NCBI RefSeq assembly: GCF_006738645.1
Contig: NZ_AP019700.1
Span: 5,328,351-5,392,350, forward strand
Source of the DNA: Stella humosa
Lineage (GTDB): Bacteria > Pseudomonadota > Alphaproteobacteria > ATCC43930 > Allostellaceae
Length of the DNA stretch: 64,000 nt
Direction of reading: 5' to 3'
Part shown: in pieces, positions 1 through 64,000 of the stretch
Numbering within the stretch: the stretch's first letter is position 1
How the letters are laid out: each line of letters opens with the position of its first letter
Notes under the pieces: generated by a model
What the model saw: only the letters and a program-made list of their open reading frames with translations
Told to the model about the DNA's origin: nothing
Database searches by the model: none
Program-made: the position numbers and the translations under genes

Positions 1-959
1 CCGGCGTCCACGCCCCCTATGGCGGCATCGTGCCCGAGATCGCGGCCCGCGCCCATCTCGACCATCTGGACGGGCTGATCCGCGATGCCCTGGCGGAGGC
101 CGGCATCGGGCTCGACGGCATCGACGCGGTGGCGGCTACCGGCGGGCCCGGCCTGATCGGCGGCGTCATGGTCGGCGTCATGGCGGCCAAGGGCATGGCG
201 CTCGCCCGCGGCCTGCCCTTCCTGGCCGTGAACCACCTGGAGGGGCACGCGCTGACCGCGCGCCTCAGCCACGGGCTGGAGTTCCCCTACCTGCTGCTGC
301 TCGTGTCGGGCGGCCATACCCAGCTGCTGGTGGTGGAGGGGGTCGGCCGCTACACGCGCCTCGGCACCACGATCGACGACGCGGCGGGCGAGGCCTTCGA
401 CAAGACCGCCAAGCTGCTGGGCCTGCCCTATCCCGGCGGACCGGCCATCGAGCGCGCCGCCCGCGACGGCGACCCGCGCCGCTTCGCCCTGCCCCGGCCG
501 ATGATCGGGCGGCCCGGCTGCGACTTCTCCTTCTCCGGCCTGAAGACCGCCGTTCGCCATGCCCTGGCCGACCTGCCCGCGCCCCTGTCGGCCCGCGACG
601 TTGCCGACATGGCGGCCTCGTTCCAGGCGACGGTGGCCGCCGTCATGGCCGACCGCTGCCGCCGCGCCATTGCCCTCTTCCGCGACCGCCACCCCACCGG
701 CGGAGCCCTGGTGGTGGCCGGCGGCGTCGCCGCCAACACGGCCCTGCGCGCCTCACTGGAACGGCTGGCGACCGACGCCGACCTGCCCTTCGTGGCCCCG
801 CCGCACCGCCTCTGCACCGACAATGGCGCCATGATTGCCTGGGCCGGCATCGAGCGTTTCCGCCTGGGCCAGCAGGACGGGCTGGACTTCGCCCCGCGCC
901 CGCGCTGGCCACTGGATCCGACCGCCGCCAGGGCTATCGGGGCCGGGGTGAAGGCGTAG
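1..959 (+). CDS. tsaD: tRNA N6-adenosine threonylcarbamoyltransferase TsaD (5'-truncated)
   Basis: This is the catalytic subunit that transfers the threonylcarbamoyl group from threonylcarbamoyl-AMP to A37 of ANN-decoding tRNAs, acting in the cytoplasm with TsaB/TsaE. The reading frame is open from the first bases, so the true start lies left of the window. The visible protein has the ASKHA-fold metal site HLEGH, the VSGGHTQL segment and the [15 protein letters not shown] stretch typical of the Kae1/TsaD/Gcp family. About 318 residues are visible of a usual 340-360. It is very likely functional. No gpsA follows directly, although that is the common neighbour in related bacteria. Confidence 0.97.
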
Positions 960-1144
960 ACACCATCCTTGCCCCGCTCGGAGGATGGCCAACTCGTGCT
1001 TTCGCCCGCTTCCCCGGCTAAGGTAACCCAGCTACCTCTGATCGATGGCGCGAGACGCTCCGGCGCGCGGTGACGCTCGTTGCGTTCTCAGCCACGACGC
1101 GTTTCTTGTGCAATCGACAGCAAACAGCGGGGCGGCCGGCAGCG

Positions 1145-2167
1145 ATGAGTGTAGGCCTGATCGCCCTTCTCGACGACATCGCGGCCCTGGCAAAAGTCGC
1201 CGCGGCCTCTCTGGACGATATTGCCGGCCAGGCCGCCAAGGCGGGGGCAAAGGCAGCCGGCGTCGTCATCGACGATGCGGCGGTCACGCCGCGCTACATC
1301 ACCGGCTTCACGGCGGCCCGCGAACTGCCGATCATCCGCAAGATTGCCATCGGCTCGGTCCGCAACAAGCTGTTGATCCTGCTGCCGGCAGCCTTGGTGT
1401 TGAGTCTTCTCGCGCCGCAAGCGATCACCCCGCTGCTGATGATCGGCGGCGCATACCTCTGCTACGAAGGCGTCGAGAAGGTCTACGAGGCCGTCGTGCC
1501 GCATGCCGCGCACAGCCATGAGGCCGAGCTCAGCTCGATCGATCCCAACGCGCAGTCCCAAGAGGACGCCAAGGTGGCGAGCGCGATCAAGACCGACTTC
1601 ATCCTTTCGGCCGAGATCATGGCCATTACGCTGGCGTCCGTGCCGGACAGCGGCTTCGTCACCCAAGCCACCGTCCTGGCGGTCGTCGGCGTGGGCATCA
1701 CGGTTGCCGTCTATGGCGTGGTCGCCCTGATCGTCAAAGCCGACGACCTCGGCCTGGCGATGGCCGGCATGAAGTCGGCTTCGCCGCCGGGTGCCCTGTT
1801 GCGGGCCGGCGGTCGGATGCTCGTTCTGGGCATGCCGTATTTCCTGAAGGCTCTTGGCATCGTCGGCACCGCCGCCATGATCTGGGTCGGCGGCGGCATC
1901 GTCGTGCACGGCTTGGAGACCTACGGTTTCGACAGCCCCGCCCATTTCATCCACGCCGCCGCCGAAAGGGCGGCGCAGACACTGCCCGCATCCGCCGCCG
2001 CTGTCCGCTGGCTGGTCGAGGCGGCAGGTGCAGGCTTGGCCGGAATAGCGATCGGACTGATCGCCATTCCCGCCGTTGGCTACGTGATTGCGCCGCTCTG
2101 GCGGCGGGTCAAGCCCAAGGCGCGCGGCACCTCTGCCCAAGCAAGGCGGGATCCAACCGGACCGTAG
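1145..2167 (+). CDS. DUF808 family inner-membrane protein (YedI-like)
   Basis: A 340-residue membrane protein of the DUF808 family, related to E. coli YedI; its function is unknown. The conserved N-terminus (GLIALLDDIAALAKVAAASLDD, here in fragments) and the following VITPRYITGF-like and RELPIIRKIA segments identify the family. Several hydrophobic helices follow, near residues 72-105, 150-200, 235-265 and 295-325. The ATG at 1145 was chosen because homologues begin at this MS-GL-ALLDD motif; an upstream in-frame start would add 25 poorly conserved residues. It stands alone between tsaD and the iron-linked module, with about 185 bases of gene-free DNA before it. Confidence 0.85.
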   Translation: MSVGLIALLDDIAALAKVAAASLDDIAGQAAKAGAKAAGVVIDDAAVTPRYITGFTAARELPIIRKIAIGSVRNKLLILLPAALVLSLLAPQAITPLLMIGGAYLCYEGVEKVYEAVVPHAAHSHEAELSSIDPNAQSQEDAKVASAIKTDFILSAEIMAITLASVPDSGFVTQATVLAVVGVGITVAVYGVVALIVKADDLGLAMAGMKSASPPGALLRAGGRMLVLGMPYFLKALGIVGTAAMIWVGGGIVVHGLETYGFDSPAHFIHAAAERAAQTLPASAAAVRWLVEAAGAGLAGIAIGLIAIPAVGYVIAPLWRRVKPKARGTSAQARRDPTGP

Positions 2168-2268
2168 CTCGGTCTCTCGATCCACCAGACCTCTGGCACA
2201 TGCGCTTCGCCAGGTACCGGCTGGCAGAGATGATCCACCGGTCCCGCCGCACCGCACAAACTCTGATA

Positions 2269-2287
2269 TTGCAACTGATTATCGTTT
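2269..2287. promoter_or_regulatory. putative Fur box upstream of the redox module
   Basis: The segment TTGCAACTGATTATCGTTT lies about 85 bases before the PepSY-type gene, in an AT-rich island inside very GC-rich DNA. Read on the other strand, its core matches the classical Fur consensus at about 12 of 16 positions (AACGATAATCAG against AATGATAATCAT). Proteobacterial siderophore-uptake genes often carry a box of this TGCAA-TGATTATC form. This suggests iron repression of genes 2373-6807. It is judged by eye, not by a scored matrix. Confidence 0.6.
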
Positions 2288-2372
2288 GTGATTACCTCGC
2301 GGGCATCCCGCATCCCTGACCGTCCGGGCACCCTCCGGCAGCATTCGGAGCGACTTCCGTCGACCGGCCCAG

Positions 2373-3017
2373 ATGAACGCGACATTGCGAATGCGACCGA
2401 ATGCCGACCACCGCCGGCGATCCTTCTGGCTGAAGCACCTGCATCGCTGGCACTGGATCAGCGCCGCCCTGTGCCTGGTCGGCATGATCCTGTTCGCCGC
2501 GACCGGCATCACGCTGAACCATGCCGGCGAGATCGAGGCGCAGCCGCGGGTGACCACGGTCGAGAAAAAGCTGCCGCCCGCCTTGCTGGAAGCCCTGGCC
2601 GCGAAGCCGGCGAAGGATCGCTGGCCGCTGCCGCCCACGGTCGCGGACTGGCTGGCGGCCGAGCTGTCGGTGCGCGCAGCCGGCCGTGAGGCCGAGTGGT
2701 CGGCGGACGAGATCTACCTGGCCCTGCCGCGGCCGGGGGGCGACGCCTGGGTTTCGATTGATCGCGCCGACGGCGCGGTGCGGCACGAGACGACGGACCG
2801 CGGCTGGATCTCCTACCTCAACGACCTGCACAAGGGCCGCAATGCCGGGCGCGCCTGGAGCTGGTTCCTCGACCTCTTCGCCGTCGCCTGCCTGGTCTTC
2901 TGCGTGACCGGGCTGTTCCTGCTGAAGCTGCATGCCGGCGGCCGGCCGGCGACTTGGCCGGTCGTCGGCTTCGGCCTGGTCGCGCCGATGCTGCTGGCCC
3001 TTCTCTTCATCCACTGA
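2373..3017 (+). CDS. PepSY-associated transmembrane protein
   Basis: A 214-residue inner-membrane protein of the PepSY-associated TM family. Hydrophobic helices lie near residues 30-50, 165-187 and 193-213, enclosing a periplasmic domain of about 110 residues (WVSIDRADGAVRHETTDRGW). A histidine cluster (KHLHRWHW) precedes helix 1, and the LNDLHKGRNAG motif precedes helix 2; both are family hallmarks and plausible heme or metal ligands. It is the first gene after the putative Fur box and is followed 11 bases later by the DUF2271 gene. Family members accompany siderophore receptors and flavin transferases, so a role in moving electrons across the membrane for ferric iron reduction is inferred, not proven. 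Confidence 0.85.
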   Translation: MNATLRMRPNADHRRRSFWLKHLHRWHWISAALCLVGMILFAATGITLNHAGEIEAQPRVTTVEKKLPPALLEALAAKPAKDRWPLPPTVADWLAAELSVRAAGREAEWSADEIYLALPRPGGDAWVSIDRADGAVRHETTDRGWISYLNDLHKGRNAGRAWSWFLDLFAVACLVFCVTGLFLLKLHAGGRPATWPVVGFGLVAPMLLALLFIH

Positions 3018-3028
3018 CGAGGCTTGCG

Positions 3029-3562
3029 ATGCGCCCCTTCTATCCCGCGATGGCCCCGGCCTTCCTCGCCCTTCCGACAACCTTCCTCACCCTTCCGGCG
3101 GCCGCGGCCGACATCGCCGTCAAGGTCGAGATCCCCCGCCTGACGGTGGCCGAGTACCACCGCCCCTATGTCGCGGTGTGGATCGAGCGGCCGGACCAGA
3201 GCGTCGCCGCCAACCTGGCCGTCTGGTACGACGTGAAGCTGAAGAACAACGAGGGCACCAAGTGGTTGAAGGACATGCGCCAGTGGTGGCGCAAGTCCGG
3301 CCGCGAGCTGACGATGCCGGCCGATGGGCTGTCCAGCCCGACCCGGGCGCCGGGCGAGCATTCACTGACCTTCGCGGGCGACAAGGGGCCACTGGCCGAC
3401 CTGCCGCCCGGCGAGTACCGGCTGGCCGTCGAAGCCGCGCGCGAGGTGGGCGGGCGCGAGATGCTGCGCGTTCCCTTCCAGTGGCCGCCCAAGGAAGCCG
3501 CCAGTCAGACTGCCCAGGGCGAGCACGAGTTGGGCAAGGTCCAGCTCGCCGTGAAGCCGTGA
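3029..3562 (+). CDS. periplasmic DUF2271 domain protein
   Basis: A 177-residue exported protein. Residues 1-25 form a Sec signal peptide likely cut after AAA, leaving a compact beta-rich DUF2271 domain recognisable from IAVKVEIPRL, YVAVWIERPDQ, NLAVWYDVK and GTKWLKDMRQWW. No enzyme activity is established for the family. The ATG at 3029 is preferred because it begins the signal peptide; longer in-frame starts would run back into the previous gene. It is third-party evidence for the redox module, since DUF2271, DUF4198, PepSY and ApbE genes recur together in proteobacteria near iron-uptake genes. The gene is followed 20 bases later by the DUF4198 gene. Confidence 0.85.
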   Translation: MRPFYPAMAPAFLALPTTFLTLPAAAADIAVKVEIPRLTVAEYHRPYVAVWIERPDQSVAANLAVWYDVKLKNNEGTKWLKDMRQWWRKSGRELTMPADGLSSPTRAPGEHSLTFAGDKGPLADLPPGEYRLAVEAAREVGGREMLRVPFQWPPKEAASQTAQGEHELGKVQLAVKP

Positions 3563-3582
3563 CATCCCAGAGGAGAACCACC

Positions 3583-4395
3583 ATGCGCCTTCCGCTGAAG
3601 CTCGCGGCCGCCGCGGCCGCCATCGCGCTTGCCTTCCCGATGGCGGCACAGGCGCATCGCGCCTGGATGCTGCCGTCGGCGACCGTTCTGTCCGGCAAGG
3701 ATGTCTGGGTCACCGTCGACGCCGCGATCTCGAACGACCTGTTCTTCTTCGAGCATCATCCGATGCGCCTGGAGGGCCTGGTCGTGTCGGCCCCGGACGG
3801 CACCCCGGCCAAGGCCGAGAACCAGGCGACCGGCCGCTATCGCAGCACCTTCGACGTGAAGCTGGACCAGACCGGCACCTACAAGCTGGCGGTCGTCAAT
3901 GCCGGCCTGTTCGCGTCCTGGAAGGAGAACGGCCAGAACAAGCGCTGGCGCGGCACGGCCGACAAGTTCGCGACCGAGGTGCCGAAGGACGCCCAGGAAC
4001 TGCGCGTGACCCAGTCGCAGAGCCGCATGGAGGTCTTCGTCACCTCCGGCAAGCCGACCGAGGGCGTGCTGAAGCCGACCGGCGAGGGACTGGAGCTGGC
4101 CCCGGTCACCCATCCCAACGACCTGTCGGTCGGCAACGAGGCCAAGTTCCGCTTCCTGCTCGACGGCAAGCCGGCCCCGGGGGTGAAGGTCACCGTCATC
4201 CGCGGCGGCATCCGCTATCGCGACAAGCTGGAGGAGCTGACGCTCACCACCGGCGCCGATGGCGGTTTCGCCGTCACCTGGAAGGAGCCAGGCATGTACT
4301 GGATCGAGGCCAGCGCACGCGACGACAAGACCGCGATCAAGGAAGCCAAGGAGCGGCGCGCCGGCTACAGCACGACGCTGGAGGTGCTGCCCTGA
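3583..4395 (+). CDS. periplasmic DUF4198 domain protein
   Basis: A 270-residue exported protein. The Sec signal (residues 1-23, ending PMAAQA) is followed immediately by HRAWMLPS, so the mature protein would begin with histidine. The DUF4198 family, related to nickel-uptake periplasmic domains, is recognised by HRAWMLPS, WVTVDAAISNDLFFFEHHP and the C-terminal Ig-like half (FRFLLDGKPAPGVKVTVIRGG...YWIEAS). An AGGAG ribosome site sits at 3571-3575, eight bases before the ATG at 3583. The stop codon lies at the start of the next gene's open frame. Binding of a transition metal is plausible from the N-terminal His and the later EHH, but is inference. Confidence 0.85.
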   Translation: MRLPLKLAAAAAAIALAFPMAAQAHRAWMLPSATVLSGKDVWVTVDAAISNDLFFFEHHPMRLEGLVVSAPDGTPAKAENQATGRYRSTFDVKLDQTGTYKLAVVNAGLFASWKENGQNKRWRGTADKFATEVPKDAQELRVTQSQSRMEVFVTSGKPTEGVLKPTGEGLELAPVTHPNDLSVGNEAKFRFLLDGKPAPGVKVTVIRGGIRYRDKLEELTLTTGADGGFAVTWKEPGMYWIEASARDDKTAIKEAKERRAGYSTTLEVLP

Positions 4396-4490
4396 CGCCA
4401 GGCGCCGCGGTCTCGACCCCGGCGGCCGACCGGCGCATCCTGATCCCGCCCCTGCTGCCGGCCGGCTTCCCGCCGACGGGCGGCGGACGG

Positions 4491-5411
4491 GTGATGGCGC
4501 TGGCCGGCCGGACCATGGGCACGACCTGGCAGGTCCGCTTCGTCGCCCCCCGGGATGCCGGGCCGGGCGTCGTCCGGGCCGCCATCGAGGCCGTGTTCGA
4601 TCGGGTGATCGCCGAGGCCAGCGGCTGGGAGCCGGATTCCGCCCTCTGCCGCTTCAACCGCGCGGCGGCCGGCACGGTCGAGATGCTGCCGGCCGGCCTG
4701 TTCGGCGTGCTGCAGCATGCAGTCGCGCTGGCGCGCGCCACGGGCGGCGCCTGCGATCCGACGGTGGCGCCCCTGGTCGACCTGTGGGGCTTCGGCCCGC
4801 CCGGCCCGCGCCACGACCGGCCGACCGATGCCGCCATCGCCGCCGCCCATGCCCACGTCGGCTGGGAACGGCTGCTGCTCGATCCCGAGCGGCGGGCGGC
4901 CCTGCAGCCGGGCGGGCTGGCGCTCGACCTGTCCGGTATCGCCAAGGGCTGGGCCGTCGACCTGGCGAGCGTGGCATTGACCGACATCGGCATCCGCTCC
5001 CACCTGGTCGAGGTGGGCGGCGAGCTGCGCGGCGAGGGCGTCAAGCCCGACGGCCAGCCCTGGTGGGTGGCGCTGGAGCAGCCGCCCGGGGCGGCCGGGC
5101 CGGAAACGCTGGTCGCCCTGCACGGGCTGTCGGTCGCCACGTCCGGCAACTACCGCCGCTGCTTCGATCGGGATGGGCGCCGCTTCGCCCACACGATCGA
5201 CCCGCGCACCGGCTGGCCGGTGGCCGATGCCGTCCCGGCCGTGACCGTGCTGCACGCGAGCTGCATGGCGGCCGACGCGCTGGCGACCGCACTGACGGTG
5301 ATGGGGCCCGATGCCGGCATGGACCATGCCCGGCGCCACGACCTGGCCGTGCTGTTCGTGCTGCCCCACGGGCAGCGCGCCAGCCCGGCCCTGGCGGCCA
5401 TGGCGGGCTAG
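4491..5411 (+). CDS. apbE: ApbE family FAD:protein FMN transferase
   Basis: Transfers FMN from FAD onto a threonine or serine of a partner redox protein in the periplasm or at the membrane. The family is shown by GRTMGTTWQVRF near the N-terminus, the central ALDLSGIAKGWAVD and VGGELRGEG motifs, and the C-terminal TSGNYRRCFDRDGRRFAHTIDPRTGWPV and DALATALTVMG segments. The annotated GTG is the first canonical start, but the frame is open back to 4392 and family members usually have about 30 more residues. A CTG at 4392 overlapping the DUF4198 stop is therefore a real alternative. No lipoprotein signal is visible. It sits directly in the iron-linked operon. Confidence 0.92.
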   Translation: MMALAGRTMGTTWQVRFVAPRDAGPGVVRAAIEAVFDRVIAEASGWEPDSALCRFNRAAAGTVEMLPAGLFGVLQHAVALARATGGACDPTVAPLVDLWGFGPPGPRHDRPTDAAIAAAHAHVGWERLLLDPERRAALQPGGLALDLSGIAKGWAVDLASVALTDIGIRSHLVEVGGELRGEGVKPDGQPWWVALEQPPGAAGPETLVALHGLSVATSGNYRRCFDRDGRRFAHTIDPRTGWPVADAVPAVTVLHASCMAADALATALTVMGPDAGMDHARRHDLAVLFVLPHGQRASPALAAMAG

Positions 5412-5421
5412 GAGACGGCCG

Positions 5422-6807
5422 ATGCCGCTGTCGGAACTGCTGGCCCCGGACGGCACCCGCCTGCTGACGGCGATCGCCGTCGCGGCCGGCTATGTCGGGC
5501 TGTGCGGCAATGCCGTGCTCGGCCATCGCCAGCGTCGCCGCGCGGCCACCCCGGCGGCCACGGTTGAGAGCGGCGCGATCCTGGTCGTCCATGCCAGCCA
5601 GACCGGCTTTGCCGAGACGGTCGCGCGCCAGACCGCCGCCATGTTGGTGGCGGCGGGCCGGGCGGCCCATCCTGTGGCCATCGGCGAACTGGACCAGGAC
5701 CGGCTGGCAGCCGCGGGCCGCGTCCTCTTCGTCCTGAGCACGACCGGCGAAGGCGACGCGCCCGACCCCGCCGCCGGCTTCGCCCGTCGCCTGCTGCCGC
5801 AGCCGGCCAACCTGGATCATCTGCGCTACGGCTTGCTGGCGCTGGGCGATCGCAGCTATCGCCAGTTCTGCGCCTTCGGCCGGGCGGTCGACCAGTGGCT
5901 CGCCGCGTCGGGCGCGGTCGCGCTGTTCCCGATGATCGAGGTCGATGACGGCGACGCCGCCGCATTGGAGCAATGGCGGGTGGCGCTGGCAGCGCTCGGT
6001 GCCGACGCCGCCGGCGGCCCTGCCGGCTGGGGCGAGGAACGCCCGTTCCAGCCATGGCGGCTGGTCGAGCGCCGCTGCCTCAACCCCGACAGCCCCGACC
6101 ATCCCGCCTTCCACCTCTCCTTCGCCCCGGTCGAGGGGAGCTGCGAGTGGGTGGCAGGGGACCTGGTCCGGGTGGAGATCGGCCAGCCATCGGCAGGCGG
6201 GAAGCCGGCGCGCCGGGACTATTCCATCGCATCCATCCCCGAGGACGGCCGGCTCGACCTGCTGGTGCGGCTGGCCCGCCATGCCGACGGTGGCCTGGGA
6301 CTGGGGTCCGGCTGGCTGACGCAGGAACTGGCAGTCGGCGGAACGGCATCGCTGCAGGTTCGATCCAATGCCGGCTTCCACGCCCCGGCGGGCGACCGGC
6401 CGCTCGTCCTGATCGGCAACGGCACCGGCCTTGCCGGATTGCGCGCCCACCTGAAGGCGCGGGCCGCCCGCGGCCAGGGCGGCAACTGGCTGCTGTTCGG
6501 CGAGCGCCGACGCCAGGCGGACTATTTTCACCAGGGCGAGATCGAAGCCTGGAGGCAATCCGGGATCCTCGCCCGCCTCGACCTCGCCTTCTCGCGCGAC
6601 CAGGTCGAGCGCATCCATGTCCAGCACCGGCTGCGGGCGGCCGCCGCCGACCTGACGCGCTGGATGGCGGACGATGCCTCGATCCTCGTCTGCGGCAGCG
6701 CCGAGGGCATGGCGCCGGGCGTGCATGCCGTCCTGGCCGACGTGCTGGGCGAAAGCGCGCTCGACCATCTGGCCGAGACGGGCCGATATCGCCGCGACGT
6801 CTACTGA
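5422..6807 (+). CDS. membrane-anchored flavodoxin/FAD/NADPH diflavin reductase
   Basis: A 461-residue relative of the sulfite reductase flavoprotein and cytochrome P450 reductase. Residues 12-33 form one membrane anchor followed by a basic run. Next come an FMN-binding flavodoxin domain (VVHASQTGFAETVARQ, STTGEGDAPD, LGDRSYRQFC, about 50-185), an FAD domain (RRDYSIASIPEDG, about 265-280) and an NADPH domain (VLIGNGTGLAGLRAHL, ILVCGSAEGMA), ending with the family's GRYRRDVY tail. A GGAG site precedes the ATG at 5422 by 8 bases. It would feed electrons from NADPH to the PepSY-type membrane partner. Similar reductases sit in ferric-siderophore reduction loci. Confidence 0.9.
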   Translation: MPLSELLAPDGTRLLTAIAVAAGYVGLCGNAVLGHRQRRRAATPAATVESGAILVVHASQTGFAETVARQTAAMLVAAGRAAHPVAIGELDQDRLAAAGRVLFVLSTTGEGDAPDPAAGFARRLLPQPANLDHLRYGLLALGDRSYRQFCAFGRAVDQWLAASGAVALFPMIEVDDGDAAALEQWRVALAALGADAAGGPAGWGEERPFQPWRLVERRCLNPDSPDHPAFHLSFAPVEGSCEWVAGDLVRVEIGQPSAGGKPARRDYSIASIPEDGRLDLLVRLARHADGGLGLGSGWLTQELAVGGTASLQVRSNAGFHAPAGDRPLVLIGNGTGLAGLRAHLKARAARGQGGNWLLFGERRRQADYFHQGEIEAWRQSGILARLDLAFSRDQVERIHVQHRLRAAAADLTRWMADDASILVCGSAEGMAPGVHAVLADVLGESALDHLAETGRYRRDVY

Positions 6808-6879
6808 GCGGGTGCGCCGGCGCAGCACCCGGGTCTATCCTCCGATCAATGGCGACCGGCAACGCCCGCAGAGGAAACG

Positions 6880-7686
6880 ATGGACGGATCGACGATCGGC
6901 GAAACCTACCGGCAGCGCGGCTATTGCGCGCCGATCCCGGTGCTATCGGCGGAAGATGCCGGGCACTATCGCACCCGCCTGGAACAGGCGGAGCAGGCGA
7001 TCGGCCGCACGCTCACCCGCGAGGAGCGCACCAAGCCGCATCTGCTGTTCGGCTGGGCGGCCGAGCTTGCCCGCCACCCGGCGATCCTGGAGCGGATCGA
7101 GCCGCTGATCGGACCCGACATCCTGTGCTGGGAGACGGTGCTGTTCACCAAGGAGGCGGGCGGGCCGGAGTTCATCTCCTGGCACCAGGATCTGACCTAT
7201 TGGGGGCTGGAGCCGGGCGACCAGGTGATCACCGCCTGGCTGGCCCTGTCGCCCAGCACGGTGGAAAGCGGCTGCATGCGGGTCGTCCCCGGGTCGCACA
7301 TGCTGGACCTGGCGCCCCACCGCGACACCTACGACCCGGACAACCTCCTGTCGCGCGGCCAGGAGGTGGCGGTCGAGGTGAAGGCGGGCGACTGGGTCGA
7401 CCTGGTGCTGGCGCCGGGCGAGATGTCGCTGCACCACGTCAACATCGTCCACGGCTCGGACCGCAACCGATCGAACGATCGGCGGATCGGCTTCGCTGCC
7501 CGCTACTTCGCCACCCAGGTGCGGCAGAAGTCGCCGCGCCGCGACAGCGCCTTCCTGGTCGCCGGGCAGGACCGGTACGGCCATTTCGACCTGGAGCCGG
7601 CCCCCGCCCGGGACTATTCCGACGAGGCTCGCACCCTGCATGCCGAGTTCCGGCAGCGGCGGCGGGAACTTCAAAGCTCGCTTTAG
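6880..7686 (+). CDS. phytanoyl-CoA dioxygenase (PhyH) family Fe(II)/2-oxoglutarate oxygenase
   Basis: A 268-residue cytoplasmic non-heme iron oxygenase. The HxD pair is at residues 102-104 (SWHQDLTYW), the distal histidine near 191 (NIVHGSDRN), and the 2-oxoglutarate-binding arginine follows in DRRIGFAARY. Substrates of the family range from phytanoyl-CoA to ectoine and small secondary metabolites; nothing here fixes the substrate. It follows the reductase by 72 bases on the same strand, so it may or may not belong to the iron-regulated transcription unit. The length is typical of bacterial members. Confidence 0.9.
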   Translation: MDGSTIGETYRQRGYCAPIPVLSAEDAGHYRTRLEQAEQAIGRTLTREERTKPHLLFGWAAELARHPAILERIEPLIGPDILCWETVLFTKEAGGPEFISWHQDLTYWGLEPGDQVITAWLALSPSTVESGCMRVVPGSHMLDLAPHRDTYDPDNLLSRGQEVAVEVKAGDWVDLVLAPGEMSLHHVNIVHGSDRNRSNDRRIGFAARYFATQVRQKSPRRDSAFLVAGQDRYGHFDLEPAPARDYSDEARTLHAEFRQRRRELQSSL

Positions 7687-7764
7687 GCCGCACGGGGTAG
7701 GCAGCGGCGGCGGGCCTGCGCTACGGTCGCCGATGCTTCCGCCCCTGCTGCAAGGTCGCTGCCG

Positions 7765-8178
7765 ATGGCCCACTGGCTGCTGAAATCCGAGCCCTTCAAA
7801 TACTCCTGGGACCAGATGGTGGCCGATGGCCGCACCCACTGGAACGGCGTGCGCAACCATCAGGCGGCGAACAACCTGAAGGCCATGAAGAAGGGCGACC
7901 GCGCCTTCTTCTATCATTCCAACGAGGGGCTCGCGATCGTGGGCGTGGTCTCGATCGTGCGAGAGTTCTATCCAGACCCCAGCGACGAGAGCGGGCGCTT
8001 CGTCATGGTCGACATCGCGCCGGTCAAGCCGGTGAAGAAGCCGGTGACGCTGGCCGAGATCAAGGCCGAACCGGCGCTGGCCGACCTGGCGCTGGTGCGG
8101 CAGTCGCGCCTGTCGGTGGTGCCGGTCGGAGACGAGGAGTGGACATTGCTGTGTCGCATGGCGGGGATCAAGGCATGA
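7765..8178 (+). CDS. EVE domain-containing protein
   Basis: A 137-residue protein consisting of a single EVE (PUA-like, formerly DUF55) domain, the bacterial relative of human thymocyte nuclear protein 1. The hallmark W-KSEP-YSW start (MAHWLLKSEPFKYSW), the GVRNHQAANNLKAMKKGDRAFFYHS core and the VGVVSIVREFYPDP strand are all present. EVE domains bind modified bases in RNA or DNA; the ligand is unknown in this subgroup. The final ATGA overlaps the start of the Rieske gene, so the two are translationally coupled. Related alphaproteobacteria usually place this gene near tsaD and gpsA. Confidence 0.93.
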   Translation: MAHWLLKSEPFKYSWDQMVADGRTHWNGVRNHQAANNLKAMKKGDRAFFYHSNEGLAIVGVVSIVREFYPDPSDESGRFVMVDIAPVKPVKKPVTLAEIKAEPALADLALVRQSRLSVVPVGDEEWTLLCRMAGIKA

Positions 8179-8600
8179 GCAGCGAAACCGAGGCGGCCCT
8201 TCCGTTCGAGCCCCGGGTGCTGTGCCGGGCGGACGAGATCGGCGAGGCGGGCGGCAAGGGCTTCGTCCTGGGCGAGGGCCGCCAGAAGCGCGAGATCTTC
8301 GTGGTGCGCAAGGAGGGCCGGGTCTACGGCTACCTCAACTCCTGCCCCCATGCCGGCACGCCGCTCGACTGGATGCCCGACCGCTTCTTCACCAACGACG
8401 GTCGCTTCCTGATCTGCGCCACCCATGGCGCGCTCTTCGAGGTGGAGGACGGGATGTGCCTGCGCGGCCCCTGCCGGGGCTTGGCGCTGGACCCGGTCGA
8501 CGTCGCCGAAGAGGGGGGCGAAATTCTGCTGATGGAGCCCGACGTCCGGCCGCCGCCGCCGGCGCCGCCCGCTTCCCCGCCGGCTTCCCCTACCTCTTGA
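8175..8600 (+). CDS. Rieske [2Fe-2S] domain protein
   Basis: A 141-residue single-domain Rieske ferredoxin-like protein. The cluster ligands are visible as C57-P-H59 and C81-A-T-H84, with the conserved GTPLDW and GALFEVEDGMCLRGPC segments around them. The start at 8175 overlaps the stop of the EVE gene in an ATGA; a longer in-frame form would lie inside the EVE gene and is unlikely. The C-terminus is proline-rich (about 15 residues) and probably disordered. It probably delivers electrons to an oxygenase, possibly the PhyH protein upstream, but PhyH enzymes do not normally need a Rieske partner. The 3' end overlaps the opposing gene by 11 bases. Confidence 0.9.
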   Translation: MSSETEAALPFEPRVLCRADEIGEAGGKGFVLGEGRQKREIFVVRKEGRVYGYLNSCPHAGTPLDWMPDRFFTNDGRFLICATHGALFEVEDGMCLRGPCRGLALDPVDVAEEGGEILLMEPDVRPPPPAPPASPPASPTS

Positions 8601-9534
8601 AGGTCAGCCACTCGCGGTTGTTGAGGTGCTCGGCCTCCAGGAAGTCGGCATTCTCCAGCGCCGGCTTGTAGAGGCGGAAAGTGCGCATGATGCCGAGCGT
8701 GGCGGCACTTTCCAAAGCGCCGGCGAACAGCGGCTCGCGCCGGCCGAAATGGGGCTCCGCCCGCCAGCGGGCGAACTGCCGGCGGGTCAGGAAGAAGCAG
8801 CCGGCGTGCGGGTTGGTCGGCCGCTCCAGCATCGCCTGACCGCCCAGGTGGCGGATGCCGATGGCCGGCTGGTGGGCGATGTCCTGCCAGGCCGCGGTGG
8901 TCTCCACCGGCACTGGCCCGTCGACATAGAGCTTCTGGAAACGGCCGGCCGGATCGGCCTCGAACCGGTTCGGCAGCAGCACGCCCTGGCCCTCGGTCGC
9001 CCGCTCGACCAGGGCGATCTTGCGCAGGAACCACGGGTCGGCGATCACCGTGTCGTCCTCGAGATAGCAGGCCCAGTCATACCGGGCGGCGCGGGCCGCC
9101 AGCACCTCGTGGCAGGCAAAGCCCAGCATCCGCGGGTCGCCGCCCAGGCGATCGAGCGTCGTCTCCTCGACCTCGAAAGTGCTGGCCGGCAGGGCGACCC
9201 GATCCAGCGCGTGGCGCCGGCCGACGATGACGACGACGATGTCGAGCCGGTCCGGCAGGGTCGGCGCGTTCGCCCGCTCGATCCGCACATGGGTGCGGTC
9301 GGCAACCGTGGGCAGGCCTGCCGGCAGGTCGGGCCCGCTCCAGCCGACGCGCCCCTGGCGCTCGCCCAGATGGATGCGCAGGCCGGCGATGGTGCGGGTC
9401 AGCGCCTGGGCCCGGGCCGCAGCCGCGTCGGGCATGCCCGAGCCATAGAGGGTGCCACCCGGCACCGGCGGGCCGACATAGTGCGGAATGGCGACGAGGA
9501 TGCGCGCCCCCGCCGCCATTTCCGGGTTGGTCAC
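8590..9534 (-). CDS. glycosyltransferase-like protein of unknown function
   Basis: A 314-residue cytoplasmic protein without signal peptide. It starts with a nucleotide-sugar-type first strand (RILVAIPHYVGPP), has a DIVVVIVGR strand, and carries a D-x-D-like acidic motif in YLEDDTVIADPWFL, followed by GVLLPNRFE and, further on, NPHAGCFFLTRRQF. These suggest a GT-A fold glycosyltransferase, but I cannot place it in a named family. The GTG start at 9534 overlaps the stop of the creatininase gene upstream (GTGA), implying translational coupling. An ATG five codons later is an alternative start. Its 3' end overlaps the Rieske gene tail to tail. Confidence 0.75.
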   Translation of the reverse strand: MTNPEMAAGARILVAIPHYVGPPVPGGTLYGSGMPDAAAARAQALTRTIAGLRIHLGERQGRVGWSGPDLPAGLPTVADRTHVRIERANAPTLPDRLDIVVVIVGRRHALDRVALPASTFEVEETTLDRLGGDPRMLGFACHEVLAARAARYDWACYLEDDTVIADPWFLRKIALVERATEGQGVLLPNRFEADPAGRFQKLYVDGPVPVETTAAWQDIAHQPAIGIRHLGGQAMLERPTNPHAGCFFLTRRQFARWRAEPHFGRREPLFAGALESAATLGIMRTFRLYKPALENADFLEAEHLNNREWLTFKR

Positions 9535-10274
9535 GCCGCCAGGAACTCACGATAGGTGGTGGTGAGATCGGCGACGGATGCCTCGATCAGCCGCTTGCCG
9601 TCCTCGATCTTCGCGAGGTTCGGGTTGGAGCCGATGCGGCCGTCGGGGAAGCGGCGGCGATAGTCGGCCGCGTCCGTGAAGCGGCCGGTCGGCGCGATCT
9701 CCGGCTCCATCTCCATGTACTTCACCCGGTCGGGATATGCGGCCCAGGTGACGGCGACCTCGCTCGGCGTGGCGTGCGAGCCGTGGCCCGTGGGATAGAG
9801 GTCGGCGCACAGCTTGCGCGTCTCGGGCCCTTCCCACCAGTTGGCGAGCAGGCACTTCACCGGCTGGTTGCCCTTGCCGGGGTCGGACTGGCGGTGGTTG
9901 TAGATTTCGTAGAAGGCGGCATTGGTCGTGGCGATGTTGCCGCCATGGCCGTTGACGAACATGATCCGCGTGAAGCCGTGCCGGGCGAGCGACTGCACAT
10001 AGTCGAAGATGACCGCGATCAGCGTCGACGGCCGGTAGGTCATGCTGCCGGTGAAGTCCATGTGGTGGACCGCCATGCCGACCGAGATGGTCGGCGCCAC
10101 CAGGCAGCCGATCTTCTCGCCCAGCGCGCGGCCGATGATCTCGGCCGTCAGGGCGTCGGTACCGACCAGGCCGTTGGGGCCATGCTGCTCGGTCGAGCCG
10201 ATCGGGATGACGACGCCGGTGGAGGTCTTGAGATAGTCCTGCACCTCGTGCCAGGTGCTGAGTTGAAGCTGCAT
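9531..10274 (-). CDS. creatininase family amidohydrolase
   Basis: A 247-residue enzyme of the creatininase/FAPy-hydrolase fold. Metal-ligand motifs are visible: PIGSTEQHGPNGLVGTD near the N-terminus, the central FVNGHGGN, and GHGSHATPSEVA. The family hydrolyses cyclic amide bonds: creatinine, deaminated riboflavin precursors (ArfB) and mycofactocin peptide (MftE). The true substrate cannot be read from sequence. It is the first gene of a two-gene minus-strand unit with the glycosyltransferase-like protein and is divergent from acs. The coupling of an amidohydrolase to a sugar-transferase-like protein is unusual. Confidence 0.88.
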   Translation of the reverse strand: MQLQLSTWHEVQDYLKTSTGVVIPIGSTEQHGPNGLVGTDALTAEIIGRALGEKIGCLVAPTISVGMAVHHMDFTGSMTYRPSTLIAVIFDYVQSLARHGFTRIMFVNGHGGNIATTNAAFYEIYNHRQSDPGKGNQPVKCLLANWWEGPETRKLCADLYPTGHGSHATPSEVAVTWAAYPDRVKYMEMEPEIAPTGRFTDAADYRRRFPDGRIGSNPNLAKIEDGKRLIEASVADLTTTYREFLAA

Positions 10275-10339
10275 CGACGCCGTCTCCTCGTGGCAGGGGT
10301 CGGGCGACGCTAGCCGCCGCGCCGGGGGGCTTCAAGACC

Positions 10340-10368
10340 TTGTTTCGGGCCGCGAACCCGCCCATCAT
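10340..10368 (+). promoter_or_regulatory. candidate sigma-70 promoter for acs
   Basis: TTGTTT at 10340-10345 is separated by 17 bases from CATCAT at 10363-10368. Transcription would begin near 10376, about 30 bases before the acs start. The -10 matches consensus at 4 of 6 positions and the -35 at 3 of 6, so this is a weak call. Confidence 0.35.
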
Positions 10369-10406
10369 CCGGCCAGAAAGCAAGCCTTCCCGAGGGAGAG
10401 AAACGG

Positions 10407-12347
<1,941 letters not shown>

Positions 12348-12409
12348 CAACGAAAAGCCGCACAGACCGTTTGTTACTATTGCAAGCGGCCTTCTGGAAA
12401 CTTGTTGTC

Positions 12410-12446
12410 GCAGGGGACGAAGCGGATCACACTCCGCGTCCCTTGC
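12410..12446 (+). terminator. GC-rich hairpin between acs and phaZ
   Basis: GCAGGGGACG at 12410-12419 pairs with CGTCCCTTGC at 12437-12446 with one mismatch, and CGG/CCG closes an inner loop of eight bases after a three-base bulge. There is no run of T after it, so it may be a weak terminator of acs or a leader element of phaZ. The remaining 196-base gap shows no gene. Confidence 0.4.
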
Positions 12447-12543
12447 GTACTGGCGGGTAGGTTGATACCGCCGGCTCCATGGTTGCGCAACGACGGCCGC
12501 CCGCCCCCGACGGCCCGATCCCTCGGTTCGAGGCCCCCAGTCC

Positions 12544-13764
12544 ATGCTGTATCACGCCTACGAGACCGCCCACATGATGGCCCTGCCCTTCCGCATGGCA
12601 GCGGACGCGATGCAGGTATCGCTGCAGTATCCCTGGGCGCCCCATTCGGGGACCAAGCTGGCGCGCACCATGGCCGCGCAGTGCGAATTGTTCAGCCGCC
12701 TCACCCGCCGCTACGACAAGCCGGCCTTCGGCATCGAGGCCGTCCAGACCGCCGCCGGCGAGGCCGTCGTGACCGAGCGCGTAGCCGACGCCAAGCCCTT
12801 CTGCCGGCTGCTGCATTTCGAGAAGTCGACCGGGCCGATGGGGCCGCGGGTACTGCTGGTGGCGCCGGTTTCCGGCCACCACGCCACTCTGCTGCGCGGC
12901 ACGGTGCGCGACCTGCTGCCCGACCACGACGTCTACATCACCGACTGGATCGACGCGCGCAACGTCCCGGCCTTCCAGGGTGCTTTCGACTTCGAGGACT
13001 ACGTCACCTACATCCTGCAGATGCTGCGGCAGTTGGGCGGGGAGACGCACGTCATCGCCGTGTGCCAGCCGACCGTGCCGGTGCTGGCGGCCGTGTCGAT
13101 GCTGGCGCTGGCCGACGACCGCGACCAGCCGCGCTCCATGGTGCTGATGGGCGGGCCGATCGACACGCGCGAGAACCCGACCGGCGTCAACCAGCTCGCC
13201 AAGACGCGGCCGCTGTCCTGGTTCGAGAACAACGTCATCACCACCGTGCCGGCGCCATACCCGGCGATGGGACGGCGGGTCTATCCGGGCTTCCTGCAGC
13301 TCACCGGCTTCATGTCGATGAACCTCGACCGGCATGTCGGCGCCCACCTGGAGCTGTTCCGCAACCTGGTGAAGGGCGATGGCGACAGCGCCGAGGCCCA
13401 CCGGCGCTTCTATGACGAGTATTTCGCGGTCATGGACCTGTCGGCCGAATTCTACCTGCAGACCATCGAGCTGGTGTTCCAGGAGCATGCCCTGCCGAAG
13501 GGCGAGATGTTCTGGCATGGCCACCTGGTGGAGCCGGCCGCCATCACCCGCACCGCCATGATGACGGTCGAGGGCGAGCAGGACGACATCTCCGCCCCCG
13601 GCCAGACGGCGGCCGCCCACCGCCTGACCACCTCGCTCGCAGCCGACAAGCAGACCCACCATTTGCAGCCGCATGTCGGCCACTATGGCGTCTTCAACGG
13701 CCGACGCTGGCGGACGGAGACCCTGCCGAAGGTGCGAGCGTTCATTCGCCAGCACGACCACTGA
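12544..13764 (+). CDS. phaZ: intracellular polyhydroxyalkanoate depolymerase
   Basis: A 406-residue alpha/beta hydrolase of the intracellular PHB depolymerase (PhaZ1/PhaZa1) type, which mobilises stored polyhydroxybutyrate granules. The family N-terminus (MLYHAYETAHMMALPFR) is intact. The nucleophile position holds cysteine, not serine (Cys174 in AVCQPTVPVLA), as in the characterised Cupriavidus enzyme. The acid is likely in EGEQDDISAPGQT and the catalytic histidine in QPHVGHYGVFNGRRW. There is no signal peptide, consistent with granules in the cytoplasm. Its last 23 bases overlap the end of the convergent LysR gene. Confidence 0.95.
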   Translation: MLYHAYETAHMMALPFRMAADAMQVSLQYPWAPHSGTKLARTMAAQCELFSRLTRRYDKPAFGIEAVQTAAGEAVVTERVADAKPFCRLLHFEKSTGPMGPRVLLVAPVSGHHATLLRGTVRDLLPDHDVYITDWIDARNVPAFQGAFDFEDYVTYILQMLRQLGGETHVIAVCQPTVPVLAAVSMLALADDRDQPRSMVLMGGPIDTRENPTGVNQLAKTRPLSWFENNVITTVPAPYPAMGRRVYPGFLQLTGFMSMNLDRHVGAHLELFRNLVKGDGDSAEAHRRFYDEYFAVMDLSAEFYLQTIELVFQEHALPKGEMFWHGHLVEPAAITRTAMMTVEGEQDDISAPGQTAAAHRLTTSLAADKQTHHLQPHVGHYGVFNGRRWRTETLPKVRAFIRQHDH

Positions 13765-14671
13765 CGCCTTCTCCCGCCAGCGCGCGGCGCAGGCGGGGCG
13801 CGGCAAAGTCGACGAAGGCGCGCACCTTGGCCGGCAGCAGCCGGCCTTGCGGCCAGGCAAGACTGACCGGCTCCGGCGGCGGCTCGAACGCCGCCAGGAT
13901 GCGCCGCAGCCGGCCGGCCGCCAGGGCGGCTGCGGCCTGATAGGACAGGACGCGGACGATGCCCAGGCCGGCTTCGGCCGCGTCGATTGCGGCCTCCGCC
14001 GTCGAGACCACCAGGCGGGTACGGATCGCCACGGCCATCTCGTGGCGTGCGTCCTTGCCGGGAAAGACCCAGCGATCCACCACAGCGGCCGCCGAGAAGG
14101 CGACGCAGGCATGCCCCTCCAGGTCGGCCGGCTGCATCGGCGTGCCGTGGGCCGCCAGATAGGCCGGGCTGGCGCAGACCACGCGGCCGATCGCCCCCAG
14201 GCTGGTGGCCACCATCGCGCCATCGGCGATCGGACCGATGCGGACGGCCAGGTCGAGCCCCTCGTCCAGCAGGTCGACGACCCGGTCCAGCAGCAGCAGC
14301 CGGACGTCGACCTCGGGATGCGCCGCCAGGAACTGCGTCACCACCGGTAGGATATGGAGGCGGCCGAAAACATAGGGCGCGGTGATGCCGAGGCGGCCGC
14401 GCGGGATGTCGGTGATGCCATGGACGGCGCGTTCGGCCGCATCCAGGTCGGTCAGGATTCGCCGCCCGGCCTCGAGATAGCCCCGTCCCGCCTCTGTCAG
14501 GACCACCCGGCGCGTGGTGCGCGCCAGCAGGCGGGCGCCCAGATGATCCTCCAGGGCGGCCAGCTTGCGGCTGACCGTGGCGAGCGGCAGGCCCAGGCGC
14601 CCGGCACCGGCCGTCAGGCTGCCGGCATCGGCCACCGCCAGGAATATCCGCGTCGCATCGAGCCGATCCAC
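13742..14671 (-). CDS. LysR family transcriptional regulator
   Basis: A 309-residue LysR regulator. The winged helix-turn-helix spans about residues 1-60 (ATRIFLAVADAGSLTAGAGRLGLPLATVSRKLAALEDHLG in pieces), followed by a periplasmic-binding-type effector domain. The GTG at 14671 was chosen because a GGGAGA ribosome site lies six bases upstream; another GTG two codons earlier abuts that site. It is divergent from a flavin-nucleotide oxidase gene 105 bases away, the usual arrangement for a LysR regulator and its target. The DNA-binding site was not identified. Confidence 0.93.
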   Translation of the reverse strand: MDRLDATRIFLAVADAGSLTAGAGRLGLPLATVSRKLAALEDHLGARLLARTTRRVVLTEAGRGYLEAGRRILTDLDAAERAVHGITDIPRGRLGITAPYVFGRLHILPVVTQFLAAHPEVDVRLLLLDRVVDLLDEGLDLAVRIGPIADGAMVATSLGAIGRVVCASPAYLAAHGTPMQPADLEGHACVAFSAAAVVDRWVFPGKDARHEMAVAIRTRLVVSTAEAAIDAAEAGLGIVRVLSYQAAAALAAGRLRRILAAFEPPPEPVSLAWPQGRLLPAKVRAFVDFAAPRLRRALAGEGVSGRAGE

Positions 14672-14776
14672 GGCCACTCTCCCGATATCTGGAAGGATGA
14701 ATACCGATACGGCCTCTTTATTGTCGTGTGAAGCGGTGCGACATCCATCGGCATCTGCAGTTAAGGGAGTAGCCCG
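14672..14776. promoter_or_regulatory. divergent LysR / flavin oxidase control region
   Basis: This 105-base gap is markedly richer in A and T than its surroundings (GATATC, GAATACCGATA, CTTTATTG). It must hold both start signals of the divergent pair. I see no clear T-N11-A dyad that I would commit to. Confidence 0.4.
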
Positions 14777-15382
14777 ATGCCGCACACCTCCGATGTCGCC
14801 TTCTCGCCCGCGGTCAAGGCCGTGCAGCAGCGGCTTGGGTCGCGCGACCATTTCGCGCGGCGGCCCGACTGGCCGACCGAGGCGACGGACGAGCTGGAAC
14901 AGTTCCTGGGGGCGGCCACGAGCGTCTTCCTGGCCACCGCCAGCGCGGCTGGCCAGCCCTACATCCAGCATCGTGGCGGGCCGAAGGGCTTCCTGCAGCT
15001 GATCGACCGGCGCACGATCGGCTTTGCCGACTTCGCCGGCAACCGGCAGTACATCACGCTGGGCAATCTGGGCGAAAACCCGCAGGCCATGCTGTTCGTC
15101 ATGGACTACGAGACCCGCCGGCGGGTGAAGCTGTGGGGCCGGGCGCGCGTCATCGAGGATGACCCGGCACTCGTCGCACGGCTGTTCCCGGCGGGCTATG
15201 CCGCCCGCGGAGAACGTGCCGTGCTGTTCGAGATCGCGGCCTGGGACGTGAACTGCCGCCAGCACATCCCCCAGCTCTTCCCGGCGGTGGAGGTACTGCC
15301 GGCGCTCGACGCCATGGACCAGCGCATCCGCGCGCTCGAGGCCGAGAACGCGGAACTGCGCCGGCAGCTTCAGGCCGGGTGA
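14777..15382 (+). CDS. pyridoxamine 5'-phosphate oxidase-like flavin protein
   Basis: A 201-residue protein with the split-barrel FMN-binding fold. SVFLATASAAGQPYIQHRGG, GFADFAGNRQYITLGNL and the VKLWGRARVIEDD strand are typical of the group annotated as PNPOx-family or pyridoxamine 5'-phosphate oxidase-related. The last 25 residues form heptads (IRALEAENAELRRQL) suggesting a short coiled coil that could dimerise the protein. Classic PdxH signature residues are not evident, so a general flavin-dependent reductase or oxidase is more likely than a vitamin B6 enzyme. It is divergent from, and probably controlled by, the neighbouring LysR protein. Confidence 0.8.
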   Translation: MPHTSDVAFSPAVKAVQQRLGSRDHFARRPDWPTEATDELEQFLGAATSVFLATASAAGQPYIQHRGGPKGFLQLIDRRTIGFADFAGNRQYITLGNLGENPQAMLFVMDYETRRRVKLWGRARVIEDDPALVARLFPAGYAARGERAVLFEIAAWDVNCRQHIPQLFPAVEVLPALDAMDQRIRALEAENAELRRQLQAG

Positions 15383-15389
15383 CGCCCGC

Positions 15390-15782
15390 TCATTCCGGGC
15401 GGTGGCAGACGATGCACAGCTTGTTGCCGTCGAGATCGCGCAGATAGGCGCCGTAATAGTCCGGGTGATAGTGCGGGCGCAGGCCGGGCGCGCCCTCATC
15501 CTTGCCCCCGGCCGCGAGTCCGGCGGCGTGGAAGGCATCGACCTCGGCGCGCCGTTTTGCCTCGAAGGCGACGGTGATGCCGTTCCCGATCGAGGCGGTG
15601 CCGCCGTCGAACGGCCGCAGGATCCAGAAATGCGGCGCACGGTCGGGGTCGACGGCCCAGCCCGCCGCCCCTTCCTCGGCGCTGGCATGGATGCATTGCA
15701 GGCCGAGGGCCGGCAGGATCGCGTCATAGAACGCCTTGGCGGCGGCATAGTCGTTGGTGCCGACGGTGACATGGCTGAACAT
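15390..15782 (-). CDS. VOC family protein (glyoxalase/bleomycin-resistance fold)
   Basis: A 130-residue single-domain vicinal-oxygen-chelate protein. It begins with the standard first strand and helix ([27 protein letters not shown]) and ends [20 protein letters not shown], where the penultimate acidic position expected for a metal ligand is not conserved as Glu. It therefore may not be a glyoxalase I. A GAGGAGA ribosome site lies upstream of the ATG. It converges on the flavin oxidase gene with seven bases between stops and is divergent from mcd. Substrate unknown. Confidence 0.88.
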
Positions 15783-15844
15783 GGGCTTGGGTCTCCTCGC
15801 TCCTCATCGGTGGGGCGATCCTAGCGCCGGTCGCTTTGCCGTGC

Positions 15845-15873
15845 TTGCGATAGCGGGCCGGGGCGGGCATACG
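15845..15873 (+). promoter_or_regulatory. candidate promoter for mcd
   Basis: TTGCGA (15845-15850), a 17-base spacer and CATACG (15868-15873) lie 30 bases before the mcd start. The match to consensus is moderate and made by eye. Confidence 0.35.
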
Positions 15874-15903
15874 CGGTCGTCCAGGATACGAGGGAGGCCA
15901 GGG

Positions 15904-17580
15904 ATGGACGGGGCAGGCACGGCCGGGGACAAGTCGGCCAGCGAGCTGACGGCAGCCGCGCGGATGGCGACGCTGGCGGCGCGCACCTTCGCCGCCGCTG
16001 CCAAGGCGGCGGCCGAGGCGGGTGTCGTTCGCGACGGGCGGATCGACGTGGCGGCCGCCGACCGCGACCAGCGCCTGCTGCATGGCTTCGCCTGGATCGC
16101 CACCACGGTCGAGGCGATCGCCGCCACCACCGCCTGGGCCGAGGCCCTGCTGCGCCGCGACGCGCTGGCCGCGGGCGAGGCGCTGGTCCTGGCGATCGGC
16201 CTTGGCGAATACCTGCACCAGCTCGCTGGCGGCATCCCCATGAGCCAGAACGAGATGGTGCGGCCGGGCGAGCTGGGCCTGGCCGCCGCGGCGGCAAGCC
16301 TGGCCGCCGATCCGGCCGTCGCCTGGTTCATGCAGGCGGGCAATGTCGCAGCGCGCCGGGCTGCCCTGGTGGAGCACCTGGCGGACGGCGGCCAGATCGA
16401 CGAGGCCCTGGGCGACGAGACGCTGGACCTGATCCGCGGCCAGTTTCGCCGCTTCGCCGACCAGCGCGTGCTGCCGGGCGCCCATGGCTGGCACCTGGCC
16501 GACGAGCTGATACCCGACGCCGTCGTGGCCGAGATGGCCGAGATGGGGGTATTCGGCATCTGCATCGCGCCCGAGCATGGCGGCCTCGGCCTCGGCAAGC
16601 TCGCCATGTGCGTGGTGTCCGAGGAGCTGAGCCGCGCCTGGATCGCGGCAGGATCGCTCGGCACCCGGTCGGAGATCGCGGGCGAGCTGATCTCCGAATC
16701 GGGCACGCCCGAGCAGAAGGCGGCATGGCTGCCGCGCATCGCCTCCGGCGAAGTGCTGCCGACGGCCGTCTTCACCGAGCCCGACACCGGCTCCGACCTC
16801 GGCAGCCTACGCACCCGCGCGCGGGCGACGGCGGACGGCGGCTGGCGGGTCGACGGCAACAAGACCTGGATCACCCATGCCGCGCGCAGCGACCTGATGA
16901 CCCTGCTGGTGCGCACGGAGCCCGACACCGACGGCTATGAGGGGCTGAGCATGCTGCTGGCGCCCAAGCCGCGCGGCACCGACGCCGACCCGTTCCCCGC
17001 GCCCGGCATGCAGGGCGGCGAGATCCCGGTGCTGGGCTATCGCGGGATGAAGGAATACGAGATCGCGTTCGAGGGCTTCGCGGTCCCGGCCGGCAGCCTG
17101 CTGGGCGCCGCCCCCGGCCGCGGCTTCAAGCAGCTCATGCGCACCTTCGAGGGTGCCCGCATCCAGACCGCCGCCCGGGCGCTGGGCGTGGCGCGTCGCG
17201 CCTACGAGCTGGGCCTGGGCTATGCGCTGGAGCGCCGCCAGTTCGGCCGCCCCATCATCCGTTTCCCGCGGGTGGCCGACAAGCTGGCGATGATGGCGGT
17301 CGAGACCGTGATGGCCCGCGAGCTGACCTATGCCGCCGCCCGCCAGAAGGACAGCGGCAAGCGCTGCGACATCGAGGCCGGCATGGCCAAGTTGCTAGCC
17401 GCCCGCGTCGCCTGGAGCAACGCCGACACCAGCCTGCAGATCCATGGCGGCAACGGCTATGCGCTGGAATACGAGATCAGCCGCGTGCTGTGCGACGCCC
17501 GAATCCTCAACATCTTCGAGGGCGCAGCCGAGATCCAGGCCCAGGTGATCGGCCGCGGGCTGCTGTCGCAGCGCAACTGA
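15904..17580 (+). CDS. mcd: (2S)-methylsuccinyl-CoA dehydrogenase (acyl-CoA dehydrogenase family)
   Basis: A 558-residue flavoprotein: residues 1-165 are an N-terminal helical extension ([49 protein letters not shown]) absent from ordinary acyl-CoA dehydrogenases. A standard dehydrogenase follows ([52 protein letters not shown] in pieces). This extension, the length and SQNEMVRP are typical of Mcd, which oxidises (2S)-methylsuccinyl-CoA to mesaconyl-CoA in the ethylmalonyl-CoA pathway. Location beside acs and phaZ supports this. A generic acyl-CoA dehydrogenase remains possible. A GAGGGAGG site precedes the ATG. Confidence 0.82.
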
Positions 17581-17583
17581 GTC

Positions 17584-17611
17584 GAAGAAGGCGCCAGGCA
17601 GCGCCCTCTTC
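17584..17611. terminator. hairpin between convergent mcd and alcohol dehydrogenase
   Basis: GAAGAAGGCGC (17584-17594) pairs with GCGCCCTCTTC (17601-17611) around a six-base loop with one mismatch. It fills the 37-base gap between the two converging stops and could end transcripts from both sides. No T-run follows. Confidence 0.5.
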
Positions 17612-17617
17612 TCCAGT

Positions 17618-18817
17618 TCAGACCGTGCCGGCCAGCGAGCGGTCGTAGAGCGCGCGGAGTTCCGGCGTGCCGACCTTGACCGGGTTGCCGCCGGCGGTCG
17701 GGTCCTCGGCCGCCATCTGCGACAGGAGGTCGAGCTTGTCCGTGCCGACGCCGATCTCTCCTGCCGTGTGGGGGATCTTCAGTTGCTGGCGCAGCTCGAG
17801 GACCCAGGCCAGGAAGCCGTCGAAGCTGGCGTCCTTCAGGCCGATATAGGCTGCGGCCCGCGCCAGCTTCACTTCGACCGCCGAGCGGTTGAAGGCCAGC
17901 ACGTAGGGCATGAAGACGGCGTTGGTCAGGCCATGATGGGTGTCGTAGATGGCGCCCACCGGATGGCTCAGCGCGTGGATGGCGCCCAGGCCCTTCTGGA
18001 AGGCGATGGCACCCATGCTGGCGGCCGCCAGCATGTGTGCGCGGGCCTCCAGGTCGCTGCCGTCGGCGACCGCGCGCGGCAGCCATTCCTTCACCAGCCG
18101 CATGCCTTCGACCGCGATGCCGTCGCCCAGCGGGTGGTGATAGGTCGAGGAGTAGGCTTCGAGGTTGTGGGCCAGCGCGTCCATGCCGGTCCAGGCGGTG
18201 ATGTTGGCCGGCAGGCCGGCTGTCACCGCCGGATCGGAGATGACGACGGAGGGAAGCATCTTCGGATGGAAGATGATCTTCTTGGTCCGCGTCGGCTCAT
18301 GCGTGACGACCGAGGCGCGGCCGACCTCGGACCCCGTGCCGGCCGTGGTCGGCACGGCGACGATGGGGGCGATGGCGGCGGCATCGGCCCGCGTCCACCA
18401 GTCGCCGACATCCTCGAAATCCCACAGCGGCCGGGTCTGGCCGGCCAGGAACGCGATCGCCTTGCCGGCATCGAGCGCGCTGCCGCCGCCGATGGCGACG
18501 ACGCCGTCATGCCCGCCCGCGCGATAGACGGCGACGCCGTCGTCGATGTTGCGGCCCTCGGGGTTGGGCTTGATCGCCGAGAAGAGGGTGGCCTTGAGAC
18601 CGTCCGCTTCCAGGATGCCCATGGCCTCGGCCAGCAGCGGCAGCTTCGCCAGGCCGGGGTCGGTGACGACCAGCGGGCGTGTCATGCCGACCGACCGGCA
18701 GGCTTCGCCCAGTTCCTTCAGTCGGCCGACGCCGAAGCGGACGGCGGTCGGGTAGCTCCAGTTGGCACGCAGGTGGCGATAGTCGCTGGCAGGGGCAGAC
18801 ATGGCAGGAGCAGACAT
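17618..18817 (-). CDS. iron-containing alcohol dehydrogenase
   Basis: A group III (Fe-dependent) alcohol dehydrogenase of about 400 residues. The NAD site shows as AIGGGSALDAGKAIAF and VPTTAGTGSEV, and metal ligands as GMDALAHNLEAY and HPVGAIYDTHHGLTN. The start is uncertain: a short repeat yields MSAPAMSAPA, so ATG codons at 18817 and 18802 both fit, and a longer form would run into the preceding gene. No good ribosome site supports either. It follows the glutamine-synthetase-like gene on the minus strand with near-zero spacing, so they are probably co-transcribed. Oxidation of an aldehyde or alcohol from the upstream pathway is inferred. Confidence 0.9.
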   Translation of the reverse strand: MSAPAMSAPASDYRHLRANWSYPTAVRFGVGRLKELGEACRSVGMTRPLVVTDPGLAKLPLLAEAMGILEADGLKATLFSAIKPNPEGRNIDDGVAVYRAGGHDGVVAIGGGSALDAGKAIAFLAGQTRPLWDFEDVGDWWTRADAAAIAPIVAVPTTAGTGSEVGRASVVTHEPTRTKKIIFHPKMLPSVVISDPAVTAGLPANITAWTGMDALAHNLEAYSSTYHHPLGDGIAVEGMRLVKEWLPRAVADGSDLEARAHMLAAASMGAIAFQKGLGAIHALSHPVGAIYDTHHGLTNAVFMPYVLAFNRSAVEVKLARAAAYIGLKDASFDGFLAWVLELRQQLKIPHTAGEIGVGTDKLDLLSQMAAEDPTAGGNPVKVGTPELRALYDRSLAGTV

Positions 18818-18827
18818 GGCAGGGCTT

Positions 18828-20195
18828 TCAGATGATCTCGAAGTAGCGGGCAAGCTGCCAGTCGGTGATGGCGCGCCGGGCCTGGCGTTCCTCCCACTCG
18901 CGGGTGGCGGCGAAATGGTCGACGAAGGCGTCGCCGAAGAGGCTGCGCGCGGCCTTGGACCCTTTCAGATTCTGGGCCGCGTCCCACAGCGTCGCGGGCA
19001 GGGCCAGGTGGGCTGGGGCCGCCTGCTCATAGGCGTTGCCCACCATCCGCGGCGTGGCTTCCAGCTTGTTCTCGATCCCCCACAGGCCGCTGCCGATGGC
19101 GGCCGCCAGCGCCAGGTACGGATTTCCGTCGGCGGCCGCGATCCGGTACTCGACCCGCTGCGACTTGGCGCTGCCGGGAATGACGCGGAGTGCCGTCGTG
19201 CGGTTCTCCACCCCCCAGGTGGCGCTGGTCGGCGCCCAGAAGCCCGGGATCAGGCGGGTATAGGAATTGACGGTCGGCGCCACCATGCCCAGGACCTGGG
19301 GCAGGAGCGCCTGCTGGCCGGCCACGAACTGGTGCATGGCGGCCGACATCCCATGCTCGGCCGACGGGTCGTGGAACACCGACTTGCCGTCGGCGTCGAC
19401 CAGCGAGACATGGATATGGCCGGACTGGCCGGGATAGTCGGGCGACCACTTGGCCATGAAGGTGGCCATCAGGTTGCGGCGCTGCGCCACCACCTTGGCG
19501 AAGGTCTTGAAGAGTGCGGCCTTGTCGGCCGAGGCCAGCGCGTCGTCGACGGTGATCGCCGCCTCCAGCACGCCCGGGCCGGTCTCGGTGTGCAGCCCTT
19601 CGATCGGCATGTCCATGCGCTCGCACGTATCGAGCAGCTCGTTGTAGAAGTCCGACCAGACCGAGTTTCGCAGGACCGAGTAGCCGAAATTGCCGGGCGT
19701 GATCGGCTTCAGGTTGCGATAGCCCTTCTCGCGCACCGAATCCGGCGTCTCGTCGAAGACGAAGAACTCGTATTCGACGGCGGCCTTCACCCGGTAGCCC
19801 ATGGCCTCCGCGCGATCCAGCACCCGGCGCAGCGTGCCACGCGGGCATACGGTATCGGCCGGGGCGGCGAACTCCGCCAGGAACAGCAGGCCCGGCGCCT
19901 CGAAGGGGATCTCGCGGCAGCTCTCGGGGATGATCCGCACCGGGGCATCGGGATAGGCGGTGTGCCAGCCGGTATAGGTGGTGTTGTCGTAGAGCTGGTC
20001 GTTGGAATCCCAGCCCAGGACCACGTCGCAGAAGCCGAAGCCGCTTTCCAGCGCCGACAGGAACTTCGCCCGCGACATGTACTTGCCGCGCAGCACGCCG
20101 TCGGCGTCGAAGGCGCCGACCTTCACATGCGTCAGACCGCGCGCTTCGACGATGGCCTTGGCATCGGCGGCCGTGCGAACGTCCCTGGGCTGCAT
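18828..20195 (-). CDS. glutamine synthetase family protein (gamma-glutamyl ligase type)
   Basis: A 455-residue glutamine synthetase-fold enzyme. The metal ligands EYEFFVFD, the SGHIHVSL segment and the NRTTALRVI/EYRIAAADGNPYLALAA motifs are intact. The N-terminal beta-grasp domain (THVKVGAFDADGVLRGKYM) resembles the PuuA/FluG-like branch rather than housekeeping GlnA, and the adenylylation-site context of GlnA is absent. Such enzymes attach glutamate to polyamines, ethanolamine or anilines. The neighbouring Pot-type transporter and alcohol dehydrogenase fit amine breakdown, but the substrate is not determined. A terminator-like hairpin separates it from the upstream genes. Confidence 0.88.
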   Translation of the reverse strand: MQPRDVRTAADAKAIVEARGLTHVKVGAFDADGVLRGKYMSRAKFLSALESGFGFCDVVLGWDSNDQLYDNTTYTGWHTAYPDAPVRIIPESCREIPFEAPGLLFLAEFAAPADTVCPRGTLRRVLDRAEAMGYRVKAAVEYEFFVFDETPDSVREKGYRNLKPITPGNFGYSVLRNSVWSDFYNELLDTCERMDMPIEGLHTETGPGVLEAAITVDDALASADKAALFKTFAKVVAQRRNLMATFMAKWSPDYPGQSGHIHVSLVDADGKSVFHDPSAEHGMSAAMHQFVAGQQALLPQVLGMVAPTVNSYTRLIPGFWAPTSATWGVENRTTALRVIPGSAKSQRVEYRIAAADGNPYLALAAAIGSGLWGIENKLEATPRMVGNAYEQAAPAHLALPATLWDAAQNLKGSKAARSLFGDAFVDHFAATREWEERQARRAITDWQLARYFEII

Positions 20196-20220
20196 CGCGT
20201 GTTCCCCTCATTTCCCCAAA

Positions 20221-20250
20221 TTGGCGGGCAACCCTAGGGCTGCCCGCCCA
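20221..20250 (-). terminator. strong hairpin downstream of the crotonase gene
   Basis: GGCGGGCAACCC (20223-20234) pairs with GGGCTGCCCGCC (20237-20248) with one mismatch and a two-base loop. In the direction of transcription the stem is followed by AATTTGG, a minimal T-run. It probably ends or attenuates the transporter-ligase-crotonase transcript before the glutamine-synthetase-like gene. Confidence 0.55.
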
Positions 20251-20296
20251 TTGCGACAAGACGGGACCGATGCCGGAAGGGGTGCCGGCGGCTTTC

Positions 20297-21106
20297 TCAG
20301 TCGGCGGCGTCGTTCTTGTAGAGGAAGCGGCCGACCTTCTCGCTGCCGCCGCCATGCACCAGCCGCTGCATGCGATAGAGATGCTTGGTGGCCGCCAGCG
20401 CATCCAGCTTGGTCTGGTCGATCGACCGGTAGTACGCCTCCATCTCGATGCGCACGGCCAGCGGCGGATGGCGGGCGATGCGCGCCGCGATCGCCTCGGC
20501 CTCGGCCATCACCGCGTCGCCGTCCACGACCCGGTTGACGAGGTTGTGCTTCAGCGCGTCGGCAGCCGACATCGGGTCGCCGGTCAGCAGCATCTCCATC
20601 GCCACGGTATGGGGCAGATGGCGCGACAGGCGCGACGAGCCGCCGGCGCCGCCCATGCCGTAGGCGATCTCGGGGAAGCCGAACTTGGCGTCGTCGGAGG
20701 CCACGCGGATGTCGGTTAGGTGCAGGAGGTAGATCATGCCCTGGCCCAGGCAGTAGCCCCGGACCGCGGCGATGATCGGCTTGTAGCGTTCCAGCGCCAG
20801 GACGTCGCGCGACCAGGCGAAGGTCTGCGGGTCCTCTTCCTCGACGCGATGCTTGGGCCACAGATGGGCCGCCATCTCTTCGGCCGGGGTCTCGAACTTG
20901 GCATAGGGCGTCTTGATGTCGTCGCCGGCCGAGAAGGCCCGCTCGCCCGCCCCGGTCATGATGCCCACCCGGATGTCCTCGTCGGCGAGGAAATCCAGCA
21001 TCGTGTGGTACATCTGCTTGTGGATGGACGGCGTCATCGGGTTCACCGATCCGTTGCGGATCGTGAAATAGGCGACGTGGCCCTTCTTCTCGTATTCGAG
21101 CGGCAT
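20297..21106 (-). CDS. enoyl-CoA hydratase/isomerase family protein (crotonase)
   Basis: A 269-residue crotonase. The first oxyanion-hole region is GERAFSAGDDIKTPYA, the second ALERYKPIIAAVRGYCLGQGM. The FGFPEIAYGMGGAGG segment carries one of the two catalytic glutamates of hydratases (PE), while the position of the other is Asp (ASDDAKFG). This suggests a non-standard member, perhaps a hydratase-lyase, isomerase or hydrolase rather than a fatty-acid hydratase. It follows the acyl-CoA ligase by 18 bases, so the pair probably acts on the same CoA ester. Confidence 0.88.
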   Translation of the reverse strand: MPLEYEKKGHVAYFTIRNGSVNPMTPSIHKQMYHTMLDFLADEDIRVGIMTGAGERAFSAGDDIKTPYAKFETPAEEMAAHLWPKHRVEEEDPQTFAWSRDVLALERYKPIIAAVRGYCLGQGMIYLLHLTDIRVASDDAKFGFPEIAYGMGGAGGSSRLSRHLPHTVAMEMLLTGDPMSAADALKHNLVNRVVDGDAVMAEAEAIAARIARHPPLAVRIEMEAYYRSIDQTKLDALAATKHLYRMQRLVHGGGSEKVGRFLYKNDAAD

Positions 21107-21124
21107 GATCCGTCTCCTTAAGGT

Positions 21125-22747
21125 TCAGCGCCAGACGCCGTCGACGCGGTCGTAGCTGTCGGCGCGCAGGTCGGGCTTCTCGTCGACGAGACGCTGCTTG
21201 GCGATCTTCTCCGACGGGGTCTTGGGCAGGCTGTCGCGATATTCCAGGTAGCGGGGCACCTTGAACTTCGCCAGGCGTGCCTCGCAGTGGGCGAAGAAGC
21301 GCTCCGGCGACACCGCCGACCGGTCGACCCCCGGCTTCAGCACGATGTAGGCCTTCACCTCCTGCCCGCGGCGGGAGTCCGGCACGCCCACGGCCGCGGC
21401 CTCGGCGATCTCGTCGATCTCGCGCATCACCGCCTCCAGCTCGCGGGCGGCGATGTTCTCGCCCGAGCGGCGGATCATGTCCTTCACCCGGCCGACGATG
21501 TAGTGGAAGCCTTTCTCGTCCTTGCGGAACAGGTCGCCGGTGCGGAACCAGCCATCGCGGAAGCTGGCGGCGTTGGCTTCCGGCTTGCGGTAGTAGCCGA
21601 GCAGGATGCCGGGCCCGCGGATGCAGAGCTCGCCGATCTCGCCCACCGGGACCTCGTTGCCCGCCTCGTCGCAGACCTTGGCCTCGCGATAGGGCGAGGG
21701 CACGCCGCAGGCGCCCGACCCCACCATGTCCGTCGCCTCGCGCGGCATGAAGAGGGCCGACCCCACCTCGGTCATGCCGAAGGATTCGCGCGCGATCATG
21801 CCGAAGCGCTTTTCGAGATCGGCATGGGCCTGCTTGGCCAGACCGAAGACCGAGACGCGCTTCAGCTTGTTCTGCCGGTCGAGGGGGCTGGGCGGCTCCT
21901 TGTCGACGACGCCGGGGAAGAGGCAGTACTCGATGTCGTAGGCGCGCACCCAGTCCATGAAGCGGCTGGAGCTGGCGCGCCGCGCGACGAAGACCTGGCC
22001 GTCGCTGTACATCGCCATCAGCAGCAGCCACTGCGGGTCCATGTAGTAGTAGGGCTGCGCCACCAGGATGCGCCGGCACTCGTCCTCGCCGCGCATCGCC
22101 GCCACCTTGCCCAGCGTCAGCCAGTAGCGGTGGGTCAGCATGCAGCCCTTGGGGAAGCCCGTGGTGCCCGAGGTGTACTGGATGTTCATCAGGTCATCGA
22201 GCTTGGGCTGGGGCCACGGACCCGGATGGTCCGGCGCTTCGGCCAACAGGCTCGCGACCGCCCGCCCGCGCGAACCGTCGCCGCCCAGCACCAGGACATG
22301 ATCGGCATCCAGCACCGGCGTCTCGGCCGTCATCTGGTCGAGCGTCGCCAGGCACGAGGCGTCGATGACGAGGAAGCTCGCCTCGGAATCGGTCAGGACA
22401 TAGTGCAGTTCGCGCGCGGTGTAGCCGATGTTGATCGGCACCATGACCGCACCCAGGCGCGCCAGCGCCAGCCAGGTCGTCGGGAATTCCGGCACGTTCG
22501 GCAGCATCACGCCGACATGGGTGCCCTGGCGCACGCCGGCATGGTGAAGGGCGGACGCCATGCGGTCGATCGCCGTCTTGGCCTCGGCATATGTGGCCGT
22601 GCGGCTGTCGTCGAAGAAGGTCCACAGGGTGGCGCCGCCGTTGCGCGCGACCGCCTCGTCGATGAAGGCGCCGAGGTTGGGCGCGAACGGCGTCGCCTCG
22701 ATGCGCGCCCGGAGCTGGGCCACATGTTCGAGCAGGGACTGGCTCAA
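21125..22747 (-). CDS. acyl-CoA ligase (AMP-binding family)
   Basis: A 540-residue ANL-superfamily CoA ligase. The phosphate loop IQYTSGTTGFPKGC, the RESFGMTEVGS motif, the GWFRTGDLFRKDEKGFHYIVGR hinge and the C-terminal lysine in LPKTPSEKIAKQ are intact. Overall it resembles crotonobetaine/carnitine- and aromatic-acid-CoA ligases (ATP-dependent acyl-CoA synthetase). It is downstream of a Pot-type ABC importer and upstream of a crotonase, so it likely activates an imported carboxylic acid. The spacing of 31 bases from the permease gene suggests one transcript. The acid is unknown. Confidence 0.9.
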   Translation of the reverse strand: MSQSLLEHVAQLRARIEATPFAPNLGAFIDEAVARNGGATLWTFFDDSRTATYAEAKTAIDRMASALHHAGVRQGTHVGVMLPNVPEFPTTWLALARLGAVMVPINIGYTARELHYVLTDSEASFLVIDASCLATLDQMTAETPVLDADHVLVLGGDGSRGRAVASLLAEAPDHPGPWPQPKLDDLMNIQYTSGTTGFPKGCMLTHRYWLTLGKVAAMRGEDECRRILVAQPYYYMDPQWLLLMAMYSDGQVFVARRASSSRFMDWVRAYDIEYCLFPGVVDKEPPSPLDRQNKLKRVSVFGLAKQAHADLEKRFGMIARESFGMTEVGSALFMPREATDMVGSGACGVPSPYREAKVCDEAGNEVPVGEIGELCIRGPGILLGYYRKPEANAASFRDGWFRTGDLFRKDEKGFHYIVGRVKDMIRRSGENIAARELEAVMREIDEIAEAAAVGVPDSRRGQEVKAYIVLKPGVDRSAVSPERFFAHCEARLAKFKVPRYLEYRDSLPKTPSEKIAKQRLVDEKPDLRADSYDRVDGVWR

Positions 22748-22778
22748 GGTAGGCTCTCCTGAAGGTGCCGCTGGGGCC

Positions 22779-23561
22779 TCAGTTGCCGTAGCGGCGGACG
22801 TTGCGTTGGCGGAAATACTCGGCCACGCCCATGCCGACGACGCTGACCACGATCAGCATCGTGGCCGCCGCGGCGACGGTGGGGTCGAGCCGGAGCATGA
22901 GGTCGGTCCAGATGCGCACCGGCAGGGTCTGCAGGCCGCCCGAGACGAAGAGCGTGATGATCAGTTCGTCGAAGGACGCGAAGAACGCCAGCAGCGAGGA
23001 GGCGAACATCGACGGCCCGAGATAGGGCAGTGTCACGCTGAAGAAGGCGCGCAACGGCCCCGCCCCCAGCACGCGGGCCGCGCGCTCCAGCGTCGTGTCG
23101 AAGCTGCGCAGCGAGGAGGAGACGATCAGCACGACGTAGGGGAGCGCCACCACGGCATGGGCGAAGATCAGGGCCGGCACGCTGTCGACCCACTTCCAGC
23201 GCAGGAAGACGATGAAGAGCGCCAGCGCCAGGATCACGGTCGGGATGATCAGCGGCGCCACCAGCAGGGCGTGCAGCACGCGCCGGCCGGGGAAGTTGCC
23301 GCGCACGATGGCGACCGAGGCCAGGGTGCCCACCACCAGGGCCACCAGCGTCGCCCCAATGCCGACCTTGAAGCTGAGCAGGGTGGCGTTGACCCAGCTC
23401 GCATCGACGAAGAACTCGCGATACCAGCGCATCGAGATGTGCTTGGGCGGGAATTCCAGGAACTGGCTGTCGGTCAGCGAGATCGGCACCAACAAGACCA
23501 GCGGCATCACCAGGAAGGCGACGGCGATGGCGAAATAGACGCCCAGCAGGAAGCGGGTCAT
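22779..23561 (-). CDS. ABC transporter permease (PotC-like)
   Basis: A 260-residue inner-membrane permease with six predicted helices and the BPD permease EAA loop (ERAARVLGAGPLRAFFSVTLPYL). It belongs to the spermidine/putrescine PotC group. It pairs with the PotB-like permease immediately upstream (19 bases apart), the substrate-binding protein and the ATPase to form a full importer. The polyamine label is only the family name; the neighbours suggest a carboxylate or amine acid. Confidence 0.9.
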   Translation of the reverse strand: MTRFLLGVYFAIAVAFLVMPLVLLVPISLTDSQFLEFPPKHISMRWYREFFVDASWVNATLLSFKVGIGATLVALVVGTLASVAIVRGNFPGRRVLHALLVAPLIIPTVILALALFIVFLRWKWVDSVPALIFAHAVVALPYVVLIVSSSLRSFDTTLERAARVLGAGPLRAFFSVTLPYLGPSMFASSLLAFFASFDELIITLFVSGGLQTLPVRIWTDLMLRLDPTVAAAATMLIVVSVVGMGVAEYFRQRNVRRYGN

Positions 23562-23579
23562 GGCAGCGTCCCCCTGCGC

Positions 23580-24410
23580 TCAGCCGTGCAGCCGGCGCTC
23601 GGGCGCCACGAGGCGGAAGAGCCCGAGCAGGATCAGCGTCGCCGCCAGCAGGACCAGCGCCAGCGCCGAGGCGAAGCTCCAGTTCAGGGTCTGGTGGACC
23701 TCGAAGTCGATCAGGTTGGCCAGCATGATGTTGCGCCGGCCGCCCAGCAGTGCCGGGGTAACGTAGAATCCCAGCGACAGGATGAAGCAGATGATGGCGC
23801 CGGCCGCCGCCCCGCCGATGCTCATGGGGAAGAACACCCGCAGGAAGGCCTTGAAGGGGGTGGCGCCCAGGGTGCGCGCGGCCCGCACGAGCTGCGGGTC
23901 GATCTCCACCATCGAGGCAAAGCAGGTGAGGATCACGATCGGCAGCAGGATCTGCACCATGGCGAGATGGACGGCAAAGCCGGTGAAGAGCATCTGCACG
24001 GGCTCGTCGACGATGCCCAGGCCCAGCATGGCGTTGTTCACCAGGCCCTCGCGCCCGAGCAGCACCATCCAGGTGTAGGTGCGGATGAGCACGCTGATCC
24101 AGAACGGCAGCAGGATCAGGTAGAGGAAGAAGGCGCGCCAGCGCTTGGACATGGTCGCCAGGAAGTAGGCCAGCGGATAGCCCAGCACGCAGCAGAGCGC
24201 CGTCACGGACAAGGCCAGGACGAAGGTCCGCCGCATGACGATGGAAGCGACCGGCGAGGTCATCAGCTTCTCGACCGATTCCAGCGTGAAGCCGGGGTTG
24301 AAGATGCTCTGCTTCATCACCCCGAACAGCGGGAACAGGAAGAGCAGCCCGATGAGCGCCACCGCGGGCCCGAGCAGGATGGCCAGCTGGTAGGAGCGGC
24401 GACGGCTCAT
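23580..24410 (-). CDS. ABC transporter permease (PotB-like)
   Basis: A 276-residue permease with six helices and an EAA loop (VRAARTLGATPFKAFLRVFFPMSIGG). The ATG at 24410 was chosen because a GGAAGGA ribosome site lies nine bases upstream and homologues start at MSRRRSYQ; a longer in-frame form would read into the binding-protein gene. It is the first permease of the heterodimeric Pot-type importer and is separated by 50 bases from the binding-protein gene. Confidence 0.9.
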   Translation of the reverse strand: MSRRRSYQLAILLGPAVALIGLLFLFPLFGVMKQSIFNPGFTLESVEKLMTSPVASIVMRRTFVLALSVTALCCVLGYPLAYFLATMSKRWRAFFLYLILLPFWISVLIRTYTWMVLLGREGLVNNAMLGLGIVDEPVQMLFTGFAVHLAMVQILLPIVILTCFASMVEIDPQLVRAARTLGATPFKAFLRVFFPMSIGGAAAGAIICFILSLGFYVTPALLGGRRNIMLANLIDFEVHQTLNWSFASALALVLLAATLILLGLFRLVAPERRLHG

Positions 24411-24460
24411 CGGACTCGTGTCCTTCCGGTCGGGACTGGCGGGCTGGCGGGACTGGCGGG

Positions 24461-25507
24461 CTACTGCAGCAGCCAGGCGTTCCAGCGCTCGGTCAGCGGC
24501 GCGCGCTGGGCGGCCCACCATTCCGGATTGAACTGGAACTGCACGGCGACGTTGTCGGGATGGATCGGCAGGTCGCGCGCCACTTCCGGCGTCAGGCGCT
24601 CGATCAGGCCGGGCACGAAGCCGGGATAGGGCACCTCGGAGACGAACTTCTCACCCTTCTCGGGGTCGAGGCGGGTGCGCATGTACATCATCGCCTCCTT
24701 GGGGAACTTGGCGCCCTTGGGGATGCCCCAGTAGGAGAGCTGGAGCGAACCGCCGGCATAGTTGATGGCGACCGGGCGGCCTTCCTTGCGCAGCGGCGAG
24801 ATACGGCCGTTCCACACCGACGTCATCACCACCTCGCCGTCGATCAGCAACTGGACGTGCTGGGCACCGGTCGTCCACCAGACGGTGACCTTGTCCTTGA
24901 TCTGGTCGAGCTTCTTGAAGGCGCGCTCGACATCGAGCGGATAGAGCTTGTCGGGGGCGACGCCATCGGCCAGCAGCGCGAATTCGAGATTGCCGACGGG
25001 CGAGTTCTGCAGGGCGCGCGGGCCGGGGAAGCCCTTCACGTTCCAGAAGTCGGCCCAGCTCTTGGGCTCCTTGCCGGCGGCGAACTTGTCGGTGCGGTAG
25101 GCCAGCACGGTCGAGAAGGTCGAGGTGACCATCGCGTTCGGCCGCTTGGCGATCTCCGGCAGCTTGTTGTCCGGGTCGACGAACTTCCAGTCGACCGGCT
25201 GCAGCCAGCCGCCCTTGGTCGCCTCGATCACGTCGGAGCCGCCGAGTTCGGTCATGTCCCACTCGACATTGCCGGACTCGACCATCGCCTTCAGCTTGGG
25301 CAGGCTGACGGGGGCGGTCGCCCGCACCTTCACGCCCGTCTCCTTGAAGAAGGGTTCCTCGTAGACCTTGGTGATGGTGGTGGCCAGCGCGCCGCCCGAC
25401 CCGTTGACCGTGATCGTGACCTGGGCGGCGGCAGGGCCGGCCAGGATTGCGACCGCGCCGGCGGCGGCGATGCCGGTGGCGAAGCTGCGGCGGGAGATGC
25501 TGGTCAT
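24461..25507 (-). CDS. periplasmic substrate-binding protein (PotD/FbpA type, Tat-like signal)
   Basis: A 348-residue solute-binding protein of family 1/PotD type. The N-terminus TSISRRSFATGIAAAGAVAILAG (in part) has a twin-arginine SRRSF motif, so export may be by Tat, with cleavage after AAAQ-like residues near 29. The mature protein starts VTITVNGSGGALATTITKVYEEPF, a recognisable binding-protein first strand. A GAGGAGAA ribosome site precedes the ATG at 25507. Tat export would imply folding or cofactor acquisition in the cytoplasm, or simple family inheritance. Ligand unknown. Confidence 0.88.
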   Translation of the reverse strand: MTSISRRSFATGIAAAGAVAILAGPAAAQVTITVNGSGGALATTITKVYEEPFFKETGVKVRATAPVSLPKLKAMVESGNVEWDMTELGGSDVIEATKGGWLQPVDWKFVDPDNKLPEIAKRPNAMVTSTFSTVLAYRTDKFAAGKEPKSWADFWNVKGFPGPRALQNSPVGNLEFALLADGVAPDKLYPLDVERAFKKLDQIKDKVTVWWTTGAQHVQLLIDGEVVMTSVWNGRISPLRKEGRPVAINYAGGSLQLSYWGIPKGAKFPKEAMMYMRTRLDPEKGEKFVSEVPYPGFVPGLIERLTPEVARDLPIHPDNVAVQFQFNPEWWAAQRAPLTERWNAWLLQ

Positions 25508-25565
25508 GCTCGGATTCTCCTCGTCTCGATGGCGGATGGGGTCGGTGCGAACGCGAAGACTGTGC

Positions 25566-26633
25566 TCAGGCGGCGAGAAAGACGATGTCGCCGGGCTCGA
25601 TCGTGAAGGCGACGCGGGCGCCGATGGCATGCGCGCCGCCGCCCGGCTCGCGCCGCTGGGCGAAGAGCAGGCTGGCACCGGCGTCGCAGCGGGCAGCGTA
25701 GCGCACCACGTCGCCCAGGAAGATGACGTCGGTGATCGTGCCCATGACCGGTCCGTTGCCGCCCGGCACCGCGCGCAGGATCTCCGGCCGCAATGCTGCA
25801 AAGCGGGCATCAGCGGGGGCAGCCGCGGCGACCGGGCCGATGCCTTCCAGCATCGTCGCGCCGCCGGCGTCGCGGCCGACCGCGACCACGTTGTTGACAC
25901 CGATGAACTCCGCCACGAAGCGGGTCGTGGGCGCGTCGTAGATTTCCTTGGGCGTGCCGACCTGCAGCACGCGGCCCTTGTCCATCACGACGATGCGGTC
26001 GGACAGCGTCAGTGCCTCGCCCTGGTCGTGGGTGACGTAGATCACGGTGCAGCCGATCTGGCGCTGGAACTGCTTGATCTCGAGCTGCATCGCCTCGCGC
26101 AGCTTGAGATCGAGCGCGCCCAGCGGCTCGTCCATCAGCAGCACCCGCGGCTCGAAGACGATGGCGCGCGCGAATGCCACCCGCTGCTTCTGCCCGCCCG
26201 ACAACTGGTGGGGCATGCGGCGCCCGTACTCGGCCAGCCGCACCAGGTCGAGCGCCTGCTGGGCGGTCGTGCGCGCCTGGCGCCGTGCGACGCCGCGCAT
26301 GCGCAACGGGAAGGCGATGTTGTCGAGAACGTCGAGATGGGGGAAGAGCGAGTAGTTCTGGAACACCATGCCGATGTTCCGCTTCTCGGTCGGCAGGTCC
26401 GAGATCGAGACGCCGCCGATGGCGATGTGGCCCGAGCTCATCTCGATGAAGCCGGCCAGCGCGTTCAGCGCCGTCGTCTTGCCCGAGCCGGACGGCCCGA
26501 GCAGCGTCAGGAACTCGCCCGCCGCGACCTCGAGGCTGAAATCCTCGAGCGCCACGGTCGTGCCATAGACCTGGCGAAGGCCGCGAAACACGACGGAGGC
26601 ACCCTTCGTCGTACCATTGCCGGCCTGTTGCAT
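25566..26633 (-). CDS. ABC transporter ATP-binding protein (PotA-like)
   Basis: A 355-residue importer ATPase: Walker A LGPSGSGKTT, Q-loop GMVFQNYSLFPHLDV, signature LSGGQKQRVAFARA, Walker B VLLMDEPLGALD, and a C-terminal TOBE domain (ILRAVPGGNGPVMGTITDVIFLGDVVRYAAR in part). It leads the minus-strand transporter operon and starts 32 bases downstream of a candidate promoter overlapped by a dyad. It energises the PotB/PotC-like permeases. Confidence 0.95.
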   Translation of the reverse strand: MQQAGNGTTKGASVVFRGLRQVYGTTVALEDFSLEVAAGEFLTLLGPSGSGKTTALNALAGFIEMSSGHIAIGGVSISDLPTEKRNIGMVFQNYSLFPHLDVLDNIAFPLRMRGVARRQARTTAQQALDLVRLAEYGRRMPHQLSGGQKQRVAFARAIVFEPRVLLMDEPLGALDLKLREAMQLEIKQFQRQIGCTVIYVTHDQGEALTLSDRIVVMDKGRVLQVGTPKEIYDAPTTRFVAEFIGVNNVVAVGRDAGGATMLEGIGPVAAAAPADARFAALRPEILRAVPGGNGPVMGTITDVIFLGDVVRYAARCDAGASLLFAQRREPGGGAHAIGARVAFTIEPGDIVFLAA

Positions 26634-26671
26634 CGCGCCTCGGCCCCTTCCCGGAAGTCAGCGGTCGGGGA

Positions 26672-26722
26672 AAAGTGACGAGTGCGTCATTTCTTGTCAA
26701 CGGGCGTTCGCTGGTGCATTGA
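26672..26722. promoter_or_regulatory. divergent promoter pair with embedded operator-like dyad
   Basis: On the minus strand TTGACA (26695-26700) is followed after 17 bases by CACTTT (26672-26677), facing the ATPase gene. On the plus strand TTGTCA (26694-26699) is followed after 17 bases by CATTGA (26717-26722), facing the TetR gene. The two -35 boxes share the same bases. A dyad TGACG-AGTG-CGTCA (26676-26689, extendable to 20 bases with one mismatch) sits in the spacer of the minus-strand promoter. This is the expected layout for TetR control of both genes. Confidence 0.55.
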
Positions 26723-26746
26723 AAGATTGCCCGGCATGGAGGTTTT

Positions 26747-27496
26747 ATGGCCGTCGTCGACTACGCCCAGCATCTGGCCCGGCGGCTTGCCGAGCAGGCG
26801 GGTGCCCGCAAGGTTGAGCGCACGCGCCTGCGCCTGGAGATCGCCACGGCCGAGTTGCTGGCAGAGTGGAGCTACGGCCGGCTGACGGTCGACGACATCA
26901 CCGCCCGGGCCGGCCTCGCCCACGGCACGTTCTATCGCTACTACGCCGGCAAGCACGAGATCGTGCTGGCGGTGCTGCAAGGATTCCTGGGCTCGATCCG
27001 CGGCATGCGCCCGTCCCTGTCGAAAGTGGCCGACCCGCGGGTCGCCATCCACGCGGCCAACCGCCACTATGTCGAGGTCTATCGCCAGAATATCGGCCTG
27101 ATGCGCTGCCTGCTGACCTTGCGCACCGACGACCCGCTGGTGGCCGAGATCGGCAGCCGGGCGGACGCCGGCCTGACGACACGGGTGATCCGCAGTCTGG
27201 AGCGCTTCGGGGCCCCCGTCGCCAGTCTGCCGTTGCGCCAGCAGGAGCTGCTGATCCACGCCGTGATCGGCACGGTCGATGCGCTGCTGCGCAAGGTCTA
27301 TGGCGCAGCCGAACCGCCGCTCGCGCGCTTCGCCGACGATCCCGAAGCCATCACCGAGGCCCTGACCGACGTCTGGGTGCGCGCACTCTACGCCCCCTCG
27401 CCGACACTGGCGGGAACCCCGTCGGCGACTACCGTTTCCGCCAGCGCTGGGTCCGCCGCAGCAGCACCCCGGAAACGAGCGTCTCGGCCAGCTTGA
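26747..27496 (+). CDS. TetR family transcriptional regulator
   Basis: A 249-residue TetR regulator with the helix-turn-helix at about residues 32-75 (LTVDDITARAGLAHGTFYRYYAGKHEIVLAVL in part). A GGAGG ribosome site precedes the ATG at 26747 by five bases. It is divergent from the Pot-type transporter operon, which it probably represses until a CoA ester or the imported compound binds. The last 35 residues are low-complexity (TPSATTVSASAGSAAAAPRK) and lie antisense to the end of the opposite permease gene; they look like a read-through extension rather than a domain. Confidence 0.93.
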   Translation: MAVVDYAQHLARRLAEQAGARKVERTRLRLEIATAELLAEWSYGRLTVDDITARAGLAHGTFYRYYAGKHEIVLAVLQGFLGSIRGMRPSLSKVADPRVAIHAANRHYVEVYRQNIGLMRCLLTLRTDDPLVAEIGSRADAGLTTRVIRSLERFGAPVASLPLRQQELLIHAVIGTVDALLRKVYGAAEPPLARFADDPEAITEALTDVWVRALYAPSPTLAGTPSATTVSASAGSAAAAPRKRASRPA

Positions 27497-29120
27497 CGCA
27501 GGCGGACGTGGCGGTGACGACGACCGCCATGGCGGCCGCAGCCGCAATGGCGCCGCTGTCGTTCATGTTGACGATGGCGACCGAGGCCAGCTTAGTCTGG
27601 GCGGTGTAGATGAAGATGACGGCCGAGACCGTCGTCATCGCGTTCACGAAGAGGTAGATCGCGATGTTGATGATCGCCGGCAGGCAGACCGGCACGGTCA
27701 CTCGCAGGAAGGTGCGCCAGAACGGCACCTGGAGCGAGGCCGACACCGCCTCGAACTCGGGATCGAGCTGCTTCAGCGCCGTCGTCGCCGTCAGGTGCGC
27801 GACTGTATAGAAGTGCGCCACGGTGCACAGCACCAGCAGCGCCATGGTGCCGTAGAGGAAGCCGAACGGGTTGCCCGGCGCATTGAAGAAGAAGACGTAG
27901 GCCAGCCCCAGCACCAGCCCCGGCACCGCCAGCGGCACCATCGCCATCAGGTGGAAGAGGGTGCGGGCGGGAGCCGAGCCCTTGCCCTTCTCCACCAGGT
28001 ATGCACCCGTGAAGATGACGGCCGTGCCGACGATCGCCGTGGCGGCCGCCATCCTCAGGCTGTTTAAGTAGGATCGCCAGCCGTCGGAATCGAAGTCGTC
28101 GAAGATGTAGTTGGCGAAACCCAGCGACAGGTTGTAGGGCCACAGCTTCACCAGCGAGGCGAAGATGGCGGTGCCGAGGATGCCGAGGATGACGGCGCCC
28201 ACCGCCGCGCAGAACCCCAGCATCGCCCAGTCGCGCAGGGCCTTGGGCTGCGGCACCAGGGGCACCGAGCGCGCACCCAGCAACGCCACTTGGCGACGCT
28301 GCACCAGCCGGTCGACGACGAACGAGGCCAGCGCCGGGATGATGAGGATGACCGCGACGACAGCACCCATCTGGAAGTTCTGCTGGCCCATCACCTGCTT
28401 GTAGACGTCGGTCGCCAGCACGTTGAAGCGCCCGCCGATGACGACGGGGATGCCGAAATCGGTCATCACCAGGGTGAAGACGACGAAGCCGGCACTGACC
28501 AGCCCGTACTTGGCGCTGGGCAGGGTGACGGTGAAGAAGACGCGGCGGTGGCTGGTGCCGAGTGCCTGGGCGGCCTCGTAGAGGCGGGCATCGGCCAGGG
28601 ACAGGGCCGTCGTCAGGATCAGCAGGGCATGGGGGAAGCAGTAGAAGACCTGGCCCATGACGATGCCGATCGGGCCATAGATCGATTCCCCCATCAGCAG
28701 GCCGCGGATCATGCCCTGGTTGCCGAAGAGATAGACCAGCGCGATCGCCGGCAGCATCGACGGCGACAGGATCGGCACCAGCGCGATCCCGGTCAGCAGC
28801 CCCTTGCCCGGCACGCAGGTCCGCGTCAGCGCATAGGCGTAGACGAAGGCGAGCGGCACTACGATCAGCGTCGTCAGGCCCGCCACGAACAGGCTGTTCA
28901 GGATCGAATCGGCCAGGCTGGGCGTGGCGAAGAATCGTGCGTAGTTGGCCAGCCCCACGAAGCCGCCGGCGCGGTCCTCGAAGCTCTTGGACAGGATCGA
29001 CCATAGCGGCAGCACGATCGCCAGCAACAGGCAGAGGATGATCAGCGCCAGGCAGGCCCGCAGCACCCAGGCCTCGCGGTCGAACCGCAGCGAGCGGCCG
29101 CCGACCGACTGGACGCTCAT
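27429..29120 (-). CDS. fused two-domain ABC permease (putative 2-aminoethylphosphonate/iron type)
   Basis: A 563-residue permease made of two fused BPD domains with about 12 helices and two EAA loops (YEAAQALGTSHRRVFFTVTLP and FEAVSASLQVPFWRTFLRVTVP, in part). Such fusions occur in FbpB-type ferric transporters and in the group named PhnU2 (putative 2-aminoethylphosphonate permease). The binding protein upstream resembles PhnS2. The start ATG overlaps the ATPase stop (ATGA). Its 3' end overlaps the TetR gene by 68 bases. No phosphonate catabolic gene is in the window. Confidence 0.9.
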   Translation of the reverse strand: MSVQSVGGRSLRFDREAWVLRACLALIILCLLLAIVLPLWSILSKSFEDRAGGFVGLANYARFFATPSLADSILNSLFVAGLTTLIVVPLAFVYAYALTRTCVPGKGLLTGIALVPILSPSMLPAIALVYLFGNQGMIRGLLMGESIYGPIGIVMGQVFYCFPHALLILTTALSLADARLYEAAQALGTSHRRVFFTVTLPSAKYGLVSAGFVVFTLVMTDFGIPVVIGGRFNVLATDVYKQVMGQQNFQMGAVVAVILIIPALASFVVDRLVQRRQVALLGARSVPLVPQPKALRDWAMLGFCAAVGAVILGILGTAIFASLVKLWPYNLSLGFANYIFDDFDSDGWRSYLNSLRMAAATAIVGTAVIFTGAYLVEKGKGSAPARTLFHLMAMVPLAVPGLVLGLAYVFFFNAPGNPFGFLYGTMALLVLCTVAHFYTVAHLTATTALKQLDPEFEAVSASLQVPFWRTFLRVTVPVCLPAIINIAIYLFVNAMTTVSAVIFIYTAQTKLASVAIVNMNDSGAIAAAAAMAVVVTATSACVKLAETLVSGVLLRRTQRWRKR

Positions 29121-30235
29121 TCCGGCGCGCCTGCGAAGACCCGCACCCGTTCCGGCGGCAGGGCCACGGTCACCGTCCGGCCCAGTTCCAGGCCGAGATC
29201 GGTGATCGCATTCAGCGAGAAATCCGCCAGCACCGGCATGCCGGGCAATGCCGGCGCCCGCAGCCGCGCGCGCACGACCGGCCCCAGGAACTCCGTCGCC
29301 TCGATGGTGGCCGAGAAGGCGTTGGGCGTGTCGCGGCCGACATTGCGGATGATGAAATCCTCCGGCCGGGCGCAGGCGGTGCAGGTCTGGCCGATGGGCG
29401 ACCCGCCGGGCGGCACCCGCAGGTCGAGCGTGCCGAGCCGCACGCGGTCGGCCGTCGAGCGCATGCCGGTCAGAAAGTTCATGGTGCCGACGAAGCCCGC
29501 CACGAACATCGTGCCCGGCGTGCGATAGATGGCGTCCGGCGTGTCGACCTGTTCGATGTGCCCGTGATTCATCACCACGATCCGGTCGGCGATCGAGATC
29601 GCCTCCTCCTGGTCGTGGGTGACCATGATCGTGGTGACGCCGAGCCGGCGCTGAAGCTCGCGGATCTCGCCGCGCAGCCGCAGGCGCACGCGCGCGTCCA
29701 GCGCCGAGAGCGGCTCGTCGAGCAGCAGCAGGCCCGGCCGCGTGGCCAGCGCCCTGGCCAACGCGACACGCTGCTGCTGGCCGCCCGAGAGCTGGCTCGG
29801 ATACTTGGCCCCGCTGCCCAGCATGCCGATCATCGCCAGCAGTTCCTCGACCCGCACCGCGATCTCGGGCCGCTTCATCCGCCGGTTGACCAGACCGTAG
29901 GCGACGTTCTCCTCCACCGTCAGGTTGGGAAAGAGCGCGTAGGACTGGAACACGATGCCGTAGTCGCGCTGCGACGGCGGCAGGTACGAGATGTCGCGGC
30001 CGGCCTGGATGATCGTGCCGCGCGTCTGCGGGTCGAGACCGGCGATGGCCCGCAGGAGCGTGGTCTTGCCACAGCCCGACGGCCCCAGGAAGCAGACGAA
30101 CTCCCCCTCCTGGATCGTCAGGTCGATGTCGCTCAACGCCGTGAAGCCGCCGAACCGCTTCTCCAGCCCGGCGACCGACAGATAAGGCAGGCGCCCGCCC
30201 GCGGGCACGGGACGGGCGCCGGGTTCACTCCGCAT
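29117..30235 (-). CDS. ABC transporter ATP-binding protein (putative 2-aminoethylphosphonate/iron type)
   Basis: A 372-residue ATPase with Walker A LGPSGCGKTT, Q-loop YGIVFQSYALFPNLTV, signature LSGGQQQRVALARA, Walker B LLLLDEPLSALD and a TOBE-like C-terminus containing ACARPEDFII. It is like PhnT2 or FbpC. It lies between the binding-protein gene (13 bases upstream) and the fused permease, which it overlaps by four bases, so the three genes form a tight operon. Confidence 0.93.
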   Translation of the reverse strand: MRSEPGARPVPAGGRLPYLSVAGLEKRFGGFTALSDIDLTIQEGEFVCFLGPSGCGKTTLLRAIAGLDPQTRGTIIQAGRDISYLPPSQRDYGIVFQSYALFPNLTVEENVAYGLVNRRMKRPEIAVRVEELLAMIGMLGSGAKYPSQLSGGQQQRVALARALATRPGLLLLDEPLSALDARVRLRLRGEIRELQRRLGVTTIMVTHDQEEAISIADRIVVMNHGHIEQVDTPDAIYRTPGTMFVAGFVGTMNFLTGMRSTADRVRLGTLDLRVPPGGSPIGQTCTACARPEDFIIRNVGRDTPNAFSATIEATEFLGPVVRARLRAPALPGMPVLADFSLNAITDLGLELGRTVTVALPPERVRVFAGAPE

Positions 30236-30248
30236 GGGAGGGGAAGCC

Positions 30249-31271
30249 CTACTTCTTCGGCGCCGACTTGCCGTCGTAGCGCTTCGTCCATTCCGTCAGG
30301 ATCGCGTCGCGATTCTTGGCCGAGAAGGCAAAGTCGTTCTTGATCATCTTGGCCTCGGCGTCCTTGGGATAGTTCGCCACTTCCTTGTTGACCCCGGGAT
30401 AGGCGACCACGCCGAAGTAGTTGTTGAAGAGGACGTTGGCGTCCTTGGTCGCCGTCCAGTCCATCAGCTTCTTGGCAGCTTCGAGGTTCTTGGTGCCCTT
30501 GTGGATGGCCGACGCCTCCAGGTCCCAGCCCACGCCCTCGGTCGGCAGGATGACCGAGATCGGCGCGCCCTTGGTCTTTTCCTGGGCGGCGCGATACTCG
30601 AACGAGATGCCGACGACGTACTCGCCGCGGGCGGCCTGGACGCAAGGGGCAGAACCCGAATGGGTGTAGACGGCCACGTTCTGGTGCAGGCCGTCCATGT
30701 ACTTCCAGCCGGGCGCCTCGCCCATCGACTGCAGCCAGCCGCTGACGGACAGGAACCCCGTGCCCGACGAGGCCGGGTTCGGCATGACGATCTGGCCGCG
30801 ATACTCGGGCTTCAGCAGGTCGGCCCAGCTCGTCGGCTGCGGGATGTTCTTCTTCTGACCCTCGACCGTGTTGTAGCAGACGGCCGACATGTAGGCGTCC
30901 ATGCCGATCCAGGCCGGCGGGTTCTTCGCGTCGCGGAAGGCTGGCCGCAACTGGTCGGCGCCGCGCACCGCGTAAGGCTCGATCATCCCTTCGTTCTCGA
31001 ACAGGATGAGGCTGGTGACGGCCACGCCCATGATCACGTCGGCCTTCGGGTTGGCCTTCTCGGCCAGCAGGCGGGCGGTGATGACGCCGGTCGAATCGCG
31101 CACCCAGACGATCTCGACATCGGGGTTGGCCGCCTCGAACGCTGCCTTGTAGGGGCGAAGCTGCTCGTTCTCGAGCGCCGTATAGACCGTGAGCTGGGTC
31201 TTGGCCGACGCCGCCCCCGCCGCCAGTGCCGCCGCGAGCGCCACCACGAATCCCGTACCGAACCTCGTCAT
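30249..31271 (-). CDS. periplasmic substrate-binding protein (PhnS2-like)
   Basis: A 340-residue binding protein. Residues 1-23 are a Sec signal peptide ending ASA, and the mature protein begins KTQLTVYTALENEQLRPYK. IVWVRDSTGVITARLLAEK and IVMPNPASSGTGFL closely follow the pattern of the putative 2-aminoethylphosphonate binding group (PhnS2), itself close to ferric-binding FbpA proteins. The Tyr pair needed for Fe(III) binding in FbpA was not located, favouring an organic ligand. The ATG at 31271 is chosen because it begins the signal peptide and has a GGGG site nearby. Confidence 0.9.
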   Translation of the reverse strand: MTRFGTGFVVALAAALAAGAASAKTQLTVYTALENEQLRPYKAAFEAANPDVEIVWVRDSTGVITARLLAEKANPKADVIMGVAVTSLILFENEGMIEPYAVRGADQLRPAFRDAKNPPAWIGMDAYMSAVCYNTVEGQKKNIPQPTSWADLLKPEYRGQIVMPNPASSGTGFLSVSGWLQSMGEAPGWKYMDGLHQNVAVYTHSGSAPCVQAARGEYVVGISFEYRAAQEKTKGAPISVILPTEGVGWDLEASAIHKGTKNLEAAKKLMDWTATKDANVLFNNYFGVVAYPGVNKEVANYPKDAEAKMIKNDFAFSAKNRDAILTEWTKRYDGKSAPKK

Positions 31272-31592
31272 CGCGAACCCCGCCTGTCCTTGTTTGGCCG
31301 AACACAGTCGACGCACGGAGCATGCCATCAAATTGTTACGGTCCGGCGCAACGCGTTCGTTGGCGGCGATGATGCAACTTTTTCGACCATGCGCCCACAG
31401 CTTCTTTGGACCGCCGATAGAGACAGGCCCGGCCTCTGGTAGCGCGGTGGTTGGCGCGGTCTGCAGTCAGGCTACGGCTTGACGCCACGAAGCATCGGCC
31501 GCTAGCGTCGTCGCCACGATGGATAAGATCGGCCGCCAGCGCCCGGATAAGGTGCGGCGGATCCGGCGACCATGATGGGGAAGGAAACGACC
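31272..31592. promoter_or_regulatory. 321-base divergent intergenic region
   Basis: The gap between two divergent binding-protein genes holds no credible gene. It contains an AT-richer stretch at 31325-31385 (CATCAAATTGTTACGG and GCAACTTTTTCG) and a plus-strand candidate promoter at 31479-31507. I could not identify a convincing minus-strand promoter. Confidence 0.4.
31479..31507 (+). promoter_or_regulatory. candidate promoter for the Liv-type operon
   Basis: TTGACG (31479-31484), a 17-base spacer and CTAGCG (31502-31507) give a good -35 and a GC-shifted -10. The predicted start near 31514 leaves a leader of about 80 bases before the binding-protein ATG. Confidence 0.45.
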
Positions 31593-32876
31593 ATGCGCAG
31601 CGTATTGCTCGCCGCGGCAGGCATTGCCGCCGGCTTTTCCACGGCCTCCGCCCAGGACGTGCGGATCGGCGTCCTCTACGACCTGTCCGGCCCGCTTGCC
31701 GCCGCCGGCTCGGTCGCGTCGGCCGTCGGTGCCAACATCGCCATCGAGATGGTGAACGAGAAGGGCGGCATCCTCGGCAAGCACAAGATCGTGCCGATCG
31801 CGGCCGACGCCCAGAGCAAGGCCGACGTCGCCATCAACGAGGCCGAGCGCCTGCTGAGCCAGGAGAAGGCCGACGTCCTGCTGGGCGTGTTCTCGTCGGC
31901 CCACGCCGTGCCGATCGCCCAGAAGGTCGACACCCAGAAGAAGATCTTCTGGATCACCACGGCGATCGCCACGGCCGTCTTCAAGGACCGCAACCTGCAG
32001 TACTCGTTCCGCGCCCAGGTCCATTCCGACCAGTTCGGCGCGGCATCCACCGACTTCCTGGCCGAAATCGCCAAGTCCAAGCTCGGCGTCGAGGCCAAGG
32101 ATATCAAAGTCGCGATCATCTACGAGGACGGCCCCTACGGCGTCGGCGTGGCCTCGGCCAACGAGAGCGGGGCCAAGCGCCACGGCATGCAGATCGTCCT
32201 CAAGGAGGGCTATGCCGCGACCTCGCCCGACCTGTCGTCGCTGGTGACGAAGCTGCGCCGCGCCCGCCCCGACGTGATCCTGCACACCGGCTACAACCCG
32301 GACATCACCCTGCTGCTGCGCCAGTCGCGCGAGCAGGGCCTGCGCTTCAAGGCGCTGATCGGCCATGGCGCCGGCTATGGCCAGATCGACAAGCTGGTGG
32401 AGACCTTCGGCAAGGATGTCGACCACGTCTTCAACGTCGACCCCGTCGCGGCCCAGTTGCTCGATCCCAAGTCGCTGAAGCCCGGCATCGGCGACCTGAC
32501 GGCCGAGATGGTCCGTCGCTACAAGGAAAAGACCGGCGCCAAGGAAGTGCCGCCGCACGCCAGCATGGGCTTCAACCAGACCTGGATCCTGCTCGACAGC
32601 GTGCTGCCGGCAGCCATGCAGAAGCATGGCGGGTTCGGCGCCGAGGCGATCCGCAAGGCGGCACTCGAGGTCGACATTCCCGAGGGCGGCACCGTGCAGG
32701 GCTACGGCGTGAAGTTCTTCGAGCCCGGGACGCCGATGGCGGGCCAGAACGAGCGGTCGAGCCCGGTCGTAATGCAGTATGTCGGCGGCGAGACCAAGAT
32801 CGCCTGGCCGACGGCCTTGCGCACGATCGACCCCGTGATCCCGCTGCCGGCGAGCTCGCCCTACGGCATGCGCTGA
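31593..32876 (+). CDS. branched-chain amino acid-type substrate-binding protein
   Basis: A 427-residue periplasmic binding protein of the Leu/Ile/Val or type 6 group, with a signal peptide ending TASAQ near residue 21. RIGVLYDLSGPLAAAGSV, EMVNEKGGILG and VIGVFSSAHAVPIA-like segments identify it. A GGGGAAGGAAA ribosome site favours ATG 31593 over an upstream ATG seven codons earlier. It is the first gene of a five-gene plus-strand operon that continues with two ATPases, two permeases and aspartate dehydrogenase. Ligand specificity cannot be read; a dicarboxylic amino acid or amide is suggested by the last gene. Confidence 0.93.
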   Translation: MRSVLLAAAGIAAGFSTASAQDVRIGVLYDLSGPLAAAGSVASAVGANIAIEMVNEKGGILGKHKIVPIAADAQSKADVAINEAERLLSQEKADVLLGVFSSAHAVPIAQKVDTQKKIFWITTAIATAVFKDRNLQYSFRAQVHSDQFGAASTDFLAEIAKSKLGVEAKDIKVAIIYEDGPYGVGVASANESGAKRHGMQIVLKEGYAATSPDLSSLVTKLRRARPDVILHTGYNPDITLLLRQSREQGLRFKALIGHGAGYGQIDKLVETFGKDVDHVFNVDPVAAQLLDPKSLKPGIGDLTAEMVRRYKEKTGAKEVPPHASMGFNQTWILLDSVLPAAMQKHGGFGAEAIRKAALEVDIPEGGTVQGYGVKFFEPGTPMAGQNERSSPVVMQYVGGETKIAWPTALRTIDPVIPLPASSPYGMR

Positions 32877-32906
32877 GGGGCGGGCGACGCCAGCCGGGAC
32901 CGGCGC

Positions 32907-33624
32907 ATGCTGGAGGTGGAGGGGTTGACGCGAACCTTTGGCGGGTTCGTGGCCGTCAACGCCGTGTCCTTCTCGGTCGCCCAGGGGGAGATCCTTGGGC
33001 TGATCGGGCCGAACGGGTCGGGCAAGAGCACGACCTTCAACCTGATCTCGGGCGCGCTGGCGCCGACCCGGGGCTCGATCCGCTTCGAGGGGACCGAGCT
33101 GGGGGGCCGGTCGGCCAGCGACATCGTCCATCGCGGACTGGCCCGCACGTTCCAGATCCCGCGGCCGTTCCGCAAGCTGTCGATCCTGGAGAATGCCATC
33201 GTGGCCGCCCATTTCGGCCGCGCCGGGCGGATCGACCGGGCGACGGCCGAGGAGCGCGCGCGCGGCGCGCTCGCCCTGGTCGGGCTGCCGACCGATGCCG
33301 ACGCCCGGGTGGATGGGCTGGGCGCCGCCGGCCTGAAGAAGCTGGAGCTGGCGCGCGCGCTGGCGACCCAGCCGCGGCTGCTGCTGGCCGACGAAAGCCT
33401 GGGCGGGCTCGACCATTCCGAGATGCAGCAGGCGGCCGACATGCTGCGCCGCGTCCGTGGCGAGATGGGCATCACCATCGTCTGGGTCGAACACATCATG
33501 GGCGTGCTGATGAAGGTGGTCGACCGGGTGATGGTGCTGCACCACGGCGAGAAGGTGGCCGAGGGGTTGCCCGCCGACGTCGTCCGCGACCCGCGCGTCA
33601 TCGAGGTCTATCTGGGCCGGGACC

Positions 33625-33638
<14 letters not shown>
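32907..33638 (+). CDS. ABC transporter ATP-binding protein, LivG type
   Basis: A 243-residue ATPase: Walker A IGPNGSGKST, the LivG-like ARTFQIPRPFRKLSILEN segment and Walker B LLLADESLGGLD. The usual signature motif LSxGQ is degenerate here (LGAAGLKKLELARA), as in a number of LivG proteins. It is one of the two ATPases of the hydrophobic-amino-acid type importer. The last 14 bases overlap the next ATPase gene if that gene starts at 33625. Confidence 0.92.
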
Positions 33639-34380
<742 letters not shown>

Positions 34381-34393
34381 GGAAGGGACCCCC

Positions 34394-35269
34394 ATGGACT
34401 TTCTCGTGCCCGACATCTTCCTGGTCGAGGCGATCGTCAACGGCATCCTGCTGGGCGGCATCCTGGCGCTGCTGGCGCTGGGCCTCAACCTCATCTTCGG
34501 CGTCATCGACGTCGTGTGGATATCCTACGCCGAGCTGGTGATGTGCGGCATGTACGCCATCTACTGGCTCTATGCCGTCCATGGCGTGCCGCTGCCGATC
34601 GCGGCCGTCATCGCCATCGTCTTCGTCGCCATCCTGGGCGTGCTGGTCCACAAGCTCATCATCTCGCCCATCCTGGGATCGGCGCCGATCAACCAGCTGC
34701 TGGCGACGGGCGGGCTGCTCTTCTTCCTCCAGAGCTTCGCGACGCTGCTGTTCGGGGCGGACTTCCGCAACATCGGCCTGCGCCTGCCGATCATCGAGGT
34801 GGGCGACCTCTTCATCAGCTTCGCCCGCCTGCTGGCGTTCGGCGCAGCCCTTCTCGGCATGATCGGATTGTGGCTGTTCCTCAAGCGGACCTATGTCGGC
34901 ACCGCCATCCGCGCCATCGCCCAGGATCGCGAGATCATGATCCTGATGGGGGTCGACCCCAAGCGGGTCTATCTCATCACCTCGGCACTGGGCGGCGGCC
35001 TGGCGGGCCTGGCGTCGGCGCTGCTGGTGCTGCAATACGACGTGCACCCCTTCATCGGCCTGTCCTTCGGGCCGATCACCTTCATGATCTGCGTGCTGGG
35101 CGGGCTCGGCAGCATGATCGGCGGCTTCGTCGCCGCCTTCATCATGAGCCAGATCATCTCGGTCGGCGGTTTCTACACCTCGATCGAGCTGTCCTACGTG
35201 CTGGCCTTCCTGCTCTTCATCGTGATGATCTTCGTGCGACCGCAGGGCCTGTTTGGGGTGAAGTCGTGA
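34394..35269 (+). CDS. branched-chain amino acid-type ABC permease, LivH type
   Basis: A 291-residue permease with eight or so helices. The LivH signature GLNLIFGVIDVVWISYAELVM and the LTRTYVGTAIRAIAQDRE-like loop, followed by GGLGSMIGGFVAA, are typical. A GAGGAAGGGA ribosome site precedes the ATG. Its stop overlaps the LivM start as GTGA, so the two permeases are translationally coupled. Confidence 0.93.
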   Translation: MDFLVPDIFLVEAIVNGILLGGILALLALGLNLIFGVIDVVWISYAELVMCGMYAIYWLYAVHGVPLPIAAVIAIVFVAILGVLVHKLIISPILGSAPINQLLATGGLLFFLQSFATLLFGADFRNIGLRLPIIEVGDLFISFARLLAFGAALLGMIGLWLFLKRTYVGTAIRAIAQDREIMILMGVDPKRVYLITSALGGGLAGLASALLVLQYDVHPFIGLSFGPITFMICVLGGLGSMIGGFVAAFIMSQIISVGGFYTSIELSYVLAFLLFIVMIFVRPQGLFGVKS

Positions 35270-36216
35270 AGGCGGGCTGGATCCTGCTCGGGCTGGCGCT
35301 GCTGCTGCCGCCGTTCCTGCCGATCTCCGACTACACGCTGCACATCCTGATCCTCATCCTGCTCTGGGCCTTCGTCTATACGAGCTGGACGGTGATGGGG
35401 CGCTTCGGGCTGGTGTCGCTGGGCCACGGCGCATTCCTCGGCCTCGGCACCTACGCGACGGCCCTGCTGTGGAACCACTACGGCCTGTCGCCGTGGCTGG
35501 GCCTGCCGCTCGGTATCGTGGTCGCCGTCGTCGTGGCCCTGGTCATCGGCTATCCCTGCTCGCGCCTGAAGGTCGTGGGTCACTACTTCGCGCTGGTGAC
35601 CCTGGCCCTGACCGAGGTGGTGCGGCTGTCGATCGTCGCCTGGCGCGACGTCACCGGCGGCTCGCTCGGCATGACGCCCAATACGGTGCCGCCGAACAGC
35701 CTGGAGGCGATGCAGTTCACCCGCCCGACCTGGTACTGGGTGGCGCTTTCGGCCTGGGCCCTCGGCCTCTATGTCTGGCACCGGGTCGACCGCAGCATGA
35801 CGCGATCGGCCATGGATGCGATCGCCGACGACGAGACGGCGGCCGCCGCCGTCGGCATCGACGTCACCCGGCAGAAGCTGACGGTGACGACCATCAGTGC
35901 GGCGATGACGGCGCTGGGCGGCGGCCTCGTCGGCCAGTACCAGATGTACATCAACCCCGAGACGATGGCCGGCGTCGGGGTCTCGCTGCAGATCGTCTTC
36001 GCGGCGATCTCGGGCGGGATGTACGTCATCCTCGGCCCCACGGTCGGCGCCATCCTGACCATCGTGCTGCAGGAATACCTGCGTGTCCTCTTCGGCACCC
36101 GCTTCATCGGCGCGGCGGCCACCATCTATGGCGCGATGCTGATCCTCTTCATCATCTACATGCCCAACGGCATCTGCGGGGTGATCGTGGACAAGCTGCG
36201 AAAGCGCAGGGCGTGA
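35266..36216 (+). CDS. branched-chain amino acid-type ABC permease, LivM type
   Basis: A 316-residue permease with LivM features: FGLVSLGHGAFLGLGTYATALLW, the SAMDAIADDETAAAAVGIDVTRQKL loop and GGMYVILGPTVGA. The GTG at 35266 overlaps the LivH stop; longer open frames upstream are antisense-like shadows of LivH. The stop in turn overlaps the next gene's GTG. This completes the five-subunit importer. Confidence 0.92.
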   Translation: MKAGWILLGLALLLPPFLPISDYTLHILILILLWAFVYTSWTVMGRFGLVSLGHGAFLGLGTYATALLWNHYGLSPWLGLPLGIVVAVVVALVIGYPCSRLKVVGHYFALVTLALTEVVRLSIVAWRDVTGGSLGMTPNTVPPNSLEAMQFTRPTWYWVALSAWALGLYVWHRVDRSMTRSAMDAIADDETAAAAVGIDVTRQKLTVTTISAAMTALGGGLVGQYQMYINPETMAGVGVSLQIVFAAISGGMYVILGPTVGAILTIVLQEYLRVLFGTRFIGAAATIYGAMLILFIIYMPNGICGVIVDKLRKRRA

Positions 36217-37016
36217 CCCGCACCTATCGCATCGGCCTGATCGGCCTGGGCGCCATCGGCCGCGACCTGCTCGAGCGGATCGGCACCGGCACACTGGGGC
36301 CGATCGAGGCGGCTGCCGTCCTGGTACGCCGTCCGCGACCGGACAGCGGCGTGCCGGGGCTGACCCATGATCCCGACCGATTCTTCGCCGCCGGCTTCGA
36401 TGCCGTCGTCGAGGGCGCCGGCCACCAGGCCGTTCGCGACCATGGCGAGCGCGCGCTGCGGGCCGGGGCCGATCTCCTTCTCACCTCGGTCGGCGCGCTG
36501 ACCGACGATGCGCTCTTTGCCCGCCTGCAGCAGGCCGCGTCGGACAGCGGGCGACGACTGATCCTGCCGTCGGCCGGCATCGGCGCGCTCGACATCCTGG
36601 CCGCCGGCGCGGTCGGCGGCCTCGACCGGGTGACGGTCACCGTGCGCAAGGATCCGCTGTCCTGGAAGGGAACGATCGCCGAGCGGCAGGTCGACCTCGA
36701 CGGGCTGACGGCGCCGTTCGTCCTGCATGACGGGCCGGTGCGCGAGGGGGCCCGCGCCTACCCGCAGAACGTCAACATCTCCGCCGCGGCCGCCCTGGCC
36801 GGCATCGGGCTCGATCGCACGCGCCTCGTCATCGTCGCCGACCCCGGCATCACCGTGCATGTTGTCGAGATCGAGGCCGAGGGGCATTTCGGGCGCTTCA
36901 CCTTCCGGGAGGAGATCATCCCGACCGACGACAACCCGAAGACCGGGCGCCTCGTCGCCATGGCGGTCGCCAAGACCGTGCGCCAGCTCGCCAGCCCCCT
37001 GGTGATCGGCGCCTGA
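36213..37016 (+). CDS. L-aspartate dehydrogenase (NadX-like)
   Basis: A 267-residue NAD(P)-dependent oxidoreductase. The N-terminal Rossmann motif is GLIGLGAIGRDLLERI. The catalytic-domain motifs PQNVNISAAAALAGIG and ADPGITVHVVEIEAEGHFG are those of aspartate dehydrogenase, which converts L-aspartate to oxaloacetate/iminoaspartate and can feed NAD synthesis. No nadA or nadC gene is nearby. The GTG start overlaps the LivM stop, so enzyme and importer are translationally coupled; the enzyme probably acts on the imported compound. Related family members also use other amino acids. Confidence 0.87.
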   Translation: MTRTYRIGLIGLGAIGRDLLERIGTGTLGPIEAAAVLVRRPRPDSGVPGLTHDPDRFFAAGFDAVVEGAGHQAVRDHGERALRAGADLLLTSVGALTDDALFARLQQAASDSGRRLILPSAGIGALDILAAGAVGGLDRVTVTVRKDPLSWKGTIAERQVDLDGLTAPFVLHDGPVREGARAYPQNVNISAAAALAGIGLDRTRLVIVADPGITVHVVEIEAEGHFGRFTFREEIIPTDDNPKTGRLVAMAVAKTVRQLASPLVIGA

Positions 37017-37027
37017 GGCCGCGGCGC

Positions 37028-37073
37028 CTCTTCGATTGGCAACTCTTCGATCAGGCAACCCTTTGATCTGACA
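37028..37073. repeat. three degenerate 15-16 base tandem repeats
   Basis: Copies at 37028-37042 (CTCTTCGATTGGCAA), 37043-37058 (CTCTTCGATCAGGCAA) and 37059-37073 (CCCTTTGATCTGACA) follow each other directly. The first two share the nine bases CTCTTCGAT. They lie in the 149-base gap between aspartate dehydrogenase and the 47-residue gene. A regulator-binding array or a slippage remnant are both possible. Confidence 0.55.
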
Positions 37074-37165
37074 GGGCGCGCAAAAGGGCGTACCATCGGC
37101 CGGGCGTCGCGCCCCGCCTGTCGCCGACATCGCCGCGCGCGATCCCGCCCATCCCGGAGTGCCCC

Positions 37166-37309
37166 ATGGCCAAGGGTCAGCAGCGCAGCAATCGTGAAAC
37201 CAAGAAGCCCAAGCAGGCCGCCAAGACGAAGACCGGCCCGATCGTCTCCCCCTTCTCCACCCTGCCACCCGGCAAGGCGCCGGCCGCCGGCGCCCCCAAG
37301 AAGAAGTAG
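37166..37309 (+). CDS. small basic conserved protein, 47 residues
   Basis: A 47-residue ORF starting MAKGQQRSNRETKKPKQ and ending APKKK. A GGAG site lies six bases upstream of the ATG at 37166. The protein is very basic and low in hydrophobic residues, without a membrane segment; it probably binds nucleic acid or is intrinsically disordered. Short proteins that begin with K-G-Q-x-RSNRE-KKPK are widespread as hypothetical proteins in alphaproteobacteria, from memory. No function is known. Confidence 0.7.
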   Translation: MAKGQQRSNRETKKPKQAAKTKTGPIVSPFSTLPPGKAPAAGAPKKK

Positions 37310-37337
37310 GCTGGCCGGCCGTCGCCAGCGCCGCGCG

Positions 37338-38282
37338 TCAAGCCCTGCTGGCAACCGCGCGGCGCGCGTCGTCCCGTAGCCGAGCATCCCACCAGGCGAT
37401 TCCCTGGGGTTCGGGATAGGCGCCGAGGAACGCCTCGAGGCGCCGGCGGTGGTGGGAATCGGCCAGCAGGCGGCTCATCGACTGGCCCAGGGCGATCAGG
37501 TTGTGCCGGTTGTAGTCGCGGAAACGGTCATCCTGCCACTGCCGATCGTCGCCATAGTGATAGGTGAGCGCGGCGCCGCGCAGGATGACCATTCGCTCGG
37601 CCCTCGCCACCATGTTGTAGAGCAACGAGCGCCCGATTAGCGCGATGCCGACACAGCAATCGTTGGCGGCGAAATCCGCCAGCCACGACGTCGGGAAGAC
37701 GAAGCAGTCGAACCCCTCATGCTCCGCGCCGGCCTCCAGGGCGGCGAGGTCGTCCCGGCCGCCATAGCCGGCCAGATCCCCCACCGTACGACGGTTGATC
37801 ACGAGGCAGTCGGCGCCGGCATCGAGCAGCGCCCGGACGCCTCGGTAGAAGTGTTCCTGCAGGCAGATATCGCTGTTGGTGAAGACAAGGTAGCCGTCAG
37901 GCCAGCCCGCTGCACTGGCCGACCGCAGGATGTCGAACAGCAGCGGCAGGGGCCGCGGCACGGCAAACGGCCGCAGATCGGTGACCACGCGTTCCAGCGG
38001 GGGTGAAGAGACGAACCCCGCCGGCACGGCGTCCGGCTCCCCCGCCATCGTCACCGCCACCAGCCGGACGCCCATCGCCGTCGCGGCCGCTCGACGCATG
38101 CTCTCCGCCGTGCGCGCCTGGGTCCGTTCCGCCAACCCATCGGCGCGGTAGAACTGGACGGCATGGGCGATCCGGTCGGTCCTGGCGGCAGGGGCGGCCC
38201 GGTCGTCCCAGGACACCGCGACTGCACCGGCCGGTGGCCGCGCTTCCTGGACTACGACATTCTCGGTCAGGCGGTGGAACAT
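37338..38282 (-). CDS. uncharacterised protein with glycosyltransferase-like motifs
   Basis: A 314-residue cytoplasmic protein I do not recognise with certainty. Around residues 150-165 it contains GYLVFTNSDICLQEHFYRGVRALL (in part), a pattern like the acidic motif after a central strand in GT-A glycosyltransferases, followed by DCLVINRRTV. LTYHYGDDRQWQDDRF lies near the C-terminus. No signal peptide or membrane segment is seen. It starts 19 bases after the GMC oxidoreductase stop on the same strand and may be the last gene of that operon. Confidence 0.65.
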   Translation of the reverse strand: MFHRLTENVVVQEARPPAGAVAVSWDDRAAPAARTDRIAHAVQFYRADGLAERTQARTAESMRRAAATAMGVRLVAVTMAGEPDAVPAGFVSSPPLERVVTDLRPFAVPRPLPLLFDILRSASAAGWPDGYLVFTNSDICLQEHFYRGVRALLDAGADCLVINRRTVGDLAGYGGRDDLAALEAGAEHEGFDCFVFPTSWLADFAANDCCVGIALIGRSLLYNMVARAERMVILRGAALTYHYGDDRQWQDDRFRDYNRHNLIALGQSMSRLLADSHHRRRLEAFLGAYPEPQGIAWWDARLRDDARRAVASRA

Positions 38283-38301
38283 GGCGGTGCCTGCCTTTCC
38301 G

Positions 38302-39879
38302 CTAGGCCGGGCTTCGCTTCAGCTCGTCGGCCACCTTCTCGCCGATCATCACCGTCGTCAGGTGGGTGTTGGCACGACAATCGGACGGCATGATCGCGGC
38401 GTCGGCGACCCACAACCCCTCCACCCCGCGCACCCGGCAGTGCGGGTCGACGACGCCGCGCGGGTCTTCATGCGCCGTCATTCGGCAGGTCGAGACCGGG
38501 TGCTGGGCATCGCCGCACTCCGCCAGGATCGCCTGATCCAGTTCGTCATCCGGCAGGACCGCGGCGGTCGCCATCAGCATGTCGGCGAAACCGAAGCCGA
38601 TCCGTTCGGCGATGCCGGACACCGCCGAGTGGGCCGTGATCGCCGCCAGCCGCCGCACGCCGTGGCGCAGGCGAATGCGGTCGCGCTCGTCGTCCAGCAT
38701 GTTCGCCTCAACCAGCGGATCGACCGCCGGGTCGCGCGAGCGCAGCACGATCTCCCCCTCCGAGAAGGACTGGAACAGGGCGGTGGCGATGCCACCGTCC
38801 CCTGCCCGCGCCGGATCGTCCGCCTCGAAGCCGCGATGATTGAAGGCCATGAAGATCATGTCGTTGTGCCCGCCGCCAGCCATGCCCGACGTCCAGGTGA
38901 CGCAGCAGTTGGTATGGCGGAAATCGATGTCGGTCGGCCGCAGTTCCGGCCGGATGCGGATAAGCGCGCGGATCGTCGGATGCTCCAGCATGTGGCGGCC
39001 GACATGCGGGTTGGCATGGACGACCGGAATGCCGAAGCGCACCAGCACCGCCGGGTCGCCGACGCCCGAACGCATCAGGATCGCCGGCGAATGCACCGCC
39101 CCTGCCGACAGGATGATGCGGCGCCCGGCGAAGCGCTGCATCTGGCCGCCGATCGCGGCCTCGACGGCGGTCGCGCGCTTGCCCTCGAAGACGATGCGGT
39201 CGACCAACGCGCCAGACTGCACCCGCAGGTTGGCGCGGCCGCGGGCCGGCTCGATATAGGCGTCGTTGGTCGATACCCGGCGCCCGTCGCGGCTGTTGAT
39301 CGGATAGCAGGCGACGCCGCTGCTGTCGGGCGCATTGAGGTCGTCGTTCCACGGATAACCCAGCCCCAGAGCTGCGTCGGCCAGCGCGCGGTCGACCGGC
39401 CCCCACTGCTCGCGGGGGGCGCGATAGACCGGGATCGGGCCACCCGAGCCGTGCCAGCGCGCGGCACCATGGTCGCCATCGCTTTCCAGCCGGTTGAAAT
39501 AGGGCAGCACCTCGTCCCAGCCCCAGCCCTCGCAGCCGCGCTCGGCCCAGTCCTCGAAGGCATCGGGCACGCCGCGGATGGCGATCTGGGCATTCACGGC
39601 GGACGAGCCGCCCATGCCGCGGCCGCGCCAATAGTGCTTGGGCTCCTGCACGCGGGTGCGCCTGGCGAACAGGCCCGGCCACTGCCATTCCGCCTGCATC
39701 GCCGGCGGCAGGATGATGCGCAGCGGATTGGCGCTCGCCATCTCGGGCGGCGCCTCGGCCGAGCGATAGTCGCGGCCCGCCTCCAGCAGCAGCACGCGGT
39801 GGCCGGCGTCTTCCGACAGGCGGGCGGCCAGCACGGCGCCAGCGGACCCGGCGCCGACCACGATCGTGTCCCAGATCAT
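38302..39879 (-). CDS. GMC family FAD-dependent oxidoreductase (choline dehydrogenase-like)
   Basis: A 525-residue glucose-methanol-choline family flavoprotein. The ADP-binding motif is VVGAGSAGAVLAARLSED, the GMC signature follows at WRGRGMGGSSAVNAQIAIRG (in part), and the C-terminal active-site region reads STCRMTAHEDPRGVVDPHCRVRGVEGLWVADAAIMP (in part). It oxidises a primary alcohol or aldehyde; substrate not predictable. It starts two bases after the ThDP enzyme's stop, so the genes are tightly coupled. No signal peptide is seen. Confidence 0.93.
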   Translation of the reverse strand: MIWDTIVVGAGSAGAVLAARLSEDAGHRVLLLEAGRDYRSAEAPPEMASANPLRIILPPAMQAEWQWPGLFARRTRVQEPKHYWRGRGMGGSSAVNAQIAIRGVPDAFEDWAERGCEGWGWDEVLPYFNRLESDGDHGAARWHGSGGPIPVYRAPREQWGPVDRALADAALGLGYPWNDDLNAPDSSGVACYPINSRDGRRVSTNDAYIEPARGRANLRVQSGALVDRIVFEGKRATAVEAAIGGQMQRFAGRRIILSAGAVHSPAILMRSGVGDPAVLVRFGIPVVHANPHVGRHMLEHPTIRALIRIRPELRPTDIDFRHTNCCVTWTSGMAGGGHNDMIFMAFNHRGFEADDPARAGDGGIATALFQSFSEGEIVLRSRDPAVDPLVEANMLDDERDRIRLRHGVRRLAAITAHSAVSGIAERIGFGFADMLMATAAVLPDDELDQAILAECGDAQHPVSTCRMTAHEDPRGVVDPHCRVRGVEGLWVADAAIMPSDCRANTHLTTVMIGEKVADELKRSPA

Positions 39880-39880
39880 G

Positions 39881-41584
39881 CTACTGGCCCCCCAGCCGGC
39901 CGTCGAAGGCAGTGACCGGCGGATAGGCCTCCGGATCGGTGACGACGTCGATCACGGTCGGCCGGTCGGCCGCCAATGCCGCCTCCAGCGCCGGGCCGTA
40001 CGCCTCCGGATCCTCGATGCGCACACCGAGGCAGCCGCAAGCCCGGGCGATGGCGGCATGGTCGACCGGGGCGAAGGCGACGGCGTCGGTATGCGCGCCG
40101 TGCGTCGCCGTCTCGGCATGCTTCTGGTAGCCCAGGATCTGATTGTTGAGGACGGTAATGGCGACGGGCGTGCCCATGCGCCGCGCCGTTTCCAGCTCGG
40201 CCCAGACATGGGCGAAGCCGCCGTCGCCGGCGACGCAGATGACGGGGCTCGCGGGCGAGGCCACCTTGGCGCCGATCGCCATCGGCAGCCCCCAGCCGAG
40301 CCCGGCGATCCCGCGCGGCGTCAGGAACCGCTGGCCCGGCCGGCGCGCCCGCAGATAGTTGTTGATCCAGATGGAGGCATAGCTGGCATCCGCGACGACG
40401 ATGGTGTCCGGCGTCAGGCGGCGGTCGATCTCGGCCATGATGCGCTCGGGCCGCATCGGGCTGGCGGTAGCCCCCGTCATCGCGGCGGCCTCGTCGAGAT
40501 GGGCGCGGCGGCCCTCGCGGATCGCCGCTTCCACCGCCGAGCGGCCGGCCGCGCGGGCGCCCAGGTCGCGGGCTGCCAGGGCCTCGGTCAGGGCGGTCAG
40601 CGTCGCGCGGGCATCCCCTTGCAGGCGCATCGCCTCGTAGTTGCGCCCGATCTCCTGCCCGTCGATATCGAGATGAATGAAGCGCGCTCCCTTGGGGAAC
40701 AGCTTCCACGAATCGGTGCCGTTCTGGTTGGTGCGATTGCCGACCAGCAGCACCACGTCGGCCCGGTCGACGATCGGGCGCATGAACTTGCCCACCCCGC
40801 GCCGGCCCATGAAGTAGCCGATCACGCCGACCGACAGCGGATGGCCCTCGTCGACTGCCCCCTTGCCCATCGACGTGGTGCCGACCGGGAGGTGGGCCGC
40901 TTCCTGCAGTGCCGCCAGCGCGGCCGCCGCGCCGGACGAATGGATGCCGCCGCCGGCCACCACCAGCGGGTGGGCCGCCCCGGCCAGCAGGTCGGCCGCG
41001 GCCGCGATCATCGCAGGATCGGCCTGCGGTCGGTCGAGGGGATAGGCGCCGAGGCTGGCGACCCGGCCCGACTCCTTGGGTGCCGCGTCCTGGAACAGGT
41101 CGATCGGCACGATCAACACGGCCGGGCCCGGGCGACCGCCGGCCGCGGCCGTGAAGGCCATGTCGACATAGTCGTCGATGCGGTCGGCCTTGGCCACGCG
41201 GCGCACCCATTTGGCGACGCCGCGGAAGAGGTCGATATGGTCCAGCTCCTGGAAGGCGTTGCGGTCGGTGGCCCCCCGGGCCACGTCCTGCACCAGGGCC
41301 ACGATCGGGATGGAAGCCTTCAGGGCCTCCGCCAGGCCCGGCACCAGCAGGGTGGCGGCTGGCCCGTTCTGCGCCGTCACCACGGCCACGCGGTTGGAGA
41401 TGCGGGCATAGCCGTCGGCCATCGCGGCACCTGCATTCTCGGTACGGTAGGCGAACTGGCGGATGCCATAGCCGGGCGCGATCAGGTGAAATGCCGTCGG
41501 GATGCTCTGGCCGAACGCCACCTCCACCCCATGGCGGCGGAAGGCACGGACGATGGTATGGGCGGCGTTCTCGTTGGCAAGCAT
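39881..41584 (-). CDS. thiamine diphosphate-dependent enzyme (acetolactate synthase-like)
   Basis: A 567-residue ThDP enzyme of the acetolactate synthase / benzoylformate decarboxylase superfamily. The catalytic glutamate lies in YRTENAGAAMADGYAR, and the ThDP/Mg motif is GDGGFAHVWAELETARR...NNQILGY. The ATG at 41584 was chosen because homologues start near NENAAHTIVRAFRRHGVEVAFG; an upstream form would be rich in Arg and overlap the SDR gene. ilvN is absent, so a biosynthetic acetolactate synthase is unlikely. It is probably a catabolic 2-oxoacid decarboxylase or carboligase. Confidence 0.9.
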   Translation of the reverse strand: MLANENAAHTIVRAFRRHGVEVAFGQSIPTAFHLIAPGYGIRQFAYRTENAGAAMADGYARISNRVAVVTAQNGPAATLLVPGLAEALKASIPIVALVQDVARGATDRNAFQELDHIDLFRGVAKWVRRVAKADRIDDYVDMAFTAAAGGRPGPAVLIVPIDLFQDAAPKESGRVASLGAYPLDRPQADPAMIAAAADLLAGAAHPLVVAGGGIHSSGAAAALAALQEAAHLPVGTTSMGKGAVDEGHPLSVGVIGYFMGRRGVGKFMRPIVDRADVVLLVGNRTNQNGTDSWKLFPKGARFIHLDIDGQEIGRNYEAMRLQGDARATLTALTEALAARDLGARAAGRSAVEAAIREGRRAHLDEAAAMTGATASPMRPERIMAEIDRRLTPDTIVVADASYASIWINNYLRARRPGQRFLTPRGIAGLGWGLPMAIGAKVASPASPVICVAGDGGFAHVWAELETARRMGTPVAITVLNNQILGYQKHAETATHGAHTDAVAFAPVDHAAIARACGCLGVRIEDPEAYGPALEAALAADRPTVIDVVTDPEAYPPVTAFDGRLGGQ

Positions 41585-41598
41585 CGATCGATCCCGCG

Positions 41599-42357
41599 TC
41601 AGGTCATGGAAAGCCCACCGGCGACGTCGAGCGTGACGCCGGTGACGAAGCTGGCTGCATCGGAAGTGAGGTAGGCGATGGCATCCGCGCATTCGGCGGC
41701 CGTGCCGAGCCGACCGAGCGGCGTCGCCGCCAGGGCCGCCTGGTTCACGGCCGCCCCCACCGTGTGGATCATCGGGCTCTCGATCCGACCGGGGGCGATC
41801 GCGTTGACGCGGATGCCGTGGGGCCCGAGCTCGCCCGCCAGATGGCGCGTCAGCCCGATGATCGCGGCCTTGGTCGCGGCATAGTGGACGCCGACGATGC
41901 TGGAATAGTGCTTACCCGCGACCGACGACAAGCTGACGATGGCGCCGCGCCGGGCAGCGATCATGGCCGGCGCCACCAGCCGCGCGCCGTAGAAGCAGCC
42001 GCTGAGGTTGATGTCGACGACGCGGCGCCACTCGGCCGGGTCCATCTCGGCTGCCGGCACGCGGGCGCCGTCGCGCTTGGGCGAGATGCCGGCATTGTTG
42101 ACCAGGATATCGAAGGCGCCGATGCGGGCGACCGCGGCGGCGTGGGCGGCCTGGAAGGACTCCCAGTCGCCGACATCGCCCGCCACCGCGATGGCGCCGC
42201 CACCGATCTCGGCCGCCGTCGCTTCGGCCGCGTCCAGCGCGATATCCATGACGGCGACCCTGGCGCCGCGCCGCGCCAGCCCCTCCGCCACGGCACGGCC
42301 GATCCCCCGCGCGGCGCCGGTGACCAGCGCCGTTCGACCCCGATGCGTCTCTTCCAC
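41599..42357 (-). CDS. short-chain dehydrogenase/reductase (SDR)
   Basis: A 252-residue classical SDR: nucleotide motif LVTGAARGIGRAVAEG, NNAG segment ILVNNAGIS, and catalytic Ser-Tyr-Lys in VSLSSVAG...VHYAATKAA. The Tyr-x-x-x-Lys is YAATK. A GGGAGGA site lies just upstream of the GTG at 42357, deciding that start against longer frames. It leads an operon with the ThDP enzyme (14 bases on) and the GMC oxidoreductase, and is divergent from the alpha/beta hydrolase. Likely reduces or oxidises an alcohol/ketone in the same pathway. Confidence 0.92.
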   Translation of the reverse strand: MEETHRGRTALVTGAARGIGRAVAEGLARRGARVAVMDIALDAAEATAAEIGGGAIAVAGDVGDWESFQAAHAAAVARIGAFDILVNNAGISPKRDGARVPAAEMDPAEWRRVVDINLSGCFYGARLVAPAMIAARRGAIVSLSSVAGKHYSSIVGVHYAATKAAIIGLTRHLAGELGPHGIRVNAIAPGRIESPMIHTVGAAVNQAALAATPLGRLGTAAECADAIAYLTSDAASFVTGVTLDVAGGLSMT

Positions 42358-42451
42358 GGATGTCCTCCCGGAATGGGCGGTGAGTGGAGGCCGAGTTTGG
42401 GCTATCCGTAGAGGGCGATCAACGACGGCCATGCGACGGGAGGATGCGACC

Positions 42452-43336
42452 ATGCCGCACGCGACGATGAGCGACGGGGTGAAGCTGTTCTACGAGGAGA
42501 CCGGCCGGGGTTTCCCCATCCTCTTCATCCATGAGTTCGCGGGCGATCATTCGAGCTGGGAGCCCCAGGTGCGCGCCATGTCGCGGCAGTATCGCTGCAT
42601 CACCTACAACGCGCGGGGCTATCCGCCGTCCGACGTGCCCGAGGATACCGGCCGCTATTCCCAGGACCGCGCCGTGGCGGACGCCCACGACCTGTTGCAC
42701 GCCCTGGGCATCGCCCAGGCCCACATCGTCGGCCTGTCCATGGGCGGCTTCTGCACAGTTCATTTCGGCATGCGCCACCCCGGCCTTGCCCGCTCGCTGG
42801 TGGTCGCCGGCTGCGGCCATGGCGCCGAGATCGAGCGCCAGCCGCAGTTCCGCGCCGACGCGAACGCCACCGCCGACAAGCTGTTGGCGCTGGGCATGGC
42901 CGAGGGTGCCCGAGGCTATGCCCTCTCCCCCACCCGGGTGCAGTACCAGAACAAGGACGCGCGTGGCTGGCAGGAGTTCGCGCACAACCTGGCCGGCCAT
43001 TCCGCCATCGGCTCGGCCAACACGCTGAAGGGGGTGCAGGCCGGCCGGCCCTCGATCTACGAGTTCGAGGCCGACCTGCGACAGTTGACCGTACCCACCC
43101 TGATCGCGACCGGCGACGAGGACGAGCCGACGCTGCTGCCGGGCGTCTTCCTGAAGCGCTGCATCCCGACATCCGGCCTGTGGATCGCCCCCAAGACCGG
43201 CCACGCCATCAACCTGGAGGAACCCGACCTCTTCAACCAGGCGGTCCTGCGCTTCTTCCACCAGGTCGAATCCGGCACCTGGGGCGCCCGCGACCCGCGC
43301 TCGCTGTCGGCCCGCATGACCGCCGACGAGCGGTAG
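42452..43336 (+). CDS. alpha/beta hydrolase
   Basis: A 294-residue cytoplasmic alpha/beta hydrolase. The nucleophile elbow is GLSMGG (VGLSMGGFCTVHFG), the oxyanion region ILFIHEFAGDHSSW, and the catalytic His is in KTGHAINLEEP. A GGGAGGA site lies before the ATG at 42452; another ATG seven codons earlier is possible but lacks spacing. It is divergent from the SDR operon, with 94 bases between, so it may act in the same pathway (ester or enol-lactone hydrolysis). Substrate unknown. Confidence 0.9.
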   Translation: MPHATMSDGVKLFYEETGRGFPILFIHEFAGDHSSWEPQVRAMSRQYRCITYNARGYPPSDVPEDTGRYSQDRAVADAHDLLHALGIAQAHIVGLSMGGFCTVHFGMRHPGLARSLVVAGCGHGAEIERQPQFRADANATADKLLALGMAEGARGYALSPTRVQYQNKDARGWQEFAHNLAGHSAIGSANTLKGVQAGRPSIYEFEADLRQLTVPTLIATGDEDEPTLLPGVFLKRCIPTSGLWIAPKTGHAINLEEPDLFNQAVLRFFHQVESGTWGARDPRSLSARMTADER

Positions 43337-43365
43337 ATGAACGCGGCCGACGGATCGATTCCTGT

Positions 43366-43382
43366 CGCAGACATAATCTGCG
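43366..43382 (+). promoter_or_regulatory. dyad overlapping a -10-like sequence before yejB
   Basis: CGCAGA-CATAA-TCTGCG is a perfect 6-base inverted repeat with a 5-base centre. Its centre contains CATAAT, a good -10 element. It lies 45 bases before the yejB ATG. No good -35 is visible 17 bases upstream, so an activator or repressor site is an inference. Confidence 0.35.
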
Positions 43383-43426
43383 GCGCAGTCGACGATTCGG
43401 TCGCGAGCCGCTAGGTTCGCTGCCTG

Positions 43427-44542
43427 ATGCTGGCCTATCTGCTCCGCCGCCTGTTGCTGGTGATCCCGACGCTGTTCGGCATCATGGTGGTGAACTTCGT
43501 CATCATCCAGGCGGCACCCGGCGGGCCGGTCGAGCAGATGATCGCCCGCATCAAAGGGACGGCGGTCGATGCCACGGCACGGATCGGCGGCACCGGCGGC
43601 GATGCGGCCGCCCCCCAGTCGGGCGAACGATCGGTGCCGGGGTCGTCCGGCGAGGCGTCGAAGTATCGCGGCGCCCGCGGGCTCGACCCCAGCCTGATCA
43701 AGGAGATCGAGCGGCTCTACGGCTTCGACAAGCCGCCGCTCGAGCGCTTCACCATGATGATGAAGAGCTATGTGCTCTTCGATTTCGGCAACAGCTTCTT
43801 CCGCGACCGGCGCGTCGTGGACCTGGTCCTGGACAAGATGCCGGTCTCGATCTCACTTGGCCTGTGGACGACGCTGCTGGTCTACATGATCTCGATACCG
43901 CTCGGCATCGCCAAGGCGGTGCGCGACGGGAGCGGCTTCGACATCTGGACCTCGGCCGTCATCATCGTCGGCTATGCGATCCCGGGCTTCCTCTTCGCCG
44001 TCCTGCTGGTGGTGTTGTTCGCCGGCGGCAGCTTCCTCGACTGGTTTCCGTTGCGCGGGCTGACCTCGGAAACCTGGGGCCGGATGTCCTGGCCCGAGCG
44101 CATCCTCGACTATCTGTGGCACATCGCCCTGCCGGTGACGGCGATGGTGATCGGCGGCTTCGCCAGCCTGACGATGCTGACGAAGAACTCCTTCCTGGAG
44201 GAGATCAACAAGCAGTACGTCCTGACGGCGCGCGCCAAGGGGCTGCCGGAGCGCAAGATCCTGTACGGCCATGTCTTCCGCAACGCCATGCTGATCGTGG
44301 TCGCGGGCTTCCCGGCCGCCTTCGTTGGCGTGCTGTTCACGGGGTCGCTGTTGATCGAGGTCATCTTCTCGCTCGACGGGCTGGGCCTGCTGGGCTTCGA
44401 GGCCGCGATCAACCGCGACTATCCGGTGATGTTCGGGACCCTCTACTTCTTCACGCTGATCGGGCTGCTGCTCGGCATCGTCGGCGACCTGATGTATGTG
44501 GTGATCGACCCACGGATCGATTTCGAGGCGCGCAGGGCCTGA
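43427..44542 (+). CDS. yejB: microcin C/oligopeptide ABC permease YejB
   Basis: A 371-residue permease of the YejB family. It begins with the family N-terminus [35 protein letters not shown] (in part), has a long periplasmic insert at about residues 40-90 typical of YejB, and the EAA loop [26 protein letters not shown]. coli YejABEF imports microcin C and peptides. The stop shares one base with yejE (TGATG). No strong ribosome site precedes the ATG. Confidence 0.93.
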
Positions 44543-45621
44543 TGGCGCCACCCGCTGCCACCCACTCCCAGCCCCCCGGCCATCCGACCTTCCTCGGCCG
44601 GCGGATTTCGCCACTGGCGGCCCGCCGCCTGGCCAGCTTCCGCGCCAACCGGCGCGGCTTCTGGGCGCTGTGGCTGTTCCTGGCCCTGTTCCTGGTGTCG
44701 CTCTTCGCGGAGTTCGTGGCCAACGACCGGCCGTTCCTGGTGAAGTATGATGGGGCCTACTACTGGCCGGTCTTCGCCGACTATCCGGAATCGACCTTCG
44801 GCGGCTTCCTGCCCCACACCGACTATCGCGACCCCAGCGTGGCCGACGAGATCAAGGCCAAGGGCTGGATGGTCTGGCCGCTCATCCCCTACAGCTACGA
44901 CACCATCAATTTCGACCTGGGCAGGCCCGCACCGGCGCCGCCGTCGGCGGCCAACTGGCTCGGCACCGACGACCAGGGGCGCGACGTCGTCGCCCGGCTC
45001 ATCTACGGCTTCCGCATCAGCGTGCTGTTCGGGCTGACCCTGACGCTGGCCAGTTCCGTCATCGGCATCGCGGCCGGCGCGGTGCAGGGCTATTTCGGCG
45101 GGCTGGTCGACCTGTTCTTCCAGCGTTTCATCGAAATATGGTCTGGCCTGCCGGTGCTCTACCTGCTGATCATCCTGGCATCGGTGGTGGAGCCCAACTT
45201 CTGGTGGCTGCTGTCGCTGATGCTGCTGTTCAGTTGGATGGCGCTGGTCGGCGTCGTGCGGGCGGAATTCCTGCGCGCGCGCAACTTCGACTATGTCCGC
45301 GCCGCCCGCGCGCTCGGCGTCGGCGACACGGTGATCATGGTGCGCCATGTCCTGCCCAACGCCATGGTCGCCACGCTGACCTTCATGCCTTTCATCCTCA
45401 ACGGCTCGATCACGACGCTGACCAGCCTCGACTTCCTGGGCTTCGGGCTGCCGCCCGGCTCGGCGTCGCTGGGCGAACTGCTGTCGCAGGGCAAGGCCAA
45501 CCTGCAGGCGCCATGGCTCGGGCTGACCGCGTTCGCCACGCTGGCGCTGATGCTAAGCCTGCTGATCTTTGTCGGCGAGGCCGTGCGCGACGCGTTCGAC
45601 CCACGCAAGACCGTGCGCTGA
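44542..45621 (+). CDS. yejE: microcin C/oligopeptide ABC permease YejE
   Basis: A 359-residue permease with YejE features: the N-terminal SPLAARRLASFRANRRGFWALWLFLALFLVSLFAE (in part), the NWLGTDDQGRDVVARLIYGFRISVLFG loop and the EAA region DYVRAARALGVGDTVIMVRHVLPNAM. It overlaps yejB and yejF by one base each in TGATG junctions, so all three are coupled. Confidence 0.93.
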   Translation: MAPPAATHSQPPGHPTFLGRRISPLAARRLASFRANRRGFWALWLFLALFLVSLFAEFVANDRPFLVKYDGAYYWPVFADYPESTFGGFLPHTDYRDPSVADEIKAKGWMVWPLIPYSYDTINFDLGRPAPAPPSAANWLGTDDQGRDVVARLIYGFRISVLFGLTLTLASSVIGIAAGAVQGYFGGLVDLFFQRFIEIWSGLPVLYLLIILASVVEPNFWWLLSLMLLFSWMALVGVVRAEFLRARNFDYVRAARALGVGDTVIMVRHVLPNAMVATLTFMPFILNGSITTLTSLDFLGFGLPPGSASLGELLSQGKANLQAPWLGLTAFATLALMLSLLIFVGEAVRDAFDPRKTVR

Positions 45622-47246
45622 TGGCGCTGCTGGAAGTCCGCGACCTGACGGTCACCTTCGGGGAGGGGCCGCGCGCGGTCGAGGCGGTGAAGGGCGTGTC
45701 CTTCGACCTGGAGCGTGGCGAAACGCTGGCGATCGTTGGCGAATCCGGCTCCGGCAAGTCGGTCACCGCGCTCTCGATCCTCCAGCTCCTGCCCTATCCC
45801 CACGCCAGCCACGGTACCGCCACCCACATCCGTTTCGACGGCACCGAGCTGGTGGGGGCGCCGCCGGCCGTCCTTCAGAAGGTGCGCGGCGGGCGCATCG
45901 GCATGGTCTTCCAGGAGCCCATGACCTCGCTCAACCCGCTGCACACGGTGGCCCGCCAGATCGGCGAGACGCTGCTGCTGCACAAGGGGATGAGCGGCGA
46001 GCCGGCGCGGGCACGCACGCTGGAACTGCTGTCCATGGTCGGCCTCGCCAATGCCGCCGACCGGCTCGACGCCTATCCCCACCAGCTTTCGGGCGGTCAG
46101 CGCCAGCGGGTGATGATCGCCATGGCCCTGGCGACCGAGCCCGACCTGCTGATCGCCGACGAGCCGACGACCGCCGTCGACGTCACCATCCAGGCCCAGC
46201 TGCTGAAGCTGCTGAAGGAACTTCAGGCCCGCTTCGGCATGGCCATGCTGCTGATCACCCACGACCTCGGCATCGTCCGCAACATGGCCAGCCGCGTGCT
46301 GGTGATGACCGAGGGGCGGGTGGTCGAGAAGGGGCCGATGGCGGACATCTTCGCCGCCCCGCAGCATCCCTATACCCGCCGCCTGCTGGCGGCCGAGCCC
46401 AAGGGGGCGCCGCTGGACCCGCCCGCCGATGCGGCCGAGATCATGCGCGGCGACGACATCAAGGTGTGGTTTCCCATCCGCCGCGGCCTGATGCGCAGCA
46501 CGGTCGGCCATATCAAGGCCGTCGACGGCGTGTCGGTGCTGGTGCGCGAGGGGCACACCGTCGGCGTCGTCGGGGAATCGGGGTCGGGCAAGACGACGCT
46601 GGGGCTGGCTCTGCTGCGCCTGCAACGCAGCGAAGGCCGGATCGCCTTCGTCGGCCGGCCGATCAACCAGCTCGGCTGGCGCGCGCTGCGTCCGCTGCGC
46701 CGGGAGATGCAGATCGTCTTCCAGGACCCCTATGGCTCGCTCAGCCCGCGCCTGTCGGTCATGGACATCGTGGCCGAGGGCATCGGCGTGCACGAGCCCC
46801 GCAGCAATACCGCGACACGGCGCGCGATGGTCGAGGCCGCCCTGGCGGAAGTCGGGCTCGACCCGGCCACCGCCGACCGCTACCCGCATGAATTCTCGGG
46901 CGGGCAGCGCCAGCGCATCGCCATCGCCCGCGCGCTGGTCCTGAAGCCGCGCTTCGTCGTCCTGGACGAGCCGACCTCGGCGCTCGACATGAGCGTGCAG
47001 GCGCAGATCGTCGACCTGCTCCGCGACCTTCAGTCGCGCCACAAGCTGGCCTACCTCTTCATCAGCCACGACCTGAAGGTGGTAAGGGCTTTGGCCGACA
47101 CGGTGATCGTCATGCGCGACGGCAAGGTCGTCGAGACGGGTCCGTCGGCGGAGATCTTCGATCGCCCGCGCATGGACTACACGCAGGCGCTGATGGCCGC
47201 GGCACTCCGCCTGGAGGCGGTCGAGACGGGAGTGGTGAGGAGCTGA
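45621..47246 (+). CDS. yejF: fused double ATP-binding protein YejF
   Basis: A 541-residue ATPase carrying two nucleotide-binding domains in one chain. Walker A motifs are GESGSGKSV (domain 1) and GESGSGKTT (domain 2), with signatures [14 protein letters not shown] and [14 protein letters not shown], and both Walker B motifs present ([24 protein letters not shown]). This arrangement is typical of YejF/GsiA. yejA, the periplasmic binding protein, is missing from this window. Confidence 0.95.
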
Positions 47247-47247
47247 G

Positions 47248-48180
47248 ATGGCATTGGTGATCGTGAGCCGGGTGCATCCTTCGAGCGACGTCTGGGCACC
47301 GGAGATGCGCCGGCTGATGCCGGAGATCGACATCCGCTACTGGCCCGAGATCGGCAACCCGGCCGAGGTCGACGCCGTGCTGATGTGGCAGGCGCCGGAA
47401 GGCCTGTTCGAGCGCCTGCCCGACCTGAAGGCGATCTTCGCCACCGGCGCCGGGGTCGACGCCATCATGGGCGACGAGCGCGTGCCCAAGCACCTGCCGC
47501 TCTGCCGCCTGGTCGATCCGTCGATGACGTCGGAGATGAGCGAGTACGTCGTCCTCCAGGTGCTGCGCTTCCACCGCCAGGAGCCGACCTACGCCGCCCA
47601 GCAGCGCGACCGGGTGTGGCAGGTCCATTCCCAGCCCCATCCCCACCAGCGCCGCATCGGCATGATGGGCCTGGGCGAACTGGGCCAGGATGCGCTGCGC
47701 ATGCTGAAGCCGTTCGGCTTCCAGTTGCGTGGCTGGAGCCGGACGCCCAAGACGCTGGACGGGATCGAGACCTTCTCGGGCGCCGAAGGGTTCGGTGACT
47801 TCCTGGCCAGCACGGATATCCTGGTGAACCTGCTGCCGCTGACGGGCGAGACCGAGGGCATCATCGACGCGACGCTGCTGGCGCGGTTGCCGCAGGGGGC
47901 ATTCGTGGTGAACTGCGCCCGCGGACGCCATGTCGTCGATGCCGACCTGCTAGCAGCACTCGACTCCGGGCATCTCGCCGGTGCGGCCCTGGACGTCTTC
48001 CACCAGGAGCCGCTGGCGGCCGACCACCGCTACTGGTCGCACCCCAAGGTAATCCTGACGCCCCACGCCGCTGCCCTGACGAACCCGCTGACGGCGACGC
48101 CGCAGATCGTCGACAACCTGCGCCGGGTGCGGGACGGGCGACCGCTCGTCAACCTGGTCGACCGCGGCCGCGGCTACTGA
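47248..48180 (+). CDS. ghrA: glyoxylate/hydroxypyruvate reductase A
   Basis: A 310-residue D-2-hydroxyacid dehydrogenase of the GhrA type, reducing glyoxylate to glycolate and hydroxypyruvate to glycerate with NADPH. The dinucleotide-binding motif is GMMGLGELGQDAL, catalytic residues appear in NCARGRHVV (Arg), DVFHQEPL (Glu) and TPHAAAL (His). It begins two bases after yejF's stop, so it is in the yejBEF transcript, a non-obvious partner for a peptide importer. It could serve glyoxylate generated in acetate metabolism. Confidence 0.9.
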   Translation: MALVIVSRVHPSSDVWAPEMRRLMPEIDIRYWPEIGNPAEVDAVLMWQAPEGLFERLPDLKAIFATGAGVDAIMGDERVPKHLPLCRLVDPSMTSEMSEYVVLQVLRFHRQEPTYAAQQRDRVWQVHSQPHPHQRRIGMMGLGELGQDALRMLKPFGFQLRGWSRTPKTLDGIETFSGAEGFGDFLASTDILVNLLPLTGETEGIIDATLLARLPQGAFVVNCARGRHVVDADLLAALDSGHLAGAALDVFHQEPLAADHRYWSHPKVILTPHAAALTNPLTATPQIVDNLRRVRDGRPLVNLVDRGRGY

Positions 48181-48186
48181 TCGCAC

Positions 48187-48214
48187 GGACTGGCGGCCGG
48201 ACGGCCGCCGGTCC
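48187..48214 (+). terminator. strong hairpin after ghrA
   Basis: A 12-base stem (GGACTGGCGGCC, 48187-48198, with GGCCGCCGGTCC, 48203-48214, one G-U wobble) closes a four-base loop GGAC. It lies seven bases after the ghrA stop and is the likely end of the yej operon, although the T-run of a classic terminator is missing. Confidence 0.6.
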
Positions 48215-48252
48215 ATATAGCCGCCCATGACCTCGACTTGCCCGCCGGCGCC

Positions 48253-48870
48253 ATGAGCGCCCCCGCCCGCCGCGCGCTGCTGATCCTGCTGGTCGGCCTG
48301 GCCATGCTGGCAGCGACCCTGGCCACCCTCTATCTGATGCGGCCGGCGGGTGGCCCGCGTCTGATCGAGCAGGCGGGGCCGCAGATCGGCGGGCCATTCG
48401 CCTTGGTCGATCACGAGGGCCGGCGGGTCACCGCCGATTCCTATCCCGGCCGGCACCTGCTGGTGTTCTTCGGCTTCACCCATTGCCCGGACGTCTGCCC
48501 GCTGGCGCTGGGCGAGGTGTCGGTGGCGCTCGACGCCCTGGGGCCGGCGGCCGCGGCCAAGGTGCAGCCGCTGTTCGTGTCGGTCGACCCGGAGCGCGAC
48601 ACCCCGGCGGCGCTGAAGGAATTCGTCACCGCCTTCGATGACCGCATCGTCGGCCTGACCGGCTCGGCCGAGGAAGTGACGGCGGCCGCGCGTGCCTACC
48701 GCGTCTATTTCAAGAAGGTGCCGGTGCAGGGCGCGCTCGGCTACACCATGGACCACAGCGCCTTCGTCTACCTGACCGGTCCTGGCGGCAAGCTGGAAGC
48801 CTTCTTCACCCACGAGACCAAGGGTGACGCGATGGCCCAGAAGATCCGCGGCTTCCTCGGCCCGACCTAG
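48253..48870 (+). CDS. SCO1/SenC family copper chaperone
   Basis: A 205-residue membrane-anchored thioredoxin-fold protein. One N-terminal helix (residues 8-29) anchors it. The copper ligands are C78 and C82 in THCPDVCP and H168 in YTMDHSAF. Family members metallate the CuA site of cytochrome c oxidase. The ATG at 48253 is preferred as the residue preceding the anchor; an upstream start would only add five residues. Its stop is shared with the opposing comF gene in CTAG. No oxidase genes are nearby. Confidence 0.93.
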   Translation: MSAPARRALLILLVGLAMLAATLATLYLMRPAGGPRLIEQAGPQIGGPFALVDHEGRRVTADSYPGRHLLVFFGFTHCPDVCPLALGEVSVALDALGPAAAAKVQPLFVSVDPERDTPAALKEFVTAFDDRIVGLTGSAEEVTAAARAYRVYFKKVPVQGALGYTMDHSAFVYLTGPGGKLEAFFTHETKGDAMAQKIRGFLGPT

Positions 48871-49646
48871 CCCTCGCGCACCACGCGCGCCAGCGTCACC
48901 ACGTCGACCGCAGCCGCACCCGTCCCGCGCAGGGCACGCACGCAGGCCTCGACCGTGGCCCCGGTCGTCAGCACGTCGTCCACCAGCAGCACCCGCTTGC
49001 CGCTGATTGCCGCGCGCCGGCGGGGATGGACGGCAAAGGCGCCGGCGACGTTGCGGAACCGTCCGAGCCGCCGCAGCAGGCCCTGGGTGGGCGTGCGCCG
49101 GCGGCGCACCAGGGCATCGGGAACTGCCGGTCGCCGGCCGAGGCGGCCCAGCGCCATCGCCAGCATCGCCGCCTGGTTGTAGCGGCGATAGATCAGCCGG
49201 CTCCAATGCAGGGGCACCGGCACGACCACGTCGGCTTCCGCCAGCAGCGGTCCGGCGGCGCGCGCCATCCAGGCGGCATAGGCCGGGGCGGCATGGGTGC
49301 GGTCTGCGTGCTTGAAGCCCAGGATCAGCGGCCGGCTGGCATCGTCGTAGCGGACGGCAGAGCGCGCGCGCTCGAAGCCGGGCGGCTGGCGGATGCATTC
49401 GGCACATTCCGTGCCGGCGCCGGGGTCGAAGGCGAACGGCACCCCGCAACGACGGCAGCAAGGGGCGGAAATGAAGGTGATGGTCGACCAGCAGGTCGGG
49501 CACAGCGCGCCATCGGCCGCGACGATCGTACCGCAGGCAAGGCAGCGCGGCGGCAGCAGCACGTCCATGACCCGGCGGCCGGCGCCGACCGCGATCGCGG
49601 CGGCTTTCCGGGCGATAGCGGCGGGGCGGCGTGGCGCTTCCATCAT
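48867..49646 (-). CDS. comF: ComF family phosphoribosyltransferase-fold protein
   Basis: A 259-residue protein with an N-terminal zinc-ribbon region (PRCLACG, CPTCW, CCRRCG, CAEC) followed by a phosphoribosyltransferase fold with PRPP motif VLLVDDVLTTGATV. ComF/GntX proteins serve DNA uptake in competent species and are widespread in others, with an uncertain role. Two ATG codons in tandem mark the start. It is divergent from the methyltransferase gene with 21 bases between starts, leaving little space for separate promoters. Confidence 0.92.
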   Translation of the reverse strand: MMEAPRRPAAIARKAAAIAVGAGRRVMDVLLPPRCLACGTIVAADGALCPTCWSTITFISAPCCRRCGVPFAFDPGAGTECAECIRQPPGFERARSAVRYDDASRPLILGFKHADRTHAAPAYAAWMARAAGPLLAEADVVVPVPLHWSRLIYRRYNQAAMLAMALGRLGRRPAVPDALVRRRRTPTQGLLRRLGRFRNVAGAFAVHPRRRAAISGKRVLLVDDVLTTGATVEACVRALRGTGAAAVDVVTLARVVREG

Positions 49647-49667
49647 CGGACGCCCATATTAGCCGGC

Positions 49668-50633
49668 ATGTCGCCTCCTGCCGATACCAACCGTTCCGCC
49701 GTCCTGGCTGATCCGCCCGAAGGCATGCGGGTGTTCGACCGCCACAGCGTTCGCCGCCATCGTGAGCGTGCCGCTGCGGGGTTCGCCGGGCACGGCTTTC
49801 TCTTCGACGAGGTGGCCGCCCGCTTGGCCGACCGGCTGGACGACGTCCGGCGGGAGTTCGCCACCATCCTCGACATCGGCGCCCGCGGTGGCGTGATGGC
49901 GCGAGCGCTGGCCGCCCGCGGCGGCGATGCCCCGGCCGCGCTTGGCGACAAATCCACCGTCGTCATCCACAGCGATCTGGCGCCATCCCTACTGGCGGGC
50001 CTGCCGCGCGCGGTGGTGGCCGACCCGGAGGCCCTGCCCTTTGCCGGTGGCTTCGACCTGGTGGCAAGCTGCCTCGACCTGCATTGGGTCAACGACCTGC
50101 CCGGCGCTCTGGTGCAAATCCGCCGTGCCCTGCGGCCGGACGGCCTGTTCCTGGCCGCCATCTTCGGCGGCGACACGCTGAGCGAATTGCGCGAGGCGTG
50201 GCTGGCGGCCGAGATCGAGGTCGAAGGCGGGGCCAGCCCGCGCATCTCCCCCTTCGCGGACGGCCGCGACGCCGGCGCCCTGTTGCAGCGGGCCGGCTTC
50301 GCCCTGCCGGTGATCGACACCGATCGCATCACCGTGACCTACGCCGATCCCATCGCCCTGATGCGCGACCTGCGCGGGATGGGCGAGACGAATGCGGTGG
50401 CACTCCGTCGCCGCACCGCCACCCGCCGCGCCACCCTCTTCCGCGCCGCCGAGATCTATGGCGAGCGCTTCGCGGACGCCGACGGCCGCATCCGCGCCAC
50501 CTTCGAGATCGTCACCATGACCGGGTGGGCCCCCCACGCCGACCAGCAGAAGCCGCTGAAGCCGGGCAGCGCTGCCTTCAAGCTGGCCGAGGCGCTGAAC
50601 GGCGAGCCCGATCAGTCGGCTCGATCACAGTGA
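49668..50633 (+). CDS. class I SAM-dependent methyltransferase (NDUFAF5/BioC-like)
   Basis: A 321-residue methyltransferase. Motif I is ATILDIGARGGVMARAL, with a downstream FDLVASCLDLHWVNDLPGAL and the RPDGLFLAAIFGGDTLSELREAWLAAE segment typical of the mitochondrial NDUFAF5 (complex I assembly) and BioC subgroup. The N-terminal MRVFDRHSVRRHRERAA resembles NDUFAF5 rather than BioC. It is divergent from comF. Its 3' end overlaps the convergent Doc toxin gene by nine bases. Confidence 0.85.
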   Translation: MSPPADTNRSAVLADPPEGMRVFDRHSVRRHRERAAAGFAGHGFLFDEVAARLADRLDDVRREFATILDIGARGGVMARALAARGGDAPAALGDKSTVVIHSDLAPSLLAGLPRAVVADPEALPFAGGFDLVASCLDLHWVNDLPGALVQIRRALRPDGLFLAAIFGGDTLSELREAWLAAEIEVEGGASPRISPFADGRDAGALLQRAGFALPVIDTDRITVTYADPIALMRDLRGMGETNAVALRRRTATRRATLFRAAEIYGERFADADGRIRATFEIVTMTGWAPHADQQKPLKPGSAAFKLAEALNGEPDQSARSQ

Positions 50634-51011
50634 GGTCGTCTGCGCGCGCAGCCAGGCGGCAAATTCGGCTTCGGTCGATTGGCGCGCAGCCGCCTGTTCG
50701 ACCATTCTGACGGCATCCAGCGCATTGCAGGAAAATGCATACCCGTTCAGGGCAATGAACAGGCGCGCAGCCATCCACGCGATGCGCTTGTTGCCGTCAA
50801 GGAACCCGTGATTGCGCAACAGGCCGCACGCGCAAGCCGCCGCCAGATCGGCGATGTCCGGCGTTCCATAGGCTGCAAGGTTTCGGGGGCGATCGAGCGC
50901 GGCTTCAATGGCGCCGCGATCGCGAATGCCCGCTACTCCGCCGTGCTCGGCGATCAGCCGATCATGGATCGCAAAAACGACTTTCGCGTCGATCCATGCC
51001 CAATCCGTCAC
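50625..51011 (-). CDS. Doc/Fic-type toxin (type II toxin-antitoxin)
   Basis: A 128-residue death-on-curing family protein. The active-site motif HxFx[D/N]GNKR is intact as HGFLDGNKR (residues 68-76, His68). Doc toxins phosphorylate EF-Tu and stop translation. The protein has the family's leading helix AWIDAKVVFAIHDRLIAEHGG. It is translationally coupled to the antitoxin gene (ATGA overlap). The antitoxin is AbrB-like rather than the usual Phd, but such pairs are known. It probably stabilises its locus or acts in stress. Confidence 0.9.
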   Translation of the reverse strand: MTDWAWIDAKVVFAIHDRLIAEHGGVAGIRDRGAIEAALDRPRNLAAYGTPDIADLAAACACGLLRNHGFLDGNKRIAWMAARLFIALNGYAFSCNALDAVRMVEQAAARQSTEAEFAAWLRAQTTSL

Positions 51012-51241
51012 TTCGCGAGAGCCCGCAGGATCTCGCGATCGTCATGCAGGATATCTTCAGCCAGCCGCATCTGGCGCTCGAACTCCGGATCGTAGGGGGT
51101 CAGTCGATAGCCGCCATCCGGCGTCTCCGTCAGAAACAACGTGTCCCCCTTCTTCACCTTCAACTGGGCCATTGCTTCCTTGGTAAGGATGATGCCGGCC
51201 GAGCCGCCCACGGTTGTGATCTTGAAGGCCAGCATCTCCAC
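51008..51241 (-). CDS. AbrB/MazE-type antitoxin (SpoVT-AbrB domain)
   Basis: A 77-residue protein with an N-terminal swapped-hairpin DNA-binding domain (AFKITTVGGSAGIILTKEAMAQLKVKKGDTLFLTE in part) and a C-terminal acidic helix that should neutralise the Doc toxin. The GTG at 51241 or an ATG two codons later (51235) could be the start. A perfect AT-rich palindrome lies immediately upstream and is the obvious autoregulatory operator. It is the first gene of the pair. Confidence 0.88.
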   Translation of the reverse strand: MEMLAFKITTVGGSAGIILTKEAMAQLKVKKGDTLFLTETPDGGYRLTPYDPEFERQMRLAEDILHDDREILRALAK

Positions 51242-51248
51242 CCCACGC

Positions 51249-51272
51249 TCTATATAATAAATCTTATATAGA
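51249..51272 (-). promoter_or_regulatory. perfect palindromic operator/promoter of the toxin-antitoxin pair
   Basis: TCTATATAA (51249-51257) and TTATATAGA (51264-51272) are a perfect inverted repeat around a 6-base spacer. The block is all A/T apart from three bases, in a genome that is otherwise over 65% GC. It sits in the 36-base gap between the ABC-F stop and the antitoxin start, so it must hold the -10 region, and the transcript would be leaderless or nearly so. Confidence 0.7.
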
Positions 51273-51277
51273 CCTGC

Positions 51278-52777
51278 TCACACCAGATCGCCAGGACTGT
51301 CCAGCTCTTTCATCTTTCCGCCTTCGATCAACAGCCAGCGCGTGCCGATGGCGCGCGCGAAGCTGCGGTCGTGGGAGACCAGGACCGAGGTCGCCTGCTG
51401 GGCCAGGATCTCGGCCTCGAGCTGTTCCTGGCCGGCGATGTCGACATGGTTGGTCGGCTCGTCCATCAGGTAGAAATTGGGCTCGGCCAGCCGGATCGCC
51501 AGCAGGCCGAGACGGGCCTTCTGGCCGGGCGACAGGCGGTCGATCGTCTGGCGCTGCCGGTCGACCATGAAGCCCGCGCCCGCCAGCAGGCTGGTGGTGC
51601 GCTGGTCGCCCAGGCGGAAGGTGCCGCCGATGAAGTCGTGCGGCGTCTCCCGTGGCGGCAGTTGCGACATCTGCTGGTCGAGGTAGCCCAGCACCACGGT
51701 CGGGGCGACGCGGACGCCGGGCATGGCCTCGGGATCGGCCATGGCCCGGCGCAGCAGGGCGACCAGTTGCGACTTGCCGACGCCGTTGCGCCCCAGCAGC
51801 ACGATGCGGTCCTGCTGGCGCACCTCGAGCTTGCCGGTGCGGAAAAGTGCCCGGCCGTCGGGCGTGCGCACCGTCACATCGTCGAAGGCGGCCAGGACGC
51901 GGGCGTGGGTGGTGCGGCTGGCCAGCCGGATATCGGCCGTGCGGGCCAGGTGCTGCGGACGCAGTGTCCGTTCCAGCGCCTCGGCGCGCTGGGCCATCTG
52001 CATCGACTTCTTCTGCGCGGCGTCGCTGCGGCTGTTGATGCCGACATTGCGCAGTGCCGCCGCACTCTGGCGCAGCCGCGTCGCCTCCTTGGCATCGCGC
52101 GCCAGCCGGGTGGCGTCGGCCTGGTCGTCGTCAGCCAGCAGCGCGCGGGCGGCGAAGTAGGGATGGGCATAGAGGCGCGACGCCTCGGGCCGCACGAACA
52201 GCGTGCGGTTGGTGCAGGCTTCCAGGAACTGACGGTCGTGGCTGGCGATCACCATCGGCACCTGGCGCAGCGGGCTGGTGATCCAGCCTTCGAGCAGGCG
52301 GATCTTGTCCAGGTCCAGATGGTTGGTGGGCTCGTCGAGCAACAGGGCGTCGGGGTCGGCGACCCAGGTGCGGGCAAGCAGCGCCAATCGCTGCCAGCCG
52401 CCGCTGAGCGCCCGCAGCGGCCGGGCGCGCAGGTCGTCCGGCGTCTCGAGTTCGTCCAGCACGAGGTCGACGCGCCAGCCCTGGCTCTCGCGGTCGGCCG
52501 GCGGTATCGCGCGGCGCACCATCTCGGCCAAGGGCAGGTCGAGCAGGTTTGCCGGCACGTCCTGCTCGACGAAGCCGACCTTCAACCCGCGCGAGCGGAT
52601 GATGGTGCCGGCCGACGGTTCCGCCTGCCCGGCCAGACAGCGCAGCAGGGTGGACTTGCCGCCGCCATTGCCGGCGACGAGGCCGATGCGGTCGCCATCG
52701 GCGATGACGAGGTCGAGGTTCTGGAAGAGGGGTTCGGCGACAGTGACGCCGACATTGCGCAGGCTGATCGAGCCCAT
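51278..52777 (-). CDS. ABC-F family ATP-binding protein
   Basis: A 499-residue soluble ABC-F protein with two nucleotide-binding domains and no membrane segments. Walker A motifs are VAGNGGGKST and LGRNGVGKSQ, signature-like motifs LSGGWQRLALL and LSPGQKARLGL, Walker B LLLDEPTNHLD and LMDEPTNHVD. ABC-F proteins act on ribosomes, as antibiotic-resistance or translation factors. An in-frame ATG at 52864 would add 29 residues but lies in a hairpin loop and is poorly conserved in family terms; 52777 is preferred. The long leader carries an ORF and alternative hairpins. Confidence 0.93.
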   Translation of the reverse strand: MGSISLRNVGVTVAEPLFQNLDLVIADGDRIGLVAGNGGGKSTLLRCLAGQAEPSAGTIIRSRGLKVGFVEQDVPANLLDLPLAEMVRRAIPPADRESQGWRVDLVLDELETPDDLRARPLRALSGGWQRLALLARTWVADPDALLLDEPTNHLDLDKIRLLEGWITSPLRQVPMVIASHDRQFLEACTNRTLFVRPEASRLYAHPYFAARALLADDDQADATRLARDAKEATRLRQSAAALRNVGINSRSDAAQKKSMQMAQRAEALERTLRPQHLARTADIRLASRTTHARVLAAFDDVTVRTPDGRALFRTGKLEVRQQDRIVLLGRNGVGKSQLVALLRRAMADPEAMPGVRVAPTVVLGYLDQQMSQLPPRETPHDFIGGTFRLGDQRTTSLLAGAGFMVDRQRQTIDRLSPGQKARLGLLAIRLAEPNFYLMDEPTNHVDIAGQEQLEAEILAQQATSVLVSHDRSFARAIGTRWLLIEGGKMKELDSPGDLV

Positions 52778-52855
52778 GTGCATCTCTCGCGACGGGTGCG
52801 GGCCCACCTCGCGAGGAGGATGGCCGGCACGGATCGAAACCAGGAGAAGCAGCTG

Positions 52856-52872
52856 CCCCGGCATCGCCGGGG
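52856..52872 (-). promoter_or_regulatory. hairpin in the ABC-F leader
   Basis: CCCCGGC (52856-52862) pairs perfectly with GCCGGGG (52866-52872) around a three-base loop. The loop contains an ATG (minus strand, 52864) in frame with the ABC-F gene. It is 79 bases upstream of the preferred start. Confidence 0.5.
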
Positions 52873-52888
52873 GGACAGCGCCAAGGCG

Positions 52889-52975
52889 CCGTTGCGGGCA
52901 GGCCCGAAAGGGTGGGACGCTACGGGTGCGTCAGTTCCGACCTTCGGCCAGCCCCGCAACGGAACGCTGCGGGGC
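52889..52975 (-). promoter_or_regulatory. mutually exclusive hairpin pair (attenuator-like) in the ABC-F leader
   Basis: GCCCCGCA (52951-52958) pairs perfectly with TGCGGGGC (52968-52975), a hairpin inside leader codons 15-23. The overlapping segment CCCGCAACGG (52953-52962) is instead the exact complement of CCGTTGCGGG at 52889-52898, after the leader stop. Only one of the two pairings can form, so ribosome position on the leader ORF could choose between them. This is a visible sequence fact; the function is inferred. Confidence 0.55.
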
Positions 52976-53017
52976 GGCGGCAGGCCCACGGGTGTGCTGC
53001 TGGATGCGGTCGATCAT
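52931..53017 (-). CDS. 28-residue leader ORF upstream of the ABC-F gene
   Basis: A short ORF beginning MIDRIQQHTRG and ending GLAEGRN, preceded by a strong ribosome site (GAGGGAGGG, 53022-53030) four to five bases before the ATG. Its stop is 153 bases upstream of the ABC-F start. A hairpin lies within codons 15-23. It has no membrane segment and no codon run of one amino acid, so any stalling cue would have to be antibiotic- or peptide-specific. It may also be a short coincidental ORF, but the strong SD argues otherwise. Confidence 0.6.
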   Translation of the reverse strand: MIDRIQQHTRGPAAAPQRSVAGLAEGRN

Positions 53018-53056
53018 GCAGCCCTCCCTCGATGGCCGGATGTGGAACAGGCGATC

Positions 53057-53085
53057 CTGTTAGCGGCGGCCAGCGCGGGTTGCAA
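53057..53085 (-). promoter_or_regulatory. candidate promoter of the ABC-F leader
   Basis: TTGCAA (53080-53085) is followed on the minus strand after 17 bases by TAACAG (53057-53062), giving a start near 53050 and a leader of about 270 bases. The match is partial (4 of 6 and 3 of 6). Confidence 0.4.
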
Positions 53086-53094
53086 GCGGTAAGC

Positions 53095-54030
53095 TCACAA
53101 GAGGTCCCGCAGCATGGCGACCAGCGGCTCGTCCGCCGGCGGCATGGGATAGTCGCGCAGGCGGTTGGCGCGCACCCAGGCCAGCCGCTGGCCCTCCTGC
53201 GGCGTCGGGGTGCCGCGCCAGTTGCGGCAGATGAAGAGCGGCATCAGCAGGTGGAACGACTCGTAGCGATGCGACGCGAAGGTGAGCGGCGCCAGGCAGC
53301 GCTCGGCCGTGTCGATCCCCAACTCCTCGCCCAGCTCGCGCACCAGGGCTGCCTCCGGCGTCTCGCCCGGCTGCACCTTGCCGCCGGGGAACTCCCACAG
53401 GCCGGCCATCGACTTGCCGGGCGGCCGCTCGGCAATCAGCACGCGGCCGTCGGCATCGACCAGCGCCACCGCCGCCACCAGCAGGGTCGGCAGCGCCACC
53501 GGCCGGGCGATCTCGTAGCGCACCGTCTCGACCGGGGTGCCGCGCAGCCGGGTCTGGACGCGGCCCGTCTCGACCATGCCCGCCCGCTCCAGCACCCGGC
53601 ACGAGGCGACGTTGTCCGGGTGGACCTCGGCGAACACGATCCGGGGCACCTCGAACGAGAAGGCATGGCGGATGGCGCCCTTCACGGCCTCGGTCGCGAA
53701 GCCCTGACCCCAGTAAGGCATGCCCAGCCAGTAGCCGACCTCCAGCTCGCCCTCGCGGTCGCCCTGCTCCAGGCCGATGTTGCCGATGAAGGTGCCGTCG
53801 TCGCGCCGCGTGACGGCGAACACCTCGGCATGGCCCGCCGCCCGGTCGGCCGCCGCCTGGGCGATGAACGCCTCGGCGGCACCGGCCGGGTAGGGATGCG
53901 GGATCCGCTGGGTGTAGCGCGCGACCTCCCAGCTGGCGGCCAGGGCCGTGATCGCCGGCGCATCGGCCGGCGTCATCGGCCTGAGGACGAGGCGGGCGGT
54001 CGTCAGCGCCTCAACTGCGGTAGCTGCCAT
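53095..54030 (-). CDS. fused GNAT acetyltransferase and Nudix (MutT-type) hydrolase
   Basis: A 311-residue fusion. Residues 1-175 are a RimJ/RimL-type GNAT domain ([44 protein letters not shown]). Residues 178-311 are a MutT-like Nudix domain whose box [23 protein letters not shown] matches GX5EX7REUXEEXGU. MutT cleans 8-oxo-dGTP from the nucleotide pool. The family is known in alphaproteobacteria as a bifunctional acetyltransferase/pyrophosphohydrolase. It lies just downstream of argJ on the same strand, overlapping it by 20 bases. Confidence 0.92.
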
Positions 54031-55246
54031 TGATGTCGATATAGGCGTGGGTCAGATCGCAGGTCCAGACAGTGGCGGACGCCCGGCCGACGCCGACATC
54101 GACATCAATGTCGATGGCACGGCCCGCCATGTGCGCGGCAACCGGCCCCTCGTCGAACCCTTCGACGCGCACGCCGTTGCGGGCGACGGCGACGCCGCCC
54201 ATCGAGATCGACAGCCGGTCGCGGTCGGCCTTCTCGCCCGACTTGCCGACCGCCATGACGATGCGGCCCCAGTTGGCATCGCCCGCCGCGATCGCGGTCT
54301 TGACCAGAGGCGAGTTGGCGATGGCCAGTCCGATGCGGCGCGCCGCCTTGGCCGTGGCCGCCCCGCCGACGCGGATCGCCACCAGCTTCTCGGCCCCCTC
54401 GCCGTCCTTCACCACCAGATGGGCCAGCTCCATCAGGACGCCGTCCAGCACCCGGCGGAAATCCGCCAGGCGGGGATCGGACGCCTTCTCGACGGTCGGG
54501 TTGCCGGCCTGGCCGGTCGCGAACAGCAGCACCGTGTCACTGGTCGAGGTGTCGCTGTCGACCGTGATGCAGTTGAAGCTGCGGTCGGAGCCGCGGGTCA
54601 GCAGCGCCTGCATGACGTCCGCCGGCAGGGCCGCGTCGGTGAAGACGAAGCCCAGCATCGTCGCCATGTCCGGCGCGATCATGCCCGAGCCCTTGATGAA
54701 GCCGTTGATCGTGACCGTGGTGCCGCCGATCCGGGCCGTCGCCGTCACGCCCTTCGGATAGGTGTCGGTGGTCATGATGGCGCGGGCGGCTTCGGCCCAA
54801 TGGTCGGGCTTCAGGTCCTGGGACAGCTTGTCGAGCACGGCCGTGATGCGCTCGGCCGGCAGCGGTTCGCCGATGACGCCGGTCGAGGCGACGTAGACCT
54901 CGTCCGGCCGGCAGCCCAGGCGCTGGGCCACGCCCTCGGCCGTCACCTGCACGGCCTTGAAACCTGCCTGGCCGGTGAAGGCATTGGCGTTGCCGGCATT
55001 GACGATGACGGCGCGGGCCTGGCCGCCGGGCAGGGCCTTGCGGCACCAGTCGACCGGGGCAGAGGCCGTCTTGGAGCGCGTGAATACCCCCGCCACGGTG
55101 GTGCCCGGCGCCAGCTCGGCCAGCATGACGTCGACACGCCCGGTGGTATAGCGGACGCCGGCGGCGATGGTGCCCAGGCGCACGCCGGCGATCGGCGGCA
55201 GGTCGGGAAAGCGTTCGGGAGCGAGCGGGGAAACCTTGTGCGCCAT
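54011..55246 (-). CDS. argJ: bifunctional glutamate N-acetyltransferase/amino-acid acetyltransferase ArgJ
   Basis: A 411-residue ornithine acetyltransferase that recycles acetyl groups in arginine biosynthesis. The autocleavage site is visible in [11 protein letters not shown], with cleavage before Thr196, the nucleophile. [11 protein letters not shown] and KGSGMIAPD are further hallmarks. No signal peptide. It is the middle gene of a minus-strand run from parvulin isomerase to the GNAT-Nudix fusion. Confidence 0.96.
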
Positions 55247-55296
55247 GACGGCCTCTGAACGATTGCTGGTGACGGGTGGCGAAGCGGGGACCGGAA

Positions 55297-56208
55297 TCAG
55301 CGCGCGGGCGTCAGGCCCGGGGCGGGGGTCGGCGCCAGCGGCGTGCCGTCGGCGTTGAACAGCTCCACCTTGGCACCCTCGCGCAGGCCCTTCACATGCG
55401 CGTCGACCGCCTCGCGGGTCAGCTCGCTGCTCAGCTCCTCGCGCGCGGCCTCGAAGGTCGGGGCGGCCATCTGGCGGCGGTCGGTGACGCGGATGATATG
55501 CCAGCCGAACTGGCTCTTCACCGGCATCTTGGTCGTCTCGCCCTTCTTCATGGCGAAGGCGGCGGCCGAGAATTCCGGCACCATCTGCTCCTTCTGGAAG
55601 AAGCCGAGGTCGCCGCCATTCTCGCGGCCCGACGGGTCGATCGACTTCTCGCGCGCGGCGCGGGCGAAGTCGCCGCCCTTCTCCAGCTCGGCGGTCAGGC
55701 GCTTGGCGTCATCCTCCTTCTCCAGCAGGATGTGGCTCGCCTTCACCTCTTCGCCCACGGGCTGGGTCTTGACGAACTCTGCGTACTTGGCCTTCAGCTT
55801 CTCCTCGGTGACGGCCTTCTCGACGACCCGCGTCAGATAGACGCGCTCGATCACGCGCTCCTCCAGGCGGGCCATCTGGTTCTTCACGTCGGGGTCGTTC
55901 TGCAGGTTCTGGCTGCGGCCGGCATCGCTCAGCAGGCGCGAGCTGACGACCTGGTCGACCACCAGCGGGAAGATCATGTCGAGCGGCATCTGCTGCACCT
56001 GGGCGGGTAGCTGGCGGTGGGCCGCCAGCACGTCGCTGCGCAGGATCGGCTTGCCGTTCACGCGCGCGACCACGGGATCGGCACCGGCGGCAGGATCCGC
56101 AGCAGTCGGCGCAGTTGGTTGGCCGGCCGGCGCCTGGGCCGCGGCGGGATGGGCAAGCAGCAGCGGGGCCGCCAGGGCGGCAAAGGCAACGAAGGCGGAA
56201 CGGCTCAT
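55297..56208 (-). CDS. periplasmic parvulin-type peptidyl-prolyl isomerase
   Basis: A 303-residue exported foldase. A signal peptide (residues 1-21) ends with AAAQ; a SurA-like N-terminal helical domain follows, and the parvulin domain ([47 protein letters not shown] in part, [12 protein letters not shown]) is complete. The start at 56208 is chosen as the signal-peptide methionine. It is divergent from secA, which suits a shared export theme, and leads the argJ run. Confidence 0.92.
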
Positions 56209-56317
56209 CAGGGGGTCATCCTTTCGCCAGCGCGAGGGGCGGCCAGCTTGGCCGCGGAACATACACGAAGCCGCTTAATGGCGGAATGTGGCGAGAAATG
56301 GTGGCCGGGTGCCCGCG

Positions 56318-56346
56318 TTGACAGGGTTGGCCCTTACTCCTATGTG
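56318..56346 (+). promoter_or_regulatory. near-consensus sigma-70 promoter for secA
   Basis: TTGACA (56318-56323, perfect) with a 17-base spacer to TATGTG (56341-56346). Transcription should start near 56353, about 50 bases before the secA ATG. It is the strongest promoter match in the window. The remaining 195-base gap to the divergent isomerase holds no gene. Confidence 0.75.
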
Positions 56347-56403
56347 TTGGGGGGTCGTACCCGTGCGGCCTTCCCCGTCCATCCCGTTCCGCCCGAGGTT
56401 TTG

Positions 56404-59119
<2,716 letters not shown>

Positions 59120-59121
<2 letters not shown>

Positions 59122-59137
59122 GGGGCGCTTGCCCCCT
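59120..59137 (+). terminator. hairpin at the secA stop codon
   Basis: AGGGGGC (59120-59126) pairs with GCCCCCT (59131-59137) around a four-base loop, beginning inside the TAG stop codon. No T-run follows, so it may be an inefficient or factor-assisted terminator. Confidence 0.5.
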
Positions 59138-59258
59138 GCTACCGCCCCCGGCCAGCCGCAGAACCCGCATCCGTCGAAGATAACGCCGACCGGCCTCCGG
59201 ACCGCGGTCGAGAAGCCGTCGTCCCGCAGGCTGGCTGCCTTCTGGAGGAGACGCTTCC

Positions 59259-60344
59259 TTGATCATCGCCCACGCGCCGCTGGTCCGGCTGGTCGCCGAC
59301 ATCTTCATTGCCGCTGGATGCGACCCGGCCGAGGCCGGGCGCATCGCCACCATGCTGTCGGGCGCCAACCTCGCCGGCCATGACAGCCACGGCGTCATCC
59401 GCGTGCCCCGCTATGTCGAGACGTTGCAGGCGGGCCGCGTCAATGCCGGCCGCGGCCTGACCACGGTCGTCGATGGCGGCGCCTTCACGGTGGTCGACGG
59501 CAATTACGGCTTCGGCCAGACGGTGGGCCCGCTGGCGGTCGAGCTCGGCATCGCCCGGGCCAAGGCCCATGGCGTGTCGATCGTCGGCCTGCGCCATGCC
59601 GGCCATCTGGGCCGCATCGGCGACTATCCGGAGATGGCCGCGGCCGAGGGCCAGGTCTCGATCCATTTCGTCAACGTCGCCGGCAGCGAGCTGGTCGCCC
59701 CCTTCGGCGGCGTCGACCGCCGCTTTTCCACGGCACCCATCGCCATCGGCCTGCCGACGGCGGGCGGCGAGCCGGTGATCCTGGATTTCGCCACCTCGCT
59801 GGTGGCCGAGGGCAAGGCGCTGGTCGCCCAGTCCGGCGGCAAGCCGCTGCCGGCGGGCGCCCTGATCGAGCCGGACGGCACCCTGTCGAGCGACCCGAAG
59901 ACGCTCTATGGCGAAGTGGCACCGGGTGCGGTGCCCGATCCGCGGCTGGGTCCGGGCGCCCTGCGCGCCTTTGGCGAGCAGAAGGGTTCCGGACTGGCCC
60001 TGATGTGCGAGCTGCTGGCCGGCGCCTTCACCGGGTCGGGCTGCTCGGGCCCTGGTCCGCGGCAGATCGCCAACGGCATGCTGTCGATCTACATGGCGGT
60101 CGACCGCTTCCACTCCGACGACGGGTTCGCCCGCGAGTTGGCCCAGTATGTCGACTACGTGAAGGCTTCGCGGCCGGCCACTCCGGGCGGCGAGGTCCTG
60201 GTCCCGGGCGAGCCGGAGCGGCGCAGCCGGGCCAAGCGCCTGGCCGAGGGCATTCCGCTGGCCGATCGCGCCTGGGCCGACATCCTGGCCACGGCACGCA
60301 AGGTCGGGCTCAGCGAGGACCGGTTGCGCGCCGTCGCCAACTGA
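59259..60344 (+). CDS. Ldh2 family malate/lactate/ureidoglycolate dehydrogenase
   Basis: A 361-residue NAD(P)-dependent 2-hydroxyacid dehydrogenase of the Ldh2/MdhB type, with the family fold cues GHDSHGVIRVPRYVE, GNYGFGQ, the catalytic HAGHLGRIGDY and ISIHFVNVAGS. Possible substrates are malate, lactate, ureidoglycolate, or delta1-piperideine-2-carboxylate. The TTG at 59259 is preferred because a GGAGGAG site lies nine bases upstream and no earlier start fits. The gene is monocistronic after a hairpin terminator, and converges with the kef gene. Confidence 0.9.
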   Translation: MIIAHAPLVRLVADIFIAAGCDPAEAGRIATMLSGANLAGHDSHGVIRVPRYVETLQAGRVNAGRGLTTVVDGGAFTVVDGNYGFGQTVGPLAVELGIARAKAHGVSIVGLRHAGHLGRIGDYPEMAAAEGQVSIHFVNVAGSELVAPFGGVDRRFSTAPIAIGLPTAGGEPVILDFATSLVAEGKALVAQSGGKPLPAGALIEPDGTLSSDPKTLYGEVAPGAVPDPRLGPGALRAFGEQKGSGLALMCELLAGAFTGSGCSGPGPRQIANGMLSIYMAVDRFHSDDGFARELAQYVDYVKASRPATPGGEVLVPGEPERRSRAKRLAEGIPLADRAWADILATARKVGLSEDRLRAVAN

Positions 60345-60360
60345 GCCATTCACCGCCGAA

Positions 60361-60395
60361 CGGGCCGGCGCCGCACTATTCGTGCAGCCGGCCCG
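60361..60395. terminator. hairpin between converging Ldh2 and Kef genes
   Basis: CGGGCCGGC (60361-60369) pairs perfectly with GCCGGCCCG (60387-60395), with an inner GCAC/GTGC stem over TATTC. It overlaps the final codons of the antiporter gene and could terminate from both directions. Confidence 0.55.
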
Positions 60396-62112
60396 ACCAG
60401 GCATCGCGCAGGACGGCCAGGCGTTCTGTCACCGTCTCCTCGCGCATGCCGAGCCGGGCCATGACCCGGCCGGCCAGCTGCAGGCTGGGTTCCAGCGTTT
60501 CCGGGATGACCTCGGTCGCACCCAGTTGCATCAGCCGCTTGGCGTGCGCCACGTCGCGGGCACGGGCGAAGACCGGCAGCCCCGGCCAGCGCCGCCGGGC
60601 CGCGCGCACCGCGCGCTCGGCCGCGCGCGGATCGTCCAGCGTGACCACGATCGCCTGGCAGTTGTCGGCGCCGGCGTGGCGCAGCACCTCGCCCCGGCCG
60701 GCATCGCCGAAATGCACCCGCTGGCCACGCGCGCGCGCAGCCTCGGCCACCGCCGGGTCGAGGTCGAGCGCCACATAGTCGATCTTTTCGGCATCGAAGG
60801 CCGCCGCCAGCGTCCGACCGACGCGGCCGAAGCCGGCCAGGATCACATAGGCCCCCGCCGGGGCATCGACCGCGGCGGCCGCCGCCCGCTGGAGGGCTTC
60901 CCGGCCGGCCAGCCGGCTGGCCAGCCGCCGGCCGACGATCGCCACCAGCGGCGTGGCCATCAATGAGAGGCCGACCACGAGCAGCACCATCTGGGCCTCC
61001 GCCCGGGGCAGGATGCGCGCATCGGCCGCCAACCCGATGGCCACCAGCCCGAACTCGCCCGCCTGACCCAGCAGCAGGCCCACTTCCAGGGCCACGGGCC
61101 AGGGCTGGCCGAAGGCACGGACGAGCAGGCCGATGACCAGGGCCTTGGCGAGGAACAGGATCAGCACCCCGCCCAGGATCGCCAGCGGCATCTGGACGAA
61201 GGTGGTGCCGTCGACGCCCATGCCGACACCGATGAAGAAGAGGCCGAGGAAGAGGCCCTTGAAGGGCTCGATGTCGACCTCGACCTCGAAGCGGTACTCG
61301 CTTTCAGCGATCAGCAGTCCGGCCAGGAAGGCGCCCAGCGCCATCGACAGTCCGACCGCCGCCGTTGCCATGGCCGTGCCCAGCACGACCAGTAGCACGA
61401 CGGCCATGAACAGCTCCGGCCCGACGCGGGCGGCCGAGCGCAAGGCCGGTCGCAGCGCGAAGCGTCCGAGGACGCCGATGGCCGCGATGATCAGAACCGC
61501 CTCGCCGATCGACTGGAAGATGGCCCAGACGGATTGCTCCGGCTCGGTGCCGCCCAGGACCGAGATCAGGATCAGGATTGGCACCACCGCCAGGTCCTGG
61601 AACAGCAGGATGGCAAAGGCCGTGCGGCCGAGCGGGCCGGACTGCTGCCGCCGCTCGGCCAGCAGCGGCATGGCGATCGCCGTGGAGGACAGCGCCAGCG
61701 CCAGCCCGATCACCGATGCGGCGGCAACGCTGTGGCCCAGCAGCCAGGCGGCAAGCCCGAGCACGCCCGCACAGGCGGCGACGGCCGCCCCGCCCAGGCC
61801 GAAAACCGCCAGCCGCATGGAGAAGAGGCGGCGCGGCGACAGTTCCAGACCGATCGTGAACAGGAGGAAGACGACGCCCAGCTCGGCGATCTGGCGCACG
61901 CCCTCCAGCTCGGTGATCACCAGGTTGCGGATCCAGGGCACCTCGCCCACCAGCCCGCCCAGCCCGTTCGGCCCGATCGCCAGACCGACCACCAGGAAGC
62001 CCAGGACCGGGCTGATCCGCAGCCGGTGGAAGACCGGCACGACGACACCCGCCGCGGCCAGGAAGACCACGACCTCACGCAGATAGGGAATGCCGTGCCC
62101 ATCCTCGGTCAC
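60376..62112 (-). CDS. CPA2 cation:proton antiporter (Kef-type potassium efflux)
   Basis: A 578-residue membrane protein with about 12 helices and a C-terminal RCK/TrkA-N domain (YVILAGFGRVGRTLAAAFDAEKIDYVALD, in part). Core features include VVLGFLVVGLAIGPNGLG-like N-terminal helix, FTIGLELSPRRL, STAIAMPLLAE and the GAFLAGLLIAESEYRFEVE loop. It resembles KefB/KefC and exchanges K+ or Na+ for protons. The GTG at 62112 was chosen for a GAGGG site seven bases upstream. Upstream in-frame residues overlap the accA gene and look spurious. Confidence 0.92.
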   Translation of the reverse strand: MTEDGHGIPYLREVVVFLAAAGVVVPVFHRLRISPVLGFLVVGLAIGPNGLGGLVGEVPWIRNLVITELEGVRQIAELGVVFLLFTIGLELSPRRLFSMRLAVFGLGGAAVAACAGVLGLAAWLLGHSVAAASVIGLALALSSTAIAMPLLAERRQQSGPLGRTAFAILLFQDLAVVPILILISVLGGTEPEQSVWAIFQSIGEAVLIIAAIGVLGRFALRPALRSAARVGPELFMAVVLLVVLGTAMATAAVGLSMALGAFLAGLLIAESEYRFEVEVDIEPFKGLFLGLFFIGVGMGVDGTTFVQMPLAILGGVLILFLAKALVIGLLVRAFGQPWPVALEVGLLLGQAGEFGLVAIGLAADARILPRAEAQMVLLVVGLSLMATPLVAIVGRRLASRLAGREALQRAAAAAVDAPAGAYVILAGFGRVGRTLAAAFDAEKIDYVALDLDPAVAEAARARGQRVHFGDAGRGEVLRHAGADNCQAIVVTLDDPRAAERAVRAARRRWPGLPVFARARDVAHAKRLMQLGATEVIPETLEPSLQLAGRVMARLGMREETVTERLAVLRDAWSGRLHE

Positions 62113-62147
62113 GGCAAACCCTCGGTCATGCCGGACGCGGCACCGAA

Positions 62148-63101
62148 TCAGGCCCCGTTCTGTCCGATAGCCAGAAACTTCTCGCGGCGGCGCAGGCGCA
62201 AAGCCGGTCCGTCCAGCCCCTGCAGCGCGGCAAAGGTCTCTGCCACCGCGTCGCCGACCGCCTGTACGGTCGCCACCCGGTCGCGGTGGGCGCCGCCCAG
62301 CGGTTCGGGGATGATGCGGTCGGCCACGCCCAGGCGCAGCAGGTCCTGGGCGGTCAGCTTCAGCGCCTCGGCCGCCTGCTGGGCATTCTCGCCGCTGCGC
62401 CACAGGATCGAGGCGCAGCCTTCCGGCGAGATCACCGAATAGACGGCGTGCTCCAGCATCAGCACGCTGTTGGCCGTGGCGAGCGCGATGGCGCCGCCCG
62501 ACCCGCCCTCGCCGATGATGACCGAAACGAACGGCACGCCGACGGCCAGCCCGGCCTCGATCGCCCGCGCGATCGCCTCGGCCTGGCCGCGCTCCTCCGC
62601 GCCAATGCCGGGGTAGGCGCCGGCGGTGTCGACCATGGTCAGGATCGGCAGGCCGAAGCGGTCGGCCAGTTCCATCAGGCGGCGGGCCTTGCGATAGCCC
62701 TCGGGCTTGGCCATGCCGAAATTGTGGCGCACCCGGCTTTCGGTGTCGGCGCCCTTCTCCTGGCCGATGACCATCACCGGCTCGCCGCGGAAGCGCCCGA
62801 GCCCGCCGATGATCGCCCGGTCCTCGGCGAAGGTGCGGTCGCCCGCCAGGGGCGTGAAGTCCGTCACGAGGCCCGCCAGGTAGTCCGACAAGTGCGGGCG
62901 CTCCGGGTGGCGGGCCACCTGCACCTTCTGCCAGGCCGTCAGGCGCGAGTAGGTCTGTCGCAACAGACGCTCGGCCTTGCCCTGCAGCTTGGCCACCTCG
63001 TCGGCGATATTGATGTCCGCAGCGCCGGGCAGATGCCGGAGCTCTTCGATCTTGCTTTCCAGCTCGGCGATCGGCTGCTCGAAATCGAGAAAACTGCGCA
63101 T
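62148..63101 (-). CDS. accA: acetyl-CoA carboxylase carboxyltransferase subunit alpha
   Basis: A 317-residue AccA, the usual length. Motifs include the N-terminal [48 protein letters not shown], the oxyanion region [12 protein letters not shown] and [17 protein letters not shown]. It transfers carboxyl from carboxybiotin to acetyl-CoA in fatty acid synthesis, paired with AccD elsewhere. The ATG at 63101 is chosen because family members begin MRSFLDFE. It lies after the xerD gene on the same strand with 51 bases between. Confidence 0.97.
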
Positions 63102-63152
63102 GGTGGGGCGGGGTACTAGCACAGGCCGGGCAGGGCTGGGAACCGACCCACC

Positions 63153-64000
63153 CTAACCTTCCTTGTCGGGGGGGCCACGGCGCGCCATCGGGTGGTGGTC
63201 ATGCACCAGCCGCGACAGCCGCTCGTCGGCGACATGGGTATAGATCTGGGTGGTCGCGATGTCGGCATGGCCCAGCATGCGCTGCACGCTGCGCAGGTCG
63301 GCGCCGCCATCGACCAGGTGGGTCGCGAAGGCATGGCGCAGGACATGGGGCGACAGGCGGGCCGGGTCGAGCCCGGCCTGCAAAGCCAGTTCCTTCAGCA
63401 GTTGGCCGACGCGCCGCCGGGTCAGCCGCGCATCGGCGCCGCGCGAGGGAAAGAGCCAGCGTTCGGCCATGGCCCGCAGCGCGCCCTTGGGCAGGAAGGC
63501 CGGGCGGACGGCCATGTAGGCCCCGACCGCGGTCACCGCCGACTCGGCGAGCGGCACGATCCGCTCGCGGTCGCCCTTGCCGCGGACCAGCAGGGTGGTC
63601 GACCCGCGGGTGACGGCGTGCACCGGCAGGTCGACCAGTTCGGACACCCGCAGGCCGCCGGCATAGAGCAGCTCGACGATGGCCACCAAGCGCGGCCCCT
63701 CGGGCGCCGGGCGCAGGCGGGCGGCCGCCAGCAGGGCATCGCATTCGCCGGTGTCGATGATCTTGGGCAGCGGCCGGCCGAGGCGAGGCGAATCGAGGCG
63801 GCTGGTCGGGTCGTCGGCGCGCAGGCCCTCGGCATAGAGGAAGCGATGGAACTGACGGATGGCGGACAACCGCCGGGCCGCCGTGCGCGGCGCCATGCCA
63901 GCGGCTTCAAGATGGCCCAGATAGGCGCGGATGCCGTCCTCGCTGGCGGCGTCCAGGGATTCGCCGCGGCGGGCGAGGAAGCCCGCAAGGTCCAGCAGGT
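63153..64000 (-). CDS. xerD: site-specific tyrosine recombinase XerD (truncated at window end)
   Basis: The open frame continues to the right edge, so the N-terminus lies outside. The catalytic residues of XerD are visible: arginine in RVSEL, lysine in RGKGDRERIVPL, HxxR in SPHVLRHAFATHLVDGGADL, the His in MLGHADIATTQIY, and the tyrosine nucleophile Y of TQIYTHV. The core-binding region begins LLDLAGFLARRGESLDAA. It acts with XerC at dif to resolve chromosome dimers. Upstream of accA, a familiar alphaproteobacterial neighbour. Confidence 0.97.
   Translation of the reverse strand, partial: LLDLAGFLARRGESLDAASEDGIRAYLGHLEAAGMAPRTAARRLSAIRQFHRFLYAEGLRADDPTSRLDSPRLGRPLPKIIDTGECDALLAAARLRPAPEGPRLVAIVELLYAGGLRVSELVDLPVHAVTRGSTTLLVRGKGDRERIVPLAESAVTAVGAYMAVRPAFLPKGALRAMAERWLFPSRGADARLTRRRVGQLLKELALQAGLDPARLSPHVLRHAFATHLVDGGADLRSVQRMLGHADIATTQIYTHVADERLSRLVHDHHPMARRGPPDKEG

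Follow-up and report, generated by a model that had tools for sequence, protein, structure and literature searches.

Control of ABC-F genes by leader peptides is documented mainly for Gram-positive bacteria and for drug-resistance factors. In the leaders of msrD, vmlR and cplR, the fold adopted is believed to depend on where the ribosome stands on an upstream open reading frame (uORF), one fold hiding and another exposing the ABC-F ribosome site (PMC10314930, PMC9226507, PMC10201436). The nearest described stalling signals to the one presented here are the RGPP and RAPP arrest motifs (PMC12992588). Searches of a collection of open-access papers found the leaders of msrD, vmlR, cplR and others, none of them like the leader from Stella described below; a prior description elsewhere is possible. 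No Rfam family reached its threshold for this leader. The ybhL leader (RF00520) is an alphaproteobacterial leader hairpin. It shows weak model similarity, precedes a different gene, and was rejected because it reached 21 bits where the gathering score is 50; its matches in 61 genomes were at chance level, none over the cut-off.

The locus was analysed in a window of 64,000 nucleotides from Stella humosa (contig NZ_AP019700.1, positions 5,328,351 to 5,392,350). It contains an ABC-F gene of the ribosome-rescue kind. The leader of this gene is very probably a genuine switch, apparently not described before, by which stalled ribosomes would activate the gene.

51278-52777, minus strand: ABC-F ATPase gene (open reading frame call), 499 amino acids, starting MGSISLRN

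Two ABC_tran domains were identified in the protein by domain search. The best NCBIfam model was NF000355 (ribosomal protection-like ABC-F), with 267.6 bits and thus below the cut-off of 380. Scores against the Vga, Lsa, Msr, Sal and OptrA models were far under their cut-offs, and no curated resistance or ribosomal-protection model was passed. In the tree, the leader-linked ABC-F proteins fall into one clade of their own with 100/100 support, next to a gammaproteobacterial sister group. The resistance ABC-Fs included in the tree, OptrA, PoxtA, Msr(E), Vga(A) and Lsa(E), lie apart from it; several long branches make the deep placements unsure. Because it scores below the model cut-off and stands apart in the tree, the protein is not assigned to the resistance (ARE) ABC-Fs. 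It may nevertheless act like one of them. Met-1 at position 52777 is the point at which the orthologues begin to align. A longer start at 52864 was rejected, as a stop interrupts its frame in S. vacuolata and the orthologues begin at 52777. The gap between the end of the preceding GNAT-Nudix gene (53095) and the ABC-F start is 317 nt. This upstream gene (window 53095-54030, minus strand) encodes a GNAT acetyltransferase and a MutT-like Nudix domain fused in one protein. Just downstream of the ABC-F gene (window 50625-51241, minus strand) lies a small gene pair, by eye and from the translations a candidate Doc-type toxin and AbrB-like antitoxin.

The leader begins with the following elements.

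53057-53085, minus strand: promoter-like TTGCAA-N17-TAACAG upstream of the uORF, at a position that recurs in relatives
53022-53028, minus strand: Shine-Dalgarno sequence GGGAGGG of the uORF, within the conserved block AGGAGGGCTGCATG
52931-53017, minus strand: uORF of 28 codons, conserved in 68 loci, leader peptide MIDRIQQHTRGPAAAPQRSVAGLAEGRN
52982-52990, minus strand: Arg-Gly-Pro codons, putative stalling site, distinguished by their spacing and by Gly/Pro conservation

The 28-codon reading frame with a strong ribosome site that a preliminary description of this DNA had reported is present at 53017-52931, with GGGAGGG ahead of the ATG. That description had also proposed a check of its conservation in relatives and would have taken a lack of conserved uORF and pairings as refutation; the proposal withstood this check. 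When contigs were searched with the ABC-F protein, orthologues turned up in Stella, Rhodospirillaceae, Acetobacteraceae, Microvirga and Devosia; nearly all show a uORF behind AGGAGGG-TGC-ATG or a variant close to it, and nearly all of those at least 50% identical are preceded by a uORF with a strong ribosome site and the GP motif. Further copies of the leader were collected by a covariance-model search of 385 alphaproteobacterial genomes, and plasmid copies were found in Sinorhizobium meliloti, Pararhizobium, Rhizobium, Shinella, Ketogulonicigenium and Gemmobacter (annotated plasmids). A short uORF with an (R/F)-Gly-Pro motif occupies the same place in 68 loci, far beyond the genus, including Stella, Acetobacteraceae, Rhodospirillaceae, Microvirga, Devosia, Rhizobiaceae and Rhodobacterales. 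Examples of the peptide are as follows.

S. meliloti: MQNYYYRFNRQRGPVNALRMRLQG
Devosia: MGYRHDQHRSRGPVSALQL
Microvirga: MIEAMHQRTFGPGHALQQLVAGPAIERI
Ketogulonicigenium: MARRFHDRTRGPVPAPRLISRG

When 60 loci were aligned on the hairpin described below, Gly was found in 58 and Pro in 57 of them. The residue before Gly is Arg in 36 loci and Phe in 18 (in Microvirga, for example), so that Arg is not invariant, and the motif Pro is followed by V, W, C, G, R, A or D (RGPV, FGPW and similar). In the same 60 loci, pN/pS at the R-G-P codons is 0.37 in frame versus 1.56-1.69 in the other two frames; for the uORF, values are 0.37-0.66 in frame versus more than 1.1 in the other frames. These ratios indicate that selection acts on the leader peptide. 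Since the C-terminal part varies in length, and the stop lies in the hairpin loop in some Devosia, the constrained part is the one up to the GP motif. In three loci (L057, L060, L071) the hairpin loop holds the uORF stop codon, giving a peptide of 19 codons. One locus from a metagenome assembly (L076) has ATC in place of the ATG start with the rest intact, either a sequencing error or a loss. In L068, L069 and L150 a distance of 6-7 nt separates a promoter-like -10 box from the uORF start, and a ribosome site cannot be made out; the uORF mRNA may therefore be leaderless in these loci. A strict sigma-70 scan of the Stella leader gave no promoter. The candidate leader promoter of the preliminary description hence has no strict consensus match, but is plausible because a similar box (TTGC-N15-18-box) recurs about 33-40 nt before the uORF in many relatives.

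The putative switch is composed of four segments.

52951-52975, minus strand: hairpin 1:2 in the uORF, 5' arm (segment 1) 52965-52975, 3' arm 52951-52961
52946-52954, minus strand: core of segment 2, GGGCTGGCC, the last four bases of the hairpin 3' arm and the next 5 nt
52896-52904, minus strand: core of segment 3, GGCCTGCCC, complementary to segment 2 in 8 of 9 pairs (p = 0.06 at the Stella locus alone)
52778-52791, minus strand: segment 4, CGCGAGAGATGCAC, presumed ribosome site just before the ABC-F start, predicted to be mostly paired

A perfect hairpin within the leader ORF had been described with a stem of 8 bp; it is present, and this stem is a portion of an 11-pair stem formed by 52965-52975 with 52951-52961. 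In all 68 loci (60 and 8 plasmid) the hairpin starts 6 nt past the Pro codon (Ser in three loci), and the codon number, be it 11 or 17, makes no difference to this spacing. A structure-blind alignment of 30 sequences pairs 98% of the hairpin cells, with 22 cells changed on both sides compared to 6.9 in shuffles, and sliding the partner cuts pairing to 52% or less. With 67 distinct sequences, 97.6% of the hairpin cells are paired and 49 are compensatory compared to 14.0 after shuffling, a count reached in none of 500 shuffles; the 30-sequence alignment is the fairer test, because the larger one was fitted to the model. Compensatory changes in the stem, which had been suggested as a check on the leader, are thus found across families.

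Segment 2 follows the pattern GGGC-N-GRYC, and its complement, segment 3, lies about 15-50 nt downstream in most loci. GGCC in segment 2 is matched by GGCC in segment 3 in Stella and Acetobacteraceae, GACC by GGTC in Devosia, many Microvirga and Rhizobiaceae (the last by reading), GGTC by GACC in L035, and GATC by GATC in L151 and L153, which indicates that the four variable bases of the two segments change together in separate lineages. Tests at single loci are not decisive alone: p is below 0.05 for segments 2 and 3 in 20 of 60 loci, and pairing of segment 3 with segment 4 is significant in 5 of 60, with Stella weak (p = 0.54). Because segment 3 had been picked by complementarity and these tests were indecisive, a permutation was performed over 30 lineage representatives, in which every leader was scanned for complements to its own segment 2 and to each of the foreign ones. 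The own segment 2 fits the leader better than foreign ones (z = 3.25, P = 0.001), and in the same test so do the own last 24 nt before the ABC-F start (z = 4.8, P = 5e-5). In Devosia and Rhizobiaceae, segment 3 (CTGGTC-TGCCC) is able to pair either with segment 2 (GGGC-T-GACC) or with GACCAGAG before the ABC-F start; the word GACC is common to both partners (by reading). The comparison thus shows covariation of segment 2 with the leader and of the leader with the ribosome-site region. Predicted accessibility of the ribosome site rises from 0.32 to 0.38 when segment 1 is hidden and returns to 0.31 when segment 2 is hidden as well (Wilcoxon P = 4e-4 over related sequences); the average effect is small. 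For Stella, the folding model gives no change in ribosome-site accessibility between the two states, and folding of the whole leader shows no clear two-state change. Since the effect is small, comes from related sequences and is absent in Stella, the freeing of the ABC-F ribosome site is treated as a presumed step. The whole leader folds better than its shuffles (z = -2.56).

Two further elements are of more local occurrence.

52889-52898, minus strand: third segment of the preliminary description, CCCGCAACGG, exact complement of 52953-52962, a Stella-specific extension of the pairing between segments 2 and 3
52856-52872, minus strand: 7-bp hairpin with an ATG (52864-52862) in its loop, common to Stella and S. 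vacuolata only

In the preliminary description the exact 10-base complement supplied the competing pairing. The complement exists, as a local extension that is broken in S. vacuolata, and the predicted fold of the Stella leader with the 5' arm hidden includes it. A 10-mer of this kind occurs in 31 of 2000 shuffles (1.6%) when the hairpin is kept and the flanks are shuffled. The 10-mer alone is weak evidence, because any exact 10-nt inverted repeat turns up in 13% of shuffles of this leader at 71% GC. Mutually exclusive pairings of the hairpin 3' arm are conserved nevertheless, and the conserved competitor is 52946-52954 with 52896-52904 rather than this 10-mer. The hairpin with the ATG in its loop, also noted before, is present and shared solely with S. 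vacuolata, where two compensatory changes preserve the stem and the frame from the ATG closes after 12 codons. It is probably not part of the general switch.

Covariance-model matches with E of 2.5e-5 or less in the 385 genomes precede an ABC-F gene in 12 of 12 cases, whereas the weak matches L156-L161 (E from 5e-4 to 1e-2) do not and look like chance. Of the 385 genomes of this class-wide sample, 22 gave an ABC-F match with E no higher than 1e-60. Thirteen of the matches with 45% identity or more carry the leader, and two, in G297 and G330 (loci L192 and L196), lack it; the call for L190, one of the 13, relies on a low model score together with a uORF that reads QHGP. No leader was found for ABC-Fs of 38-42% identity in the same sample. 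L055 is without a leader, and its ABC-F gene follows closely behind another coding region. The leader moves with the ABC-F gene across different neighbourhoods, including symbiotic plasmids, and by comparison is linked exclusively to this ABC-F clade. A second copy in the Stella genome (32-nt match, L107) was rejected, being located inside an ftsH-like gene. The sister ABC-F clade (L178, L179, L182-L186) has a different leader in Rahnella, Morganella, Pantoea, Klebsiella, Vibrio and Photobacterium. It consists of a uORF of 26-27 codons after AAGGAGG, with an inverted repeat CTCAAG...CTTGAGC at the uORF end and a near copy of this repeat, CTTGAGTAAG, just before the ABC-F start, and may represent a second attenuator family.

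The preliminary description had read the leader as an attenuator, and the conserved uORF, the hairpin and the competing pairing with its compensatory changes support this. It is likely that the leader is a leader-peptide attenuator which acts mainly on translation of the ABC-F mRNA. Comparison among the loci shows the uORF, the constraint on its peptide, the hairpin and the constant spacing from Pro to hairpin, the elements on which such a mechanism would operate. A ribosome would initiate on the strong uORF. During free elongation the hairpin of segments 1 and 2 would reform behind it, the downstream leader would fold back on the ABC-F ribosome site, and expression would be kept low. A ribosome stalled with the Gly-Pro codons in the decoding centre would cover, with its leading edge, the foot of segment 1, 6 nt downstream. 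With segment 1 occupied, the freed segment 2 would pair with segment 3 and draw it off the ABC-F ribosome-site region, which would raise translation of the gene. Stalling at (R)GP is presumed, as is the direction of control. The most likely inducers would be drugs that act at the peptidyl-transferase centre or the exit tunnel, because the nascent chain at the motif is only about 10-17 residues long.

Alternatively, the leader could set the level of ABC-F instead of sensing drugs, the GP motif stalling ribosomes by default and ABC-F resolving the stall. A chain of 10-17 residues is more like the drug-dependent leader peptides than SecM-type arrest, and RGPV differs from RGPP. On the other hand, Gly-Pro is the conserved core of the motif, and the ABC-F protein falls outside the resistance clades tested. 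The related motifs RGPP, RAPP and RAGP arrest ribosomes unaided (PMC12992588), and the ABC-F protein EttA acts on the leader peptide MgtL (PMC11282234). Such homeostatic control is regarded as possible, with low confidence. Attenuation at the level of transcription, in which the pairing of segments 2 and 3 would govern a Rho-dependent or unrecognised terminator between the uORF and ABC-F, would suit a long and structured leader, and the vmlR and cplR leaders also use transcription attenuation (PMC9226507, PMC10201436). The covariation points to the ribosome site, however, and an intrinsic terminator is absent from the leaders of Stella, Sinorhizobium, Devosia and Microvirga, the search of which listed a single site, inside the ABC-F coding region. 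Control of translation is preferred for the lack of an intrinsic terminator, and control of transcription is considered unlikely.

The coding constraint on the uORF is real and would also be expected if it encoded a functional small protein with an incidental hairpin. Yet the length past the motif is not conserved, several Devosia have the stop inside the hairpin loop, and the hairpin covaries and lies at a fixed distance from the motif codon, which leaves this reading very improbable. Chance folding of a GC-rich intergenic region could account for an exact 10-nt inverted repeat, as the 13% of leader shuffles show, but not for conservation and compensatory change across families; it is already refuted for the uORF and the hairpin, and for the leader it hardly deserves credence.

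Under the preferred reading of a translation attenuator, the locus represents a distinct conserved leader family before an uncharacterised ABC-F clade. The family occurs in Alphaproteobacteria that live in soil or with plants, and Sinorhizobium meliloti plasmids are among its locations. Its uORF consensus is a concrete candidate stalling motif, the covariation pinpoints bases for mutation, and the leader could reveal what this ABC-F senses and does. It is tentatively proposed that Alphaproteobacteria widely carry a new class of arrest leader, whose short nascent chain, with (R)GP at its end, would report stalling and feed back on an ABC-F that relieves it. In the case in which this is true, leader and ABC-F would be a self-contained pair, one sensing stalled translation and the other acting on it, and not a resistance switch for one drug class.

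As at msrD, vmlR and cplR, the ABC-F gene of the Stella locus is preceded by a uORF that has a ribosome site of its own, and like the ABC-F uORF attenuators the locus has mutually exclusive pairings, one of them within reach of the uORF ribosome. Several known ABC-F leaders have very short uORFs (MRI, MIN, MAGN), whereas those described here are mostly of 19-28 codons; several, of the vmlR and cplR type, use an intrinsic terminator, whereas none was found here. Unlike msrD, vmlR and cplR, the leader has an (R/F)GP motif and a hairpin within the coding region, occurs in Alphaproteobacteria, and precedes ABC-Fs whose clade stands apart from the tested resistance ABC-Fs. With the RAPP/RGPP and SecM (RAGP) arrest peptides it shares Arg and Gly-Pro at the presumed arrest site and an upstream ORF that controls, here presumably, the next gene (PMC12992588). 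In place of the Arg-Ala/Gly-Pro-Pro motif of RAPP/RGPP, a single Pro is followed by Val, Trp, Cys or Gly. Unlike in RAPP/RGPP and SecM, the motif stands near the N-terminus of a very short peptide, and Phe can replace Arg.
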